A stretch of 64,000 nt of DNA from Methanococcoides burtonii DSM 6242 (lineage in GTDB: Archaea > Halobacteriota > Methanosarcinia > Methanosarcinales > Methanosarcinaceae). Below, piece by piece: positions 1 through 64,000 of the stretch. The stretch's first letter is position 1. Each line of letters starts with the position of its first letter. Made by a program: the position numbers and the translations under genes. Location: positions 465,579 through 529,578 of the forward strand of contig NC_007955.1 of NCBI RefSeq assembly GCF_000013725.1, written 5' to 3'. The notes below the pieces were generated by a model, which was not told the DNA's origin, made no database searches, and worked only from the letters and a program-made list of their open reading frames with translations.

Positions 1-2
1 TA

Positions 3-413
3 ATTCTCTTTGATCTGTGCGGTGCAGGTGCACTTGGTTTTGTGATAGCTGCCAGTAGTTTTCCGGATGATGTTTTTGCTCTTATCAATGGTGTGTTCCC
101 TGTTGTTATCGTTCCATTCGTTCTGGCGGTTTTGATCCAGACGGCACAGGGTTCGCGTATAGTTACAGCAGTAATAACGTCCACCATCGTTGCAGGAACT
201 GATATTGTCACATCTGTTCCAACAGTTCCGCTTATCCTTATGATAAGTGCCGGTACTCTGATAGTTTCCTATGTCAGTGACCCTTATTTCTGGCTGATAC
301 AGCGTTCCACAGGTGACAGTATACCAACCGTTGTACGCAGGTTCACTCTGCCACTTGCAGGCGCTGGCGTCCTTATATTTTGCTGTGCGATGGTATTGTT
401 CATGTTCGCATGA
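3..413 (+). CDS. GntP-family permease, C-terminal part (5' end outside window)
   Basis: The reading frame is open from the first bases of the window, so this is the 3' end of a longer gene; about 136 residues are visible. It would import an organic acid such as gluconate across the cell membrane by proton symport. The visible part holds about four hydrophobic segments and the pattern A-Q-G-S-R-I-V-T-A (near residue 50), which matches the conserved A-Q-G-S-x-x-V segment of GntP permeases, followed by a V-S-Y-V-S-D-P-Y-F-W segment that corresponds to the family's S-H-x-N-D-x-x-F-W motif. Family placement is from memory of these motifs; the substrate is not known. It ends 44 bases before the macro-domain gene on the same strand, so the two may be cotranscribed. 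Confidence 0.78.
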   Translation: MLFDLCGAGALGFVIAASSFPDDVFALINGVFPVVIVPFVLAVLIQTAQGSRIVTAVITSTIVAGTDIVTSVPTVPLILMISAGTLIVSYVSDPYFWLIQRSTGDSIPTVVRRFTLPLAGAGVLIFCCAMVLFMFA

Positions 414-457
414 GTTTAAGGATAACTATAAATCCACACAAACTCCAACAATGATAC

Positions 458-982
458 ATGCTTTCGGAAAAAATAGTGGTCACTAAAGATGATATTGTAA
501 AACTGAAGGTCGATGCCATTGTGAACGCTGCCAACAATTCCCTTCTTGGGGGCGGTGGGGTTGATGGTGCTATCCATAAGGCTGCAGGACCGCAACTTCT
601 TGAGGAATGCAAATATCTCGATGGATGTCTGACAGGTGAGGCTAAGATAACTTCAGGATATCATCTTCCTGCAAAATATGTTATCCATACGGTCGGTCCG
701 ATATGGAAAGAAGGCGCTTCAGGTGAGGGCAATAAGTTGGCAAAATGTTACCGTAACTCTCTGAAAGTCGCTGTAAAGAACGGTGTAAGAACAATAGCTT
801 TTCCCTCTATAAGTACGGGTGCATATGGTTTTCCTGTGGAGAAGGCAGCCACGATAGCTATGCGTGAGATAACTGCTTTTCTTGAAAAGAATAAAAGCAT
901 TGAGAAGGTATTGATGGTTTGTTTCAATGAGGAAGCTTTCAGGAGTTATTCGAATGCTCTTGAAGATTTTTTTGGGAAATGA
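458..982 (+). CDS. Macro-domain protein, probable ADP-ribose/O-acetyl-ADP-ribose deacetylase
   Basis: A 174-residue stand-alone macro domain. Family members bind ADP-ribose and many remove ADP-ribose from proteins or nucleic acids, or deacetylate O-acetyl-ADP-ribose, in the cytoplasm. Seen in the sequence: the D-A-I-V-N-A-A-N segment near residue 20, the glycine-rich [10 protein letters not shown] loop near residue 32, and [12 protein letters not shown] near residue 111. All are hallmark ligand-binding loops of the YmdB/Af1521 type. Length is typical for a single domain. The start is an ATG; a second ATG 7 bases upstream is in another frame. Substrate (protein, DNA or small molecule) cannot be told from sequence. 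Confidence 0.92.
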
Positions 983-1007
983 GTGAGGTTATAATCCACC
1001 CCCTCAA

Positions 1008-1223
1008 TTAGTTATTGTATGCATCATATATTTGCCATAACCAGATTATAGGTGCAAGTACAAAGCCTATAACAATAAATGTTAATAGTCCGCTGATACC
1101 CAGTGCTACCCATATACCTATAGCCTTGAATATTTCTCCTTTTATGATCTGACCTAATCCTGGCACCAAAAATGATAGTAATGCCGGAACTCCGTGTTTT
1201 CTATTATCGCTTATAATAATCAC
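1008..1223 (-). CDS. Small two-helix membrane protein, TM2-like
   Basis: A 71-residue protein with a short charged N-terminus followed by two hydrophobic helices (about residues 13-28 and 35-62). The segment P-A-L-L-S-F-L-V-P-G-L-G-Q-I-I-K-G is like the start of TM2 or DUF5683 family proteins, in which the P-G-L-G-Q motif is typical. Function is unknown. It converges with the macro-domain gene, leaving 25 bases between the two stops. Confidence 0.65.
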   Translation of the reverse strand: MIIISDNRKHGVPALLSFLVPGLGQIIKGEIFKAIGIWVALGISGLLTFIVIGFVLAPIIWLWQIYDAYNN

Positions 1224-1451
1224 CTTTATTATATTTTAAAAATATGTGGCATATATTGTTCATTGTCATAAATATCTGTTGTTTGCTATGATGGTTTTAA
1301 TCACCATTTGTTAGTTGTAAGGCAGTGATCACTTATTTAGCCGATATTAAGTTTTACTGTCTCTTCCAAAAATAAGAGATCTATAAGAGTGATAGCTATA
1401 ACGAATGAAATGGGGTCTTATAAAAGGAAAAAGTGGTTTTAACCTTTATAG

Positions 1452-2414
1452 TTACGACCTATTAACTGTTATTTGCGAAGATCTCATTATGTCAATACCT
1501 ACTGCAGTGCCCAAAATAATGTCCTCTTCCGGTTCGAAGGCCTGAAAAAGTTTCTGTACCAGCATATGTTTTATTTTCCTTCGCTGGCGAGGGTCCACTA
1601 CATATCTGACACGCATATCTATCCAGTTATCCCGAGTTGTCATGTATAGTTTGGTTTCCACGTCATAGGAGGTGATGAAATATTTCTCACTCATGTTCAA
1701 TAGTTCTTTTTTTGCAGAATCTTCAAAATCATATATGGCATCCTTTGTGACCTTTATTGCAATTTCTTCTGCTTTTTTCCAGTTGCTTCCGTATACCAAC
1801 ATGATCTGTACTTCGTCCCAAATGAAAGAGAAGTCCTTAGTGTAATTCTTAACTGTACCACTTAAGATGAAACTGTTTGGTAGCTGAACAATCCTTCCTG
1901 TGTACTGATCCCCATCAACCCATTCACGGATCTCCATTATGGTGGTACTGAAATTCTTTATATCAATCACATCTCCGATTATATCTCCCACTTCTATCCG
2001 GTCACCAGCTCTGAAAGGACGGGATATAAAAATAATTAGCCCGCCAGCTATACTTTTTAACAGGTCCTGAAGTGCTATAGCAACACCTGCACTTAGTATC
2101 CCATAGGCTACTATCAGGCCTGTGGTCTCTCTGAACCACACGGCAAAAAGAGATGCCAGTACAAGGAATGTGATTATTATTGAGACAGCTTTGCGTAACG
2201 TGTATCTTTCCTTGTTATCATGTACTTTTATTTTAATAATGTCTTCTGCAATGTTTTTTATTACGTAGAATACTAGGACAATGATCACAGAATGCAGTAA
2301 CTTTGTCAACAGGGTCTCATAACCAATCAGATGGTCTGTAAAATAATTGATATATGCGATGAATATTGCTATGGATAGCAAAACAACTATATTCAACCCT
2401 CTCAAAAACCCCAT
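1452..2414 (-). CDS. MscS-family mechanosensitive ion channel
   Basis: A 320-residue channel of the small-conductance mechanosensitive type, which opens under membrane tension to release solutes on hypo-osmotic shock. About four N-terminal helices are visible (roughly 6-26, 36-55, 76-95, 100-120). The pore-lining helix and start of the beta domain follow, with G-V-A-I-A-L-Q-D-L-L-K-S-I-A-G-G and then F-I-S-R-P-F-R-A-G-D-R-I-E-V-G, the classic MscS signature. A cytoplasmic alpha/beta vestibule makes up the rest. It is divergent from the DUF432-MscS pair. Membrane location and gating are inferred from the family. Confidence 0.93.
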   Translation of the reverse strand: MGFLRGLNIVVLLSIAIFIAYINYFTDHLIGYETLLTKLLHSVIIVLVFYVIKNIAEDIIKIKVHDNKERYTLRKAVSIIITFLVLASLFAVWFRETTGLIVAYGILSAGVAIALQDLLKSIAGGLIIFISRPFRAGDRIEVGDIIGDVIDIKNFSTTIMEIREWVDGDQYTGRIVQLPNSFILSGTVKNYTKDFSFIWDEVQIMLVYGSNWKKAEEIAIKVTKDAIYDFEDSAKKELLNMSEKYFITSYDVETKLYMTTRDNWIDMRVRYVVDPRQRRKIKHMLVQKLFQAFEPEEDIILGTAVGIDIMRSSQITVNRS

Positions 2415-2600
2415 ATGATAATTTCATGAGCCGCAACCATATTAATCCTTTTGTCTGAAGAATTGATCACATAAGTGAGATCCAGATATTTACAACAATC
2501 AAACTGATAGTTCACTATCTGGAACCTTTATCCCCATTAGTGAAGGAAATAAATGATTTAAAAGCAGGACAACGTTCTTTAATAGGTAGAAATAATAAGG

Positions 2601-2640
2601 ACAAAATCATATTCTACAAAATCATATTCTACAAAATTAT
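2601..2640. repeat. 15-bp tandem repeat upstream of the DUF432 gene
   Basis: Two perfect copies of a 15-base unit, acaaaatcatattct, are followed by a partial third copy that ends about 22 bases before the DUF432 start codon. The position in the 5' leader or promoter suggests a duplicated slip region or a possible binding site; no function is known. Confidence 0.7.
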
Positions 2641-2662
2641 TGTTTAATAAATCTGGAGCGTC

Positions 2663-3370
2663 ATGTACGGATCACATACTATTCCTTTTAGATTAGAAAA
2701 AGAAGGGGTGGAAATATTAGTGGAGAAAGAAGGGGAGTCATATCTATATAGAAGTAAATTTCTCGATGAGACTTTGGAGAAGCTCCTGGTAACTTGCGAT
2801 GGGAAGGTCCTCATAAACCCAATTGAGCCTTTGAACAAGCCCAAAAAGATAACCTCTAATCTACTTATAGAATTTGATAAAACTGTAACCATCGCTCCGA
2901 TGGCAAGAGTAAAGGTTTACATAAAATTTCCGGTGGAGATGGGGATCTTCATTTCAGATAAAGATGAGGTCGAAATAATAGATATCCTGACACTTGCAAA
3001 GAATAAGTTCACCCTCTATGGAAATCCAAGTGACGGGATGATATGTAAGTACTGGAAAAGTGAGGTATATTCCACGATCCCTTCTTCAGATCCAATGTAC
3101 GAAGGAATTATGGAGTTGTCCATTATAAATAGTACGAACCGTTGGGTGGAGGTTAGTCAATCTGTTTTTAATGCTAATGGTATGAAAATTTACTATGATC
3201 ATGATCTCGTATCCATGAAAGCCAACATGAAAATAATAAATTCTATTATTGCAGAAACGGATTTAATTGATTCTCCTATCAGATATGGGATGGAGAAGTC
3301 AATGGAGCTCTATACTGCCAAAAGGATTTATGCAAACATCACAAAATGTATCATGGAGGCGGGCTTTTGA
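2663..3370 (+). CDS. DUF432 family protein, partner of MscS
   Basis: A 235-residue soluble protein that I recognise as DUF432. This family is found mainly in archaea next to mechanosensitive channels. No signal peptide or membrane segment is evident; it is mixed alpha/beta. Its last codons overlap the probable start of the following mscS gene and carry that gene's ribosome binding site, so the two are translationally coupled. A role as a regulator or accessory subunit of the channel is inferred from context only. Confidence 0.82.
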   Translation: MYGSHTIPFRLEKEGVEILVEKEGESYLYRSKFLDETLEKLLVTCDGKVLINPIEPLNKPKKITSNLLIEFDKTVTIAPMARVKVYIKFPVEMGIFISDKDEVEIIDILTLAKNKFTLYGNPSDGMICKYWKSEVYSTIPSSDPMYEGIMELSIINSTNRWVEVSQSVFNANGMKIYYDHDLVSMKANMKIINSIIAETDLIDSPIRYGMEKSMELYTAKRIYANITKCIMEAGF

Positions 3371-4206
3371 TCATTTCTGAAATATCGGATTTATTTTTTG
3401 CGAGTGGTGCATTAATTATTAATACCGTCACTGCTGCTGTGGTCTTAATGCTTTCTGTATTTATAGGTAAAATACTGGCATTATACCTGAGAAGGTCACT
3501 CAAGGAAAAAATGGATAAAAGCCATCTGGTCATTATTCTAAATGCGTCATACTATGGCATAGTCGCAATAACTTTCGTATTTATCATTCTCCCAATTCTG
3601 GGAGTTGAAACCTCAAGTCTGCTGGTTGCAGGTAGTATATTTGGACTGGTAATAGGTTTTGCCAGCCAGAGCATAGTTGGCAACCTTATTTCTGGCCTAT
3701 TCCTGATCTTCGAGAGACCAATAAAGCTGGGCAATCAGGTAAATATCGATGGGAATGTGGGGATTGTAGAAGATATCAGCCTGATCTCAACCATAATCAG
3801 GACCTATGATGGACTCTATGTAAGAATTCCGAATGAGAACGTATTCACAACCACAATAACAAACTATGTGGCTAATGTTGCAAGAAGGTTTGAGTATGTC
3901 GTTGGAGTAAGATACAGTGATGATGCCGATCAGGCCATAGGCATAATCAAGAACCTTATAGAAGAGCATTCTTTTGCTCTGAAGAACCCGGAACCGGTTG
4001 TTTTTGTTGGTGAACTTGGGAACAATTCAGTTAATATCACTGTGAAGATATGGGCACCTTCAACAGACTGGTATGCTCTTAAAACAGAACTTCTCTGGAA
4101 GATAAAAAAGACCCTAGAAGAGAATGGAATTGAGATCGCCTTCCCACAGCGTGTGGTTTGGTTTGCCAATGAATCAAAGGATCAGCAGATTGCTGATCCT
4201 GAGTAA
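3367..4206 (+). CDS. MscS-family mechanosensitive channel (TTG start)
   Basis: About 280 residues with three N-terminal transmembrane segments and the MscS signature: G-L-V-I-G-F-A-S-Q-S-I-V-G-N-L-I-S-G, then F-E-R-P-I-K-L-G, then the beta domain with R-I-P-N-E-N-V-F. The pore and vestibule are complete, so it should act in osmotic-shock release. An ATG at 3346 is in frame, but the TTG at 3367 is a better start. It sits 7 bases after a GGAGG at 3355-3359 and overlaps the DUF432 stop as TTGA, a typical coupling arrangement. Protein from TTG would begin M-L-I-I-S-E-I. Confidence 0.92.
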   Translation: MIISEISDLFFASGALIINTVTAAVVLMLSVFIGKILALYLRRSLKEKMDKSHLVIILNASYYGIVAITFVFIILPILGVETSSLLVAGSIFGLVIGFASQSIVGNLISGLFLIFERPIKLGNQVNIDGNVGIVEDISLISTIIRTYDGLYVRIPNENVFTTTITNYVANVARRFEYVVGVRYSDDADQAIGIIKNLIEEHSFALKNPEPVVFVGELGNNSVNITVKIWAPSTDWYALKTELLWKIKKTLEENGIEIAFPQRVVWFANESKDQQIADPE

Positions 4207-4283
4207 ATTTTTATTGTATATTAAATTTATATGTATGGTTTAAAAAAGTTTAATTTCTTGATTTCATCATTTGATACTTGTTT

Positions 4284-4718
4284 TCAGGAGATATTCTGGT
4301 CTTCTTTGGGTGAATATTTGACAGCCAGGACTCTTATTGCACCCAATACCAGTAGCACTGCAGATAGGCTTAACATAAATTCATATTCAATTTTTTGGTC
4401 ATAAATTCCAATTGCGATCTCACGCATGACAATCAAAATCGTAGCATCTGTTATATATGTAAGTCTGATTCGTTCATGTTCACGATAATCAATAAAAGCC
4501 TTGAAAAAGTCAATAAGAACAAAAACTGTGAGAACACTAAAGACTATGTTTGTAAAACTTATCTGAATCAAATTGCCATCAAAAAGCCCTATTACAATTA
4601 AGCCAAGACTCGCAAAGATCTTTAACACTCCTACAATTACCGCTAGTAGCAGTATATAAAGGATGAGTGTAGTGACATAACGTATCACAATATCAAATAT
4701 TTTGTCATGAGTTAACAT
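4284..4718 (-). CDS. PsiE-like four-helix membrane protein
   Basis: A 144-residue membrane protein with four hydrophobic segments (about 17-40, 42-75, 88-112 and 118-133). Between helices 2 and 3 it has F-F-K-A-F-I-D-Y-R-E-H-E-R-I-R-L-T-Y, and later a D-A-T-I-L-I-V-M-R-E motif. Both are features of the phosphate-starvation-inducible PsiE family. The physiological role of the family is not established. It sits beside osmotic-stress channels, which may be chance. Confidence 0.78.
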   Translation of the reverse strand: MLTHDKIFDIVIRYVTTLILYILLLAVIVGVLKIFASLGLIVIGLFDGNLIQISFTNIVFSVLTVFVLIDFFKAFIDYREHERIRLTYITDATILIVMREIAIGIYDQKIEYEFMLSLSAVLLVLGAIRVLAVKYSPKEDQNIS

Positions 4719-4849
4719 TTACTTCCTCCATTGAAAGGTTGATCAACAAGAAGCTTCTAACTTACCTTAAAAATAAAAAATGAAAAGTGGGGATTATTTC
4801 TTCTCTTTGGCATATGCCATAAGTGCAAAGAATCCCTTGAGTAGTGGAT

Positions 4850-5095
4850 TCAAACATTACTTCCCTCTACTTCCATTATATCTTTTAGGTAATCTGTAAG
4901 GAGGTCAAGTACCAATAGTCCAACTACCAATATGAGAACACCTGCAAATAAGCTGGGTATGTAATTGAGTACAGCTGCCAGGAAATTATATACAACATCC
5001 AGTCCCATGATATTAGAAGCTGCCAGAAGTGTCGGAATAGATGCAATGAACTAATCCACCATTCCAAATAAACTTGTCAGTATAGGTGATTCTAC
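4850..5095 (-). pseudogene. Fragment of a TM-helix (CmpX/MscS-associated) protein with in-frame TAG
   Basis: Translation of the minus strand gives about 65 residues with A-A-V-L-N-Y-I-P-S-L-F-A-G-V-L-I-L-V-V-G, the pattern of the conserved TM-helix repeat of CmpX-like proteins. It ends at a TGA at 4850-4852. Upstream, the frame continues through a TAG at 5051-5053 into about 14 more residues without a clear start codon. The full family is much longer, so most of the gene is gone. Downstream, a different frame reads N-P-L-L-K-G-F-F-A-L-M-A-Y-A-K-E-K-K then stop, which may be another shifted piece. This is probably a decayed relic next to the IS66 insertion. Confidence 0.5.
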
Positions 5096-5297
5096 TATAA
5101 TATATGCCTCCAAATATTTATTTATTTTTGTAGAAGAGATGCTAAAAACTGAGATATACCCCCAAATCCTCTCGATACTATTATTTAATATGTTAGTATT
5201 TAAACGTTTTTTAGAAATAGGCTTTGTAGAAATCCTCATCCAAACTAAAAACACAGTCTTGACAAATCTGTCAAGATTGTGCAATATTACTTTGAAC

Positions 5298-6681
5298 GTA
5301 ACTATTCAGCCACCTTTGCGTGCTAAAATCCCCCCACCTCAATCTATTTCATCTTCTGACATGGATTTTTACGAAAAAAGCAAGTAGTAGCATTCTATTT
5401 AAGTTCACACCCAAAAAATCAATTGGTTTTGCCAAACAGGAGGTGAATGAACACGAAACGCAAAGAAATCCTAGCAGTTTATGAACAAGGTCCCGAAGCA
5501 GTTGTCACTCTTGTCACTACATTGTACGACATCATTGCTGAACAACAAAGGATCATAGAACTACAAGCTGTCAGAATAACCGAACTCGAAGAACGAGTTA
5601 AAAAGTTGGAAGAGCAACTCAAAAAAAACAGCCGAAACAGCAGTAAACCACCTTCAACTGATGTTTTTATTAATGAGAAACCAAAAACAAAAAGCAGACG
5701 AAAAAAGAGTGGAAAGAAACCAGGTGGTCAGAAAGACCATCCTGGAACTACTCTCAGAATGGTAGATGTTCCTGACGAAGTTATAATTCACAAAGTACAC
5801 AAATGTAGCAATTGTGAGAGATCGCTTGAAGATTTCGAACAGCAGATCAAGAACTTCTTAATAGAATCTCCTGTGATAAATTGTGATGAAACTGGTATGA
5901 GGATAGAAGGAAAACGACAGTGGTTACATGTTGCTTCTACAAACAAAATGACATGTTATTGTCCTCATCAAAAAAGAGGCTCTGAAGCAATGAATGCGAT
6001 GGGAATCTTACCAAATTTCAATGGTACAGTAGTTCATGATTTCTGGAAATCATATTACAAATATGATTGTGATCATTCGATCTGTAATGCTCATCTATTG
6101 CGAGAATTAACAAGTGTAAGCGAGAACGATGATCAATTGTGGTCAAAAGCTATGAATATTCTACTTATTGATGTCAAAAAGTCAGTTGACCAGATCCGAG
6201 AAATGTCTGGTTGTATGAAACCAGAGAGAATTAAAGAGTTTGAAGATTGGTACGGCCAGATTATTCATATTGGGATAGAAGAAAATCCTCAACTTCAAGC
6301 CAAATCAAAGAAGCGAGGAAGAACTAAACAAACCACAGCAAAAAATCTGCTGGATCGGTTTATTGGTTATAAAAATGATATTCTCAGGTTTATGCATGAT
6401 CTAAAAGTTCCATTTGAGAATAATCTTGCAGAAAGGGATGTGAGAATGATGAAAGTACAGCAGAAGATATCAGGTACATTCCGAAGTATGCAAGGAGCAT
6501 TAATTTTCTCGCGGGTAAGAAGTTACATTTCTACTGTTAAGAAGAATCAGGTTCCTGTGATGGATGCAATTCGAAATGCAATTGCTGGAATGCCATTTAT
6601 TCCAACAATTGTTTGAGCTTCTAATCTTTTTGTGTAAAGGTTGGTAATACAGGATTGACTCTAGGTAGGCTGAATAGTTAC
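5298..6681 (+). mobile_element. IS66-family insertion sequence (internally deleted)
   Basis: The element is bounded by a near-perfect inverted repeat. The left end begins GTAACTATTCAGCC at 5298 and the right end is the reverse complement, ending at 6681. GTAA tips are typical of IS66. One transposase gene lies inside. The 8 bases on each side (ctttgaac and gatttatt) do not match, so no target duplication survives. This suggests an adjacent deletion or recombination after insertion. The right end sits inside hsdS and supplies its stop codon. Confidence 0.82.
5447..6616 (+). CDS. IS66-family transposase with internal deletion
   Basis: A 389-residue DDE transposase. Visible in order: an N-terminal coiled coil (about 30-62, L-E-E-R-V-K-K-L-E-E-Q-L), the basic linker S-S-K-P-P-S-T-D, a truncated zinc-binding region (C-S-N-C near residue 118) and the catalytic core. 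The core has D in N-C-D-E-T, D in V-H-D-F-W-K and E in N-N-L-A-E-R. Family members are usually about 480-520 residues. Here the text jumps from S-L-E-D-F-E straight to Q-Q-I-K-N-F, so about 90 residues, including the second zinc-binding cysteines, are missing in frame. The catalytic triad is intact, but the protein is probably inactive. The start follows GGAGG closely. Confidence 0.85.
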   Translation: MNTKRKEILAVYEQGPEAVVTLVTTLYDIIAEQQRIIELQAVRITELEERVKKLEEQLKKNSRNSSKPPSTDVFINEKPKTKSRRKKSGKKPGGQKDHPGTTLRMVDVPDEVIIHKVHKCSNCERSLEDFEQQIKNFLIESPVINCDETGMRIEGKRQWLHVASTNKMTCYCPHQKRGSEAMNAMGILPNFNGTVVHDFWKSYYKYDCDHSICNAHLLRELTSVSENDDQLWSKAMNILLIDVKKSVDQIREMSGCMKPERIKEFEDWYGQIIHIGIEENPQLQAKSKKRGRTKQTTAKNLLDRFIGYKNDILRFMHDLKVPFENNLAERDVRMMKVQQKISGTFRSMQGALIFSRVRSYISTVKKNQVPVMDAIRNAIAGMPFIPTIV

Positions 6682-7607
6682 GATTTATTTACATAATCCA
6701 TTACTGATGTAGCACCATAATATGGAATTGAACCCTTTTTTAGTTCTCTTTGCATCTTTGAAAGTGGTATCCGATTTTTATCAAAGCATGCAGACACTTT
6801 TCCAAAATTAGAAACAGCCCACCCTTCCGGCACTTCTCCCAATTCCGAGTCCCACATAGCCGCCGGAAACAGCTCAGCAGTGCCTTTGAGCTGTGCATAT
6901 TCATCCGGCTGTTCGGCTTGCATCTTATCCAGCTCATCATCCGATCTGCCGGAGATGGCACGCATGGCGGCACGGTTTACGTTTTCAGGGTCTTCGCCTG
7001 CTTCAATGGCGGCTATTTTAGCTTTGACAGGCTCGAAATCGACAAACCAGTTTTTGAAGATGGCTTGCGCCATGGCTTCGAGGGTTTGATTTATTTGGTG
7101 GTTGAGTTTGATTTTGTCGTCCATTTTTTTAAGAAAGTGTCCAATATCTTTCCTTATTTCTTTGTTTGGTAACTTCCATTCCGAATCTACTAAGGATTTC
7201 CAATCAACTCGTTGTCTGCCAGATGTCCCTTATATTCTAGATATCGCAAAATCTCTAAATTTATTCCAACGGCAGAAATAATAAACAAAATCTTCGTCAT
7301 ATTCAGGTTCTTTTGCAGCTAGAACAATAAACTCGGTTGAACCATGCGCAATTTCACTTTTAGATAAACAACCAACTTTTGCAGTTTTCCCATTTTCAAG
7401 ACAAGGAGTAATTCGTGCAAAAAGAGTGTCGCCGTTTTTGAATTTACTTCCAGAGCCTTTGAACTCTTTTTTTAGAGTATATTCAATATCTCGAATATTT
7501 GGAGTAATCCCAGCCATTTCAATAAATGAAGCTTCACTTCCTTTTTTAATCATTCTTTTAGGATTAAAATCTATAAAGTCATTCAATTTTACTTTGTCAT
7601 AACTCAT
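6682..7607 (-). pseudogene. hsdS: Type I RM specificity subunit HsdS, broken by a TAA codon and IS66
   Basis: The gene starts at 7607 with the first target-recognition domain of a type I S subunit. At 7230-7232 an in-frame TAA interrupts it, and the same frame continues for 35 codons (G-T-S-G-R-Q-R-V-D-W) into a second stretch. That stretch contains the conserved coiled-coil spacer L-N-H-Q-I-N-Q-T-L-E-A-M-A-Q and the start of the second recognition domain, cut at 6682 by the IS66 end, which creates the stop. The S subunit would direct HsdM and HsdR to a bipartite DNA site. With a nonsense codon and loss of most of the second half it cannot be functional. It is the last gene of a minus-strand operon with TIR, AlbA_2 and hsdM. 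Confidence 0.88.
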
Positions 7608-7638
7608 ATTTCAATCCCTCCATTTTTAAAAATTGATA

Positions 7639-8136
7639 TTAGAATACATCTTCTTCTTGCTCATCATCGGATTTCAGCAAGAAATATTCGAGTCCTAACA
7701 ATGCCAATGTAGACAATGCAGAATTTCGATTTTTTCGTTGAACATTTTGATTAATGTAGTTGTATAATCTTACAAATTCCTGCTGCTTTTTATTTTGGTT
7801 ATAGAAATTCAGATAATTTATACCTTGTAACATACCATCTGGTTTTGTTTCATCAAGTAAAATCGGTATGATTAATTTATCATTAGCTTTAGCAACACCG
7901 ATTTCATGTTGAACATAAGTTGAATCATAGGCAAATTTGCTGTAAAAAAAAATAAAAACATCACAATTAGTTATGTAATTGATAATTCTTTGGCTTATGT
8001 GGTCTCCTGGATTCAATGTTTCATCAGCAAAGAAAAACTCGGTATCTTTTATGGTCTGAATTTGCTGTAAAATAGGCTTTATTTCTTCTACATCCTTTGT
8101 ACTGTAACTCACAAATATTTTAAAGCTCATACCCAA
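7639..8136 (-). CDS. TIR-domain protein in a type I RM operon
   Basis: A 165-residue protein that is almost entirely one TIR domain. It has the opening strand F-K-I-F-V-S-Y-S-T-K-D (about 5-15), a conserved D near residue 59 (N-C-D-V-F-I-F-F-Y-S), and S-x-x-x-x-x-E-I-G-V-A-K-A with glutamate at residue 78. That glutamate is the position of the catalytic residue in NAD-cleaving TIR enzymes. A short hydrophobic helix (about 140-154) and an acidic tail follow. Many prokaryotic TIR proteins cleave NAD+ to stop phage; activity here is inferred. It lies between AlbA_2 (31 bases upstream) and hsdS (31 bases downstream) on the same strand, so it is probably cotranscribed. Confidence 0.88.
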   Translation of the reverse strand: MGMSFKIFVSYSTKDVEEIKPILQQIQTIKDTEFFFADETLNPGDHISQRIINYITNCDVFIFFYSKFAYDSTYVQHEIGVAKANDKLIIPILLDETKPDGMLQGINYLNFYNQNKKQQEFVRLYNYINQNVQRKNRNSALSTLALLGLEYFLLKSDDEQEEDVF

Positions 8137-8167
8137 ACCCCTGTTAAATTCATCACAATCTGCTTTC

Positions 8168-9595
8168 TCATCTATTAACCACTTCCCACATTCCGCCCTT
8201 ATCTGCCCCGATTCTCTTTAGTAATCCTTCATCTTTTAGTTTCTTGATGTGCCATTCAACACCTTTGGCTGTAATGCCTGTCAATTCAGCCAGTTCAGCA
8301 GTTGTTATCTTTGGAGTCTGGGACATAATGTCTAGTATTTTCTCCCTAGTTTTCTCCCTAGTTTTCCCCCTAGTTTTCTCCGACATTTCCTCCGACGCTT
8401 TATCGGAAATGGTGTCTTTGACCAGTGGGAAAGTGATCTTATAGAAATCTATATCGTTTGAAACCACAGGTTCGGTTTCGTAATAGGACTTCCAGCCGGT
8501 GAACATTTTGTCAAAGCCGGAACCGGCATTTTCGGAGAGTTTGATGACCCTGAAAATTCTCGTAATAATAGGGTTTCTTGGCATTGTGAAATCTTCTTTC
8601 ATGATGGATTCGATATCTTTTGGGAGACTGCCGGGATTTAGGAACTCTATTCTGTCAAGAAAAACCCTGATCCTTGGTTTCATAGGGCTGAAATAATCGG
8701 AGTGCATCAGAAGATTCACAAGAGCTTCACGGATAGCGGTAAGTTGTGGTTGGTTGTCAGTTGCAAAGCCGTCTGGCCTTAGGGTGAACGGGAGGTCGAT
8801 CTTCTTCATCAGGCGTTCAAAAATGCTAAAATAGAACCGGAACAGATTCTCTTCCTCATAAAGCCTGTAATTGTATCGGGTCGGAGCATCAGAATAGGAA
8901 GTACCCATAATTTCAAGATAATCGATCCGAAAATCAGTAAGCATCCGGTTGATGTTATCCTCATTGCCAAAGACCAGCAAACCTCCTATCGTGATCCTGC
9001 CATCGACCACAACCTGCAACTTCTCCAGCAATTCCTTCATTGATAATTTGTTATACCTGTGTTCAGGGTTCACATTCTCAAGATAGGTCCTGTAATCTGA
9101 GATCGTTCTCTCATCCAGATCATCAATAGTAAACCCGGTCAGTTCCTTATCCTTCAGGCCAAACGAAGAATCCCTGTACATCGCATCAATTTCAACATCC
9201 GTTGCCCGCTGGTCTCCGCTACCAGTTCGTATAAACGTGTTTTTCCTTGAATTGAAATAAACAGGCTTCTGTTCAGACGCAGGAACGTAAAAAGCAAGCA
9301 CGATCTTTCCATCAAAATCATACTTAGTGCTCTTCACCCTGATCTTCTGGTTGAACTTGTCCCCCCGAAGAGCCGTGGTGAAATTCTGCTCGATCCGTTC
9401 AGCATCCTCAACACCGGTGATCTCAAAATCCTTGTTCAGTTGCTCAACTCCAAAAACGAGCCAGCCACCATTTGTATTGGAAAATGCACTAACTGTCTCA
9501 AAACTGCTTTTTGGAATAGAAGACTTCGCCTCCTTGACCTCAAAATCTTCCCACTCAAGATCATCCAGCCTGTTGAACAGTTTAGTTTTATCCAT
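8168..9595 (-). CDS. AlbA_2 (Schlafen-type) ATP-binding regulator-like protein with C-terminal HTH
   Basis: A 475-residue protein. Residues about 15-130 form an AlbA_2 domain (W-E-D-F-E-V-K-E-A-K and S-N-T-N-G-G-W-L-V-F-G-V). The middle resembles the HATPase_c_4 module (R-E-A-L-V-N-L-L-M-H-S-D-Y, then N-P-G-S-L-P, then G-S-G-F-D-K-M). A repetitive K/T/R/E linker follows (about 400-420), ending in a winged helix (I-T-T-A-E-L-A-E-L-T-G-I-T). Such proteins are often found inside type I RM and other defence loci. Their biochemical role is unsettled: nucleic acid binding, regulation or an abortive effector. Spacing to hsdM is 41 bases. A paralogue occurs in the second RM operon. Confidence 0.85.
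   Translation of the reverse strand: MDKTKLFNRLDDLEWEDFEVKEAKSSIPKSSFETVSAFSNTNGGWLVFGVEQLNKDFEITGVEDAERIEQNFTTALRGDKFNQKIRVKSTKYDFDGKIVLAFYVPASEQKPVYFNSRKNTFIRTGSGDQRATDVEIDAMYRDSSFGLKDKELTGFTIDDLDERTISDYRTYLENVNPEHRYNKLSMKELLEKLQVVVDGRITIGGLLVFGNEDNINRMLTDFRIDYLEIMGTSYSDAPTRYNYRLYEEENLFRFYFSIFERLMKKIDLPFTLRPDGFATDNQPQLTAIREALVNLLMHSDYFSPMKPRIRVFLDRIEFLNPGSLPKDIESIMKEDFTMPRNPIITRIFRVIKLSENAGSGFDKMFTGWKSYYETEPVVSNDIDFYKITFPLVKDTISDKASEEMSEKTRGKTREKTREKILDIMSQTPKITTAELAELTGITAKGVEWHIKKLKDEGLLKRIGADKGGMWEVVNR
8346..8381. repeat. 12-bp in-frame repeat in the AlbA_2 linker
   Basis: Three 12-base units of ctagttttctcc type (one with a C change) lie head to tail, with a less regular unit just upstream. 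Each codes four residues (R-E-K-T or R-G-K-T) of the linker before the C-terminal helix-turn-helix. Because 12 is a multiple of three, copy-number change would lengthen or shorten the linker without a frameshift. Confidence 0.8.
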
Positions 9596-9636
9596 ATTTA
9601 GTACACCTATTTAAAAGATCCAGCTTCGATCAGGCA

Positions 9637-11343
9637 TTAAATATCATAACCCAAACCTGCCAGATTTTTCCTGATCTGCTCTTCCAGCTTGTCACTTTCC
9701 TCGAACTGTGTCTTCAACTTGCTCGTAAGAGAAGCCATCTTTGCGTCAAAGGGAATGCCATCATCCACTTCTGCCTCTGCACCTACATAGCGACCGGGAG
9801 TTAGAACGAAATTGTGCTTTTCGATGGTCGCGTGGTTTGCAGAGAAACAAAAGCCAGGCTCATTCTTGTCTTCTGACCAATTGTGTTGCCAGGTGTGGAA
9901 AGTATCCGCTATCCTTTGTATATCCTCATCCTTAAAATCACGCAGGACACGGTCTTTCATAAACCCAAGATTGCGTGCATCGATGAACAGAATTTCACCA
10001 TGTCTGTTCCTTTTATCATCCTTTGCAGCCTTGTCCTTGGTAAGGAAACAAATGCAAGCGGGAATCTGCGTATTAGTGAACAATTGACCGGGCAGTGCGA
10101 CCATGCATTCCACGATATCGTTCTCTACAAGTGTTTTACGTATCTTGCCCTCGTTATTGGTATTACTGCTCATGGAGCCGTTAGCAAGAAGAAGGGCCAT
10201 GCTCCCGGTTGGAGCAAGGTGGTGTAGCATGTGCTGCATCCACGCAAAGTTAGCATTGTTTTTAGGAGGAGTGCCATATTTCCAGCGTGGGTCATCTGCC
10301 AACTTCTCATGCCACCACTCCTTCATATTGAAAGGAGGGTTAGCCATCACGAAATCAGCACGCAGATCGGGATGCTGGTCATCGAGGAATGAATCGGCGT
10401 TCTTTTTACCGAAATTAAAATCAATACCACGGATAGCCATGTTCATGGCCGCCAGTTTCCACGTGGTCGGATTTGACTCCTGACCATACACGGAGATCTG
10501 CTTTTTCTGCTCGGAAGCATTGTAGTGCTTCACATTAGCGTGGTTTTCAATGAACTTATCACTGGAAACGAAAAAACCACCACTTCCCATGGCAGGATCA
10601 TAAACACGACCCTTGTAAGGCTCCAGCATCTCAACGATCAGAGTAACAATAGATTTCGGTGTATAGTACTGGCCACCCTGTTTGCCCTCAGCAAGTGCGA
10701 ACTGACCCAAAAAATACTCATACACATGACCGAGAATATCCTTTGACTTAAGGTTCAGCTTCTTATCGTTGAACTCAGGATGATGGAAACGGGTATTACT
10801 GAAATTATTGATAAGCCCGATAAGCTTCTCGGAATCAAGCTGATACTGACCGATCCTGTTAAGAATGCCTTTAAGCTTAGGATTGGCTTTCTCGATCTCA
10901 TCTAAAGCATTATCTATCAGCCAGGAGACCGACTTTAGCTTAACATCCTTGCCCTGTTCATTTTGCCATATAACAGTATTCAATGAAAGGACACTTTTTT
11001 CCTTAAGAATATCCCAGCGTGCAGTCTTTGGCACCCAGAAAACATTCTTCTCAGCATAATAATCCCTTATCTCCAGCTCCTCAGCAATAGCATGCTGATA
11101 TTCCTCAGTACTGGAATAATCCTCACGAGGCAGATAATATATATTCTCATCATCATCCTTTTTGAACAGCTCAACAAGTTCGTTCTGGCGCTCTTCGAAA
11201 GCATCAGACACATACTTAAGGAAGATCAAGCCCAAAACCACATGCTTGTAGTTAGCCACATCCATGTTAGAACGAAGTTTATCTGCTGCTTTCCAGAGCT
11301 TTGTCTCAAACTCTTTAAAGAATTCCTGTTCAATATCAGTCAT
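9637..11343 (-). CDS. hsdM: Type I RM modification subunit HsdM (N6-adenine methyltransferase)
   Basis: A 568-residue, full-length HsdM. The N-terminal HsdM_N helical domain comes first. The S-adenosylmethionine loop Y-D-P-A-M-G-S-G-G-F-F follows, and the catalytic N-P-P-F motif is at residues 335-338. The C-terminal part contacts HsdS. It would methylate adenine in host DNA at the site chosen by HsdS. In this locus hsdS is broken and no hsdR is present, so the enzyme probably has no partner unless it works with HsdS from the second locus, which is not supported by any visible feature. It is the first gene of the operon hsdM-AlbA_2-TIR-hsdS. Confidence 0.94.
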   Translation of the reverse strand: MTDIEQEFFKEFETKLWKAADKLRSNMDVANYKHVVLGLIFLKYVSDAFEERQNELVELFKKDDDENIYYLPREDYSSTEEYQHAIAEELEIRDYYAEKNVFWVPKTARWDILKEKSVLSLNTVIWQNEQGKDVKLKSVSWLIDNALDEIEKANPKLKGILNRIGQYQLDSEKLIGLINNFSNTRFHHPEFNDKKLNLKSKDILGHVYEYFLGQFALAEGKQGGQYYTPKSIVTLIVEMLEPYKGRVYDPAMGSGGFFVSSDKFIENHANVKHYNASEQKKQISVYGQESNPTTWKLAAMNMAIRGIDFNFGKKNADSFLDDQHPDLRADFVMANPPFNMKEWWHEKLADDPRWKYGTPPKNNANFAWMQHMLHHLAPTGSMALLLANGSMSSNTNNEGKIRKTLVENDIVECMVALPGQLFTNTQIPACICFLTKDKAAKDDKRNRHGEILFIDARNLGFMKDRVLRDFKDEDIQRIADTFHTWQHNWSEDKNEPGFCFSANHATIEKHNFVLTPGRYVGAEAEVDDGIPFDAKMASLTSKLKTQFEESDKLEEQIRKNLAGLGYDI

Positions 11344-11497
11344 AATTAATGCCTTCTATAAATAAAATATTAAGTGAATAAATGAATGATAAAATTCCAA
11401 AACTAAACCATTTCAAATACTTATTAAAAATAATACTATTTATGACTATTGATTTTGATTTGAATATCGAAAAAACAGAGAATGTGAGATCGATATC

Positions 11498-14323
11498 TCA
11501 CATATCATCAGGATACAAAGCCCTATCCATTTTTCTCAAACTGTCCCGTGCCTGCTTGATCTTAACATCATCAGGCTTCAATCTCAAGGCCTCATTATAG
11601 CATTCAATGGCATCTGCACGGTTATCGAGCATGCGTAAGCAATCCCCTTTACACTTCCACACCTTGGCATTATCCCTGTAACCAATATTCAGCAACCGGT
11701 TAAAGCACTCCAAAGCCAGAGGATACATCTTCATCTGAAGATAGGTGATGCCCTTATTGAACAGAGCAGTGACATTGTCCGGCTCCAGCTGTAAAGCCTT
11801 ATCAAAGCAATAGCAGGCCTTCTTATGGTCCTTCTCATCCCTGCCGGCAGCAATTCCAAGTTTTACCCACTCACCAGCGCTACCTGAACCCTGCTTCTTA
11901 AGCTTCCTCTTTGCCCTGTTCAAGGCCTCAGCAGGACTATCACCGGCTTTGGCAGGTCTGGAAATTCCACGACCATGGACAGCACTGCTCCTCTGTTTTG
12001 CGACCTCGGACAGATGGGTCCTCTGGGGGATGTACGCAGGTTTGCCAAGCATCTTCCTGAGGATCATTATCGCAGCATCCTTGTCCAGAGGCTCATTATT
12101 ATTGCCACATTTAGGGGACTGGATACATGAAGGACATCCACCCTTGCACGGACAGCCCTCTATGGCCTTCAATGTGACCTCAAGCATCTCCTCGATCTTT
12201 GCATAACCGGCTTCAGCATAGCCCACACCACCAGCATGACCATCATAGATGAAGATACCGCTTCTATTGCCTATATCCCCATGTTCGGGGGTTGAAATAC
12301 CGCCCACATCATTACGGTCAGCAAGCAAATGCAATGGATACATAGCGATCAGAGCATGCTCGATGGCATGGATACCGCCATTGAAATCCCTGTCGTGTTC
12401 CTCCACAAGACCAACAAGCCCATCAGGCAGCTCAAGCCAGAGAGCTTCGGTCTCAAGGCTGAACTCCGGCATATCAAGTTCGAACCTTCCAAGCTCATTT
12501 TCAGAACGAAGCTGAAGCTTCCTGTATCCCGTTACCTGCTGTATGACCTCGACATACCCGAAACCAACACTGACCCCATCAAAAGTAGAAAGAGGTTTGC
12601 TATCGATTACATCACGAACAGCAATATCAGAAGTTACCTGAGCCCTGGTATGATACGCATCTCTCGCCTTCTCGACCTGAATGATACGTTTCTCATGGTC
12701 CAGTTTCGTCACACAATACGGAGTACCCTGGTTGAAGTAAATAGCACCTTTAAAGCCCTCCCGATAAGCACGCAGCCTGTCTATATCCTTCTCAAGAGGC
12801 TTGCGGGAACCTTTCTCAAAGATAGTATAACCATTGCTCTCAGTGCCTCTGATATGGACCCGCATATGTGTCCCGCCATCCAGGGAACGCTTCTCAAAAC
12901 CGCCTTCAAGTAAGCCTTCTTCCTCAAGGGCAGCGACTATTCGTTTGAACTCCTCACCGAAATAACGCTCATCCTCATCCCTTAAAGGCAGCTCCTTTGC
13001 TGCACAGAGCAAATGGTCAGCCTGGATGTTCCTATTCGAGACATTGATGACAGCACGCTCGCACTCCTTAACAAAGAATTCTCCCGGATTTCTCATATAA
13101 TACTGATCAAGAGCATTAGAATCTGCAACCAGAACAACAATGCTCTCACTGCTGCCCCTACCCGCACGGCCTGCCTGCTGTCTGGCACTCATCAGAGTAC
13201 CCGGGAATCCATCGATAATACAGGCATCCAGACCTCCGATGTCAATACCAAGTTCAAGGGCCGTGGTCGAAATGACACCTGCGATCTCGCCTTTTGATAA
13301 TCCCTTCTCGATAGCCTCACGCTCATTACCATAATAGCCGCCTCTGTAAGAGCTGATGGTCTTTCTGACACCCCTACCTTCAAGCTGGTTCCTTGCTTCC
13401 ACGAACATCTTTTCGACCTTCTGTCTCGCCCTTGTAAAGACAATGGTCTGAAGGTCGTTCTGGACAAAGGTCGTGAAGATATTGACAGTATCACCAAAGC
13501 TCGCTTTCCGAACAGTGAAGTTCTTTGATCGGGAATAAAGAGGCGGGTTCCAGAACATGAACTTTTGAGCACCCCTGCCGGAACCGTCATTATCTATTAA
13601 CGTAACATCCCTGTCTATCAAAGCCGAAGTATGTTCCACTGGATTTCCAATGGTTGCAGTACAGCAGATATACTGCGGACTTGAACCATAATGATCACAA
13701 ATGCGGTTGAGCCTCCTCAGAAGGTTGGCCATATTGATACCTGTAACACCGCTATACGTGTGGCTCTCATCAAGAACTATATATTTGAGGTTCGAGAGGA
13801 ACTTCTTCCACTGCTGCTTCCACTGTAAAAAGCTCAAATGCACCATCTCGGGATTTGTAAAAAGGATACGTGGATTCCCATACTTCACTGCGGATTTCTC
13901 CTCAGGAGGCATTGTTCCGATGAACTTGTTAATATTGAGGTCAAGCCCCATACTATCCCTGAACTTCTCAAAGCTCTCAAGCTGGTCGTTCACAAGAGCG
14001 TTCAAAGGAGAAATATAAAGAGCAGTGGCATTAGGATCATCCATCAACGTCTCAAAGATAGGAAGCATGTAACACAACGATTTCCCACTGGCAGTACTGG
14101 TAGAAAGCACGATGTTCTTACCGTCCAGCACCTCCTTAACAGCATCAGCCTGATGAGTATAAAGTTCTTCGATGCCTTTCTCAGCAAGAGCATATCGTAT
14201 CAAAGGTTTAAGCTCGACCGAACCGAATTCCGCATCCCGTGGTAAAATATTCTCTACGTGAACTATCTGACCTTCATAGCCACGTGAAGAACTGATGATC
14301 TTGATAATTCCTGACATATCCAT
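11498..14323 (-). CDS. DEAD/DEAH helicase with DUF1998 zinc domain (MrfA/YprA type) and C-terminal TPR
   Basis: A 941-residue superfamily 2 helicase. Seen in order: Walker A T-A-S-G-K-S at 77-82, the D-E-S-H box in L-D-E-S-H-T-Y-S-G, motif VI Q-A-G-R-A-G-R-G, and a DUF1998 region. The DUF1998 cysteines are C-P-C-K-G-G-C-P-S-C-I-Q-S-P-K-C-G-N. Three tetratricopeptide repeats (about 820-930) then close the protein. MrfA proteins are 3'-5' helicases linked to mitomycin repair in Bacillus. The TPR tail is an addition to the usual architecture and suggests a protein partner. It lies 154 bases upstream of hsdM on the same strand. Membership of the RM operon is uncertain; it may be a housekeeping repair gene. 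Confidence 0.88.
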   Translation of the reverse strand: MDMSGIIKIISSSRGYEGQIVHVENILPRDAEFGSVELKPLIRYALAEKGIEELYTHQADAVKEVLDGKNIVLSTSTASGKSLCYMLPIFETLMDDPNATALYISPLNALVNDQLESFEKFRDSMGLDLNINKFIGTMPPEEKSAVKYGNPRILFTNPEMVHLSFLQWKQQWKKFLSNLKYIVLDESHTYSGVTGINMANLLRRLNRICDHYGSSPQYICCTATIGNPVEHTSALIDRDVTLIDNDGSGRGAQKFMFWNPPLYSRSKNFTVRKASFGDTVNIFTTFVQNDLQTIVFTRARQKVEKMFVEARNQLEGRGVRKTISSYRGGYYGNEREAIEKGLSKGEIAGVISTTALELGIDIGGLDACIIDGFPGTLMSARQQAGRAGRGSSESIVVLVADSNALDQYYMRNPGEFFVKECERAVINVSNRNIQADHLLCAAKELPLRDEDERYFGEEFKRIVAALEEEGLLEGGFEKRSLDGGTHMRVHIRGTESNGYTIFEKGSRKPLEKDIDRLRAYREGFKGAIYFNQGTPYCVTKLDHEKRIIQVEKARDAYHTRAQVTSDIAVRDVIDSKPLSTFDGVSVGFGYVEVIQQVTGYRKLQLRSENELGRFELDMPEFSLETEALWLELPDGLVGLVEEHDRDFNGGIHAIEHALIAMYPLHLLADRNDVGGISTPEHGDIGNRSGIFIYDGHAGGVGYAEAGYAKIEEMLEVTLKAIEGCPCKGGCPSCIQSPKCGNNNEPLDKDAAIMILRKMLGKPAYIPQRTHLSEVAKQRSSAVHGRGISRPAKAGDSPAEALNRAKRKLKKQGSGSAGEWVKLGIAAGRDEKDHKKACYCFDKALQLEPDNVTALFNKGITYLQMKMYPLALECFNRLLNIGYRDNAKVWKCKGDCLRMLDNRADAIECYNEALRLKPDDVKIKQARDSLRKMDRALYPDDM

Positions 14324-14508
14324 TGATTAAAACCAACCGTAACAACACTTGATGATACTTAAAATCTCAGGAAAGGAAGATCTTAAAAAGTGAACTTATC
14401 AGATTAGACTGTAATTTCAGCAATTCTAATTCATGGTATCTTTTTACAATATAATATATATACATAAATCATATATGGACAAGACATTAATTAATTTCTA
14501 AAGTCAAA

Positions 14509-14622
14509 ATGGACATTTCAAACTCATTTGAACTCCATGTTCCCAAAGGCACGATTATATTACCTTTGCAAAAATTTAAGGTTTACTTGACCATAGCTTT
14601 TGGAATAAAACAACATAGGTAA
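14509..14622 (+). CDS. Possible 37-codon ORF upstream of the secreted protein gene
   Basis: An ATG-initiated frame of 37 codons ends 4 bases before the next gene's ATG. It begins M-D-I-S-N-S-F-E-L-H-V-P-K-G. No good ribosome binding site and no recognised family. It may be a leader peptide or chance. Confidence 0.2.
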   Translation: MDISNSFELHVPKGTIILPLQKFKVYLTIAFGIKQHR

Positions 14623-14626
14623 AGAA

Positions 14627-15394
14627 ATGATTACAAAGAAGAGATTAGGAATAAGAAAGCTACTTGTGATGATGCTACTGTTGAACATGTTGTTTGTTCC
14701 ACTTGTTAGTGCAGAAGACGAATTCGAAAATATTGAGTACACAACACATTATTATACTTCTGATATGGCATTATCATATTTTTCAGAATTGGAACATGAA
14801 ACCATTATGAATCTCACAAATCCTGATAGTGGGATCTACAGTCCAAATGTAATCAAAGTTTATGGAGAACTCCCTAAGATTGAAAATGCCAGTCAATTAA
14901 TAAAATATATTAAATCTCTAAGAAAAGTGCGAGATGAATCCTATGATGAAATAAGCCCATTTTTGTATTCCGAAGGCCCTATTGTACTCTATGGATACAA
15001 TACAATGTTAGGGTATTTTGCAATTGACCTTTATAGTAATGATGGGCAGATAATATATTCTGAAGCAGCAATTAATAATATCTATGATGTTGTAAAAAAT
15101 CAGGCAAATGAGTGTGGGGTGAATAGTATACCTGTGGTATTTCATCTTACAAATCATACGGGATGTATTGGATATTTTGATGTTGACTATCCATTTCTAG
15201 ACGAAACTACAGTAATAAACGAAACTACAGTAATAAACGAAACTATAGTAATAAACGAAACTACAGAGAAAAATGAAACCTCAAATGTAAGTGTTCCTAA
15301 TAAGAATGATACTAAGAAATATATTCCAGGAATTGGATCCTTTTATTGTCTATTGATTCTGTTTATAGCTTCTTATCGACGGAGTCAGTTGTAA
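14627..15394 (+). CDS. Secreted, membrane-anchored protein of unknown function
   Basis: A 255-residue protein with an N-terminal signal peptide (basic start, hydrophobic L-L-V-M-M-L-L-L-N-M-L, then V-S-A-E-D). It has a large extracellular domain, a threonine/asparagine-rich stalk (about 193-225) made of N-E-T repeats that are N-glycosylation sequons, and a C-terminal hydrophobic anchor with a basic end. The Y-I-P-G-I-G-S-F start of the anchor resembles the PGF-CTERM type of archaeosortase signal but is not an exact match. The extracellular domain is not recognised. It likely sits on the cell surface. Confidence 0.6.
   Translation: MITKKRLGIRKLLVMMLLLNMLFVPLVSAEDEFENIEYTTHYYTSDMALSYFSELEHETIMNLTNPDSGIYSPNVIKVYGELPKIENASQLIKYIKSLRKVRDESYDEISPFLYSEGPIVLYGYNTMLGYFAIDLYSNDGQIIYSEAAINNIYDVVKNQANECGVNSIPVVFHLTNHTGCIGYFDVDYPFLDETTVINETTVINETIVINETTEKNETSNVSVPNKNDTKKYIPGIGSFYCLLILFIASYRRSQL
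15203..15256 (+). repeat. 18-bp tandem repeat coding the N-E-T stalk
   Basis: Three 18-base units of gaaactacagtaataaac, the third with one change, lie head to tail and a partial unit follows. Each codes E-T-T-V-I-N. Every unit adds an N-glycosylation sequon, so copy number sets stalk length and possibly glycan density. Confidence 0.85.
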
Positions 15395-15522
15395 AATTAT
15401 AGGAGGAAATACTGATCATAACAGGAAATGACAGTATTTTGTTCCAGAATAAATATTTTTATTATGCCTCAGTTTTCATAGGTAAACTCGTAAAGAGAAA
15501 AGCTAATTTGATGACCTCAAAC

Positions 15523-16134
15523 TTATTTCCTGTATTGCGGTGTGAGCTTCTTTTCGATCCTGGTAAATATAATATCAAATGCTATCGCTATCAGAATGGC
15601 TGGAATAGCACCTGCGAGGATCTTCTCATTATTGAATGCAACAAGTCCCTGGAATATCAGCTCTCCAAGGCCACCACTTCCAATATACGCCGTGAGAATA
15701 GCAATGCTGTTGATGAGTATGAAAGCGAACTTAATGCCTGCAAAAATAGCGGGATAAGCATTTGGCAACCTAACATAGCGAAGTATCTGCCACTCGTTCA
15801 GCCCGATACCGTCCGCATAATCAAGCATTGACGGATCGACCGTTGAAAGCCCAATATACGTGTTCTTGATTATCGGAAGCAAAGCACGAAGCAATATTGC
15901 CACCACTGCAGGATAGAAACCAATTCCCATAAGAGGGACAACGATAGCAACAACTGCAAAACTTGGGACCGCTTGTGCAAGATTTGCAAACTTGATCACC
16001 ACATAACCAAAGCGCTTGTTGTAAAGAGAACCAAATGCAAGAGGCATGGATATGCAAATGCTTATGATCAGTGTCAGAACCACCAATACCAGGTGGTCAG
16101 CAGTATGGCTGAGTATCGTCTCAAGAGTTACCAT
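15523..16134 (-). CDS. Osmoprotectant ABC transporter permease (OpuC-like, distal)
   Basis: A 203-residue permease with about five membrane helices and the BPD-type ABC coupling loop. The loop lies around Y-A-D-G-I-G-L-N-E-W-Q-I-L-R-Y-V-R-L-P and G-S-G-G-L-G-E. It matches the short permeases of the OpuB/OpuC (YehWXYZ) osmoprotectant importers. It overlaps the upstream permease gene by 7 bases and is the last gene of the four-gene operon. With the other permease it would form the membrane channel for glycine betaine, choline or a similar solute. Confidence 0.9.
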   Translation of the reverse strand: MVTLETILSHTADHLVLVVLTLIISICISMPLAFGSLYNKRFGYVVIKFANLAQAVPSFAVVAIVVPLMGIGFYPAVVAILLRALLPIIKNTYIGLSTVDPSMLDYADGIGLNEWQILRYVRLPNAYPAIFAGIKFAFILINSIAILTAYIGSGGLGELIFQGLVAFNNEKILAGAIPAILIAIAFDIIFTRIEKKLTPQYRK

Positions 16135-16796
16135 ATACCATACCTCTTTTGAAGACGTTTCTCAACAATTCCGGCAAGTCCGTCAAAGATAACAGCGAGC
16201 AAACCTGTCCAGAGACCAGCCACCAGGATCGTATTTATCTTATAGAGCTGTATTCCGGCAATAAGAGCTGCCCCAAGTCCACCGGCAGCAATGAGACCAC
16301 CAAGTGTTACAACGCCCATGGTAAATACAAGAGCTATACGCAAACCTCCAACGATCATCGGCAAAGAAAGAGGTATCCTGACCTTGAACAGGATATCCCT
16401 TTCGGATAGTCCCATTGCACGTGCAATATCAACATATTTGAGATCCACTTCTTTAAGACCGGTATAGGTATTTCGTGTAATCGGCAAAAGGGAATAAAGT
16501 ACTGATGCTACAATAGTAGGACCACTTCCAAGACCGAATATGGGCAATAGCAGTACCAATAGTGGAATATCGGGTATTGTCTCTACAAGATTTAAAAGAT
16601 TGAGCATAGGATGTGCTATTTTTGGCCTGGAGTAAAGGAACAATCCAAGAAAAACACCTATGATGGAAGCCAGAACTATGGCAATGCCGAACATCGTCAG
16701 ATGCTCGATCGTACGCAATGTCAAAGAGTTCGTTTCCCACACTTCAATAAGAGTAGATAATAACAGAGAATCACCCCTTCTATGTTCCTTATCCAA
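16128..16796 (-). CDS. Osmoprotectant ABC transporter permease (OpuC-like, proximal)
   Basis: A 222-residue permease with about five to six membrane helices and the coupling-loop pattern A-R-A-M-G-L-S-E-R-D-I-L-F-K-V-R-I-P-L, then G-A-A-L-I-A-G-I. It is homologous to the following gene and typical of OpuC-type systems, which use two different permeases. It overlaps the ATPase gene by 8 bases and the next permease by 7, so translation is coupled. Substrate is inferred to be a quaternary amine. Confidence 0.9.
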   Translation of the reverse strand: MDKEHRRGDSLLLSTLIEVWETNSLTLRTIEHLTMFGIAIVLASIIGVFLGLFLYSRPKIAHPMLNLLNLVETIPDIPLLVLLLPIFGLGSGPTIVASVLYSLLPITRNTYTGLKEVDLKYVDIARAMGLSERDILFKVRIPLSLPMIVGGLRIALVFTMGVVTLGGLIAAGGLGAALIAGIQLYKINTILVAGLWTGLLAVIFDGLAGIVEKRLQKRYGIW

Positions 16797-17931
16797 TTAC
16801 CTGACTGAAAGCATCATTTGGAAACAGGAATCCGCTTAGTTCTTCATCGGTCATGACAAAGGCCATCGAATGACCATTCTTCTGCATTATTTTCAGTGAG
16901 GATGAGAGCAGTTCATTTCTGGAAAATGAAGGGATCTCAACAACATGATCTGCAATCTTGCTGTCCTTATCATCCATACGCAATAGATCAATAAGCTTTA
17001 CAATACCCAGCGGACCCGAACCATTAGAAACCACAGCGATCTCGATGTTCTTCTCTATCATGGAACTGATAGCACTCTCGATGTCAAGTGATCCATTGTG
17101 GACATACATGCATTCAAGGGGGGATATGAGGTCCTTTATTTTCAACGTATCAAGGTGCTTGAACTTCTTACCGGAATCTACAATGCTTGCCACCATTTCG
17201 TTTGCGGGATGAAATATCAATTCTTCAGCTGTGCCTATCTGAACAAGTTTCGCATTATCCATTATTGCGATCCTGTCACCGAGCTTGAAAGCTTCTTCGA
17301 TATCGTGTGTCACGAATATTATGGTCTTACCCAGTTTTTCCCTTATCTGGTAGAACTCTTCCTGAAGTTGTTTCCTTAAGATCGGGTCAAGTGCACCGAA
17401 GGGTTCGTCCATGAGCAAAAGGGGAGGGTCCATCAAAAGTGCCCTTGCGAGTCCAACTCTTTGCTGTTGTCCACCGCTTAGTTGATGAGGATACCTATCC
17501 ATGAACATCTCAGACGGAAGGGAAACAAAATCAAGGAGGTATTCTACCCTGTCTTTGATCTTTTTCTCATTCCAGCCTTCCAGTTTGGCCACGAGACCAA
17601 TATTCTCGGCAATGGTCATGTGAGGGAAAAGACCGATACTCTGTATAACATAACCTATGTTCCTGCGAAGGGCAACCGGCTCAAGTTCCATGACATTCTG
17701 GTCATTGATGAGAATAGTCCCTGAATCGGGTTCTATCAAACGATTGATCATACGCAGTGTTGTGGTCTTCCCGGACCCACTGGGGCCTATGAAAATGACC
17801 AGCTCCCCACCTTCAATATCAATAGAAACATCATTGATAGCAAACCTGTCATCATATTTCTTCGTCACACCGCGAAGTTTTATCGAATCGATTCTGTCGA
17901 ATAACCTTTTGGATGGCATAATTGATCTCAC
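16789..17931 (-). CDS. opuCA: Osmoprotectant ABC transporter ATP-binding protein with CBS domains
   Basis: A 380-residue ATPase. Walker A G-P-S-G-S-G-K-T-T is near residue 50, the signature L-S-G-G-Q-Q-Q-R-V is near 150, and Walker B L-L-L-M-D-E-P-F-G-A-L-D follows. C-terminal CBS repeats lie at about 255-375. In OpuA and OpuC transporters these CBS domains sense ionic strength or cyclic di-AMP and switch transport on under high salt. It powers uptake by the two permeases encoded downstream. The symbol follows the Bacillus opuC convention; orthology is by family, not proven. Confidence 0.9.
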   Translation of the reverse strand: MRSIMPSKRLFDRIDSIKLRGVTKKYDDRFAINDVSIDIEGGELVIFIGPSGSGKTTTLRMINRLIEPDSGTILINDQNVMELEPVALRRNIGYVIQSIGLFPHMTIAENIGLVAKLEGWNEKKIKDRVEYLLDFVSLPSEMFMDRYPHQLSGGQQQRVGLARALLMDPPLLLMDEPFGALDPILRKQLQEEFYQIREKLGKTIIFVTHDIEEAFKLGDRIAIMDNAKLVQIGTAEELIFHPANEMVASIVDSGKKFKHLDTLKIKDLISPLECMYVHNGSLDIESAISSMIEKNIEIAVVSNGSGPLGIVKLIDLLRMDDKDSKIADHVVEIPSFSRNELLSSSLKIMQKNGHSMAFVMTDEELSGFLFPNDAFSQVIG

Positions 17932-18000
17932 ATTAAAGAGCTGTTTTGCAGCGATTAAAAAAAATAAAGATGATGCGAAATAAATAAATTGAAGGGGAAG

Positions 18001-18927
18001 TTATTCCTCTGCCAATTCACTTTCGATCAATCCAGTCTCTATTAAAAAGTCCCTGGCGATGTCCTCAGCTTCACGTTTATCGACATCGAACTGGTAGTTA
18101 AGGCCCCTCATGGTCTCTGTATCGATCTGACCATTCAGTTTCTCAAGAGCTGTAACAGCATCAGGATTTGCTTCTGCAAATTCAGCAGACATTACAACGA
18201 TTGCATCGTATGGTGGTAATGCGTTCATGTCATCTTCCAGGATCGTAAGATCGAATAACTCGTTCCTTGTATCAGTAGTATAAGCTGAGATGACATCCAC
18301 CTCATCGAGTTTGATAGCCTCATACATGAGTGTAGCAACTGTTGGCTTTACCTCTTTGAACTCAAATCCATAGAGGGAGCTTATACGTGGAAGACCATCT
18401 TCACGAAGTGCAAATTCAGGATCTGTTCCGATAATCAGATCGGATGCATGGTTTTCAAGATCACTGATGGCAACAACATTGTTCTCTTCTGCCCACTGCT
18501 TTTTTACTGCAAGTGCATAGGCATCTTCAAAACCAAGATTGCTTACAACCAGTACTCCATCTTCCTTCAGACCTTCTTCGGCTTTCTGGTAAACAACTTC
18601 CGGATCCCACACTTCAAGAGCAGGCTCTTCAAGTATCTGGCTGTATGCAGTACCAGTATATTCAACATATACATCTATACTGCCCTGTTTCAGACCCTCA
18701 TAGTTTACGAAAGTTCCTCCAAGACCTTCCTTTACATCGACCTCATATCCTGCTTCTTCAAGCATTATACCGGCCATGTGAGCCAGAATGTATGACTCCT
18801 GGAATAATTTTGAACCTATGACCACTTCTCCTTTCTCTACTTCTGTATCATCAGAAGCAGGTTCTGTACATCCACTAAGGATAACAGCTAAAACAACGAA
18901 TGTTGCAATTAGAATTTTCCAATTCAT
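18001..18927 (-). CDS. opuCC: Osmoprotectant-binding lipoprotein (OpuCC/OsmF type)
   Basis: A 308-residue extracellular solute-binding lipoprotein. A signal peptide ends in the lipobox L-S-G-C (residue 20), followed by an acidic linker. The body is an OpuAC/OsmF-type domain with G-S-K-L-F-Q-E-S-Y-I-L, V-E-Y-T-G-T-A-Y and Y-G-F-E-F. It would capture glycine betaine, choline or a related solute at the cell surface. It is the first gene of the operon; the ATPase starts 69 bases further on. A TATA-like box lies 32 bases upstream of the start, so salt-responsive transcription probably begins here. Confidence 0.9.
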   Translation of the reverse strand: MNWKILIATFVVLAVILSGCTEPASDDTEVEKGEVVIGSKLFQESYILAHMAGIMLEEAGYEVDVKEGLGGTFVNYEGLKQGSIDVYVEYTGTAYSQILEEPALEVWDPEVVYQKAEEGLKEDGVLVVSNLGFEDAYALAVKKQWAEENNVVAISDLENHASDLIIGTDPEFALREDGLPRISSLYGFEFKEVKPTVATLMYEAIKLDEVDVISAYTTDTRNELFDLTILEDDMNALPPYDAIVVMSAEFAEANPDAVTALEKLNGQIDTETMRGLNYQFDVDKREAEDIARDFLIETGLIESELAEE

Positions 18928-18958
18928 TTTCTACCCCTTTACAAAGTGAACTTTAGAA

Positions 18959-18966
18959 TATTTATA
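18959..18966 (-). promoter_or_regulatory. Probable TATA box of the OpuC-like operon
   Basis: On the minus strand the octamer TATAAATA lies 31 bases upstream of the ATG of the binding-protein gene. It would place transcription start a few bases before the ATG, giving a short leader that still holds a purine-rich AAAGGGG binding site. Assignment is by match to the archaeal consensus only. Confidence 0.4.
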
Positions 18967-19132
18967 CATTTGGTTGCCAGCTATTTTTTCACTATGCATC
19001 AACCAAAAATGGATCAATTCATCAAAATAATAAAAATAGTTGAATTAATGTCAACGATGTTTTCAAAAAAACTAAAAAAAGAAGGAACGGAACTTGTAGA
19101 CAGGACATAAATAAAAAAGAACAGAATGCTTA

Positions 19133-20356
19133 TTAAACAGCATCCTTTCCAATCTGTGCAATAGTATCATCGATGTCCTTTGCCAACTCATCAGGAAGAC
19201 CTGTAATGCCAACATCGAGGAAACCACGTACTATCATTCCCACTGCATCTTCTTCTGAAAGACCGCGTGCCATCAGGTATTCGACCTGTTCTCTGGCTAT
19301 CCTTCCAACAGCGGCTTCGTGAGTGAGTTCCACATCTGCCACGCTTGCTTCAAGGGCCGGAATGGCAAGCTGTGTACCTCCATCCTTAAGGACAAGACCA
19401 TGGCATTCAAGGTGACCCTTACAATGCGGTTTATTTGCCACCATCTCGCCCCTGGCAATGACCTTACCACCTGTTGTGATAGTCCTTGAGATCAGCTCGG
19501 CCTTTGTATTGGGTGCATTGAACAGAACCCTGCTGCCAAGGTCAAGCTCTGACCCGGGATGAGCAACAGCTATGGTATGGAACCTTGCAAAAGCTCCTTC
19601 TCCATCAAGTATAGCAGTCGGATAGGACTGAATGGACCTTACAGGTTTTAGCAGGATATAATTATTAACGAATGATGCTCCTTCTTCCAGATGGATAACT
19701 GTCCTTGGTCTGACACCGACATCACCTGCCCAGTTGTGTATCATAGTAAAGTTCAAAATACCACCTTTCTTGACATATATTTCAGAGATACCAAGATGTA
19801 TTGCCCTTTCAACACCTTTTTTGGTAGTACACCCTGTAATGACATCGAGCTTTGCATCCTCTTCCACGATAATGATGTTATGAACAGTCTGTGCAACGTC
19901 CTTATGTCCCATCACAAGACAGGTCTGTACAGGCATAGAACTTTTTTGTCCGGCAGGTGCACGGATAAAATAACCGTTAGCATCTTCAAGATAGCTCTTT
20001 GCAGTGTACTTGTCAGCATCCACTGACACAAGCTTCCAGGAATAATCCTTGAGCCAATCATGCTTTTCCAAAGCTTCATGAAGTGACATCAACTCGATGT
20101 TGGGGTCCTTAAGTGAAGAATGAGAAACTCCATTATCAAGCATCAGGAAACTGCCTGAGCGATCCTTTTCATCTGTCAACACACCAACGTTCAGAAGTGT
20201 TTTCTTGAAATCATCATCAAGGTTCTCAAGGTCGTCTGTTTGAGGCACTTCCTGTGCAGCAATCTCGAATTTGTTAAGATCGAAATCCTCTCCATACATT
20301 GCAGATTTTTCAATGGCCTTCTCAGCCTTTTCCTTTAAAGAGTTGCCCGTTTGCAT
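19133..20356 (-). CDS. sufB: SufB/SufD-family Fe-S cluster scaffold (SmsB)
   Basis: About 407 residues of the SufB/SufD beta-helix family. With SufC it forms the minimal two-protein (SMS) scaffold that builds Fe-S clusters in the cytoplasm of methanogens, where Fe-S demand is very high. Seen: the core motifs H-L-E-C-H-G-L-V-L and L-T-H-E-A-A-V-G-R-I near the C-terminus. The frame is open to a GTG at 20365, but the ATG at 20356 is preferred because AAGGAG stands 8 bases before it. The start lies inside sufC, a 22-base overlap, so the two are coupled. Confidence 0.92.
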   Translation of the reverse strand: MQTGNSLKEKAEKAIEKSAMYGEDFDLNKFEIAAQEVPQTDDLENLDDDFKKTLLNVGVLTDEKDRSGSFLMLDNGVSHSSLKDPNIELMSLHEALEKHDWLKDYSWKLVSVDADKYTAKSYLEDANGYFIRAPAGQKSSMPVQTCLVMGHKDVAQTVHNIIIVEEDAKLDVITGCTTKKGVERAIHLGISEIYVKKGGILNFTMIHNWAGDVGVRPRTVIHLEEGASFVNNYILLKPVRSIQSYPTAILDGEGAFARFHTIAVAHPGSELDLGSRVLFNAPNTKAELISRTITTGGKVIARGEMVANKPHCKGHLECHGLVLKDGGTQLAIPALEASVADVELTHEAAVGRIAREQVEYLMARGLSEEDAVGMIVRGFLDVGITGLPDELAKDIDDTIAQIGKDAV

Positions 20357-21084
20357 TTTATACACTCCTTATATCCATGTGTTTTTATTTCCTTGAGCAT
20401 TTCACGTGGGTTGCCTCTGCACATGACAGTACCATTGCAGAGTATGTATCCCACGTCCGGTTCAACGTAATCGAGAACCTGACCTGTATGTGTTATAATA
20501 AGTGCAGAATTTTCTCTCTTGTAATGGTCAACGGAGCATTTCGATCTGCTTGAGAGTAGCCCATCAATGGTCGTGCCGATCTCTTCTATACTCACAAGAT
20601 CTACACCGGATTCTGGTTCATCGAGAAGGTAAAGGCATGGATTCTGTGCGGAAAGCTGCAACAATTCAGACCTTTTGATCTCACCACCGGAAAAACCGAC
20701 ATTTACATCCCTGTCCATGAAGCGATCCATATCCAGCTTCTTAGAAGCAGTTTCTGTGTCAAAGTTGTGGTCATTGCTTATGACCTTGACCAGATCCTTA
20801 AGTTTGACACCGGTAAGGTTGGGTGGCCTCTGTGTCATGATCCCAAGACCACGCTCAGCCCTTTCATTTACTGAAAGATGTGTGATATCCTCCCCCTTAA
20901 ACAATATCTGGCCACCCACAATATCATAACCACTAAATCCCATTAAAGTCATGAGAAGAGCAGATTTGCCGGCACCATTAGGGCCAAAAAGGACAGTCGT
21001 GCTGCCCTGTTCTACTTTAAGATTGACCTTGTTAAGGATCATCCTTCCGCCAATCTCTACTGTAAGATCTTTTATCTCGAGCAT
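20335..21084 (-). CDS. sufC: SufC-type Fe-S assembly ATPase (SmsC)
   Basis: A 249-residue soluble ABC ATPase. Walker A is G-P-N-G-A-G-K-S-A near residue 35, the SufC-style signature F-S-G-G-E-I-K-R-S-E is near 132, and Walker B L-Y-L-L-D-E-P-E-S-G-V-D follows. A C-rich C-terminal tail (K-E-C-I-K-C-K) is present. It drives conformational change in SufB during cluster assembly. A strong GGAGG stands just before the ATG. No sufS or sufU is present here, in line with the minimal SMS systems of methanogens. Confidence 0.93.
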   Translation of the reverse strand: MLEIKDLTVEIGGRMILNKVNLKVEQGSTTVLFGPNGAGKSALLMTLMGFSGYDIVGGQILFKGEDITHLSVNERAERGLGIMTQRPPNLTGVKLKDLVKVISNDHNFDTETASKKLDMDRFMDRDVNVGFSGGEIKRSELLQLSAQNPCLYLLDEPESGVDLVSIEEIGTTIDGLLSSRSKCSVDHYKRENSALIITHTGQVLDYVEPDVGYILCNGTVMCRGNPREMLKEIKTHGYKECIKCKRATL

Positions 21085-21485
21085 ATTTCCTCCAATCGTT
21101 TTGAAGAGATTTCCTTTTCACTTTGAAGTACAAGAATTCCATATTTAGTTGATTGTTAACAAATAATAAATGTAGACTGTTTTACAAATCAGAATACATG
21201 TCTAATACTTACGTCTATCGACAATAATTACAGTTTAGACTTAAAACACATTCAACATAAAGGTTTTGAATCGTTGTTAACAGCGTGAAATTACGCTTGA
21301 TAAGATATATAATTTATCTTTCACGATCAAAGGCTATTAATTGCCAACATACCAAAATTTCAGGATAGATTCGAAACGTTTATAATGTATTAAACAAATT
21401 TTGTTAACTGTTTATTGACATATTAAAATTATTAGTGGAATAATAATATGCAGGAAGATATTAAACTATTGTGGGGGTACCGTAC
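21085..21485. other. AT-rich intergenic region between divergent genes
   Basis: About 400 bases separate sufC (minus strand) from the small membrane gene (plus strand). It must hold the sufCB promoter. Several TATA-like runs are present (for example near 21305 and 21380), but none can be chosen with confidence. No gene or RNA was recognised. Confidence 0.4.
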
Positions 21486-21704
21486 ATGAAAATAGAATTA
21501 TACATATTTGGGAATATAATATTATCTTACTTTGCTTTGGCCATATTCACAAAAATTCACAACACTTTAGTAAACGGCACACTCTTATCGAGCTTTGCAC
21601 CGTTTTCAATCACAGAAAGACTTCTTTTTCTCATTTTAACCACTTTAGTTGGATTCATGGTATTCAAATTAGTTGGAATGAACGGATTTGCCAATAGTCA
21701 ATAA
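21486..21704 (+). CDS. Small membrane protein, unknown
   Basis: A 72-residue protein with two hydrophobic segments (about 5-22 and 44-62) and the sequence S-I-T-E-R-L-L-F-L between them. An in-frame start exists at 21471, but the ATG at 21486 stands behind a G-rich run (gtgggggta) and starts directly before the first helix. No family recognised. Confidence 0.45.
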   Translation: MKIELYIFGNIILSYFALAIFTKIHNTLVNGTLLSSFAPFSITERLLFLILTTLVGFMVFKLVGMNGFANSQ

Positions 21705-21757
21705 GATCAGTACTTTTGTGTTTTAGAAAAAAACAAAACGTCAACATGATATCCAAT

Positions 21758-22309
21758 TTATATTCTATTAAAAAGATCCGAATGCCACCACACATATTCA
21801 AAACTGGTACTATTAAGCTTGTTTTGTCCTCCTTGATCATTTAGCTCATCCCAGTTAACATAAAGAGCATCATCAAATGCTATCTCGGTCTGAAATATTT
21901 TTACTAGTTTTTGATCTCCCTTTCCATTTCGCTTTGGTGCACTTCCAGTGAAAACAATCTTTTTACCAGCAAATTCATCTTGATGTGTAACAATCACCGA
22001 ATTTGCGATGAAAACAGAATCAACCAGTGAAGTTTTTACATTCGAATTTGTATATAACCATCTATGTTCAAATCCGATAACAATAGAGTTGAGATCTTCA
22101 TAATAGTTCACTCCGGTTATGCAAACATCAGAATTATTAAGTGCCAATGATATTTCATCAAACAGGATATTTTCGATCATTTGATCTTCCTGTTGCACGG
22201 AGATGATCATTGAACCATTATCAAAAGGAAGATAAGCATATATCAGAGTTGCAGAGCAAAAAACGAGAAACAATAGTAATAAACGTCTGCGTATTTCGAA
22301 AGACATCAT
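21758..22309 (-). CDS. Secreted or membrane-anchored protein of unknown function
   Basis: A 183-residue protein. It opens with a basic R-R-R and a hydrophobic stretch (about 9-27) that serves as a signal anchor or signal peptide. The rest is a soluble alpha/beta domain with no recognised motif. No obvious operon partner; the neighbouring gene upstream is more than 380 bases away. The start is an ATG with a second ATG next to it. Confidence 0.6.
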   Translation of the reverse strand: MMSFEIRRRLLLLFLVFCSATLIYAYLPFDNGSMIISVQQEDQMIENILFDEISLALNNSDVCITGVNYYEDLNSIVIGFEHRWLYTNSNVKTSLVDSVFIANSVIVTHQDEFAGKKIVFTGSAPKRNGKGDQKLVKIFQTEIAFDDALYVNWDELNDQGGQNKLNSTSFEYVWWHSDLFNRI

Positions 22310-22691
22310 TCTTTTTGAATCTCCATATATATTATTGTAGAAGTAATAAATTAAATAGCTTATAGAAAAGGGTTTCTAATTTATCTAAAAAATGAATGAA
22401 AACAATATTAAAATATCCTACTTTTACTGAAGGTAGCCCTAATATATTCACAAAAATAACTTTTACTATCAAAAAAGCATTAATTCGAGATTACTTTGAT
22501 ACAGAATTACTTCCCGTACACCATGAACGTTACAGTATGTAAATTCACAGAATGGCTAAACGCTCAATGTGTTAAACCTTGATACTAACGCCCGATGCAT
22601 TATTACCTGTACTAAAGCTTACCGGACCAGATTTACTGTACCTACTACCTATTTTATACCATAGAGTTCGATACATGCGAACTTCGTTGAT
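22310..22691. other. Intergenic region without recognised features
   Basis: About 380 bases between two minus-strand genes. I see no coding frame with a start and binding site, no tRNA and no strong repeat. It must contain the promoter of the secreted-protein gene. Confidence 0.4.
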
Positions 22692-23027
22692 TTAATCCAA
22701 AGGGTACTCTTTTGCTTCTTTACCCAAAAAATATCCCAAAACAGTCCTGATACCTACGACTGCACCCAAAAGTATAAGTTCTTCAGTTGTGGGAGCTAAC
22801 ACCGTCTCAAGAATGTCAGCTGCTATGTAAAATTCGAGTCCGAATATTATTCTATTAGTTAGATCCCTTCGAATCTCATTATATTCACATGGTTTTTTAA
22901 ATATCTCAAGCATGATCAGCTTATAAGTTGATATAAAGCCACCATAGGTTATTAAGACCGTTCCCACTATCGTGAATAAGCTGGCAATTAATCTTAAGAT
23001 GATCTCTACGATCGTATATGTATCCAC
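22692..23027 (-). CDS. DUF1622 family membrane protein
   Basis: A 111-residue membrane protein with helices at about 5-30, 54-74 and 82-100. The conserved pattern is L-T-N-R-I-I-F-G-L-E-F-Y-I-A-A-D-I-L-E-T-V, characteristic of DUF1622. A-V-V-G-I-R-T-V-L-G-Y-F-L-G-K-E follows near the end. The function of the family is unknown. Full length for the family. Confidence 0.85.
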   Translation of the reverse strand: MDTYTIVEIILRLIASLFTIVGTVLITYGGFISTYKLIMLEIFKKPCEYNEIRRDLTNRIIFGLEFYIAADILETVLAPTTEELILLGAVVGIRTVLGYFLGKEAKEYPLD

Positions 23028-23190
23028 TTAATCCCCCACTTTCTAATAATTAAAGATATGTCGCCATTTCTACTTAAAGTTTAATGGACTTTGAGTCTAA
23101 TCAAACCCATTATTTGTGGGGATTAAAACCTTCACAAAAAATGGAGACCATGGGACTCATTTGGACCCACTTAAAAATAATTGAAGATCG

Positions 23191-23644
23191 GGCTCTGTAG
23201 AAATCCTAATACCTTCTTAATATTTAAGCATGAATTAGTTTACAAATTACTATGAATTCGGATTTTTACAGAGCCTTCCTTTTATTGATATTTACAATTA
23301 TGGAGGTAATTAAATAAAGCCATACAAAATAAGTTACAGTTGTAGTTAAAATATATGGAATATTAGTACTTTTAAAAATCAAGAAATCTGCATATTTTAC
23401 TGGTCCAAGCGTCCTTGCGACAAAAATTGTGATAAATAATTTAATAAGGATGGGGAAAATGTTCAAACCTATTATTAAGATAATGAAACTATAGATTTTT
23501 TGTTTTGTTGGCTTAATAAATTCTTTCACATTCATGATTTTCGTTATGTTTCATTTAATTTTAAGTTTTTGTATTTCGACTCTGCAGAAAGCTTACCTAA
23601 ATCAACTACAGGGAAATCAAGGATCAAAGGCTTTCTACAAAGCC
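23191..23644. mobile_element. 454-bp composite element with four related inverted ends and a membrane-protein gene
   Basis: The outer left end (23191-23206, ggctctgtagaaatcc) and the outer right end (23629-23644, ggctttctacaaagcc) are inverted copies of each other. Two inner ends repeat the motif, at 23260-23275 and 23578-23592. This makes two short inverted-repeat modules of 85 and 67 bp flanking a small gene. The 8 bases before the left end (gaagatcg) and after the right end (gaagataa) agree at 6 of 8 positions, which looks like a decayed target duplication. No transposase is present, so it would move only in trans. Confidence 0.55.
23266..23535 (-). CDS. Small membrane protein carried between two inverted-repeat modules
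   Basis: An 89-residue protein with a basic N-terminus and two or three membrane helices (about 15-40, 55-78). No family recognised. The last three residues and the TAA stop come from the inner end of the left repeat module (K-A-L-stop is read from ctctgtaaaa). The original C-terminus may therefore have been replaced. It is the only gene inside the composite element. Confidence 0.5.
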   Translation of the reverse strand: MNVKEFIKPTKQKIYSFIILIIGLNIFPILIKLFITIFVARTLGPVKYADFLIFKSTNIPYILTTTVTYFVWLYLITSIIVNINKRKAL

Positions 23645-24032
23645 GAAGATAATTCTTCTTCAAATAGGTGTTCAAGGTACAGCTTTCTGACACATGTGAA
23701 ACCATATGGACCAATTATTCCAGACTTTAGTTCGATATACCAGCATTCGTTCATGCTCCTGCCACAACATCGACATTTGCTACTTTCTTTTTTAAAAACA
23801 ATTTTAGGTTTGTAGAATTCCAGATCATGTGATTCACGACAGAAATGGTAAGTGTCATCTCTCTTTTCAACAATTCCTTCTGTTCTGGCAGCTTTCATTA
23901 TATCGTGCACAACATATAGTTCTTTGTCACTGTTTTGGACAATAATGTTCTGATCTCAAGTGGAGATAGTTCAGTTGCACATATTGTTGAAATATAGTCC
24001 AGTCCTTTCTGGACAGTCTTTGAATATTTCAT
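23635..24032 (-). pseudogene. Frameshifted DUF5830-like cysteine-rich protein
   Basis: Two overlapping frames join into one protein of about 130 residues. The first reads from an ATG at 24032 (M-K-Y-S-K-T-V-Q-K-G) to about 23940. The second continues with D-K-E-L-Y-V-V-H-D-I-M-K to the C-terminal zinc-ribbon-like part C-R-C-C-G-R-S, then G-P-Y-G-F-T-C-V-R-K. A one-base gain in the T-run at 23933-23936 would restore the frame. The ending resembles haloarchaeal DUF5830 (E-x-G-P-F-G-S-S-C-V-R-K), recalled from memory. The composite element cuts the 3' end and supplies the stop. Function unknown. Confidence 0.5.
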
Positions 24033-24287
24033 TTCATCCCTTTATCCATTTGCCATATAGAACGGAGTGAATCTCACGACACCATTTAGAAATACAGATG
24101 ATGGTTAACTGTTTTGAGATCAATTTTCTTGTATATCTGATACAAACATACATAAGGGACTTTTTATTATTAAATATTTACATGATTATTGAATTTTGGA
24201 AAGATAATGAGTCAATAAATAAACGACTTTCACATGATAAATTATATTTTAGCCATATTACCAAATTGGAGGTTAAATGTGTAGATC

Positions 24288-25064
24288 TCAAAGTGGAAGG
24301 CAAACCTTTCGCTTTACAGAACTTACATGATCGATAGCAACCTCAATACCATATGCAAGAGACATATTTTCTTTTGTTATAACTTCCTCAGCAGTCCCTT
24401 GGGCTATGAAATCATTTTCAAGCATAATAGCAACGTTTTTTTGGCTCATAAAAGCATGGTCAGGGTAATGTGTGCTCATGATAACAGATGTGCCCTGCCT
24501 AGAGAGCTTATCAATAAGGTTCAAAATGCGTACCTGATTCCCAAAATCTAAATGAGATGTCGGTTCATCTAATAATAATATATCTGGTTCCTGGGCAAGA
24601 GCCCGTGCTATCAAAGCCAATTGTTTTTCTCCACCACTTATTTCAGTGACAGGTCTATCCATTAGATGAGAAATACCTACATTAATAATAGCATTTTCAG
24701 CTATTATTATATCTTTCTCACTTGGCGAAGAAAAGAAAGGGAGGTGTGGAGCCCTACCCAACAAAACAAAATCCAGAATTGAAAAAGAGAAAACTGACAT
24801 GTCTGCCTGTGGAACATAACCGATCCTTTGAGCAACTTCTGTTCTGCTCATTGACGAGATATTTTTATTTCCGATCAAAATGGTTCCATTTTTCAATTTA
24901 AACACATTAGCAATACATTTTATCAAAGTTGATTTCCCAATCCCATTCGGACCAAGTATGCATAAAGTTTCACCTTTTTTTAAAGAAAAGGAAATGTTCT
25001 CAAATACATTCTTTTTTCCATCATACGAATATGAAGCATTATTTAAGCTAAATATCATGACCAA
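24288..25064 (-). CDS. ABC importer ATP-binding protein (FecE/BtuD class)
   Basis: A 258-residue ATPase of the metal-chelate/cobalamin importer class. Walker A G-P-N-G-I-G-K-S-T is near residue 38, the signature I-S-G-G-E-K-Q-L-A-L-I-A-R-A-L-A is near 142, and Walker B D-I-L-L-L-D-E-P-T-S-H-L-D follows. An H-loop (S-T-H-Y-P-D-H-A) completes it. It overlaps the permease gene by 10 bases. It is the last gene of the five-gene operon that includes a radical SAM fusion and a methyltransferase. The imported compound is unknown. Confidence 0.9.
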   Translation of the reverse strand: MVMIFSLNNASYSYDGKKNVFENISFSLKKGETLCILGPNGIGKSTLIKCIANVFKLKNGTILIGNKNISSMSRTEVAQRIGYVPQADMSVFSFSILDFVLLGRAPHLPFFSSPSEKDIIIAENAIINVGISHLMDRPVTEISGGEKQLALIARALAQEPDILLLDEPTSHLDFGNQVRILNLIDKLSRQGTSVIMSTHYPDHAFMSQKNVAIMLENDFIAQGTAEEVITKENMSLAYGIEVAIDHVSSVKRKVCLPL

Positions 25065-26137
25065 CCAACTTTCCTGTTATGTAAAAGATAAGCAAAGAAC
25101 GGAGCACCCATCAATGCTGTAAGTATCCCCAGAGGGATCTCTGTGCTGCTCACTGTCCTTGCAAGATCATCTACAATTACAAGGAAAGACGCACCGAGAA
25201 AAATTGACATTGGTAATAGTTTTCTGTAATCTGGTCCAACGATCATTCTTGCAATGTGAGGCACAATAAGACCTACCCAGCCGATAAGTCCACTTATGCT
25301 AACTGCAGAAGTAGTTATCAAAGTTGCACAAATGATCACTAACAGTGTCATTCTTTTAGTATCGATTCCTAAGGACCTTGCTTCTTCCTCTCCCAAAGAA
25401 AGTACATTTATACGCCATCCTATCAGAAGAAGAACAAGTGTGCTGACCATCATTGCAGGTGCTACATAAAACAGATCATCCCACCGGACAGAAGACAAAC
25501 TACCCATTAACCAAAAGACCATTTCTGGGAGTTTATCATATGGATCTGCAATATATTTGATCAATGAGGTCAAAGCAGTGAACACAGCCCCAATAATTAT
25601 TCCTGAAAGTACAAGGATTAATGTAGATGTTTGATTACAGACCTTACCAAGATTATAAGCAAGAAAAGCTGCAAATATTCCAAAAGAGAATGCTAACAAT
25701 TGGATTAATATTATATTTTCGCTAATGAGTATCCCTAAACAAGCACCAAACCCTGCACCTGCTGCCACTCCTAATATATATGGGGAAACAAGTGGATTAC
25801 GAAATAAGCCCTGAAAAGAAGCCCCTGCCACTGATAATCCACCTCCAACCACCATTGCGGCAATAATTCGTGGCATACGTATCTGAAATATTACAGTATC
25901 AATATTTGGAGACCACGTATGTTCTATTGGGATAAACTTTGAAACTATTAAGCCCATTATTGAAACTGGGGATATTGAGTATCTTCCAACAAAAAGCGAT
26001 AGAATGAACAGGAGAATCATCAAAAGTAATATGAGTATCTCTTTCTTGCTACTATCAAATATTTTATGAGTTGAACTCCATACATGATCAATTATATTTT
26101 TTCCAACATTTGATCCCATATAATTCCTCTTTTTCAA
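25055..26137 (-). CDS. ABC importer permease (FecCD/BtuC class)
   Basis: A 360-residue permease with about ten helices. Typical FecCD motifs are visible: R-M-P-R-I-I-A-A-M-V-V-G-G-G-L, then G-A-S-F-Q-G-L-F-R-N-P-L-V-S-P-Y-I-L-G, and the coupling segment G-I-D-T-K-R-M. Near the end is S-G-L-I-G-W-V-G-L-I-V-P-H-I-A-R-M. It forms a homodimeric channel for a metal chelate, corrinoid or bare metal, with the ATPase and the lipoprotein of the same operon. Confidence 0.92.
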   Translation of the reverse strand: MKKRNYMGSNVGKNIIDHVWSSTHKIFDSSKKEILILLLMILLFILSLFVGRYSISPVSIMGLIVSKFIPIEHTWSPNIDTVIFQIRMPRIIAAMVVGGGLSVAGASFQGLFRNPLVSPYILGVAAGAGFGACLGILISENIILIQLLAFSFGIFAAFLAYNLGKVCNQTSTLILVLSGIIIGAVFTALTSLIKYIADPYDKLPEMVFWLMGSLSSVRWDDLFYVAPAMMVSTLVLLLIGWRINVLSLGEEEARSLGIDTKRMTLLVIICATLITTSAVSISGLIGWVGLIVPHIARMIVGPDYRKLLPMSIFLGASFLVIVDDLARTVSSTEIPLGILTALMGAPFFAYLLHNRKVGWS

Positions 26138-26156
26138 AAAAGCAGTATATTAAAAA

Positions 26157-27899
26157 TTATTTAAGGCTAATATTATAGAACGAACGATTCTGGCTGGAGG
26201 GGGTGAAAGGAACTCCATAGAACTTTTCGTAAAAAACATTTGCCTCTTTATCAATGTCAAAATTAAAAATATCCGAATGTATCTTATTTGCAATATACAT
26301 CAAACCCAATATCCAGCGTGGACTTCCAAAATCCCAGGACGGACGAAGTCCATATATATTTTCATTTTTTACAGCATCAACTAAAAGAGCATTTTTTCTG
26401 CAATACTCATATGAATCAGAAACAGGACTTGAAAAAAGACCGGAGATGAAGATAAACTCTGGGTTCATTTCAATAAATTCCCTACTTGAAATGTTGACTC
26501 CGGGTTTCCCTTCCCTTTCGATACATCTATTAACACTATCTCCTCCAGCAGCTTCAACAAGATTGTTTTCGATCCTCTCACCATTAATTGAGAAAAGTGG
26601 GTAACCCATTGAATAGTAAACTCGTGGTCTTTTTAGATTTTTTACTTCTGAACGTATAAAGTCCAGTTTTGTCTTCATGTAATCTATAAGTTCCATACCT
26701 TCCGCTTCTTTCTCTGTAAGCGTTGCGAAATGCCTTATAACATCAAAATATGAATCAAGTTTCTGCACATCATGATGAAGCTCTTGAAGATAGTCAGCTT
26801 CCATTACGTTCATCCATATTTCAGCAAGTTTCTGATCGTCCTTTACCCCAAGACATGTCAGGATTGCATGAACCATTTCCAAAGCTCTGGTGGGTCGATA
26901 TCCTCCCATAAATCCAGGTTCCTGAAATTCATTTTTACTTATAGTTCCTTTAATTCTTATAGAGATGCCACATTCACAGAAACCATCTTTCAAACATCTT
27001 GTCGTATGAGCCCCCATGGGTCCAAAAAATTCCCTTTGAAAAACAATCTTCCCACAGTTCTTACATGTCGTGTTCAAATATTCAGTGCCTGGAGAATTGA
27101 AAAGATATACATTATCAAGTTCTGTATTCAATATGTCACATAATATTTCAGAATCCTTTATTGTTGGCTCAAGGTCAGGGGCAGCATCCCCAAACGGTAC
27201 GAATCTCATAACCTGGAACGGGATGTCTTTTGAAAGAGAAGAAACATATTTTGCAGTATTTATGACCTCATCCTCAAAACCTTTTAAGTAAATAGTAGAG
27301 ACCTCTACATGAACATTACTTTCATGTAATAATTTTAAATTTCTAAAGGCAGGGGTAGAGCTGTTAGCACCACATGAAAGGTATCTTTCATCAGAATAGC
27401 CTTTTATTCCAAGATTTACAAAATCAATTAATGGAATTAGCTCTTTCAGTGCCGCTTCTGTATAATAGCCATTTGTTGAACAACCTATTAATAAATCATT
27501 TTCTTTAGCTTTTTCTGCAAGGTCCTTGAACGTAAAAAATGAAACGATCGGATCATTTAGACAAAAAACGATCCCTATGCAATCTTCATCGAAAGCCTTT
27601 TTGATGACCTGGTCGTTGGTTATTTCTTTTTTTCGGCCCAATGTATCCATTTCAGATGCAAGGATCTCTGAGATACAGCCTTCACAATTAAAATTACAAC
27701 CAATAGTACAAACCTGCAGGAATTTACTATTTGGATAAAAATGGAGTAGAGGCATTGTTTCAATCGAAATTGGTAGCATAGTAAAATAGTTATTAGGGAA
27801 TCTCTCTACAACTACACCTTTTTCATTAGTGTACATACGACATTGGCCGTGTTTTCCTTCCACCAGATCGCAACCGATCTCACAAATGTTGCATTTCAT
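26157..27899 (-). CDS. Radical SAM protein fused to a cytoplasmic solute-binding-like domain
   Basis: A 580-residue fusion of a type I do not know. Residues 3-20 hold four cysteines (C3, C6, C10, C20) of metal-binding type. The radical SAM motif C-x3-C-x2-C is at C68, C72 and C75, and the radical SAM barrel runs to about 280. A ribbon-like set of cysteines follows (C-K-N-C-G-K and C-L-K-D-G-F-C-E-C). The C-terminal third (about 415-565) resembles the second half of FecB/BtuF-type binding proteins: P-E-F-I-F-I-S-G-L-F, then V-K-N-E-N-I-Y-G-L. No signal peptide is present, so this domain is cytoplasmic. It lies 3 bases after the methyltransferase and 19 before the permease. Chemistry on the imported compound is a reasonable inference; the reaction is unknown. 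Confidence 0.75.
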   Translation of the reverse strand: MKCNICEIGCDLVEGKHGQCRMYTNEKGVVVERFPNNYFTMLPISIETMPLLHFYPNSKFLQVCTIGCNFNCEGCISEILASEMDTLGRKKEITNDQVIKKAFDEDCIGIVFCLNDPIVSFFTFKDLAEKAKENDLLIGCSTNGYYTEAALKELIPLIDFVNLGIKGYSDERYLSCGANSSTPAFRNLKLLHESNVHVEVSTIYLKGFEDEVINTAKYVSSLSKDIPFQVMRFVPFGDAAPDLEPTIKDSEILCDILNTELDNVYLFNSPGTEYLNTTCKNCGKIVFQREFFGPMGAHTTRCLKDGFCECGISIRIKGTISKNEFQEPGFMGGYRPTRALEMVHAILTCLGVKDDQKLAEIWMNVMEADYLQELHHDVQKLDSYFDVIRHFATLTEKEAEGMELIDYMKTKLDFIRSEVKNLKRPRVYYSMGYPLFSINGERIENNLVEAAGGDSVNRCIEREGKPGVNISSREFIEMNPEFIFISGLFSSPVSDSYEYCRKNALLVDAVKNENIYGLRPSWDFGSPRWILGLMYIANKIHSDIFNFDIDKEANVFYEKFYGVPFTPSSQNRSFYNISLK

Positions 27900-27902
27900 T
27901 TT

Positions 27903-28559
27903 TTATTCCACCTTTTTAAAAAGTATCCAAAAACCGGATTCATCGTCGATTATCTCATAATCGTTAATTTTGGCCGTTTTTAGTGCTTTTTCAAAACTTT
28001 CAAGATTGGAACGTTCCAGTCTCTTATTGACATTTTCTATCCAACCTTTGTCTCTGATTACCATTTCATTTGAAATCTTTGATTTCAATTCAGATGTTCC
28101 AAATCCTCCACCTATATACCCAAAACCTCCGGGTTTCAGTACCCGATATATCTGTCTGAATGCTGTGGCTACATCCTGCCAGAAAAAAAGAGAGCCCCTG
28201 CTTACGATCAGATCCGCATAGCCATCTTCAAAAGGCATGTTATGAACATCCTCCAGTATAGGAGTTATTTTATCGCTCAAGTTGCTTTGATCGATCCTTT
28301 TTTTTGCTATGGCATACATTTTTTCGGATATGTCGAGTGTATAAATATTTCCATCTATGAGATGACTAAGGGAAATTGCCAGAGCTGCAGTCCCACTTCC
28401 AACATCAATAATAATTCCGCTGTTGATGTTGCATCGTTGTACTATTTGTTGTGAAATTACCGGATATATGGGAGCAAAGACATTGGTTGCAATATCATCA
28501 AATTCTTTTGCATCATTATTGAATGAACTTTGACCAGTCAAACTTTTAAAAGTTTTCAT
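27903..28559 (-). CDS. Class I SAM-dependent methyltransferase
   Basis: A 218-residue methyltransferase of the UbiE/Methyltransf_11 fold. Motif I is I-I-I-D-V-G-S-G-T-A-A-L-A near residue 50. An acidic residue ends strand 2 (T-L-D-I-S-E), and motif post-I/IV reads F-E-D-G-Y-A-D-L-I-V-S-R-G. The region before L-K-P-G-G-F-G-Y-I is also typical. The substrate is not known. It is the second gene of the operon, 47 bases after the binding-protein gene and 3 bases before the radical SAM gene, so a role in modifying the imported compound is likely. Confidence 0.85.
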   Translation of the reverse strand: MKTFKSLTGQSSFNNDAKEFDDIATNVFAPIYPVISQQIVQRCNINSGIIIDVGSGTAALAISLSHLIDGNIYTLDISEKMYAIAKKRIDQSNLSDKITPILEDVHNMPFEDGYADLIVSRGSLFFWQDVATAFRQIYRVLKPGGFGYIGGGFGTSELKSKISNEMVIRDKGWIENVNKRLERSNLESFEKALKTAKINDYEIIDDESGFWILFKKVE

Positions 28560-28606
28560 TATTTCATACCCCTATTATTTTCTTAATATTGTAGATCAGA
28601 ATGCAT

Positions 28607-29695
28607 TCATTGTTCGGAAATGCAATCCGGAAATAGCATTTTGTCGATCTCATTATCTGTCAATTCGTAATGGTAAAATTCGGAATAGAACTCTTTAATA
28701 AGATCGTTTAAGTCAATATTTTTGAATTTTTCAGGATAGAGAATTTTAGCTGTCCAAGATATACCAATTATCCTGTTTATTCCAGGTGGCCTGTCAAACC
28801 AGCAAAAAGGTGCATTGGGTACTAGATAAATTTCGTGATCTTTTACTGCAGTGATATTCTGCCAAATATGATCAGAATATATGTTGTTGTAAAATGTGCT
28901 ATCACCAGTGATTATGACATCAGGGTTCCATTTTAATATTTGTTCGATGGATATTTCGGTTCTCCCATACCCTTCAAGAAAAGGACATTCTGCAACATTG
29001 ATGCCTCCACATACTTCTATTAATTGACTGTGAGATGAACCTTTAGAATCTGTTTGGAGCCCTGCAGTGCCTTCAGCATAATATACTCGCTTTCTTTCAT
29101 TTAGAGGAATTTCTGAGACCTTTGTAGTAACGGTGTTGAGTGAGGTTTTATAAAAACGTATTAAGTGCTCTGCTCGTTCATCCTCTCCCAATACTCCCCC
29201 CATAAATTCGATGGAATCTTCATAAGTCATTACATCAATGTTTGATTCAATGCCCACGACCGGAATTGTGCCAAATTTTTCCTGTCTGGCATTAATTGTG
29301 GAATCGATATCTTCCCCACTGTTATATCCTTCAAAAATAATATCAGGACATATTGAAATAATGGATTCATAATTTCCATCCTGTTTACCAAACCAACCAC
29401 CTATTACAGGAAGAGTGGAGTATTCTGGTGTTAAATATTTATCCGGTTCTTCTGGCACAAAATTCCATCCTGCTAATTTTTCCGGAGCTAACATGTAAAT
29501 AAGCATGGTAGTTGGAGGAGAAGTGGCAACGACCTTGTTGATATCATTTGGAATTACAACCGTCCTTCCGGCCATATCAGATATATTTCTTGAATTTTGT
29601 TGATCCTCTGTTTTCCTTTGGTCAACACATGCACTTGTGCTTAACACAAGTAAGATCATTAACATTAAAAGACAATAGGTTATTTTTTTATGCAT
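28607..29695 (-). CDS. Solute-binding lipoprotein of a metal-chelate/corrinoid-type ABC importer
   Basis: A 362-residue binding protein. The start at 29695 (M-H-K-K-I-T-Y) is chosen because it has GAGG before it and opens a lipoprotein signal peptide with lipobox S-T-S-A-C. A longer frame upstream (to 29875) lacks any signal. The body is a class III (PF01497-like) domain with D-M-A-G-R-T-V-V-I-P-N, then I-S-I-C-P-D-I-I-F-E-G, then I-L-K-W-N-P-D-V-I-I-T-G. It resembles proteins that bind oxyanions, nickel or metal chelates. The ligand cannot be set from sequence. It is the first gene of the operon. Confidence 0.85.
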   Translation of the reverse strand: MHKKITYCLLMLMILLVLSTSACVDQRKTEDQQNSRNISDMAGRTVVIPNDINKVVATSPPTTMLIYMLAPEKLAGWNFVPEEPDKYLTPEYSTLPVIGGWFGKQDGNYESIISICPDIIFEGYNSGEDIDSTINARQEKFGTIPVVGIESNIDVMTYEDSIEFMGGVLGEDERAEHLIRFYKTSLNTVTTKVSEIPLNERKRVYYAEGTAGLQTDSKGSSHSQLIEVCGGINVAECPFLEGYGRTEISIEQILKWNPDVIITGDSTFYNNIYSDHIWQNITAVKDHEIYLVPNAPFCWFDRPPGINRIIGISWTAKILYPEKFKNIDLNDLIKEFYSEFYHYELTDNEIDKMLFPDCISEQ

Positions 29696-29875
29696 CCAAT
29701 TCCTCAGTATTGTGATTTTTTTGCAAGGACCGTTATGTTCGGATGAACATAACGGTAGATAAAGCTTTCTAAATCGATATGGGAATTGGGAATAGAAATA
29801 GTTCAATCGGTGGATTGAATATCGTGGCAGGATCGAGTTTATTGGAGCAGTAAAAATACACCATTTTATGGTCAT

Positions 29876-30334
29876 GTGTTTGCTTGATCATAAGCGAAAG
29901 AAAAAGGCATTTACAATTACAAGTTTTACCTTACAGCAGATGATTTTAAAATTGAATAAAAGAACCTGTTTGGAGAAGTAAAAAAGAGAAAAGCATATTG
30001 ATGTGAAATCTAGATGCTAAACCAGCTAAATGTCACAAATTTAACATTGGACTTCAACGATAGAGTTTGATTAAATTAAGAAAATTAACAAACGAATTAT
30101 ATTTAGTCATAAATTATTATGTTCGCTACAAAATGACTTTTTAGGAGTTATATATTTTGTTTTTTAAAATAGCCATCGATCAAACATATTCAAACCAAAT
30201 TTAAGCCACAAATATTATAACACATGGTATCACTGATTAGAGCCACTCTAATTTAAACATAAAATCTGTTTTACCCAGCGTTGGGTTAGTATCCAATGTT
30301 AACTGGAGATTTTAATATTAAGTAGGAAAAAAAA
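29876..30334. other. AT-rich intergenic region upstream of proV
   Basis: No gene is visible. Near 30276-30290 lies an imperfect inverted repeat (tacccagcgttgggtta) about 45-60 bases before the proV reading frame. It could be an operator or part of the leader. The region must hold the divergent promoters of the lipoprotein operon (minus strand) and the proVWX operon (plus strand). Confidence 0.35.
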
Positions 30335-31498
30335 ATTGAAGTACGAAATTTAACTAAAATTTTTGGGAAAAAACCCAAGAAAGCACTTTCTCTCATTGAA
30401 ACCGGATCCTCTAAATATGAAATTTTTGAAAGGACCGGACAAAATGTTGGACTTTACAACGTTAATTTTGATATATATGAAGGCGAAATTTTTGTAATAA
30501 TGGGTCTTTCCGGCTCAGGAAAATCCACTCTTTTGCGGTGCCTGAACCGCCTTATAGAACCAACTGCCGGACACATAATTCTCGATGGTGAAGATGTGGC
30601 CACAGCAAATTCTGAGGAACTGCGAGAGATACGCAGGAAAAAAATGGGCATGGTGTTTCAGAACTTTGCACTCATTCATCACAGAACTGTCCTTGATAAC
30701 GTTGCATACGGTCTTGAGATACAGGGCATATCAAAAGAAGAGAGAGATGTTAAAGGAAAGGAAGCTATCGAAACAGTTGGCCTTAAAGGCTATGAAAATA
30801 GCAAAACATCCCAGCTAAGTGGAGGGATGCAGCAGAGGGTCGGACTTGCAAGGGCCCTTGCAACTGATCCTGACATCCTGCTAATGGATGAAGCCTTCAG
30901 TGCTCTTGATCCCCTTATACGAAGCGAGATGCAGGACGAATTGCTCGCACTGGAAGAGAAGATGCAGAAAACGATCGTTTTCGTATCCCATGACCTAGAT
31001 GAGGCCCTAAAGCTGGGCGACAGGATCATGATCATGCATGATGGAGAGATCGCACAGATCGGCACTGCGGAAAATATCCTTACAAAACCTGCTGATGATT
31101 ATGTATCTAAGTTCGTAGCAGGTGTGGACAGGACAAAGATCCTCACTGCAGAAACGGTCATGAAACGTGCTGATCCTGTGGTATCAATGAACTCCAGTCC
31201 AAAAGTAGCCCTGCAGTTGATGAGAGAACATGGCATATCATCCATATTCGTCGTGAACAGGGAAAAACATCTGAAAGGTATCATTTCAGTTGATGATGCA
31301 GTAAGAAAGGTTGGGAAGACCATAAAAGACGTCATGACAAGCGATGTCACAACTACTCACCCAGATACACCTTTGAACGAACTTATACCGATAATCGAAA
31401 ACAGTTCACCTATTGCAGTTACAAAGGATGATGGAAAACTCCTTGGCGTAATTGTAAGAGGAAGTGTACTTGGTGCACTTGCGATCGAGGAGGTGTGA
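30335..31498 (+). CDS. proV: Glycine betaine ABC transporter ATP-binding protein, ProV/OpuAA type
   Basis: About 387 residues. The first conventional start codon in this frame is at 30500, but that lies at the Walker A motif (G-L-S-G-S-G-K-S-T). The family's N-terminal part is clearly coded upstream in the same frame (V-R-N-L-T-K-I-F-G-K-K-P-K-K-A-L). No ATG, GTG or TTG exists there before a TAG at 30323. The likely start is ATT at 30335, 8 bases after AGG and at the end of an A9 run. Signature L-S-G-G-M-Q-Q-R-V, Walker B L-L-M-D-E-A-F-S-A-L-D and two C-terminal CBS repeats follow. The CBS part would sense ionic strength. Confidence 0.9.
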   Translation: MEVRNLTKIFGKKPKKALSLIETGSSKYEIFERTGQNVGLYNVNFDIYEGEIFVIMGLSGSGKSTLLRCLNRLIEPTAGHIILDGEDVATANSEELREIRRKKMGMVFQNFALIHHRTVLDNVAYGLEIQGISKEERDVKGKEAIETVGLKGYENSKTSQLSGGMQQRVGLARALATDPDILLMDEAFSALDPLIRSEMQDELLALEEKMQKTIVFVSHDLDEALKLGDRIMIMHDGEIAQIGTAENILTKPADDYVSKFVAGVDRTKILTAETVMKRADPVVSMNSSPKVALQLMREHGISSIFVVNREKHLKGIISVDDAVRKVGKTIKDVMTSDVTTTHPDTPLNELIPIIENSSPIAVTKDDGKLLGVIVRGSVLGALAIEEV

Positions 31499-31501
31499 TC
31501 A

Positions 31502-32332
31502 ATGGCTATACCAAAATTACCAATTGGAGAAGGTATAGAAAAAGTGGTCAATTGGATCGAAGATGATTTTGGAATATTGCTGGATATATTTAGCGATGTA
31601 ACAGATTACATAATATCCGGCTTTAATGATACCCTGCTCTTATTTCATCCCATTGTATTTGCATTGATAATTGGTATCGCTGCATATTTCATCGGCAGGA
31701 AGGATTTAAAACTTGCTATAGGAAGTACAGTTGGCCTGCTTCTGATAGATAATATGGGACTATGGGTACTATCCATGGAGACCATTTCCCTTGTCATCAC
31801 ATCGGCATCCCTTGCATTGCTTATCGCAATACCATTGGGAATCGTTTCAGCAAAGAATGAATTTGCATACCACATCATCAAACCTCTGCTTGACCTGATG
31901 CAAACAATGCCATCGTTTGTTTACCTTATACCTGCAGTCATATTCTTTGGGCTTGGGAATGTTCCGGGACTTGTTGCAACGATTGTTTTTGCAATGCCTC
32001 CTGCGATCAGACTTACCACCCTGGGAATTCAGCAGGTGCCTAAGGAACTTACTGAGGTCGCAGACGCATTTGGATCAACACCCTGGCAAAAACTAACCAA
32101 GGTGGAACTGCCAACTGCTCTGCCAAGTATAATGGCCGGTGTAAACCAGTGCATCATGCTTTCCCTTTCAATGGTGGTAATAGCTGCCATGATCGGTGCA
32201 AGAGGTCTGGGATATCAGGTACTCATCGGAATTCAGAGGGTAGATATAGGCCAGGGATTTGAAGCAGGACTTGGAATTGTGATCATAGCGATCATACTTG
32301 ACAGGTTCACGCAGCATCTTACACCAAAATGA
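31502..32332 (+). CDS. proW: Glycine betaine ABC transporter permease, ProW/OpuAB type
   Basis: A 276-residue permease with an amphipathic N-terminal extension followed by about six membrane helices. It carries the coupling motif E-V-A-D-A-F-G-S-T-P-W-Q-K-L-T-K-V-E-L-P and G-A-R-G-L-G-Y-Q-V-L. A run L-M-Q-T-M-P-S-F-V-Y-L-I-P-A is typical of ProW. It starts 3 bases after proV behind GAGGTG, so it is cotranscribed. Single permease type, as in ProU, unlike the two-permease OpuC system in this window. Confidence 0.94.
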   Translation: MAIPKLPIGEGIEKVVNWIEDDFGILLDIFSDVTDYIISGFNDTLLLFHPIVFALIIGIAAYFIGRKDLKLAIGSTVGLLLIDNMGLWVLSMETISLVITSASLALLIAIPLGIVSAKNEFAYHIIKPLLDLMQTMPSFVYLIPAVIFFGLGNVPGLVATIVFAMPPAIRLTTLGIQQVPKELTEVADAFGSTPWQKLTKVELPTALPSIMAGVNQCIMLSLSMVVIAAMIGARGLGYQVLIGIQRVDIGQGFEAGLGIVIIAIILDRFTQHLTPK

Positions 32333-32411
32333 GATGCACACCTCTTTACTTTTTATTGCGGAACTACCGCATATTACCCCATAAATATAAAAAATTAGTG
32401 TTTGTGATATA

Positions 32412-33284
32412 ATGAATGGAAAAATAAAATCGTTATTAATGGTATTGCTAATTGCAATAAGCCTTGTTGGTGCAGGATGTGTCCAGCAGGAAGATGGAAC
32501 TGATACAGAATCAAAGGAAGTAACTGTAGGATATGTTCTCTGGGACGGCGAAATAGCAAGCACGAATGTGATCGAGCAGGTTCTTGAGAAAAAGGGCTAT
32601 GATGTTGAGATCATTGCAGTGGATGCAGGGGCCCTTTATCTGGGAGTCGCACAGGGAGATTTCGATTTCACAACATCTGCATGGTTACCCGTGACACAGG
32701 AGAACTACTGGAATCAGTATGGAGACCAGTTGGTCAGTGTCAGAAACAACCTTGAGAACTGTCCTCTGGGACTTGTTGTACCAGCATATGTGGAGATAGA
32801 CTCCATCGCAGAGCTCAACGACAACAAAGAAATGTTTAATGGAGAGATCATTGGTATAGACCCTGGAGCAGGTATCATGCAGAACACCGAAAATGCGATC
32901 GAGGCCTATGGTCTGGATTACAAGCTGATATCAAGCAGTACCGCGGGTATGACCGCACAGCTTCGCAAAGCTATCGATGATGAAGAACCCGTTGTTGTTA
33001 CACTCTGGTCTCCACATTGGTCATTTGGTCGCTGGGATTTGAAGTACCTTGATGATCCAGAGGGAGTATTTGGTCAGGCAGATAATGTAGAGACCCTTGC
33101 TCGTACAGGTCTTGAAGAAGATATGCCAGAGGTATATGATGTACTTACAAGATTCCACTGGACCCATGAAGACATACAGTCAGTGATGAGTGATATGGAG
33201 AGTGGAATGGCTCCTGAGGATGCAGCAGCAAAATGGATTGAGAACAATTCTGAAAAAGTAAATGAATGGTTGGGAGAAGAATAA
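32412..33284 (+). CDS. proX: Glycine betaine-binding lipoprotein, ProX/OpuAC type
   Basis: A 290-residue lipoprotein: signal peptide with lipobox V-G-A-G-C (residue 22) and an OpuAC-type domain. Tryptophans that line the quaternary-amine box are seen at S-A-W-L-P, Y-W-N-Q and S-P-H-W-S-F-G-R-W. A methionine/acidic-rich C-terminal end follows. It captures glycine betaine or proline betaine outside the membrane and delivers it to ProW. It lies 79 bases after proW in the same operon. Confidence 0.94.
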   Translation: MNGKIKSLLMVLLIAISLVGAGCVQQEDGTDTESKEVTVGYVLWDGEIASTNVIEQVLEKKGYDVEIIAVDAGALYLGVAQGDFDFTTSAWLPVTQENYWNQYGDQLVSVRNNLENCPLGLVVPAYVEIDSIAELNDNKEMFNGEIIGIDPGAGIMQNTENAIEAYGLDYKLISSSTAGMTAQLRKAIDDEEPVVVTLWSPHWSFGRWDLKYLDDPEGVFGQADNVETLARTGLEEDMPEVYDVLTRFHWTHEDIQSVMSDMESGMAPEDAAAKWIENNSEKVNEWLGEE

Positions 33285-33910
33285 ATATATATTCTTCTTC
33301 ATTTCTTTTTTATTTGTGTAATAGACCATTATTCATTACTGATATTGGTCTCTGGTAAAGAATAATATTATTCAACCTAAATTTGACAGTTTCAATCCAT
33401 TTCCAAAGAGAATGTCTTCTCTTTTGTCATAATTTTTTCATTTTTTAGTCAGGATAGTTCCAATCGGAAAGGATATATTGGTTTTTGACTGTCAAACTTG
33501 GGATATATAGATATTGATACGTTTTCTACAGAGCTTTATTTTTTACAATTTTACTTAAAAATAAATATTTTGTTAACGACGTTTACATTAAGTACTAAAA
33601 AACTTATACAATAAGTGAAGATCAAGACTTATGCCGTTTCTCTTGACCCAAAACAATATTGCCGAAATACCTTAATTTTTCGGGGTTGAAAAGTCTTGCT
33701 AGCTAACTGTATTGATGTCTGAAACTTAAAAATTTCAGCATGCTGATACATCAACAACTTACCAGATCATTTTTTTCATCGATTATCAATTAATAGAACA
33801 AATTGGTTACAATGTATGGACTATCTTTAATTATTAAACCCATTTCTAAATTCCATATTTAACCATCCAAAAAACGGTCTTACACTGTTCCTCTCACTGT
33901 ACTATTTATT
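33285..33910. other. Intergenic region downstream of proX
   Basis: About 625 bases without a gene. It holds the degenerate element at 33376-33502, a lone composite-element end at 33519-33533, and otherwise AT-rich sequence. Because proX and the phosphoesterase gene converge here, both terminators must lie inside; a T-rich run after proX (near 33300) fits one. Confidence 0.4.
33376..33502. mobile_element. Related short element with TTTGACAGT inverted ends (copy C, degenerate)
   Basis: The ends cctaaatttgacagtt and gactgtcaaacttggg form an inverted repeat of the same type as the 201-bp elements at 53105 and 60554. The 127-bp interior is different, and no target duplication is seen (attcaa versus atatat). 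It is probably a diverged or deleted member of the family. Next to it, at 33519-33533, is a lone ttttctacagagctt that matches the ends of the 23-kb composite element. Confidence 0.45.
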
Positions 33911-34756
33911 TTAAAAGACCTTTTCCTGTTTGAAATGTACCTTATCCATCTCCAAAAAAATTCGTATCAGATGCAGATGCATATCATCGCTACCCACATT
34001 TTCATAATACAAGAACATATTATCATCTTTGGGATGATTGCTAGAGGACAAACTGCCACACATAAAGTGGGTAAAGGAAAATCCATGATATTGATCATTA
34101 GTTCGCATAATTTCCAGTTCGTGGGTATGTCCACAAAAAACATATTGAATTTTATGTTTTTGTACAAAATCAATCAGGTCTGCGGAATTTGTCAGAGGAC
34201 ACTCGTCAGTACCCAAAATCGAATAATGGGTGATCAACAAAGGCAGATCATATTCTATCTGTTCAATTTCTTTTGAAACAGCATTCAGGATCTCTTTTTC
34301 AACATATCCATTATCATTGTATAGTTCATTGGTGTCGATACTGATAATTAATACAGTTTTTCCATTTATCGAAATGGGCTTGATGAAATTTATATCGGTG
34401 AAATTCTCATTAACCTTGGTAATTTCCCGGTTTAAAAAAATGTTTTTCTTGCGTGTTTTTATCGTTTCAGAAATAGAGATAATCTCGGAATTATCAATAT
34501 ATTTCCGGAAGAATTCATGAGATCGCATATTTCGTTTGTCATGATTACCCCAGGTGGAGATAACATTTTTACACTTAATGGCCTTTAAAAAACGACCCGC
34601 TTCAGCGCACTCATCTTCTAGGCCATCTGTTGTATTGTCCCCGGTATTGATGACGATATCGGCATCAAATGAATTTATCATCTCCAGCAGGATCTTATCG
34701 TCTCCATCCCAATGTCGGGGACCGAAATGCAGGTCCGAAATGTGCAAAATATTCAT
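33911..34756 (-). CDS. Calcineurin-type metallophosphoesterase
   Basis: A 281-residue cytoplasmic metallophosphoesterase. The five metal-binding motifs are visible: I-S-D-L-H-F-G (about 6-12), I-N-T-G-D-N-T-T-D-G (about 36-45), T-W-G-N-H-D-K (about 69-75), L-I-T-H-Y-S and C-G-H-T-H-E-L-E. It would hydrolyse phosphomonoesters or diesters with two metal ions. The substrate is unknown; Icc-like cyclic-nucleotide or other phosphodiesterases share this pattern. It stands alone, with long non-coding stretches on both sides. Confidence 0.88.
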   Translation of the reverse strand: MNILHISDLHFGPRHWDGDDKILLEMINSFDADIVINTGDNTTDGLEDECAEAGRFLKAIKCKNVISTWGNHDKRNMRSHEFFRKYIDNSEIISISETIKTRKKNIFLNREITKVNENFTDINFIKPISINGKTVLIISIDTNELYNDNGYVEKEILNAVSKEIEQIEYDLPLLITHYSILGTDECPLTNSADLIDFVQKHKIQYVFCGHTHELEIMRTNDQYHGFSFTHFMCGSLSSSNHPKDDNMFLYYENVGSDDMHLHLIRIFLEMDKVHFKQEKVF

Positions 34757-35196
34757 TTAATCCCCCTGTTATAACTGTTATAAATATGGACTAATAGTAA
34801 GACATATTCACTTATGCTAATTATGTTCACGTAGATAATAGCCTAATAACCAGTATTTTGAGCCCCATCTATATCCTTTATAAACAAAGAATACCATTGG
34901 CGATATTTCAATCATCAATTCTGTTTCTACCAGTACTTGGTTGTGGCGGTAAAAATGATTTAATAAGTCCCCATTATAAATCGGAAAGTTCTTCAAATTT
35001 CATTAATACCCCATACAGATAATTGTATGAAGTAGTATTTAGAGTTTTGAAATGGAATGATTAGTATCCCGAAATGTTCCAGATCAGATGCATCTGTTTA
35101 CACTCCACCAATTTTTAAATAAGTTATTCAAAATTCAGAAACATTTAATAGTCATTAATATCAAACTTTACATTAAAAATTATAAGGTGGGGTCAT
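34757..35196. other. Intergenic region between divergent genes
   Basis: About 440 bases separate the phosphoesterase gene (minus) from the bactofilin-like gene (plus). It holds both promoters. I see no coding frame of note, no RNA gene and no strong repeat. An AT-rich block at 35120-35180 just before the bactofilin-like gene fits a promoter. Confidence 0.4.
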
Positions 35197-36318
35197 ATGA
35201 AATTGAAAGATAGTCTATGGATGATATGTGTTATTGTAGTATTATTGTTATCTTTAACATCTAATGCAAGTGCATCCAGTATGTTCGAAAGTGGTAGCCT
35301 GGTAATCATCAATGAAACTGTCGAAGATGATGTTTACATTGCGGGGGACACCCTGATAGTGAATGGGGATGTCCTTGGAGATGTTGTGGCTGCCGGAGGT
35401 ACTCTGCAGATCACCGGGAACGTTTCCGGGGATCTCATTGTTACTGCAGGTGATGTGACAATTACCGGCATTATCGGCGATGATGTAAGGGTCGCCTGTG
35501 GAACATTCGAACTTAGCGGCCAGATAGGTGACGATCTTCTGGTAGCTGCCGGCACAGTGTCCACAACTGAGACTGCAAACATTGGTGGTGATACGACCAT
35601 AAGAAGTGGCGATGCAGATCTTGGAGGAAACTTCGGAGGTTTACTTGAGGTCTCAGCAGGTTCACTGGTACTTTCCGGTAATGTCGAAGGAGATGCAAAA
35701 CTGGATTCGGCCGATATAACGATACAACCTGATTCAAGCGTAAAAGGTAATCTGGAATACACTGCTCCCAAAGAAATACCAATACCTACCGGTACTGTAG
35801 GGGAAGATATCAAATTTGACAGAGGAGGAGAACGCGGTGACAGGTCCGATGCTGATGGAGTGTTCAAAGGGATAGCCATCATTGGAAAGATCGCATATTA
35901 TTCCATCCTGTTCGCCCTGGGTGTAATTTCCATTCTGGTCTTCCCACAAAAGACCGAAAAGATCGCAAAGAACATACAGAAAGAACCTTTGAAGAAGATC
36001 GCAGTAGGACTGCTGATACTGATAGGCTCATTCATGGGAATAATCGTCCTGTTAATAACCATCATCGGGATCCCAATTGCACTTCTTTTGCTATTGCTGC
36101 TAGCCATTGTTCTGATGATAGCAAAGATATACACTGCAATGTGGATCGGAGAGGCATCGTTCGAAAAAGCAGGGTTCAAGTATAACCAATGGACTACACT
36201 GGCATTTGGGCTCCTTATAGTACTGATATTAACAGAACTACCATTTATAGGCGGACTCATTGGTCTTCTGGTTACACTGATAGCAATGGGAAGTATGTAC
36301 TTTGCATTGAAGAATTGA
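35197..36318 (+). CDS. Secreted/membrane protein with bactofilin-like beta-helix repeats
   Basis: A 373-residue protein. A signal peptide (about 1-27) is followed by a right-handed beta-helix of short repeats rich in G-D-V/G-D-D (I-A-G-D-T-L-I-V-N-G-D-V at 49-60 and onward to about 185). This is the polymer-forming cytoskeletal (bactofilin) pattern. An acidic/glycine linker and four membrane helices come after (about 226-246, 266-290, 292-312, 337-370). The beta-helix would be outside the cell. Such fusions are common in archaea and may scaffold the envelope; function is inferred. A purine-rich site (ggtgggg) precedes the ATG. Confidence 0.8.
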   Translation: MKLKDSLWMICVIVVLLLSLTSNASASSMFESGSLVIINETVEDDVYIAGDTLIVNGDVLGDVVAAGGTLQITGNVSGDLIVTAGDVTITGIIGDDVRVACGTFELSGQIGDDLLVAAGTVSTTETANIGGDTTIRSGDADLGGNFGGLLEVSAGSLVLSGNVEGDAKLDSADITIQPDSSVKGNLEYTAPKEIPIPTGTVGEDIKFDRGGERGDRSDADGVFKGIAIIGKIAYYSILFALGVISILVFPQKTEKIAKNIQKEPLKKIAVGLLILIGSFMGIIVLLITIIGIPIALLLLLLLAIVLMIAKIYTAMWIGEASFEKAGFKYNQWTTLAFGLLIVLILTELPFIGGLIGLLVTLIAMGSMYFALKN

Positions 36319-36393
36319 TGCAGGGGACGTACTTTTTACTTTTTTACACAATCCGACTTGATCGTGAAAATCAATTTCTACCAGAAAAAGGGC

Positions 36394-36411
36394 TGTCTGC
36401 ATAAGCAGACA
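36394..36411. terminator. Hairpin between convergent genes
   Basis: A perfect 7-base stem (tgtctgc and gcagaca) with an ataa loop lies between the bactofilin-like gene and hsdM, which converge. A shared terminator is likely, but archaeal termination often needs only a T-run. Confidence 0.45.
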
Positions 36412-36425
36412 ACATCATCAGACCC

Positions 36426-37917
36426 TCACTCACAGTCCCCATTGATCACTACCATGATCTCCCTGAAGCTTTCAAGTGATGCTTCAATATTCTCGATGAT
36501 CTCATTCGCGAGAACATCCGGATCAGGCAGGTTATCTAGGTCAGCCAGACTTGCATCCTTGAGCCAGAATATATCCAGATTCGTTTTGTCCCTTGCCACG
36601 ATCTCATCATAGGCGAACTTACGGAATCTTCCTTCCGGAGTTTCTTCGCTCCAGCTTTCCTGACGATCGAAGCGGTCTTCAGTATTGTAGCACTGGATAA
36701 AGTCTTCCAGATCGGAGAATTTCAGAGGGTTCTTTTTAAGCGTGTGATGTACGTTGGTCCGGTAGTCGTATATCCATACTTCCTTTGTCCACGGCTCTTT
36801 AGCTGCGGGTTTTGCTTCAAAGAAAAGCACGTTCGCCTTGACACCATTCGCATAGAAGATGCCTGTGGGCAGGCGAAGGATCGTATGCAGGTCGGTGGTC
36901 TCAAGGAGCTTCTTGCGCAATACTTCCCCTGCACCGCCTTCGAAGAGAACATTATCCGGCAGGACCACTGCTGCCTGACCGCCTGCTTTGAGGATGGTGT
37001 GGATGTGCTGCACAAAGTTGAGCTGCTTATTACCTGTGGTCACCCAGAAATCCTGTCGGTTGTAGGTGAGGGCTTCTTTTTCAAGCTCTCCTGCATCGTT
37101 GGTGAAGGTCATGCTGCTCTTCTTGCCGAATGGTGGATTGGTAAGAATATAATCGTAACGTTCCCCTGAATCAGCTATGAGTGCATCAGAATTGGATATC
37201 GAAGGCTCTCCGTCGATCTCCCCGATGTTGTGCAGGAACAAGTTCATCAGTGCCAGCCTTCGAGTTCCAGCAACGATCTCATTGCCACCAAAGGTCTTGT
37301 TCTTCAGGAACCGGCTCTGCTCCCGGTCCATCTGATTATGCAATGTAAGGAAGTCATAGGCTGCCAAAAAGAACCCACCTGTACCACAAGCAGGGGTCAC
37401 CTATTGTCTTCATGGGTTCAGGACGTATGCATTCCACCATCGTCCTGATAAGCGCTCGCGGAGTGAAATACTGCCCGGCTCCGCTTTTGGTATCCTCTGC
37501 GTTCTTCTGCAAAAGCCCCTCGTAGATCTCGCCCTTGGTGTCAACACCCATCATCACCCAGCTTTCCTTATCGATCATGTCAATGACCTTGTAAAGCATG
37601 GCAGGATCGCTGACCTTGTTCTGTGCCTTGAGGAATATCTGCCCCATCATCCCCGGCTTTTTCGCCAGCTCCTCCAGCAGCATCTTGTAATGAGTGTCAA
37701 GCTCAGCCCCACGCTTTTGCTTCAACACGTCCCACCTGTATTCCTCAGGTATCCCGATATCCCGATCATAAGGCGGCTTCCTGTATTCCTCCGCCATCTT
37801 CAGGAATATGAGATATGTCAGCTGCTCCAGATAATCGCCATAGCTCACTCCCCCGTCACGCAGGACATTACAGAAGCTCCAGACCTTGGAGACAATGGAT
37901 GATGTATTTTCAGACAT
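36426..37917 (-). pseudogene. hsdM: Type I RM modification subunit HsdM, one-base frameshift
   Basis: Two overlapping frames together give a full HsdM of about 496 residues. The N-terminal part runs from 37917 to about 37396. The C-terminal part then carries the SAM-binding loop A-C-G-T-G-G-F-F and the catalytic N-P-P-F (in L-T-N-P-P-F-G-K-K). The break is at 37393-37396: four G on the plus strand where three would keep the frame as D-P-A-C-G-T-G-G. As read, translation stops after the false tail C-L-W-Y-R-W-V. This may be a true mutation, a phase-variable run or a sequence error. The gene overlaps the AlbA_2 stop by 8 bases and closes the operon hsdR-hsdS-AlbA_2-hsdM. Confidence 0.88.
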
Positions 37918-39361
37918 TTTTTTGATCCTTGATATGTGAGTAGTATTTTTGATTTGGGCTATTTGGTTTATCTGGAATTATCATATGAAGAACACCAGAT
38001 TCCAGAAGAGGTTTTAAAATAAATTTCCTGAAATACTCCCTATGTGTTAATTGCAAATGCTCCATAATTTCGCTGGTTGTTCTAGGCTCTTCGCAAAATT
38101 CGATTATCAATTCCTGTTTCTCAACTTGCGCGGTAGCTTGCGCGGTAGCTTGCGCGGTAGCTTGCGCGGTAGCTTGCGCGGTAGCTTGAGGGGTAACAGG
38201 AATAATCGTCTTGAAAATATCTCCTTCTATAAATTGTGTATCGTTGCCACCGGAATATATCCTTGTGTATTTATGAAGATTGCGAACTCCTGAACCCAGT
38301 TCTTCAGCTCTTCCGATCTCTTTGAAAACGCGGGCAATTACCGGATTTTTGGGATAGGGTGTGAAATTAGAAGGATTAATCAAACCATGACCATGCGGAC
38401 GGTTCCCATTTTCCGTTACGACCTGATCCTTTTCAATGATGAATTTTGCAGGAAAATTGTTCAGGTATTCCCTGTGGATGAGTATGTTTGCAGCAACTTC
38501 CCTGAAAATATTATCACGCAGGCTGATCCTCTGGTCCTTTTCAAGATGGAACGGGTCTGGCAAATGTTTTGCAACAAAAGCCATCAGCCTATCATAACTT
38601 TCGATCAGATTGGTGCGGATGTCATCCCTATCATCATAGCGGTCAAGGTTGACCCTTCGGAGAATGGCATCGGTACGATATTGAGGCAGTATGCTCTGGA
38701 TCACTTCATCTTTCCCAAACAACAGGACTGCTGCAAGAGTATATCCTTCCTTTCCGCTCTGGTAATCACGTTGATATAGACGTGCACTGCTCAGGATCTC
38801 CTCATCACTCATAACACCCCACGGATGATTTGGATTTTCAGCACGAACCATTTTCCTTACCCTCTGGAAAAGGTCACTTCGGAGATCATTTATTCTAACA
38901 TAAGGATAAATGCGATTTTCTGAGAACGAACTCTGTTTACGAATATACAAATGAGCCACAGAATCCGACTGATTCGTTATATTCATATCTCCATCTTCAT
39001 TCCTGTCAAATATCTTCCCGTTACAGTGATGGACCTGAGAACTTTCAGGAATATTAAGATAAAGAACGAACTTCTCATCAATGACAATGGTCTCCGGCAA
39101 AATATACAAAGGCGGGTTGATCTTCTGCGGATTGTTCAGCGCAGTTACCAGATCCTTTTTGATCTGTGGCAAAGCATCCTCATCGATCCCCGTAACGATT
39201 CCATCATCCCGAACTCCCAGAACAATATGCCCGCCACTGCGATTCAGGAATGCACAAACGCTGTCATAAACATCCTTGTTCAGCTTGTTCCTGCACTCCT
39301 TAAATTCCACAGTAAGCCCTTCACCATCCCTGATGATGCCTTTCAATTGCTCCGAGATCAT
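37910..39361 (-). CDS. AlbA_2 (Schlafen-type) protein with ATAQ linker and winged helix
   Basis: A 483-residue protein, paralogue by architecture of the one at 8168. The AlbA_2 domain comes first (T-V-E-F-K-E-C-R-N, then L-N-R-S-G-G-H-I-V-L-G-V, about 10-135). The HATPase_c_4-like part follows (R-E-V-A-A-N-I-L-I-H-R-E-Y, then E-E-L-G-S-G-V-R-N). The linker at about 393-412 is five copies of A-T-A-Q, and a C-terminal winged helix closes the protein. It overlaps the hsdS stop (ATGA) and the hsdM start, so it is firmly inside the RM operon. A role in regulating the RM system or as a guard effector is inferred from position. Confidence 0.87.
   Translation of the reverse strand: MISEQLKGIIRDGEGLTVEFKECRNKLNKDVYDSVCAFLNRSGGHIVLGVRDDGIVTGIDEDALPQIKKDLVTALNNPQKINPPLYILPETIVIDEKFVLYLNIPESSQVHHCNGKIFDRNEDGDMNITNQSDSVAHLYIRKQSSFSENRIYPYVRINDLRSDLFQRVRKMVRAENPNHPWGVMSDEEILSSARLYQRDYQSGKEGYTLAAVLLFGKDEVIQSILPQYRTDAILRRVNLDRYDDRDDIRTNLIESYDRLMAFVAKHLPDPFHLEKDQRISLRDNIFREVAANILIHREYLNNFPAKFIIEKDQVVTENGNRPHGHGLINPSNFTPYPKNPVIARVFKEIGRAEELGSGVRNLHKYTRIYSGGNDTQFIEGDIFKTIIPVTPQATAQATAQATAQATAQATAQVEKQELIIEFCEEPRTTSEIMEHLQLTHREYFRKFILKPLLESGVLHMIIPDKPNSPNQKYYSHIKDQKNV
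38125..38184. repeat. Five perfect 12-bp repeats coding A-T-A-Q
   Basis: The unit cttgcgcggtag occurs five times without error, followed by a diverged sixth (cttgaggggtaa). Perfect identity means recent expansion or ongoing slippage. The unit is a multiple of three, so change alters linker length only. Confidence 0.92.
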
Positions 39362-40893
39362 GCTTTCCCCTTCTTACCACTGCCCGCCTTTTCCGCTCGA
39401 ATTTTCTCCAGCAAAACCTCAGCCGGCTCCCAATCCGGAGCACTGCGCACTTCTTCCAGCTCCCTCTCATTGAGCAACTTCCCCTCGAATGCCTTCTTCA
39501 AGATGCTCTGCCGCAGTGCCTCGGCTATTTTGAGGTTGTCTTCGATATCCTGCTCGACCTTATCACAAACTGAAAGGCGGGTTTCGATTTCGGTGACGAT
39601 AGCTTGTTGTTCTTCGAGGGAAAATAATGGGAAAGGATATTCTTGTAAATATTTTGTTGAAACTCTTGGCAGATTCACTCCACTTGAGTTATGTGTCATA
39701 TCATTAACAAATTTGTATGATAAGAAATAATATTTTGAATAATTTAAGTCTAAAGAAGGAATAGATTCAAAGACAAGAATATCTGTAGAACATACTCCAT
39801 CTTCATTAGCTAAATAAACTTTATTCAAATAAGGTCGGAGTTTCCCATAAAGAAGATCTCCTTTTTTAAAACTATTCTTTACGGTGTTAATCACATCAAT
39901 CTTAACTTCATCTGTCAAAGTTCCTTGATTTTTGCTAATATGTTCTAGACCGATGTAGAATAAAGATTCACCTGAACCAGTATGTTTATCTGACTTTAAA
40001 TGATGAAGTTCGCCTAACCTAGTCCATCCATATCCATTTGGCAACGTTGGCAGTTCAGCCAGCTCGGTTTCTGTAAATGGTTCAATTTTTTTGAGCTTTT
40101 TGGGTTTCGTGGGTTTTTTACCTTCCTTCCCTGCATCTTCCCACTCTTTAACCGCCCTCTTCCACTCATCCAGCTTCTCGTTATAACTTTCTTCCCGCTC
40201 CACCTGAATCTGCTCCAGCAAAGCCTTTGCATCCGGCAGATCGGTCTGCTGCTCCCGCCACTGCCTCGTAAGCTCCCCCTCAAAAGCCTTTTTCAGCACC
40301 GACTGCCGGTACACCTTGAGCTGCTGCTGTGCTAATTTGAGGTTGGCAATGCCGTTGTCCAGCTCGCTGAAGAGTTGCTCGATCTTGGAGACTATGGCAC
40401 GCTGCTCGGGGAGTGGTGGGACACATAAAGGCAACTCGGCAAAAGCCTTGCCTGATAATTCTTTAAAAGTAGTGCCACTTGCTCTTCCTTCTGCAAGTTG
40501 TTTTATGGATTTTAAATAGTAATACAGAAAATCACGGTTTAGAGCTTCACTTGGAATGAGAGTTTTAAATCCTTGATTTGTGCATAATTCATTTCCTGCA
40601 ATTGCTATGTAACCAATAGGTGCTCTTGAAGAAAATAACACGCTTCCTTTGGGTATTAGTCTGGCAGAAGAATTTTTCAAACCAAGATGAGTTATGCTTT
40701 TTCTCCCTTTGTAGATGTACTTTTCAGAGTATCCTGATAAATCAGCTGGAGTTATCCACAAAATATCTTCGCCCCAATATTCAGGAACTTTTGTTTTTGG
40801 TGTCCCTCCAGAAACGACCTGACCAAAATCGCTTAGAACTCCTTTTACCCAATCATCACCCAACTTTTCACCCAACCGATTCTTCACTTTCAT
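39358..40893 (-). CDS. hsdS: Type I RM specificity subunit HsdS
   Basis: A 511-residue S subunit with two target-recognition domains. The first is about 14-180 (G-K-A-F-A-E-L-P-L-C-V-P-P-L-P-E-Q at its end), followed by a long central helix with S-V-L-K-K-A-F-E-G-E-L-T-R-Q. The second is about 283-445, ending in F-S-L-E-E-Q-Q-A-I-V and a C-terminal helix with S-I-L-K-K-A-F-E-G-K. The pair of conserved helices sets the distance between the two half-sites. It appears intact. It follows hsdR after a gap that holds decayed repeats and overlaps AlbA_2 by 4 bases. Confidence 0.93.
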   Translation of the reverse strand: MKVKNRLGEKLGDDWVKGVLSDFGQVVSGGTPKTKVPEYWGEDILWITPADLSGYSEKYIYKGRKSITHLGLKNSSARLIPKGSVLFSSRAPIGYIAIAGNELCTNQGFKTLIPSEALNRDFLYYYLKSIKQLAEGRASGTTFKELSGKAFAELPLCVPPLPEQRAIVSKIEQLFSELDNGIANLKLAQQQLKVYRQSVLKKAFEGELTRQWREQQTDLPDAKALLEQIQVEREESYNEKLDEWKRAVKEWEDAGKEGKKPTKPKKLKKIEPFTETELAELPTLPNGYGWTRLGELHHLKSDKHTGSGESLFYIGLEHISKNQGTLTDEVKIDVINTVKNSFKKGDLLYGKLRPYLNKVYLANEDGVCSTDILVFESIPSLDLNYSKYYFLSYKFVNDMTHNSSGVNLPRVSTKYLQEYPFPLFSLEEQQAIVTEIETRLSVCDKVEQDIEDNLKIAEALRQSILKKAFEGKLLNERELEEVRSAPDWEPAEVLLEKIRAEKAGSGKKGKA

Positions 40894-40924
40894 CTTTCAG
40901 CAGAAACATATTTTGTAGTTTTGT

Positions 40925-41032
40925 AAGTTCATTTCTCCGAACTTTACACCGTACTTATCTCCGAACCTTTCTCCGAACTTTACCCCACAGTTTTCCCCAC
41001 AGTATTACCACAGTTTTCCCCACAGTCATACA
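40925..41032 (-). repeat. Degenerate 12-bp repeats between hsdR and hsdS, likely AlbA_2 linker relic
   Basis: About nine imperfect 12-base units lie in a row, of two kinds (tctccgaacttt and ttttccccacag on the plus strand). Read on the minus strand, one frame gives T-V-G-K, G-E-N-C and S-S-E-K pieces with stops. This resembles the K/T/E-rich linkers of AlbA_2 proteins such as the one at 8168. One unit is 11 bases, which breaks the frame. I take it as the remains of another AlbA_2 gene. Confidence 0.5.
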
Positions 41033-41035
41033 TCC

Positions 41036-43792
41036 TCACGCCGCCAATGCCTCATTCAATTCACTAATAACCACATTCATCTCATTACCAAAAAGCTGGT
41101 ACATCCTGCCACGGCCTCCCATAGCATCGAAAGGGGTGTAATCGAGGTCTTCGAGTTCCAGGTGGAAACTGGTGGATACGTAATCCTTTATCATTCGGAG
41201 CCAGTTCATCTGGTCTTCATTGAACTTGAGGGTTCCGGCCTGTTTGCTGAATACCCAGTCCTGGAAGTTCCTGTTCACGGTCAGGTCGTAGGCTGTGAGA
41301 ACGGGGTCGATCTCGGTAACCCTGCGGATAAGGGATACGAGGGCTGTAAGCTCGTTCTTGGGGGAGTTGCCGCTGACCTTTTCCAGTTGCTCGTAGGCCT
41401 GCCAGACCCTTGAGGGTGCGATGTGGGGTCTTTCCAGCTTTAGTTTCTCCAGCACTTCCTTAATCATTTTGAAGGTCACATCCCTGCGCTGGTAGGGCTG
41501 GTTGTAGAAGATGTTGAGGGCTGTGATCTCATCCTTGTTGGCTTCCATATAGGCTTTGAAATCACTGATAAGCTCATCTGCTTTTACAACGGCGTCCTTG
41601 TCCCACTCGGCCCTGAGAACTGTATCGAGATTCACCGTATCGATTATCTGGTCATGCACCCTGCGTACATTCTCGATATACTCGTTAAGCTCTCCTGAAA
41701 AGGTCGATCTGGCAACATCGATCAGTTCCTGTTGTGCCTGCTCCTGTAACTCCTGTTCAGGCATCTGGGGTTGCTGCTGCTTTATACCGGCAGCTCTGGC
41801 ATCGATTATGTCAGGATTGTAGGCACTGAACAAGTCCCTTATAGCCGCACTGATATCCTTTCCGTTGGCCTTTTCAGCAAAAGTTGCCCTCTCATCCTCG
41901 GTGATCTGTTTGTTCAGCCTTGCCAAACGGCTTGCAAGTGAAATATAAAGGTCTTCATCCTGAGCACCAAACGTTACCGCTTCCAGCAGGGCCTTCAGGG
42001 AAATTCCTTTTTTGCGCTCCAGCGGTCTGCTGTCGGTCTTGATGTTCTTTGTAACGCCCACGGCATCCACTATCACAAAATGCGTCTTGGCCGAAATTGT
42101 CGATGGTGTCACTTTTTTAAGGTCATCGAAACCCATGGTCCGCGTGCCTCTACCCTTCATCTGCTCGAAATAGTTCCGGCTTTTCACATCCCTCATGAAC
42201 AACAAACATTCCAGCGGCTTAACATCCGTACCGGTAGCTATCATATCCACCGTCACAGCAATTCTTGGATTGTAATCATTACGGAACTGCGACAGCACCG
42301 ACTTCGGGTCTTCCTCGACCTTGTAGGTCACCTTCTTGCAAAAAGCATTACCTTCCCCGAACTCTTCCCGCACGATCTGTATAATATCATCCGCATGGCT
42401 ATCGGTCTTGGCAAAGATCAGTGTCTTTGGAACCTCCTCTCTTCCCGGGAATATCTCAGGCAGCTTATCCCTGAAGGTCCTGACCACATTTCGTATCTGG
42501 CTTGGGTTGACAACATCCCTGTCAAGCTTATTGCCAGCATATGTATAATCCTCATCAAGCTGTTCCCAGCGCTTCCTGCGGGTAAGCTTCTCCCGCCTGT
42601 CCACAAACTCTTTGGCTTTGATCTGAGAACCGTTCTTAGTTATCTCGGTCTCAATGGTGTACACATCATAGCCGACATTCACGCCATCGGCCACCGCTTC
42701 TTCATGACCGTACTCGCTAACCACATTCTCATTGAAAAAACCAAAGGTACGCTTATCCGGGGTCGCTGTCAGGCCGATAAGGAACGAATCGAAATAATCA
42801 ATGAACTGCTGCCACAAGTTGTAGATGGAACGGTGGCACTCATCAACCACAATAAAATCAAACTCCTCAATAGGAATATTCTCATTATAGACAACCGGAA
42901 GCGGTTCCTTTTTCTGCCAGTCCTTCTCAGCAGGATTCTGCGTTTCGGCTTCATCGTCCAGCTCCTCACCCTTAAGGATGGAATACAAATGCTGGATGGT
43001 GGAAATACACACCTGACTGTCCGAAGAGATATAATTTGAACGTAAACGCTGCACATTATACAGCTCAGTGAATTTACGATTATCGTCATTTGGCATATAG
43101 GCCATGAATTCCTGCTCTGCCTGCTCCCCCAGATTTCTGGTATCAACAAGGAACAGTATCTTTTTAGCATCCGCATATTTTAGCAAGCGGTAAATGAAAG
43201 TGACAGCAGTATAGGTTTTCCCGGAACCTGTCGCCATCTGTACCAAAGCCTTTGGTCGATTGTCCTTGAAGGACCTCTCCAGATTTTCAATTGCCATTAT
43301 CTGGCAATCACGCAGACCCTCGGTCTTCAATTCAGGTAGAGAAAGTAACCTTTCCCTTAATGAAATCTCCTTTTTAAGATAGGGAGCGAATGTCTCCGGC
43401 CGATGGAAAGAGAAAACTTGTCTGGACCGTGGTTTAGGATCACGCTGGTCAGTATATCTGGTCAGCTTTCCAGTACTCTCATAAATAAAAGGAAGCGGAT
43501 CATTTTTCAGGTATTTCAGTTTGCTCGTAGCATATTCACCTGCCTGCTCTTCAACAACGGTCAGATGGTGACCTTCCTCATTCTTTTTAGCTTCAATGAT
43601 ACCAACAGGTCTTTTGTTAACAAAAAGTACATAATCAGCCGGTCCCACCTCGGTCGAATACTCCTTAACAGCAATGCCACGGGAAGCATTCCAATCAACC
43701 TCATTTTTATTCAAAACTTTCCAGCCAGAATCTGTGAGTTTCTTATCGATACTATCCCTGGCTTTCTGTTCCGGATTCTGATTATCACTCAT
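41036..43792 (-). CDS. hsdR: Type I RM restriction subunit HsdR
   Basis: A 918-residue endonuclease/translocase. The N-terminal nuclease core has P-A-D-Y-V-L-F (D53) and G-I-I-E-A-K-K (E67, K69). Walker A M-A-T-G-S-G-K-T is at 186-193. The helicase box D-E-C-H (I-V-V-D-E-C-H-R-S) comes next, then T-A-T-P-D and the arginine-finger region M-K-G-R-G-T-R-T. An EcoEI-type C-terminal domain closes it. It would pump DNA past the complex and cut unmethylated invaders. It is full length and intact. If hsdM is truly dead, an active HsdR would be unable to restrict because the R2M2S complex needs HsdM. Confidence 0.95.
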   Translation of the reverse strand: MSDNQNPEQKARDSIDKKLTDSGWKVLNKNEVDWNASRGIAVKEYSTEVGPADYVLFVNKRPVGIIEAKKNEEGHHLTVVEEQAGEYATSKLKYLKNDPLPFIYESTGKLTRYTDQRDPKPRSRQVFSFHRPETFAPYLKKEISLRERLLSLPELKTEGLRDCQIMAIENLERSFKDNRPKALVQMATGSGKTYTAVTFIYRLLKYADAKKILFLVDTRNLGEQAEQEFMAYMPNDDNRKFTELYNVQRLRSNYISSDSQVCISTIQHLYSILKGEELDDEAETQNPAEKDWQKKEPLPVVYNENIPIEEFDFIVVDECHRSIYNLWQQFIDYFDSFLIGLTATPDKRTFGFFNENVVSEYGHEEAVADGVNVGYDVYTIETEITKNGSQIKAKEFVDRREKLTRRKRWEQLDEDYTYAGNKLDRDVVNPSQIRNVVRTFRDKLPEIFPGREEVPKTLIFAKTDSHADDIIQIVREEFGEGNAFCKKVTYKVEEDPKSVLSQFRNDYNPRIAVTVDMIATGTDVKPLECLLFMRDVKSRNYFEQMKGRGTRTMGFDDLKKVTPSTISAKTHFVIVDAVGVTKNIKTDSRPLERKKGISLKALLEAVTFGAQDEDLYISLASRLARLNKQITEDERATFAEKANGKDISAAIRDLFSAYNPDIIDARAAGIKQQQPQMPEQELQEQAQQELIDVARSTFSGELNEYIENVRRVHDQIIDTVNLDTVLRAEWDKDAVVKADELISDFKAYMEANKDEITALNIFYNQPYQRRDVTFKMIKEVLEKLKLERPHIAPSRVWQAYEQLEKVSGNSPKNELTALVSLIRRVTEIDPVLTAYDLTVNRNFQDWVFSKQAGTLKFNEDQMNWLRMIKDYVSTSFHLELEDLDYTPFDAMGGRGRMYQLFGNEMNVVISELNEALAA

Positions 43793-43952
43793 AAACTTCT
43801 GCTCACTGGAGTTTTTAGCTCTTATTATCTGGGATCAAGCTACTTATAATCACATTCGCTCATTCTAGTAACAGTTTTATAGTCTTAATTGATATAAAAA
43901 TCATTTCATTTATATTTTCAAAAGGACTTATTAAAAAAGCTCATTCCTCATT

Positions 43953-45854
43953 TCAACCAACTTCCTCACCATCCCTAACCTTTGGAAGCCTGATATGAAC
44001 AGTGGTCCCCTTATGGGGTTCGCTCTCGATCCAGATCTCACCGGAATGAGCATCCACTATCTTTTTACAGATGTAAAGACCCAGACCGGTTCCGCCGTAT
44101 TTTCGTCTTATGGACGAATCGATCTGGTAGAACTTCTTGAACAGGTTCGGGATCAGTTCTTTGGGGATGCCGATGCCAGTGTCACTGACAGTGAGGTGAA
44201 GATAATTTTCGTCATCAAATACTCCAAGGATGATCATACCACCGGGAGGAGTGAACTTGATGGCGTTATCAACGATGTTGTTCAGCATATCGACCAGGCG
44301 GGCCTCATCGGCTTCGATGGTAGGGAGATCTGAAGGTATTTTCTTTTCGATATGGAGATCGTTTTCTTCAACGAGCATGATGGTATCCATAATGGTGTTG
44401 CTTATTATTTTTGCTATATAGCATTCTTTAAAGTCGTATTCAATGATCTCTGCCTGTGCCTGGCTTATATATAGCAGGGAATCTACCAAACGCCTGAGTC
44501 TGTCTGCATTGCGTAGTACGGTCTCAAGGGATGTCTTTTGTGAGCCGTTGATATCACCCAGGGACTCATCATACAAATTCTGAGTATAGCCTTTGATGCT
44601 GGTAAGCGGTGTCCTTAGCTCATGGCTGACATTTGAGAGGAAAACGTCCTTCATCTGGTCCAGTGATTTGAGCTCCTTATTTGCTTTTTCCAGATCATTC
44701 GAATAGATCTGTAGCGAATCAAGGATGTCATTCAAGCCAGAGGGAATCTTCCTGAAATCAACTCCCACATCAGCCTCAGCCCTTCTGTTCAGATCACCTT
44801 TCAGGGCAGACTTAGAGATATCTTCAAAATTGGAAATGATCTCGTTTATCGGACGGGTTATGGATATCGCAACGAGATAGGCTGCACCGGCCATAAAAAT
44901 AAGTGCAATCGATGAGATGAGTATAAGTTCATTCCGCAGGGCTCTGACATCTGCAAGCATGTCCTCTTTCGGGATCACCAGAATAAAAGAATAATTGCCT
45001 GTACGTACCGGTTCATAGAATATGATCACATCTTCCCCTGTGGTCGGGTCAACTGTCTCTATATGTCCCCCTTGCCCAACACGAATATTATCCGCCATAA
45101 ACGTTATTTCAGAGTCATTGAGATCATTAAGGGTCTTTTTACCGATCCAATCCTTATGCACAGGATGGGATAATAGCATTCCAGTATTGCTTGTAGTGAA
45201 TGCATAACCAGTCTCAAAAGCAGTAACATTTGATACTATCTCATCAATATAGTTAAGGGATACATCAACACCTCCAATACCAATGAACTCGCCATCCCTT
45301 ATTATTGGAGACACATAGCTCACAATAAGCTCGCCCTGATACAGGTATGACTCTGTCAGTACTTCCTGCTCAAGCTGTTTTGGCAATTGATAATAATCAG
45401 AGATTTCATAGTATAGAAGGGGTTCCATGAATATGGTACCACCAATTTTGTTCCAGTATGGCACAAGCCGACCTGTGGAATCATAACCTTCAGTACCGGC
45501 ATATTCAGCATCCTTTCCATCAAACGCATTGGGTTCAAAAGCTGTATAGGTACCGATCAGATTGGGATTATCAATGAGTATTTCCTTTAGAATATCATTG
45601 ACCTCTTCCCTGTCAGAGGAATTGTAAACTGTCAGCGTACTTGCAATTGTTCTTGCCATTGCCATGTTAGATTGCATATCTGAGTTGAACTTGTTTGCAT
45701 AATTGCTTGCCTTCTCAATAGACTTCTTATATGCAAGGTCTTCATGCTGGGATGTGCTGGTAGAAATAATGATAGCTGTGGTAGCAGCCATTACTAAAAG
45801 AACGCTTAATCCTATGTATATGATCAATTTTATTTTTAACGGTACTTCATCCAT
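43953..45854 (-). CDS. Membrane sensor histidine kinase with dCACHE and HAMP domains
   Basis: A 633-residue kinase. TM1 is at about 8-30, followed by an extracellular double-CACHE sensor domain (about 40-300), TM2 (about 306-328) and HAMP (I-T-R-P-I-N-E-I-I). The HisKA domain has the phospho-accepting histidine in V-S-H-E-L-R-T-P (about residue 411). The HATPase has N-box D-N-A-I-K-F-T, G1 D-T-G-I-G-I and G2 G-G-T-G-L-G-L. All catalytic residues are present. dCACHE domains usually bind small ligands such as amino acids or amines. No response regulator is adjacent, so its partner lies elsewhere. Confidence 0.93.
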   Translation of the reverse strand: MDEVPLKIKLIIYIGLSVLLVMAATTAIIISTSTSQHEDLAYKKSIEKASNYANKFNSDMQSNMAMARTIASTLTVYNSSDREEVNDILKEILIDNPNLIGTYTAFEPNAFDGKDAEYAGTEGYDSTGRLVPYWNKIGGTIFMEPLLYYEISDYYQLPKQLEQEVLTESYLYQGELIVSYVSPIIRDGEFIGIGGVDVSLNYIDEIVSNVTAFETGYAFTTSNTGMLLSHPVHKDWIGKKTLNDLNDSEITFMADNIRVGQGGHIETVDPTTGEDVIIFYEPVRTGNYSFILVIPKEDMLADVRALRNELILISSIALIFMAGAAYLVAISITRPINEIISNFEDISKSALKGDLNRRAEADVGVDFRKIPSGLNDILDSLQIYSNDLEKANKELKSLDQMKDVFLSNVSHELRTPLTSIKGYTQNLYDESLGDINGSQKTSLETVLRNADRLRRLVDSLLYISQAQAEIIEYDFKECYIAKIISNTIMDTIMLVEENDLHIEKKIPSDLPTIEADEARLVDMLNNIVDNAIKFTPPGGMIILGVFDDENYLHLTVSDTGIGIPKELIPNLFKKFYQIDSSIRRKYGGTGLGLYICKKIVDAHSGEIWIESEPHKGTTVHIRLPKVRDGEEVG

Positions 45855-46036
45855 TTTTATGCCAATGCCATCTCGTTAATTTAAAGAAAAGATATACCAG
45901 AAACACTGCTCTAAAAGGATCTCAACGAAATAAGCGATACTTTGAGGGTAATCACACTAATCCACAATATCGATTTTATTTTTGTTATCAGAAGTATAAA
46001 TATTTTGTCAGTGGAATTACTTCAAAGTTCAAGTAG

Positions 46037-46362
46037 ATACTCTATAATCTGTTAAGCAATGCACATAAATTCACACCTGATAATGGATATATCGTTAATC
46101 AGCCAAGATAAATGATGAACTGCTCTATGTTAGTGTAAAAGATTCGGGAATTGGAATTGCTAAAGAAAATATTGGAGTTATTTTTAGTCCTTTCAAACAG
46201 CTCGAAGAAATGTCTTCAAAGGCTCAGCAAGGAACATGGCTTGGTCTTACACTTGTAAAACGTTTTGTAGAAATGCATGGTGGTTCAATATGGGTGAAAT
46301 CTGAAGTTAATGCAGGTAGTAATTTTACGTTCACTATTCATTTGAAAAGCGAGACCGAGTAA
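46037..46362 (+). pseudogene. Histidine kinase ATPase-domain fragment, frameshifted
   Basis: The plus strand codes the end of a histidine kinase. It reads I-L-Y-N-L-L-S-N-A-H-K-F-T-P, then after a frameshift near 46095 V-K-D-S-G-I-G-I-A, then F-V-E-M-H-G-G-S-I-W-V and a TAA at 46360. The sensor and HisKA parts are missing. The G2 box reads G-T-W-L-G-L rather than G-T-G-L-G-L, as expected for a decayed gene. It is not a copy of the kinase at 43953; the residues differ throughout. Confidence 0.8.
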
Positions 46363-46429
46363 GAAGTAATATTATTAGATTGTTAACGGGTCAAATTCCT
46401 TAAATACTATAATTACTATCAGTAATATT

Positions 46430-46987
46430 ATGCAACTTCCAACACCTGAAAGGCTCAGGCAAAAAAGGCTCGATCTGGCCCTTACTCAAAGCGAGCTTGC
46501 AAAGCGTGCCGGTGTCAGTCAACCTCTTATTGCACGTATTGAAGCAGGTGATGTCGATCCAAGGTTATCGACACTTAGGAAGATATGTACTGCTTTTGAA
46601 GAAGTAGAGAAGAAAAAAGTGCTGGCAAGAGATATCATGCACACGCTTGTTATTTTTGTATCTTCTGAGGATTCGGTCGAATCCGCTGTGCATCTGATGG
46701 AAGAAAATGGTTTTTCACAGGTACCGGTCATCGACCAGGGAGTTCCTGTAGGCAGTATTTCCGAGGATACTATTATCAAGGTCATGACCGACAGAAAAGC
46801 ATCGGATATTTCCCAGATGAGGATAAGAGATATCATGGGTGATGCATTTCCAACAGTTTCACCTACTACTGAACTTAATGAGATATCACATATGCTTGAG
46901 AGAAATCCGGCAGTCCTTGTAGTTGAGAAAGGAGTTACTACAGGATTCGTTACAAAACATGATGTGATCAAGCTATTGCATGGCTAA
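46430..46987 (+). CDS. XRE-type HTH regulator with two CBS domains
   Basis: A 185-residue archaeal regulator. Residues about 5-62 form an XRE helix-turn-helix (L-T-Q-S-E-L-A-K-R-A-G-V-S-Q-P-L-I-A-R-I-E). Two CBS repeats follow: D-I-M-H-T-L-V-I at about 70-122 and D-I-M-G-D-A-F-P-T-V at about 130-183. CBS pairs bind adenine nucleotides, so this is probably a DNA-binding protein that responds to energy state or a nucleotide second messenger. The family is widespread in methanogens with few defined targets. It stands alone; binding sites are unknown. Confidence 0.92.
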   Translation: MQLPTPERLRQKRLDLALTQSELAKRAGVSQPLIARIEAGDVDPRLSTLRKICTAFEEVEKKKVLARDIMHTLVIFVSSEDSVESAVHLMEENGFSQVPVIDQGVPVGSISEDTIIKVMTDRKASDISQMRIRDIMGDAFPTVSPTTELNEISHMLERNPAVLVVEKGVTTGFVTKHDVIKLLHG

Positions 46988-47225
46988 AATAGACTTGAAA
47001 GCATATTTATATTTGCTTAAATAATAAACATTATATTTATAATCAATATATAATATATTTGAGTCTGTGATATATTTAAATATTATTAAATAGAGTACTA
47101 CACTGTGGTGTGATATATTATGACTGTTTAATCTATTCGCTCATAAACCTATTTTTATGAGCAGAATACATAATAATATGCACTATAACAACCAATTAAA
47201 ATCCAAAGTTCCAGATGGTGGTACG

Positions 47226-48248
47226 ATGAAAACAAGAACACAAATAATAATGGCATTAGCTGTAGCCTGTCTTTTTTTAACAGGTATCGCTGCAGCATCA
47301 GAAGAAAATGATCTTAATGAAGATCCAAGTCTCGCATATCCAAGCTCTATTAGATCTGTTTCAATAATGGCAGCTTCTAATGAAGGGTCTGTAGACAATG
47401 GAGATGGAACATTTACATTTACACAGCAAGTAGATGAGAGTAGTACTACACCCCACTACATAGCCCCTAATGGCTATGGTTTTGGAGATTACAGTTGGTG
47501 GAATGAAGATTATGGATGGATGCACACATTCCCCAATGCAACCGATGCAAACCTAACAATCAATTCTGTAAAGTTGATCATTAAAGCATGGGATGTAGAT
47601 TCAAACGTTGCAAATGGTGAATTTGATCACATTACTGGAGATGGAGTCGACTTTGATCCAGTCTATCTTCAAGGTACAAGTAGCCAGTGGAGTATTACAG
47701 AATTTGATGTTGCACCTGCTCTCATTGCAGATGGAAATATGAATGTTTTTATTGACATTGATATGAATCATAACGAAGACACATGGGCTACAACCCTTGA
47801 CTCTAGCAAACTTGTTGTAACCTATAGCTATGGAGGAAATGTTCCACCATATGCACCAGAATTATCTGTTCCTACTTGTGTTGCCAACGATAGTGCTCTT
47901 GTAGTAACAGTTATGGGGCCCAATCCAGCTGATCCTGACGGAGATGCTGTAATCTATACATACCGCTGGTTTGTTGACATTGGCACAGGTTATTTGGATG
48001 ATGACTTTGCTGACAGAGGGGATCATACTGGCACTACTGTTCCAGCAGCAGACACTCAGATCGATGATAAATGGAAAGTAAGAGTAACTGCTACAGACAT
48101 CTATGGAGCGCAGACATTCTCTGAAATCGAATTCCCAGTGATTGTAAGGACTTGCCAGGAAGAAGAAATTCCAGAGTTCCCAACAATTGCTCTTCCAGTT
48201 GCTGCAATAATTGGACTTGCATTCTTCATGCAGCGTAGGAAAGACTAA
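47226..48248 (+). CDS. Secreted surface protein with PEF-CTERM sorting signal
   Basis: About 340 residues. The start at 47226 is chosen because it begins the signal peptide (M-K-T-R-T-Q-I-I-M-A-L) behind ggtggt; an upstream frame to 47157 has no such signal. After A-A-A-S cleavage, a mature extracellular domain follows with D-G-D and D-P-D-G-D-A calcium-like motifs in a PKD/cadherin-like section (about 225-300). The C-terminal P-E-F-P-T-I-A-L-P is followed by a hydrophobic helix and R-R-K-D. That is the PEF-CTERM signal processed by an archaeosortase. It is likely a cell-surface protein of unknown ligand. Confidence 0.85.
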   Translation: MKTRTQIIMALAVACLFLTGIAAASEENDLNEDPSLAYPSSIRSVSIMAASNEGSVDNGDGTFTFTQQVDESSTTPHYIAPNGYGFGDYSWWNEDYGWMHTFPNATDANLTINSVKLIIKAWDVDSNVANGEFDHITGDGVDFDPVYLQGTSSQWSITEFDVAPALIADGNMNVFIDIDMNHNEDTWATTLDSSKLVVTYSYGGNVPPYAPELSVPTCVANDSALVVTVMGPNPADPDGDAVIYTYRWFVDIGTGYLDDDFADRGDHTGTTVPAADTQIDDKWKVRVTATDIYGAQTFSEIEFPVIVRTCQEEEIPEFPTIALPVAAIIGLAFFMQRRKD

Positions 48249-48310
48249 ACAATAATTAGTGAAGATCAATAAGATCTTCACACTTTCTATTTTTTGATGT
48301 CTTTAAAACA

Positions 48311-48409
48311 GACGTTGTGCTTTGCTTTTTTGTTCAAAGGATGAAAAGCGAGTTGGATATGTATTGTCCTGATCGAGAACATTTTTGTTTTGTAGAACAA
48401 AGAACTTAA
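48311..48409 (+). pseudogene. C-terminal relic of a C-P-D-R family protein (copy 1)
   Basis: The plus strand codes Q-R-M-K-S-E-L-D-M-Y-C-P-D-R-E-H-F-C-F-V then a stop. This matches the C-terminus of the larger relic at 55139-55477 and the fragment at 52951-53064. No start codon is present. Family not recognised. Confidence 0.5.
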
Positions 48410-48579
48410 AAAGTTAAAAATGCCATAATACGAAAGGGTGGCGAACCTTATAACTTCACGTTACGATTTATATAGTAGATTTACATTAGGTAGCTCAATT
48501 ATTTATTATTGAAAGCGATTATTCATAGAAATAAATACTAATAGAATCGCTTATTTATTGATTTAGCAGGAGATATTAC

Positions 48580-49722
48580 ATGGACCTTGAAGACACACTA
48601 CTTATGATGCCTGGCCCTGTTCCTGTTGCACCTCGCGTGCTCAGGGCAATGTCAAGACCTATGATCAATCATAGGGGCAAGGAATTTTCCGCAATGTTCG
48701 ATGACTGTACCACAATGCTGAAAGAGATCTTCCAGACAGAGAACGATCTTTTCACCATCAGCGGTTCAGGAACAGCTTCCATGGAAGCAGCTCTTGGATG
48801 CACTATTGATAAAGACGACAAGGTCGTCACTATCGAGAATGGTAAGTTCGGAGAGAGATTCAAGGATATCGCAGCCCGATACGGACAGGTAGTTCCTGTA
48901 GAGTGCGAATGGGGAACCTCTGTTGACCTCGATGTTGTAGAGGAGAAGCTTGCCGAGGGTGCCAAGGCTGTTACCATGGTACACAACGAGACCTCAGCAG
49001 GTATTCGCAATCCAGCTCTTGAAGTTGGTATGCTTGCAAAGAAGTACGGTGCATTGTTCATCATGGACGGCGTGACCTCCATCGGTGGAGATGATGTGAA
49101 AGTGGATGAATGGGGTGTTGATATCGCTGTTGTCGGTTCACAGAAGTGCATTGCTGCACCACCGGGACTTTCCATGCTTTCTGTAAGCGAACGTGCTTTT
49201 GAGGCTATGAACAAGGAGAATCTCCCATACTATCTTGACCTTAAGGCATACCAGAAGAGTGCAGCCAAGTCACAGACACCATATACACCCGCTGTGCCTC
49301 TGTTCTTCGGTCTTCAGGAAGCTTTGAAGATCGTTATGGAAGAAGGGATGGATGCAAGGATCAAGAGGCAGGCAACCGGTGCTGCTGCTGTCCGTGCAGC
49401 TATGGATGCAATTGGCATCGAGATGTTCCCACAGCTTAACGCAACCAGTGCTTATTCCAGTACCGTTTCCGCAATGAAGTCACCTGAGGGTGTTGACAGT
49501 AACGATATCAAGAATGGAATGATGGACAAGGGCATCATTATCGCAGGCGGTCAGAACAGACTCAGCGGTAAGATCTTCAGGATAGGCAGTATGGGCAATG
49601 TTGCTCCAAAGGACCTCATGATGACGATCCAGCACCTTGAACTCGTGTTCAGGAACCTCAATGTCATTAATGAGATGGGTGCAGGTACCGAAGCTGCTGC
49701 CAAAGTATTTGACACACTATAA
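48580..49722 (+). CDS. Class V aminotransferase (broad-specificity, MJ0959-like)
   Basis: A 380-residue PLP enzyme of the serine-pyruvate/alanine-glyoxylate group. Seen: M-M-P-G-P-V-P-V-A-P-R-V at the start, S-G-S-G-T-A-S-M-E-A (phosphate loop, about 63-72), D-G-V-T-S-I-G-G (cofactor aspartate), and the PLP lysine in G-S-Q-K-C-I-A (K189). In methanogens, relatives act on aspartate and phosphoserine, as in MJ0959; the exact substrate here is inferred. It has GGAG before the ATG and lies 15 bases upstream of ribC, so the two are likely one operon. Confidence 0.9.
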   Translation: MDLEDTLLMMPGPVPVAPRVLRAMSRPMINHRGKEFSAMFDDCTTMLKEIFQTENDLFTISGSGTASMEAALGCTIDKDDKVVTIENGKFGERFKDIAARYGQVVPVECEWGTSVDLDVVEEKLAEGAKAVTMVHNETSAGIRNPALEVGMLAKKYGALFIMDGVTSIGGDDVKVDEWGVDIAVVGSQKCIAAPPGLSMLSVSERAFEAMNKENLPYYLDLKAYQKSAAKSQTPYTPAVPLFFGLQEALKIVMEEGMDARIKRQATGAAAVRAAMDAIGIEMFPQLNATSAYSSTVSAMKSPEGVDSNDIKNGMMDKGIIIAGGQNRLSGKIFRIGSMGNVAPKDLMMTIQHLELVFRNLNVINEMGAGTEAAAKVFDTL

Positions 49723-49734
49723 ACCATAGTATAA

Positions 49735-50202
<468 letters not shown>

Positions 50203-50345
50203 GGTATTTTCTTTATTCTTTTTTTTTAGATAGCTATGAGGAGTGTCCTTGTGGAACTCAACATTGTACCTCCACAAAACAGTTCTCACATCATACATTT
50301 ATGAATTTTTAGTAACAGTGAGAACAAGTGGAATAGATCAATGAT

Positions 50346-50981
50346 TCAATTCTTTCCATCCTCAAATTCAACATTGGAGTGCCGGCCGTCACAGAATGGC
50401 TTATTTCGAGATGCGCCGCATCTGCAGAGAGCATAATGGTCTTGGGTTTCGGGTACTGAACCATCAGAGTCATCAAGCCTGACTCCTGTAACATTGTAAG
50501 GTCCATCCTTCAGAACAAAAATTTCCGGCCCATGTGAATAATCCTTGTACAATTTTCCATTAACAGTATAACTCAATGCGCCAGAAGGACAGGTCCTGAT
50601 GAGTTTTGCTATTTCTTCTGGGTCTGCAGCATCCGGATCTGCCCAGGGTTCTCTACCCTTTTTGAAAACAGAAGGTAGATTGCGAATACAATGTCCTACA
50701 TGAGAACACACATATCTGTCACGATGAATGGTAATATATTTGCCGACGTAAGTATCAACTCTGTCGGCAACACGATCCTTTTCTTTTTCCCCGGAAAAAT
50801 CGTTCCCTAAATGTGTTCCATCACAAAATGGCATATTTGACGATCCCCCACATCTGCAAAGTGACATAACATGTTTAGTCTCGATGAAAACACCCTTTGA
50901 ATTCCTGAGTGTCTTAACGTCTTTCACAATATATGGTCCATTTGTTGATACTTTTATTGAAGGTCTGACTTCTTTCTCCAT
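50346..50981 (-). CDS. Double CDGSH Fe-S protein with an internal divergent ferredoxin domain
   Basis: A 211-residue protein with two CDGSH modules. The first has C42, C44, C53 and H57, in C-R-C-G-G-S-S-N-M-P-F-C-D-G-T-H. The second has C186, C188, C197 and H201, in C-R-C-G-A-S-R-N-K-P-F-C-D-G-R-H. Each binds a 2Fe-2S cluster with three cysteines and one histidine. Between them is a mono-cluster ferredoxin-like domain with C92, C98 and C131 (T-C-P-S-G-A-L). This three-part layout occurs in prokaryotic CDGSH proteins. Electron transfer or redox sensing in the cytoplasm is likely. It converges with ribC. Confidence 0.9.
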   Translation of the reverse strand: MEKEVRPSIKVSTNGPYIVKDVKTLRNSKGVFIETKHVMSLCRCGGSSNMPFCDGTHLGNDFSGEKEKDRVADRVDTYVGKYITIHRDRYVCSHVGHCIRNLPSVFKKGREPWADPDAADPEEIAKLIRTCPSGALSYTVNGKLYKDYSHGPEIFVLKDGPYNVTGVRLDDSDGSVPETQDHYALCRCGASRNKPFCDGRHSNVEFEDGKN

Positions 50982-50991
50982 TGAAACACCC

Positions 50992-51180
50992 CTATAGAAA
51001 GAAATCAGTGTGCATCGGATTTCTAGTTTTTGTAAGGAACAGCTTTTGTAACAAAATCAGTGAAAGAAGCTGAAAAGGTATTCGGTCAAATTTCTCTTTA
51101 CCCAATCTCCGCTTTATGGCTTTTGTGGCAATGTCTTGGGCAAGGTAGAAGAAGATTTCTGCCAAAAGGATGATTGTATC
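50992..51180 (-). other. Unassigned fragment upstream of the ribC duplicate
   Basis: The minus strand is open here and would code A-E-I-F-F-Y-L-A-Q-D-I-A-T-K-A, then R-L-G-K-E-K-F-D-R-I-P-F. The only start in frame lies within the ribC copy. I do not recognise it; it may be part of a lost gene or mobile element. Confidence 0.25.
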
Positions 51181-51238
51181 GGAGCCAAGGAACAGGACAA
51201 GATCTGTGCCCACGAAACCTCACAGACATCATACAGGA
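51181..51238 (+). repeat. Partial duplicate of ribC
   Basis: The first 36 bases from 51181 are identical to ribC at 49933, and similarity continues to about 51238 with several changes. It codes [12 protein letters not shown] in the ribC frame, then drifts to a stop. No start. It joins directly to the integrase remnant. Confidence 0.85.
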
Positions 51239-51620
51239 TAATTTTGATTTTTTTACTATGAAGATTGTAGATGATCACGGTCTGAAGCCAGGAACTATCC
51301 GAACCTACAAAAGAATGGTAAAGAAGTTCTTCAGAGTCCTGGGAAATGGTGACACAAAAGAAGAACTTGATAAGATCATGAATGCTTGTGGTCATCCCCG
51401 GGACAAAGCAATGATAGCTGTTCTGGCTGACTCGGGTATGCGAAGTTGGTGCATTGGCTTCTTGTCGCATCAACACGCTGAATTTAACCAGTATGGAGCC
51501 ATCCTATACATTTCTCAGACATCCAAGATTAAGAAGACCACTAATGCAAAAAAACCAATGGGAACTGGTGAAAAATTCCAAGACCACTTAGCTAAGGATA
51601 TTGAAGAAATACTATTTTAA
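51222..51620 (+). pseudogene. Tyrosine recombinase (integrase) remnant
   Basis: The frame codes a core-binding part (L-K-P-G-T-I-R-T-Y-K-R-M-V-K) and then the start of a catalytic domain with H-P-R-D-K-A-M-I-A-V-L-A-D-S-G-M-R. After that the pattern expected for G-A-I-G is lost and the C-terminal catalytic H-x-x-R and Y are absent. The N-terminus has been replaced by the ribC-derived piece. It is a remnant of an integrated element, perhaps the vehicle that brought the neighbouring AT-rich genes. Confidence 0.65.
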
Positions 51621-51710
51621 CCAATACAAATCTAATTGAATGAAAATACATCCGCTTTTGACGTTTTTCATTCAATAAAAGTAAAAAATACATCCAATAT
51701 CTTAATGGAA

Positions 51711-51815
51711 TCTTGTTCTTTGCAGCTGCATACTGAGCACGTGCTTTAAAATCCTGATTATTTCTGGATTTATCTGCATTTGATTAAATTCTTGAAGCTG
51801 CTTTTCTGAAATAAT
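51711..51815 (-). pseudogene. Decayed copy of the small gene at 53929-54051
   Basis: About 100 bases match the 40-residue gene at 53929 closely, with a few changes and indels that break its frame. The start region and the binding site are missing. Duplication of this locus, together with the C-P-D-R relics, points to repeated rearrangement of the 51-55 kb patch. Confidence 0.7.
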
Positions 51816-51885
51816 ACTTATTATTCCGATAAAATCATCTAAAAATTTGTTATTAAAGTTTATAAGGTAGCTTCAAACAATTGCA

Positions 51886-52881
51886 TTACAACCAGATTAC
51901 CATATCTTGAGGCATGTATTCAGCACCCATTTTTTCATCTGGAGAATAAGCCCGTAAGCACTCCAATATCCCTTCTGGAACCCCATTGCTTGCTGGGTTC
52001 TTAACATATACATTTGGAAGAGATCGTCCTTCTGATCCAAAATCCATTGCATCCATACAATTATTTATTAATGGGCATTCTCCTGCTGCATTCCCAAATT
52101 GATGAAGATGACGAACAATTATTACACTATCAACGTTTTCAAATTTTAATGTTTCATCATTTGAATTTTTGGCAAACGAATTTTGTGTAAATAGTCCTGA
52201 AAATTTATCAGTCAGAGTAGTAATTGGTTCATAAATAAAATCATCCCAAACAATAACTAATATTCCATAAAAACACTTTTCGTTTTCCTTAAAGCTATTG
52301 TATTTTTGATCTGCACTAATTAAGAAATCTTTTACTGGATTATCCCGTGGAAGTGTAACTTCTTCATTTTCTTTGAACTTATCAGTTAAGCCGTTTCTAG
52401 CAGTGGCTTGTATTTTATTATTGTTACGCTTTTGAATATGATCAAGTAATGATGGTGCCTTTACTTCGATTCCAATCTTGAATTTATTCAATTCAACAAC
52501 TAGCTCAGGATTCTTTTTGCTCTTACCAGATGTTGGCTCATAAAAAAATTTAGTATTTTCTGGCCATTCATAAGTCACAACTTGCTTGATTATAAGTAAT
52601 TCAGCAAGCCTTTGAAATAATTGTTGATAATGTTTAAGTGATTGTTTTTCATTTGTTTTTTTATCAATACCAGATATTTGACTTATATCGTCAATGAACT
52701 TTTTAGCATAACCTGGTATAAAATCTTCACAAACCAAACAAGAGTCTATAATTGATTTTGCAAAAGGATGTTCTCTATTTTCTGAATAGAATTCAAAATG
52801 ATACTTAAACCAATGCCATTTTTTAATGATATCGGATTCAATTGCATATAATACCAATTCACTTTTTTCCATAACTACCAC
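51886..52881 (-). CDS. Hypothetical protein with a possible PD-(D/E)xK nuclease core
   Basis: A 331-residue soluble protein, AT-rich, with no recognised family. Near the middle, N-P-E-L-V-V-E-L is followed by G-I-E-V-K-A-P-S (E139, K141). This is the P-E...E-x-K arrangement of restriction-endonuclease-like folds, with E126 as the first acidic ligand. Before it a helical N-terminal part (residues 1-100) contains many aromatic residues. The C-terminal part has C-P-L-I-N-N-C. Nuclease activity is an inference from a short motif. It lies in an accessory patch next to an Mrr-like pseudogene and relics. The start is one of two nearby ATG codons. Confidence 0.55.
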   Translation of the reverse strand: MVVMEKSELVLYAIESDIIKKWHWFKYHFEFYSENREHPFAKSIIDSCLVCEDFIPGYAKKFIDDISQISGIDKKTNEKQSLKHYQQLFQRLAELLIIKQVVTYEWPENTKFFYEPTSGKSKKNPELVVELNKFKIGIEVKAPSLLDHIQKRNNNKIQATARNGLTDKFKENEEVTLPRDNPVKDFLISADQKYNSFKENEKCFYGILVIVWDDFIYEPITTLTDKFSGLFTQNSFAKNSNDETLKFENVDSVIIVRHLHQFGNAAGECPLINNCMDAMDFGSEGRSLPNVYVKNPASNGVPEGILECLRAYSPDEKMGAEYMPQDMVIWL

Positions 52882-52950
52882 CTGAAGAAGGTGGTTGGTT
52901 TTTGTATATTAACTTTTGCAAATTAATTTGCTATGGAATCAATAAAAGAT

Positions 52951-53064
52951 TCAAGCTTTTACAAAATATAGATGTTGCCTATCTGGACAGTAATCCAATT
53001 CTATTTTCATTTTCTGAATGAAATCGTAACTATATTGTGAAACTTTACAAAGAATATAATACAG
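52951..53064 (-). pseudogene. C-terminal relic of a C-P-D-R family protein (copy 2)
   Basis: The minus strand codes F-I-Q-K-M-K-I-E-L-D-Y-C-P-D-R-Q-H-L-Y-F-V-K-A then TGA. It matches the C-terminus of the relic at 55139-55477, with a short internal deletion. No start codon. Confidence 0.5.
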
Positions 53065-53104
53065 ATCAAAACTCTTATAAGTGATTACGATGACAATCTT
53101 TTAT

Positions 53105-53305
53105 CCCGAATTTGACAGTTTATAAAAATTAATGTTAATTTCGGTGGTATTTTGCTTATTTTCCATCAATATTTGCTCAATCTATAACTAAAATAAGAAT
53201 ATATCACAAATTATAGTTTTTACATAACATTAATTAATATAAATCTTTAACTTAGTAACAACTGTCAAATTCTATAAGCTAAAAAATAGAACTGTCAAAC
53301 TTGGG
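53105..53305. mobile_element. 201-bp MITE-like element, copy A
   Basis: The element starts cccgaatttgacagtt and ends aactgtcaaacttggg, an inverted repeat of 16 bases with two mismatches. It is flanked by a perfect 6-base duplication, ttttat (53099-53104 and 53306-53311). Inside is AT-rich non-coding DNA, with one more inner tgtcaaa motif near the right end. Copy B at 60554 has the same length and about 10 substitutions. It lies just upstream of the Mrr-like pseudogene, whose first possible ATG overlaps the duplication. Confidence 0.88.
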
Positions 53306-53321
53306 TTTTATGGATAAAAAA

Positions 53322-53843
53322 ATGAAGAGTAAGCTAATTCCAGTGTGGGTCATTAGAGCAAGTATTGGTATCAAAGGACTCCAATAAATTTTTTTCCTTG
53401 AAGAGGAATTAATTGCAATTGGATGGAACCGATTAGGCAATCTTTCGAAATATATAGATAACAAAGAAATGCTAAGGCATGATCTTGAAAAATTATACCC
53501 AGATAATAACACACGTCAAATCTTTCATGCTATGGGTAGAATACAGTGCTTCTTAGGTGAGATGGAAATTGATCAGTTTGTTGTTCTACCTCGTTACGAA
53601 GAAGAAAGTATTGTTATCGGAAGAATCAAAAGGAATTATGAATATATACCTGGAGAATATGCTGAGTACAACGTTAGAAACATACGCAAAGTAAAATGGG
53701 AGACTACTGTAGAAAGGTCACAGATCGATGAAGATGTTTTAAAATCATTAAATGCACCACTTAGCATTTACAAAATTAACGATGAAGCAACTCGTTATAT
53801 ACATCACTTATATCATGGAAAAGGAGCTCAGTCCAATAAATAA
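53322..53843 (+). pseudogene. Mrr-N/EVE-like domain protein with an in-frame TAA
   Basis: The frame from ATG 53322 reads V-W-V-I-R-A-S-I-G-I-K-G-L-Q, then a TAA, then continues as I-F-F-L-E-E-E-L-I-A-I-G-W-N-R-L-G. An unbroken stretch follows to 53843 (G-R-I-K-R-N-Y-E-Y and K-V-K-W). This is the pattern of the Mrr N-terminal-like domain found on restriction enzymes (W-x-I-R-A-G ... A-I-G-W ... G-R-I ... V-K-W). Changing TAA to a tyrosine codon would restore it. The catalytic domain that follows in Mrr enzymes is absent. A downstream ATG at 53469 could still make a shortened product. Confidence 0.6.
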
Positions 53844-53928
53844 AATCAATCGTCATATTCATTTGTTGATTCAATATACCAATGGCTCGGGAAACAGTAC
53901 TAAAGAAAGAGGGCACAATAGCCCCCAC

Positions 53929-54051
53929 TCATTTCTTGTTCTTAGCAGCTGCAGACTGAGCACGTGCTTTAAAATCCTGATTATTTCTGGATTTATCTGC
54001 ATTTGACTGTATTCTTGAAGCTGCTTTCTGATCCATTGATTTTTCTGTCAT
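53929..54051 (-). CDS. Small protein, 40 residues (second gene of a small-protein pair)
   Basis: A short gene with a GGAGG 5 bases before its ATG. It codes a hydrophilic, alanine/lysine-rich helix-forming peptide: M-T-E-K-S-M-D-Q-K-A-A-S-R-I, then S-N-A-D-K-S, ending A-A-A-K-N-K-K. It resembles small basic stress proteins of the seed-maturation type only in composition. It begins 17 bases after the stop of the gene at 54069, so the two are one operon. A decayed copy exists at 51711. Confidence 0.7.
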   Translation of the reverse strand: MTEKSMDQKAASRIQSNADKSRNNQDFKARAQSAAAKNKK

Positions 54052-54068
54052 TTTATTCCTCCACATTA

Positions 54069-54194
54069 TTATTTGTCTTCATCTTTTGATTCGTGGTCAT
54101 CTGGCCTTTCATCTTCCCCACGACTTTGCCAATAGGCGTCGTTGTTCGAATTGCACTGATTTGAGTGATTATCATCGTCTGATTTTTTGCTCAT
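54069..54194 (-). CDS. Small acidic protein, 41 residues (first gene of a small-protein pair)
   Basis: A short gene with a perfect GGAGGTGA 6 bases before its ATG. It codes a very hydrophilic, asparagine/aspartate-rich peptide: M-S-K-K-S-D-D-D-N-H, then A-Y-W-Q-S-R-G-E-D-E-R-P-D, ending K-D-E-D-K. No membrane segment and one cysteine. Opposite charge to its neighbour suggests the two peptides might bind each other; this is only a guess. Confidence 0.7.
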   Translation of the reverse strand: MSKKSDDDNHSNQCNSNNDAYWQSRGEDERPDDHESKDEDK

Positions 54195-54378
54195 TTTATT
54201 TCACCTCCGATTATTTTATTTTGTTGTACTTTACGAGATTATTTCCTACAAACCCCTAAACAATTTAATTTATTACTAAATATAAGGTTAATGTTTTAAA
54301 ATAAGAGTGATAATAATAAAATCACACTTTTGGTAAATGACAAAAAATGTGTTTATCAAACGTAAGTGGAGGTAGTCC

Positions 54379-55167
54379 ATGGAAACAAATGAATCACATG
54401 ATAAATTAGCAGTCTTGATTGATGCTGATAATGTACACTCATCAATCATAAAAGGATTATTTGATGAAATTGCAAAATATGGAATTGCAAGCGTAAAACG
54501 ACTCTACGGAGATTGGACAGGGCCTCAATTATCTAACTGGAAAGATAACCTGCACATATACTCAATTCAACCAATCCAACAGTTTAGTTATACCGCGAAA
54601 AAAAATGCAACCGACAGTGCACTGATAATAGATGCAATGGATTTGCTATACACAAGAAATCTAGATGGTTTTTGTATTGTTTCAAGTGATAGTGATTATA
54701 CCAAACTATGTCAAAGGATACGTGAATCTGGGGCTTTTGTTTATGGATTTGGTGAGAAAAAAACACCGGAAGCATTTAGAGCTGCCTGCAATAAATTTAT
54801 TTATGTAGAAAATCTCCGAAAAGAAGAGGAAGAAGAGACTGAAGGAAAGGAAGGAAAGGAAGAAAAGGAAGGAAGTATTACAATTTCGACAAACCATACA
54901 AAAATCCCTACAAATGAACTAAAAATGGATACAAACCTTGTGACCCTCTTAAGAAGTGCAATTGAAGATTCTGCAGACGATAATGGATGGGCATCACTGG
55001 GAAATGTTGGACAAAATGCAATGAACAGAGAATCAGATTTTGATTCGAGAAATTATGGTTATAAGAAATTAAGTGATTTGATTGAAGCTATTGACCTTTT
55101 TGAAATAGAAAAAAGAGGGAAAAATAGCCATATACACATCAAAGATAGCCGCTCAAAGAAGAAGTAA
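54379..55167 (+). CDS. NYN-domain nuclease with C-terminal LOTUS (OST-HTH) domain
   Basis: A 262-residue protein. An NYN/PIN-like nuclease domain (about 8-145) shows the acidic residues D15 and D17 (V-L-I-D-A-D-N-V), D79 (T-D-S-A-L-I-I-D) and D104/D106 (S-S-D-S-D-Y). It is joined by an E/K/G-rich linker (about 146-175) to a LOTUS domain (about 185-255: A-S-L-G-N-V-G-Q, then Y-G-Y-K-K-L-S-D-L-I-E). This architecture is known from MARF1-like and LabA-like proteins that cut RNA. RNA cleavage is inferred. GGAGG precedes the ATG. Confidence 0.9.
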   Translation: METNESHDKLAVLIDADNVHSSIIKGLFDEIAKYGIASVKRLYGDWTGPQLSNWKDNLHIYSIQPIQQFSYTAKKNATDSALIIDAMDLLYTRNLDGFCIVSSDSDYTKLCQRIRESGAFVYGFGEKKTPEAFRAACNKFIYVENLRKEEEEETEGKEGKEEKEGSITISTNHTKIPTNELKMDTNLVTLLRSAIEDSADDNGWASLGNVGQNAMNRESDFDSRNYGYKKLSDLIEAIDLFEIEKRGKNSHIHIKDSRSKKK

Positions 55168-55477
55168 ATCTAATTGTGAGGGTTGAAGAGCAATCTAACC
55201 CTCTAACAAAATACTGATTCTGCCTGTCAGGACAGTACATATCCAATTCAATCTTCATCCTTTGAATAAGATCACAGCAATACTTGGCAGCAACACCGAA
55301 GTTCTTTTTCAGTAACTTACAGAATTCCCCAGTAGTCATCCCATCGTAAACGTAGCTTTCAAGCTCCCGGAGAATGCACCTGGCAAACTCTTCTTCGTTT
55401 ACTGAATCACAGACTTCAAGCTCATCAATATGAACAGACGTTTCTTTATCCCACTCATTGAACTCATCTACACAGCC
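55139..55477 (-). pseudogene. C-P-D-R family protein, largest relic (copy 3)
   Basis: The minus strand is open for about 112 codons without a start. It codes F-N-E-W-D-K-E-T-S-V-H-I, then F-A-R-C-I-L-R-E-L-E-S-Y, T-T-G-E-F-C-K-L-L-K-K and Q-R-M-K-I-E-L-D-M-Y-C-P-D-R-Q. Its 3' end runs into the end of the NYN gene on the other strand. Two shorter pieces of the same family lie at 48311 and 52951. Family unknown; a winged-helix-like ending is possible. Confidence 0.45.
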
Positions 55478-55585
55478 TTAAATAAAACAGAATAACAAAA
55501 AATGCTCAATTACATCTACAAACATTCAATATTAATTTTTAAATAAAAGAATAACTTTTTAACACTAAAACTCAAAATTACTAAT

Positions 55586-56038
55586 GTGATACCGAAACTT
55601 TACTTTTATTCCCTGGGTGTATGGGTGCTGTTCATCATACCTGCCATATTAAATGGTATATCAACAGGGATCTATGCACCCTATACAGATGAACTTCTTA
55701 CCCACCAGATAAGTTCGGTGATCTTTTGCATGGTCATATTTGCAGTTACCTATTTTTTCATGAAATCTTCAGGTGTTTCCGGGACATCCAGGCAGTTCAT
55801 TTATGTTGGGCTGATCTGGCTGCGCCTGACAATATTCTTTGAATTCCTCTTCGGGCATTTCCACCATCCGATCATCGAGGATTATGAGGTACTTCTGCTC
55901 TCCCCGGGCAGTGCGATAGTGCCCGGAGTTGCTGAACCCAGCGCCATAGAACTTGACATATTTGATGGTAAGGTAAAGGGGAGGGTGATAAGGTGTGATG
56001 GGGATGTATGTAGTTATTTTGAGTATGAGAGAAAGTGA
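55586..56038 (+). CDS. Membrane protein of unknown function, possibly C-terminally altered
   Basis: A 150-residue protein with a GTG start and four helices (about 7-27, 43-60, 70-88). The region W-L-R-L-T-I-F-F-E-F-L-F-G-H-F-H-H is typical of a common small archaeal/bacterial membrane family that normally ends soon after. Here the last 45 residues are soluble and unrelated in style (G-S-A-I-V-P-G-V-A, then V-I-R-C-D-G-D-V-C). The tail may come from another frame after an old frameshift. Confidence 0.5.
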   Translation: MIPKLYFYSLGVWVLFIIPAILNGISTGIYAPYTDELLTHQISSVIFCMVIFAVTYFFMKSSGVSGTSRQFIYVGLIWLRLTIFFEFLFGHFHHPIIEDYEVLLLSPGSAIVPGVAEPSAIELDIFDGKVKGRVIRCDGDVCSYFEYERK

Positions 56039-56191
56039 GTGCGATTGGATCAGATGATCTCATAAATACAGAATAAATCACATATATTTCTATTTTTTAA
56101 AAATTCTGAAATCAAAATTATATAAAGAAATGGCAGATTTGAACAAAAGCACAACGTCTATTAAAGGGCACAAAAAACTTCAAATTATCCA

Positions 56192-56221
56192 CCGTAGAAC
56201 CATTTCATTTCAGTTCTACGG
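56192..56221 (-). terminator. Hairpin after the catalase gene
   Basis: A perfect 9-base stem (ccgtagaac and gttctacgg) with a 12-base loop lies 32 bases after the katA stop on its strand. It is the strongest hairpin seen in this part and is a likely transcription end or RNA-stabilising structure for katA. Confidence 0.55.
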
Positions 56222-56252
56222 CAGAATATTAATATTTTACTACAATACGATC

Positions 56253-57767
56253 TTACTTTTCTGTAGCTTTTACACGTTCCGTTTGGGTCATATTGGCAAG
56301 ACGCTCAATTTCTTTTACATCCAAACCCAATCCATCAGCCACACGCCCTCCGTAATCGGGATCGGCTTTGAAGAACAGAGCAGTCTGTCTGAGTTGAATA
56401 CGCTTTTGTGCACCCGAGAGATGTGAAATAATATTACCCACAAGGTTCTCACGAGCCTGATCATCCATTACGTCACGATACAGGTTACCTGCCTGCACAA
56501 AGTCATCATTGGAGTGGACATAAGGCGTACGATCTGCTTTACCGGAAACTTCGAATGGTGGCTTCAGAGCATCAGGGTCCGGGGCAGGACCACCAAAACT
56601 GTTTGGCCAGTAATTTGGTCCACTTCCTCCATTGGCATCAATTCGCATGAACCCATCACGCTGATAGCTGGTTTCAGGTGCATTTTTAGGAGCATTCACA
56701 GGGATCTGATGATAATTGGGACCCAAACGATGAACATGAGAGTCATGATATGAGAAAACTCTGGCCTGTAACATCTTATCTGGAGATATATCAATACCCG
56801 GTACCAGATTACCAGGGCTAAAAGCAGATTGTTCCACTTCAGCAAAATAATTGGTTGGATTCCTATTAAGCACCATTTTACCGATCTTGATGGTAGGGAA
56901 ATCACCATGTGGCCAGACCTTGGTTATATCAAGAATGTCAAAGCGATATTCTTCAGCCTGCTCCGGGGTCATTATCTGCATCTCAAGGGTCCAGGAAGGA
57001 TAATCCCCCTTTTCTATAGCATCATAGAGATCCCGAACAGCATGATCCGGATCAGTCCCACTTAATTTTTCTGCTTCCTCACGTGTAAGGGTCTTTGTAC
57101 CCTGATCAGTCTTAAAATGATACTGCACCCAGAAGTATTCGCCCTTATCGTTATACCACTTATAAGTATGACTTGAATATCCGTTCATATTACGGAAAGT
57201 TGCAGGAGTACCCCTGTCTGAAAAAAGGATCGTGACCTGATGAATTGATTCCGGAGTGAGAGACAGAAAGTCCCAGAACATGTTTGGATCTTTGCAGTTT
57301 GTAGCAGGGTTTCGCTTCTGTGTATGAATGAAATCAGGAAACTTCAGAGGGTCTCGAATGAAGAACACAGGTGTGTTGTTGCCCGTGAGATCATGGTTAC
57401 CATCTTCAGTGTAGAACTTTATAGCAAAACCACGTGGATCCCTTGCTGCATCGGCAGAACCTTTTTCCCCACCTACAGTGGAAAAGCGAGCAAAGACCTC
57501 AGTGCGTTTGCCTATTTCTGAAAGGAATTTGGCTTTTGTATATTTGGTCACATCAGCTGTCACTTCAAAATAACCGCCAGCCCCTGCACCTTTAGCATGC
57601 ACAACACGCTCAGGTATACGTTCACGATTAAAATGACCAAGTTTCTCCAATAGGTGAACGTCCTGTATGAGAACTGGTCCACGCTCTCCTGCCGTGAGGC
57701 TATTCTGATCATCACCGACTGGAATTCCAAAAGCAGTAGTTAAACTGGAAGTTTTCTCATCACTCAT
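56253..57767 (-). CDS. katA: Monofunctional heme catalase
   Basis: About 504 residues. The start at 57767 (M-S-D-E-K-T-S-S) has GGAGG before it; a longer frame to 57818 has no such support. It converts hydrogen peroxide to water and oxygen in the cytoplasm. Seen: the catalytic histidine in [11 protein letters not shown], the asparagine region [11 protein letters not shown], and the heme-ligand tyrosine in R-V-F-S-Y-H-D-S-H. Length and ending fit small-subunit clade 3 catalases. It is unusual but known in methanogens, which otherwise live without oxygen. No regulator is adjacent. Confidence 0.95.
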
Positions 57768-57818
57768 AAAATTATACTCCTCCATTTTATATATAGGGTA
57801 ATTAAAGAAACTGATCAA

Positions 57819-58152
57819 GTAATAACTAAAATCAATTCTTGATCAGACCCACCAAAACCCATGATTAATTTTGTTTTTAGCCTATAAATAGATTCACATG
57901 TGGTTAGAGATATAAAGATGGATATAAAATTAAAACTTTAATTATTTAAAAAATATAAATACTGTCTAATAACAAAAGTAATATTCAAGCTAAGATAAAT
58001 TAAAAGGATGCAGTTTCAGAATCAACTGGGATTGTAAATGTGAACTTCAAAGAATTACTCAATCGATCATACAATATTTGTTTCATCCTTGATCTGTCAG
58101 CATATGATAGACAATGGCCTAAGTAAATATGAAATAAAATTGGCACACACTT
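57819..58152. other. Intergenic region upstream of katA
   Basis: About 330 bases between the EamA gene end and katA, both on the minus strand. It must carry the katA promoter, and the AT-rich block near 57930-57970 fits one. I see no gene, RNA or clear operator. Confidence 0.4.
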
Positions 58153-59010
58153 TCAAGCAGAAATAAATATGATCGCTAGCAAAGCAGTAGCTAAGCCTAA
58201 CCATTGTTTTGAAGAAAGCTTTTCTTTGAGTATCAACCATGCAAGTAATACTGTTCCTGCAGGATAGAGGGAGGAAGTAATCGATGCGATATCGAGTCGA
58301 CCTGCCTGAGATGCAAACGCAAAAAATGTATTTCCTCCAGTGTCAAATATTCCCGCAATGAAGATGATGGGAAAGACGCTTTTGGGTGGAATGTACACCT
58401 GCCTCTTCAGTGTGATAAATATAATCAATGTTATAGCTGCTGCTATCCTTGCAGCAGTAAGAGGCCAGAGCACCGCCGTATCACTCACTTTGTCGATGGA
58501 TATGAAGAACAGTCCAAACCCCATTCCAGCTATCAGCGGAAGTATCAGGTCGGTGCGTTCAATTTTACTGTTCCCATTTCCACCACCTGCAATGAGCCAG
58601 ACTGCTACAAGTGCAAAAGCAAACCCAATAATTTGATGAAAAGCAGGTAATCCTTCGTAAAATGCACTGTAGATGACCGGTACAGAAGCTGCAACTATTG
58701 CCGAAACAGGTGCGACAAACCCCATGTTCCCCTGTGAAAGACCACGATAAAGTGCCAGAAGCCCAATACCTATGAAAACTCCTGCAACGGCCCCCCAGAG
58801 CATACCACCAAAGGGTGGCATTTTTTCTGCCATTAAATGGGCTGAAAATGCAAGAAGGAAGATACCGACTATCTGGGTTATCAGAACAACACTATATACA
58901 TTTGCACGTTTTGATGCAAATCCTCCACTGAAATCCCCAGCACCCCAGCATATGGCTGACATAAGACCAAAAAAAACCACCAGGAATTCAACAGGTATCA
59001 TAGATCTCAT
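58153..59010 (-). CDS. EamA-family (DMT superfamily) transporter
   Basis: A 285-residue membrane protein with ten hydrophobic segments in two similar halves. It opens with F-G-L-M-S-A-I-C-W-G-A-G-D-F-S-G-G, the typical first helix, and the second half has S-S-L-Y-P-A-G-T-V-L-L-A-W-L. EamA proteins export amino acids or metabolites, or move nucleotide sugars. The substrate is unknown. Length is normal for the family. It stands alone on the minus strand. Confidence 0.88.
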   Translation of the reverse strand: MRSMIPVEFLVVFFGLMSAICWGAGDFSGGFASKRANVYSVVLITQIVGIFLLAFSAHLMAEKMPPFGGMLWGAVAGVFIGIGLLALYRGLSQGNMGFVAPVSAIVAASVPVIYSAFYEGLPAFHQIIGFAFALVAVWLIAGGGNGNSKIERTDLILPLIAGMGFGLFFISIDKVSDTAVLWPLTAARIAAAITLIIFITLKRQVYIPPKSVFPIIFIAGIFDTGGNTFFAFASQAGRLDIASITSSLYPAGTVLLAWLILKEKLSSKQWLGLATALLAIIFISA

Positions 59011-59289
59011 TTTCCAAAAATAAACATATTGTATTGGATCTGCTTGAATTTATACTCTTTCTTTTGTCTGGATAAAATTCTGTCAATTAGTTCAGCAACA
59101 ATATGACTCATGCTCGAGGTTAACTACGATTATGTTGGACTTGTATGACAACCACATCTGATTCAAAGAAGGTGCAAGTGTGATCGGAATACCTGTATTT
59201 TGCATGCAACACACAAAGAGTGAATACTGAAACATATGTGCGAATACCTGATAGGTTAACATTGAGCACATTCAGAGCAGAAACTGGTT

Positions 59290-60462
59290 TTAACTAAGCG
59301 CCTGCCGGTATACCTCTCCAGTCTTCTTTGCTATATCTTGCCAGTCAAATGAGGATATAACCCTCTCACGCCCTTTTTTCCCCATTAGGCATCTCTTTTC
59401 CGGATCATGATATAATCTATCGATTGCTTCTGCGATACTTGCACCGCTTTCCGGTTCCACCAGAAGCCCGGTCCTGTTGTGGTCAATGATATCTGGTATC
59501 CCTCCGACCCGTGTCCCAATGCACGCGGTCTCACATGCCATGGCTTCTATGAGCGCAATACCGAAAGGCTCATAGATACTTGGTAGCACGAACGCGTTGG
59601 AGAGAGAGTATAATTTAATGAGTTCATGCTTCCCCACATGCGGAAGGCAGAGGATATGCTTTTCATGATATATATCCGGCTGGCCGACCATGACCAGCAT
59701 TATCTCTGGAATGTCTCTCTGGAGCTTTTGCACGGCATCAACCAGATACATTACGCCCTTTTGTGGGTCATTCCTTCCAACAAACAGCACAACGAATCGG
59801 TTATCAAGTTTGTATTTTCTTTTGAGGTCATCCGCATTTTGGTGTTTGAATGCCTCAGCATCCACACCATTTGGAATGATCGTGATCCTATCAGGTTCGA
59901 TTCCAAATGTTTGTTCCAGTTCTCCTTGTATGGACTTTGATACTGCAATGAACCTGTCCACCATACCCACCACGTTTTGTTCCATCATAACACTCAGACC
60001 GTCTGGCTTCGTTCTATTGACATCTATACTGTGAGCTGTCATCACCAGTGGCAACTGGGTACTCTGCTTTGATAATCTAGCAGCTAACTGGATTAAACCA
60101 CCATGCGAATGCAATAGATCCAGACTGCCATTTAAAAACTGTTTCTTCACCATCGCAGCCACATTGATGTTGGTCAGTATCTTTTTATATGCCGCACTAA
60201 AATCATTAGATGCCTGATAACGAAGTTCTGTTGGTCCATGCACACATACATTTTTGACCAACTGTTCATTCGATTCCTACATATTGGCTGTAAACACATG
60301 TACATGATAATTTCTGATTGCAAGACTTCTGGTTAACTCCCCTACATGAATGCCCACTCCACCATAAAAATTTGGTGGATACTCATAAGAAAGAATTCCT
60401 ATGTTCGCACCAGAGTCGGTCTTTTTTAGACTGAAAGCCGTAATTATACCCCCACACTTCAT
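59290..60462 (-). CDS. Glycosyltransferase family 4 (glycogen synthase-like), interrupted by one in-frame TAG
   Basis: Two frames on the same phase are separated only by a TAG at 60277-60279. The N-terminal piece (61 residues) has S-Y-E-Y-P-P-N-F-Y-G-G-V-G-I-H-V-G-E-L. Immediately after the TAG the frame continues (E-S-N-E-Q-L-V-K-N-V) for another 328 residues to the end. There it has G-R-N-D-P-Q-K-G and the E-x7-E motif E-P-F-G-I-A-L-I-E. The total of about 390 residues is normal for GT4 enzymes. It would add sugars from a nucleotide sugar to a glucan or other acceptor. Methanosarcinales can read TAG as pyrrolysine, so this may be a full-length protein, or a nonsense pseudogene. It is divergent from the GH15 gene. 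Confidence 0.82.
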
Positions 60463-60553
60463 TCCGTTATAATATCACAGCCAATTAAATATGTTGACCC
60501 TTAAAATTAGAACCCCGATAATTTAATGGCGTCATTTCTCGTTTCCCATAAAG

Positions 60554-60754
60554 CCCAAATTTGACAGTTCTATTTTTTAGCTTATAGAATTTGACAGTTG
60601 TTACTAAGTTAAATATTTATGTTAATTAATGTTATATAAAAACTACAATTTGTGATATATTCTTATTTTAGTTACAGATTGGGCAAATATTGATGAAAAA
60701 TAAGCAAAATACCACATAAATTAACATTAATTTTTATAAACTGTCAAATTCGGG
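60554..60754. mobile_element. 201-bp MITE-like element, copy B (inverted relative to copy A)
   Basis: It begins cccaaatttgacagtt and ends aactgtcaaattcggg. It is flanked by a perfect 6-base duplication, ataaag (60548-60553 and 60755-60760). Its reverse complement differs from copy A at about 10 of 201 positions by eye. It sits between the divergent glycosyltransferase and GH15 genes, in their shared promoter region. Confidence 0.88.
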
Positions 60755-60826
60755 ATAAAGCAGGAAACTACTTTAGCTCATGATACACATGTATACGTGA
60801 GAATATACATTAAAGGTGACGCTCAA

Positions 60827-62764
60827 ATGCCTAAACCACTCGTTGTTGGAAACGGATCACTGCTGGTGAATCTTGATATGAATGCAAGCATCCGGGACAT
60901 GTACTTCCCCCATATAGGAAATGAGAACCATGTGAACGGGCGACATTGTAGAATAGGGGTAGAAGTAGATGGGAAAAATCTTGGTATGGTCTCTCTGATC
61001 GGGGATGATTGGATCCACAAACTTGGTTACCAGAAAGATCGGTTGGTAACTGATAGCTACTATCGCAATGATCATCTTGAAGTTGAGTTGAGGTTCAACG
61101 AATGTGTACACCCTCATGAGAATGTATTCATTCGAAAGATAGCAATAACCAATACCAACACTATAGATGTGGACATGAAGCTACTTTTCAGCCATGATAT
61201 TGCCCTTTACGAGAACCCGAATGGTGATACGGCTATCTTTGACCCTGCATTGCAATCCATAATACATTATCAGGACTCGCGCTACTTCCTTATTAGTGGT
61301 TCACCATACTTTGACCAGTATGAAGTAGGTCCAAAAGGGACTGATGAATCTGGTGCTATCAAGTCTGGAGGGCTTAACATGAATTCCATTCAGGTTGGGG
61401 CAGTGAAAAGTTTAATAAGTTTCTCCCAGCATCTGGCAGCGGGAGAAACAAAAATAATATATTACTGGATCGCAGCAGGGAAAACTTTCTTTGAAGTCAA
61501 GCGGCTCAACGAACTTGTCCTTACTACAACACCTGAAAGGATGATGAGTGAAGCAGGGCAGTACTATTATTCATGGGTGAACAAGGAAAAGTACGATTTG
61601 TTTGATTTTCCACCAAAAGTGGTAGACTTATTCAAACACAGTCTGCTTATTATAAAGTCGCAGATCGATTACGATGGCGCGATCATAGCTGCCAATGACA
61701 GTGATATCCTTGAAAGGTTCAACATGGATTCATACAGTTATATGTGGCCGCGTGATAGTGCATATATCGCCATGGCACTGGACATAACACGTTACTCCGG
61801 AACTGTACAGAAATTCTTTGAATACTGCCAGGGACTTATCCATGAAAACGGGTATTTCCTGCAAAAATACAATCCCACAGGTACCCTTGCAAGTGGTTGG
61901 ATGCCTTGGCTAACACCTGAGGGAAAGATCCAACTTCCGATACAGGAAGATAGTACAGCACTTATTATCGTGGCTTTGTGGAATCATTATAAAATTACAA
62001 AATCTATCGAGAACATCGATCCGGTTTATCACTCACTGATAATACCGGCTGCCGAGTTCATGATCAAGTATAGGGATCCTTCTACTGGACTCCCAAAACC
62101 CAGTTATAATCTGTGGGAGGACAAAAGAGCGGTTCACAGCTATACATGTTCGACAGTGTATGCGGGACTCATATGCGCTGCCAACTTTGCAGCAATGTAT
62201 GGAGACAATGACCTCGCAGAGAGCTATAACACGGCTGCCATGGAAATAAAAAAGGGGATCGAGAATCACCTGTATGATAAGGAACTGGGAAGGTTCCTGC
62301 GAAGCATCAGCCCGAGGGATGAAACCGTAGATGCCAGTCTCTACGCCGTATCTCAGTTCGGGGTGCTCCCCCCCGACGATGCCAGAGTGGTTAGCACTAT
62401 GAAAAGTGTAGAAAGCATACTGTCAGTGAAGACTGAGGTAGGAGGCATCGCTCGCTTCTATAAGGATAAATATCAAGAAGTTGCACAATACGATCCGGAG
62501 ATCATTCCAGGCAATCCCTGGTTCATATGTACCTTATGGGTAGCGCAGTGGCATATACAGATGGCAAAGAGCATCGACGACTTGCAAAAAACAAGGGAGA
62601 TAATACTATGGACCACAGAGAGGGCTACAGAAACCGGGATGTTGGCAGAACAGCTGAATCCATTTGATGGGAGTCCTTTAAGCGTAAGTCCTCTTACTTG
62701 GGCACATGCCACTTTTGTACTAACTGTCATGGCCTTTGTCGAGAAAGCAAGATCACTGGAGTAA
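60827..62764 (+). CDS. GH15 glucoamylase-type glycoside hydrolase
   Basis: About 645 residues. The start at 60827 (M-P-K-P-L-V-V-G-N-G) has GGTGA 8 bases before it; a GTG 30 bases upstream is in frame but weaker. An N-terminal beta-sandwich (about 1-250) is followed by the alpha/alpha barrel. The barrel has M-W-P-R-D-S-A-Y, G-W-M-P-W-L, the catalytic acid in L-P-I-Q-E-D-S-T, and the base in G-M-L-A-E-Q-L-N-P. No signal peptide, so it acts inside the cell. It would release glucose from glycogen-like glucan or trehalose-type substrates. With the neighbouring GT4 gene, it fits storage glucan turnover. Confidence 0.92.
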   Translation: MPKPLVVGNGSLLVNLDMNASIRDMYFPHIGNENHVNGRHCRIGVEVDGKNLGMVSLIGDDWIHKLGYQKDRLVTDSYYRNDHLEVELRFNECVHPHENVFIRKIAITNTNTIDVDMKLLFSHDIALYENPNGDTAIFDPALQSIIHYQDSRYFLISGSPYFDQYEVGPKGTDESGAIKSGGLNMNSIQVGAVKSLISFSQHLAAGETKIIYYWIAAGKTFFEVKRLNELVLTTTPERMMSEAGQYYYSWVNKEKYDLFDFPPKVVDLFKHSLLIIKSQIDYDGAIIAANDSDILERFNMDSYSYMWPRDSAYIAMALDITRYSGTVQKFFEYCQGLIHENGYFLQKYNPTGTLASGWMPWLTPEGKIQLPIQEDSTALIIVALWNHYKITKSIENIDPVYHSLIIPAAEFMIKYRDPSTGLPKPSYNLWEDKRAVHSYTCSTVYAGLICAANFAAMYGDNDLAESYNTAAMEIKKGIENHLYDKELGRFLRSISPRDETVDASLYAVSQFGVLPPDDARVVSTMKSVESILSVKTEVGGIARFYKDKYQEVAQYDPEIIPGNPWFICTLWVAQWHIQMAKSIDDLQKTREIILWTTERATETGMLAEQLNPFDGSPLSVSPLTWAHATFVLTVMAFVEKARSLE

Positions 62765-62810
62765 ACATAGTTAAACATCGATTTCCGATATACTATGCAA
62801 GATGATATTA

Positions 62811-62900
62811 TGATTAATAACAAAGAAATAAAAGAGATAAAGGATCATTTCAATAAGGGCATAGGAGCCAATTATAAGAGAATACCACTTTTTCGGTAAT
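62811..62900 (+). CDS. Possible 29-codon ORF or gene remnant
   Basis: A short ATG frame reads M-I-N-N-K-E-I-K-E-I-K-D-H-F then stops. The charged start looks like the beginning of a longer protein that has been lost. No ribosome binding site of note. Confidence 0.2.
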
Positions 62901-63216
62901 TCTCGTCCCCCATAAGTCCCCAAACTCGCTTTGCATTATAGACTCCCACACCCATTTACTATATTGGTTTATAGGTTAAAAGCAATTACGATAAAATGCT
63001 TAATTATTTTAAAAGTTAGTTATCTTCTTGTAACTATATTCGAAATTAAAATGAAATGATTGCTTGAAAACAGTAGTGGATAGTGAAGAGAAAATGCCCC
63101 CATTTCCTTTTTAAAATTTCAAAAATTTGAATGGAAGTACCATTTTGCACCTAAAATCATCTCAAGAAAATATTACATGCGTATATTTATTAAGCAATGT
63201 AAACATATGTTAATCA
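62901..63216. other. Intergenic region upstream of marC
   Basis: About 315 bases, AT-rich, with no recognised gene or RNA. The stretch near 63175-63200 (gcgtatatttattaagc) holds a TATA-like box about 30 bases before the MarC start and probably drives that gene. Confidence 0.4.
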
Positions 63217-63855
63217 ATGGATTCTGTGGGTTATTTTATTTATTCATTTATCACATTGCTCGTCATTGTGAGCCCTATTACCGCAGTAATTACATTTATA
63301 ACGCTCACCAATAGTCTGACTCTGGATGAAAAGAATGTAATTGCAAAAAAATCGGTTGCTCTGGCTTTTGTCATTGCCGTAATTTTCATGTTTACGGGAA
63401 ACATTATTTTGGATGTTCTTGGGATAAGTCTTGATTCACTGAAAGTTGCTGGTGGTCTGTTACTGATCATGATAGCTTTTGAAATGATGCAAGCTAAGAC
63501 CTCAAGAGAAAGCATTACTGATAAAGAGATGGATGAATCTTCTAAACGTGAAGATATCTGGATATTCCCAATTGCCATGCCTATACTAACAGGGCCTGCC
63601 ACAATAACAACAGTCATAGTTCTTACAGAGACTGCTGGATTAGTTCAGCAAAAAACGCTCATTATGCTCGCATTGGTACTAACTTATTCAATAACCCTGG
63701 TAACATTTCTATTTTCCAGAAGAATACACAAAAAAATGGGATACAATGGAATGCTGGTACTTACCAGACTGTTTGGCCTGTTCCTGGGTGCAATTTCAGT
63801 GAGTATGATCGCCAGTGGGATCTGGGGACTTTATTTGAGTCTGAATCCACTATAA
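63217..63855 (+). CDS. MarC-family integral membrane protein
   Basis: A 212-residue protein with six membrane helices. The first is F-I-Y-S-F-I-T-L-L-V-I-V-S-P-I, and the signature P-I-A-M-P-I-L-T-G-P-A-T-I near residue 123 matches MarC/UPF0056. It ends with L-F-G-L-F-L-G-A-I-S-V. Function is unknown; earlier claims of multidrug resistance are not supported. Starts and length are normal. The 145 bases after it to the window end hold no gene that I can see. Confidence 0.9.
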   Translation: MDSVGYFIYSFITLLVIVSPITAVITFITLTNSLTLDEKNVIAKKSVALAFVIAVIFMFTGNIILDVLGISLDSLKVAGGLLLIMIAFEMMQAKTSRESITDKEMDESSKREDIWIFPIAMPILTGPATITTVIVLTETAGLVQQKTLIMLALVLTYSITLVTFLFSRRIHKKMGYNGMLVLTRLFGLFLGAISVSMIASGIWGLYLSLNPL

Positions 63856-64000
63856 GTATAACCACTAAAATCTTTTGGAGAGATCGATGTTGATTTCTAT
63901 CCTGAATCTTTTTCTTTCACCAATATTAAGAATTATTTTTCAACTTTCATTCATATAGCCGAAAGTTACCCCACTGAATAACCAATTAGGACATATACAA

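Follow-up and report, generated by a model that had tools for sequence, protein, structure and literature searches.

A radical SAM protein fused to half of a class III binding protein in a probable molybdenum acquisition operon of Methanococcoides burtonii

The five genes at positions 24288-29695 of the window (the whole stretch of 64,000 nucleotides from Methanococcoides burtonii DSM 6242 that was analysed) very probably form an acquisition operon for molybdenum, perhaps also for tungsten or vanadium. They encode a metal importer, a methyltransferase and a radical SAM protein that is fused to half of a substrate-binding protein, an architecture for which we found no prior description in the open-licence literature. 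The assignment is drawn from sequence: the order of the genes, the fusion with the fold predicted for it, an operator-like site, and molybdenum genes in the neighbourhood. We give an even chance to the whole explanation developed below, by which the operon would import a molybdenum complex that is then processed by the fusion.

All five genes lie tightly packed on the minus strand, in the operon order lipoprotein binding protein, methyltransferase, 580-residue radical SAM protein, FecCD permease and ATPase. The gaps between them measure 47, 3 and 19 bases, followed by a 10-base overlap. Open reading frame coordinates and spacings are those given by the first-pass annotation, whose tight operon is thereby upheld. 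The features are as follows.

29756-29768, minus strand: TATA-like promoter element AAAGCTTTATCTA, read from the sequence and abutting the operator
29731-29754, palindromic, no strand assigned: ModE-like operator CGTTATGTTCATCCGAACATAACG, 0 mismatches, 36 bases upstream of the first gene
28607-29695, minus strand: lipoprotein substrate-binding protein of MolA/FecB type, 362 aa (PF01497, 70.9 bits)
27903-28559, minus strand: Class I SAM methyltransferase, 218 aa (PF08241, 79.7 bits)
26157-27899, minus strand: 580-aa fusion of a radical SAM protein with half a binding protein (PF04055 and PF01497; AlphaFold and structure comparison)
26964-27899, minus strand: radical SAM part of the fusion, residues 1-312 (TIGR04337 match; cysteine motifs)
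26196-26894, minus strand: half binding protein of the fusion, residues 336-568 (structure match to 4hn9 and to MolA, 3psa)
25055-26137, minus strand: FecCD-family permease, 360 aa (PF01032, 311.9 bits)
24288-25064, minus strand: ABC ATPase of the importer, 258 aa (PF00005, 115.6 bits)

The binding-protein gene starts at 29695, with a TGAGGA ribosome-binding site just upstream. A longer open reading frame of 422 aa from 29875 is unlikely to be the gene and spans promoter and operator. The encoded protein carries a lipobox (LSTSAC), and its solved relatives are 4pag (E = 2e-57), 4ovk (3e-29) and MolA, 3psa (3e-25; 2.6e-25 before rounding, over residues 36-342), the uncharacterised 4pag being closer than MolA. 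With a class III binding lipoprotein, a FecCD permease and an ABC ATPase in one operon, the importer is of the FecCD type (type II). Models for BtuC (258.1 against a cut-off of 461 and 203.1 against 334), BtuF (29.2 against 234), BtuD, FecC and FecE all scored below their cut-offs. Weak ArsM matches of the methyltransferase had raised arsenic methylation as a function, which we rejected; the protein has a single cysteine.

It is highly likely that the operon belongs to the molybdenum regulon. The palindrome consists of CG-TAT half-sites around an N6 spacer, the form of a ModE-regulon operator, and shares spacer and outer half-site with the ModE consensus (PMC2700814). At up to 3 mismatches, 0.02 sites would be expected by chance in the window, and the 2.58 Mb genome contains four sites and none besides. 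Of the other three, two precede modABC and a second modA, and the third adjoins a modD-like gene. In related genomes the palindrome also precedes fmdE, fwdDB and modAB (41 sites versus 7 for the reversed pattern), as well as vnf/anf genes and a nitrogenase-linked copy of the fusion, and at related loci a similar A/T-rich element stands immediately before it. The palindrome was discovered in an upstream alignment of the operon, which makes its recurrence among the operon's relatives partly circular; the sites before mod, modD-like, fmdE, fwd and nitrogenase genes are independent of that alignment. In archaeal loci outside the Methanosarcinaceae the palindrome was not found in its present form. 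The genome encodes a candidate ModE-like protein of 195 aa, which matches TOBE (47.7 bits, cut-off 22.3) and scores below cut-off for HTH_1 (25.9, cut-off 26.6) and TIGR00637 (66.3, cut-off 98.5).

Neighbouring genes point in the same direction. Molybdenum- or nif-related genes were present at 19 of 56 fusion loci and at none of 40 random regions, a comparison in which the gene list was set after some loci had been inspected and several loci come from close relatives. The neighbourhoods include a ModABC-methyltransferase-fusion arrangement (L087), modABC with moeA-like genes (L114), moeA with fwd genes (L088), fwdBD (L045) and vnf/anf genes (L049, L051, L060 and L062). At another locus, ModA is fused to the operon's binding protein (L057). 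Taken together, the ModE-like palindrome, the molybdenum-gene neighbours and the ModA fusion are what makes molybdenum acquisition so probable; the lipoprotein's homology to MolA, a binder of molybdate and tungstate, also counts in its favour.

The first-pass annotation had described the radical SAM protein as ending in half of a binding protein that lacks a signal peptide, and both points were borne out. The protein matches PF04055 with 46.7 bits (cut-off 29.5), and its residues 374-520 match PF01497 with 32.8 bits (cut-off 27.5) over profile positions 92-233 of 235, which is the C-terminal half. No signal peptide is present in the fusion, which starts directly with the radical SAM part (MKCNICEIGC). 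Residues 1-312 scored 110.8 bits against TIGR04337, below its cut-off of 220; for comparison with stand-alone AmmeMemo radical SAM enzymes, one of three sequences could be used in the alignment, the longest open reading frame in the other two loci being a different gene. The cysteines comprise an N-terminal four-Cys motif, the CxxxCxxC motif at 68/72/75 and a second four-Cys motif at 279/282/308/310, and they are invariant across 37 non-redundant sequences, C68, C72 and C75 among them. The 11 invariant cysteines besides CxxxCxxC suggest that the protein may hold extra metal clusters.

Structure prediction agrees with the division into two parts. In the full-length AlphaFold model, residues 33-266 matched pyruvate-formate-lyase activase (Z = 18.2), the radical SAM core also resembling NifB (Z = 15-16), and residues 340-566 matched the class III binding protein 4hn9 (Z = 18.0, 213 residues, 2.5 Å). 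Modelled alone (pLDDT 78.7, pTM 0.81), the C-terminal part reached Z = 21.0 over 220 residues of 4hn9; the scores against MolA (3psa) were 15.9 for the full model and 18.4 for the domain alone. The half binding protein is thus predicted to consist of a helical stub, the linking helix and the C-lobe of the class III fold. Its N-lobe sheet is missing, since residues 303 to 425 contain no strand in the model, and with a profile match that begins at position 92 the fused domain does not form two complete lobes around a ligand. The geometry between the domains is weak in the full model (pTM 0.60), which is why we do not interpret the cleft structurally.

The architecture recurs at full length in dozens of genomes with about 39-74% identity, so it is not a chance product. 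Methanogens have it commonly, Deferribacterota and Desulfobacterota less often. Among 55 related loci, homologues of the methyltransferase (43), the binding protein (38) and the permease (33) were encoded no more than 3.5 kb from the fusion, in line with the importer link and the co-occurrence in methanogens and other anaerobes that the first-pass annotation had proposed to look for. The methyltransferase is the tightest partner: its 43 homologues are adjacent to the fusion on the same strand, usually at a gap of 6-25 bases by match coordinates. Some copies of the fusion have no importer nearby. In a tree, the 53 fused lobes grouped together (support 0.71), apart from a group of the 41 operon binding proteins (0.90), which speaks against the fused lobe being a recent local duplicate of the operon's own binding protein. 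From these separate groups, the fusion lineage looks old and single in origin.

Further neighbours bear on the cargo. TonB-dependent receptors accompany the fusion in six Desulfobacterota loci, and their presence in these diderm relatives suggests that the cargo may be a chelate. DUF364 / DUF4213 proteins occur in seven fusion clusters (L040, L045, L092, L102, L105, L115 and L119). At L120, a cobalamin riboswitch and cbiK/cbiL-like genes adjoin the fusion. Such a riboswitch is absent from 8 of 9 bacterial fusion loci, five of them with TonB-dependent receptors, and the window gave no Rfam match, a weak test as these riboswitches are not expected in archaea.

We propose that a ModE-type regulator would repress the operon when molybdenum is plentiful. 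The MolA/FecB-type lipoprotein would capture the metal, probably in complexed form, and the FecCD/ATPase pair would bring the complex in. In the cytoplasm the fusion may take it over, with the binding-protein C-lobe holding the cargo and the radical SAM barrel occupying the place of the lost N-lobe. The complex would then be processed by radical chemistry in concert with the partner methyltransferase, and the metal freed for the assembly of cofactors, those of nitrogenase and of Mo/W-pterin enzymes (formylmethanofuran dehydrogenase, for example); tungsten or vanadium might be served as well. We infer the chelate cargo, its binding by the fusion and every chemical step, including the hand-over with ensuing methylation or rearrangement that the first-pass annotation had put forward, and consider processing of an imported complex by the fusion plausible at slightly less than even chances. 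More tentatively, anaerobic archaea and bacteria may possess a molybdenum metallophore pathway, in which molybdenum (or tungsten or vanadium) enters as an organic chelate and is processed by a radical SAM enzyme with a former transport-receptor lobe as substrate holder.

What speaks against the proposed import and processing is that fusion and methyltransferase also stand beside ModABC, an importer of bare molybdate (L087 and L114), or without any importer; such copies fit biosynthesis or cofactor maturation as easily. The two proteins could make a small organic molybdenum ligand, either a molybdophore for secretion or a carrier inside the cell; the half binding protein would hold the product or its metal complex, and the importer would retrieve the loaded ligand. 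The constancy of the pair, from which the importer is missing more often, agrees with this, and TonB-dependent receptors would fit uptake of a self-made chelate. However, no exporter was recognised when the operon and its nearest relatives were looked over unsystematically, and a receptor-derived domain would be better suited to imported cargo than to synthesis. We regard such biosynthesis as rather unlikely, if worth serious consideration. Less probable still is a role of the fusion as a maturase or in metal insertion, in which it would bind molybdenum, tungsten or vanadium inside the cell and build or load a metallocofactor (pterin, nitrogenase or a new one) by radical SAM or Fe-S chemistry. 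The copies that lack an importer and lie at vnf/anf/nif loci or close to moeA and fwd genes (L049, L051, L060, L062, L088 and L089), the NifB-like core and the additional cysteines would suit that role, but most copies are tied to importer and methyltransferase, and the gene is lacking in many molybdenum users.

The first-pass annotation had listed corrinoids, metal chelates and oxyanions as candidate ligands; molybdenum or a chemical relative is favoured by the operator, the mod/moeA/fwd/nif context and the ModA fusion, whereas salvage of corrinoid, haem or ferric chelates, with the fusion remodelling the imported ring or siderophore, is very improbable, its shared BtuC/FecCD, BtuF/FecB and TonB-dependent receptor families and the L120 locus standing against the molybdenum evidence, the sub-threshold Btu and Fec scores, the riboswitch search and the other neighbourhoods.

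Nitrogen fixation and steps of methanogenesis depend on molybdenum and tungsten, whose uptake is usually pictured as transport of the bare oxyanion. A radical SAM fusion with a FecB/FecCD-type importer in a molybdenum regulon implies a chemical step after (or before) import that is missing from current descriptions. Copies at V- and Fe-only nitrogenase loci may bear on how alternative nitrogenases are handled, and the ModE-like site makes the molybdenum idea testable in genetically tractable Methanosarcina.

Among known systems, MolBC-A of Haemophilus influenzae (HI1470-1472) likewise pairs an importer of FecCD type with a class III binding protein, and this protein, MolA, is homologous to the lipoprotein. 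To our knowledge, MolBC-A lacks a radical SAM protein, a methyltransferase and any binding-protein domain inside the cell. MolA binds molybdate and tungstate, and MolBC-A takes the bare oxyanion and works at high molybdate (PMC4031551), whereas the cargo of the operon would be a chelate. DUF364 / DUF4213 'heavy-metal chelation' proteins occur in the context of iron, tungstate, vanadium and molybdate transport (PMC2954201); they are a separate family of unproven function, absent from the operon in the window and present in several fusion clusters. The type of control site is common to the operon, modABC, the second modA and the modD-like gene of the ModE regulon, but ModABC is another transporter family and ModABC systems have no radical SAM fusion. 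Compared with FecB, BtuF and CeuE, the fused copy shares the C-lobe and linking helix and differs in having neither signal peptide nor N-lobe sheet and in being attached to an enzyme. Among sequence models, that of the AmmeMemoRadiSam enzymes (TIGR04337) comes closest for residues 1-312, and residues 33-266 are nearest in fold to glycyl-radical-enzyme activases, yet the fusion scores half the TIGR04337 cut-off, adds the half binding protein and has another gene context. Anaerobic haem-degrading radical SAM enzymes of the ChuW/HutW type adjoin haem importers of the FecB/FecCD kind and dismantle the imported metal complex in the cytoplasm. They belong to another radical SAM family, have no binding-protein domain and act on haem, but their logic, an importer paired with a cytoplasmic radical SAM enzyme, parallels that of the operon.

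The 580-residue radical SAM protein (window 26157..27899, minus strand) carries in its last third what the first-pass annotation had likened to half of a FecB/BtuF protein lacking a signal peptide, and this description is accurate. Residues 374-520 match PF01497 above threshold, covering the C-terminal half of the profile. In a sequence search of solved structures, this region retrieved binding proteins (best match 4pag, E 1e-10), as well as MolA of Haemophilus influenzae (3psa) at E 0.005. The AlphaFold model predicts a binding-protein fold for residues 340-566 and a pyruvate-formate-lyase-activase-like barrel for residues 33-266. Modelled alone, the C-terminal part (pLDDT 78.7, pTM 0.81) aligned with 4hn9 (Z 21.0) and MolA (Z 18.4). 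No strand is present in the full model from residue 303 to 425, and therefore the sheet of the N-lobe is lost. A CxxxCxxC motif, an N-terminal four-cysteine motif (3/6/10/20), a second four-cysteine motif (279/282/308/310) and cysteines 107, 140 and 176 are common to 37 non-redundant fusion sequences. A literature search found no description of this radical SAM/binding-protein architecture within the papers accessible to it.

Full-length fusions occur in about 32 of 186 genomes of the same order (42-74% identity; own genome 100%), in 32 of 295 Halobacteriota genomes (the 32 belonging to six families), in 3/51 Deferribacterota, in 8/395 Desulfobacterota and in Candidatus Methanolliviera. Named full-length relatives belong to Methanohalophilus and other Methanosarcinaceae. 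In the tree, the fused C-lobes cluster together (support 0.71) and are separate from the binding proteins of the operons (0.90), which argues for a single old fusion event. Two genomes carry two adjoining fusion paralogues in opposite orientation (L102:7669-11108 in G471; G378:C1:19689-23129), about 36% and 51% identical to the fusion in the window.

The five operon genes (window 24288-29695) are placed on the minus strand as originally annotated, and their spacing of 47, 3 and 19 bases, then a 10-base overlap, was borne out. Pfam identifies a class III binding protein, a class I methyltransferase, a radical SAM protein, a FecCD permease and an ABC ATPase. Small unknown genes lie downstream (window 22692-23910, minus strand).

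Pfam matches downstream of the operon
window 22692-23027, minus strand, DUF1622 membrane protein
window 23635-23910, minus strand, DUF5830-like frame matching the C-terminal part of the profile only

Within 3.5 kb of the fusion, a methyltransferase homologue on the same strand was found in 43 of 55 loci, a binding-protein homologue in 38 and a permease in 33. Among 40 random 18-kb regions from the same genomes, one contained a binding protein or permease and none a methyltransferase. Methyltransferase and fusion are the tightest pair. Two Deferribacterota copies (L043:8001-9773, L103:8172-9953) have no recognisable importer or methyltransferase nearby, unlike L104, where the fusion is divergent from permease, ATPase and binding protein genes.

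Molybdenum- or nif-related neighbours were present in 19 of 56 fusion loci (counting the overlapping L089 and L121, and including DUF364 and FmdE matches, whose molybdenum link is less direct) versus 0/40 random regions. At L087, ModA (156.4 bits, cut-off 62.5), ModB (232.2, cut-off 182.6) and ModC are directly followed by methyltransferase and fusion; at L114, this pair is adjoined by ModABC and moeA-like genes. Two moeA-type genes are divergent to a binding-protein/fusion pair at L088, where fwdB and fwdD lie some 5 kb farther on. At L045 the fusion precedes DUF364 genes and fwdB/fwdD. Methanosarcina-like genomes carry a second copy at vnf or anf nitrogenase loci (VnfD 1007.8, AnfD 1144.4, AnfO 301.4 bits), and at L089/L121 a further copy sits some 5 kb beyond a nif-type operon that includes an AnfO-like gene. 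In a full fusion operon from a genome of the same family (G142), the binding protein (L057:5156-7228) is ModA (217.8 bits, cut-off 62.5) joined to PF01497 (68.5 bits) in one open frame.

A ModE-like palindrome, CGTTATGTT-N6-AACATAACG, is found beside a TATA-like element, 36 bases ahead of the first operon gene. Scanning the whole genome (one contig, 2,575,032 bases) with up to 3 mismatches yielded four sites.

Palindrome sites in the M. burtonii genome (C1)
site 1, window 29731..29754, before the operon
site 2, about 27 bases before modABC
site 3, degenerate, about 70 bases ahead of a second modA that stands alone
site 4, C1:235206-235229 (L174:8207-8230), between a modD/nadC-like gene and a divergent Nif3-like gene

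With 151.7 bits, the modD-like gene at site 4 falls slightly short of its cut-off (178.85). The same arrangement recurs in G092 (L188), and a molybdenum role for an archaeal Nif3-like or modD/nadC-like gene beside the palindrome is worth testing. No modB or modC was recognised adjoining the second modA (C1:1521905-1522555; L168:7759-8589). The genome has a second importer of the FecBCD type (C1:1621686-1624789; L167:5686-8789) about 9 kb away from modABC; its binding protein is of the PGF-CTERM type, and PQQ-repeat-like surface proteins follow the importer.

Across six related genomes, 41 matches to the pattern were counted, versus 7 for a reversed control; readable sites include modAB, fmdE, fwdDB, modD-like and binding-protein operons. 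The palindrome further stands upstream of vnf/anf genes and of the fusion copies linked to nitrogenase, and is absent from all 40 random regions. A ModE-like protein of 195 residues, containing a TOBE domain and scoring below the equivalog cut-off, is encoded in the M. burtonii genome. In three Methanosarcina-like genomes (L179, L180, L181; G148, G150, G157), perfect palindromes stand about 100 bases upstream of fmdE-like genes; this would assign a formylmethanofuran dehydrogenase locus to the same regulon.

The operon lipoprotein is homologous to MolA by sequence search of solved structures, and because MolA binds molybdate and tungstate (PMC4031551), a bare oxyanion is a possible ligand. TonB-dependent receptors are encoded in Desulfobacterota fusion clusters (L114, L115, L117-L120), one of which also has a TonB protein. 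Small oxyanions pass through porins, yet these clusters carry an energised outer-membrane receptor, which suggests a larger complex as cargo. Several fusion clusters also contain DUF364 proteins, a family earlier associated with chelation of heavy metals and with the transport of tungstate, vanadium and molybdate (PMC2954201). From these receptors and DUF364 proteins we infer that a chelate or other complex is the favoured imported form.

Beyond the observed anatomy, control site and gene context, our best model is that molybdenum scarcity would take a ModE-type repressor off the operator, and that the importer would carry the complex in and pass it to the fusion. The remaining C-lobe may clamp the cargo to the radical SAM barrel, which would occupy the former place of the N-lobe, and radical chemistry and methylation would release or convert the metal complex. 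The main rival, synthesis of the ligand by fusion and methyltransferase, fits nearly as well, being favoured by their strict pairing and by the occurrence of the pair beside ModABC. A maturase role of the fusion in cofactor assembly ranks third. The operon is unlikely to serve corrinoids, haem or iron, as equivalog cut-offs were missed and a cobalamin riboswitch occurs in only 1 of 9 bacterial loci, the single corrinoid link (L120:7722-7908, Desulfobacterota, between the fusion and cbiK/cbiL-like genes).

The first-pass reading of an import operon was right in outline, and its ligand list of corrinoids, metal chelates and oxyanions can be cut down to molybdenum or closely related metals. We regard the five genes as very probably an operon for molybdenum import, with a radical SAM component for which no published description was found among the accessible papers. 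Its palindrome and the published ModE consensus, ATCGCTATATA-N6-TATATAACGAT (PMC2700814), are identical in the spacer and in the outer letters of the half-sites.
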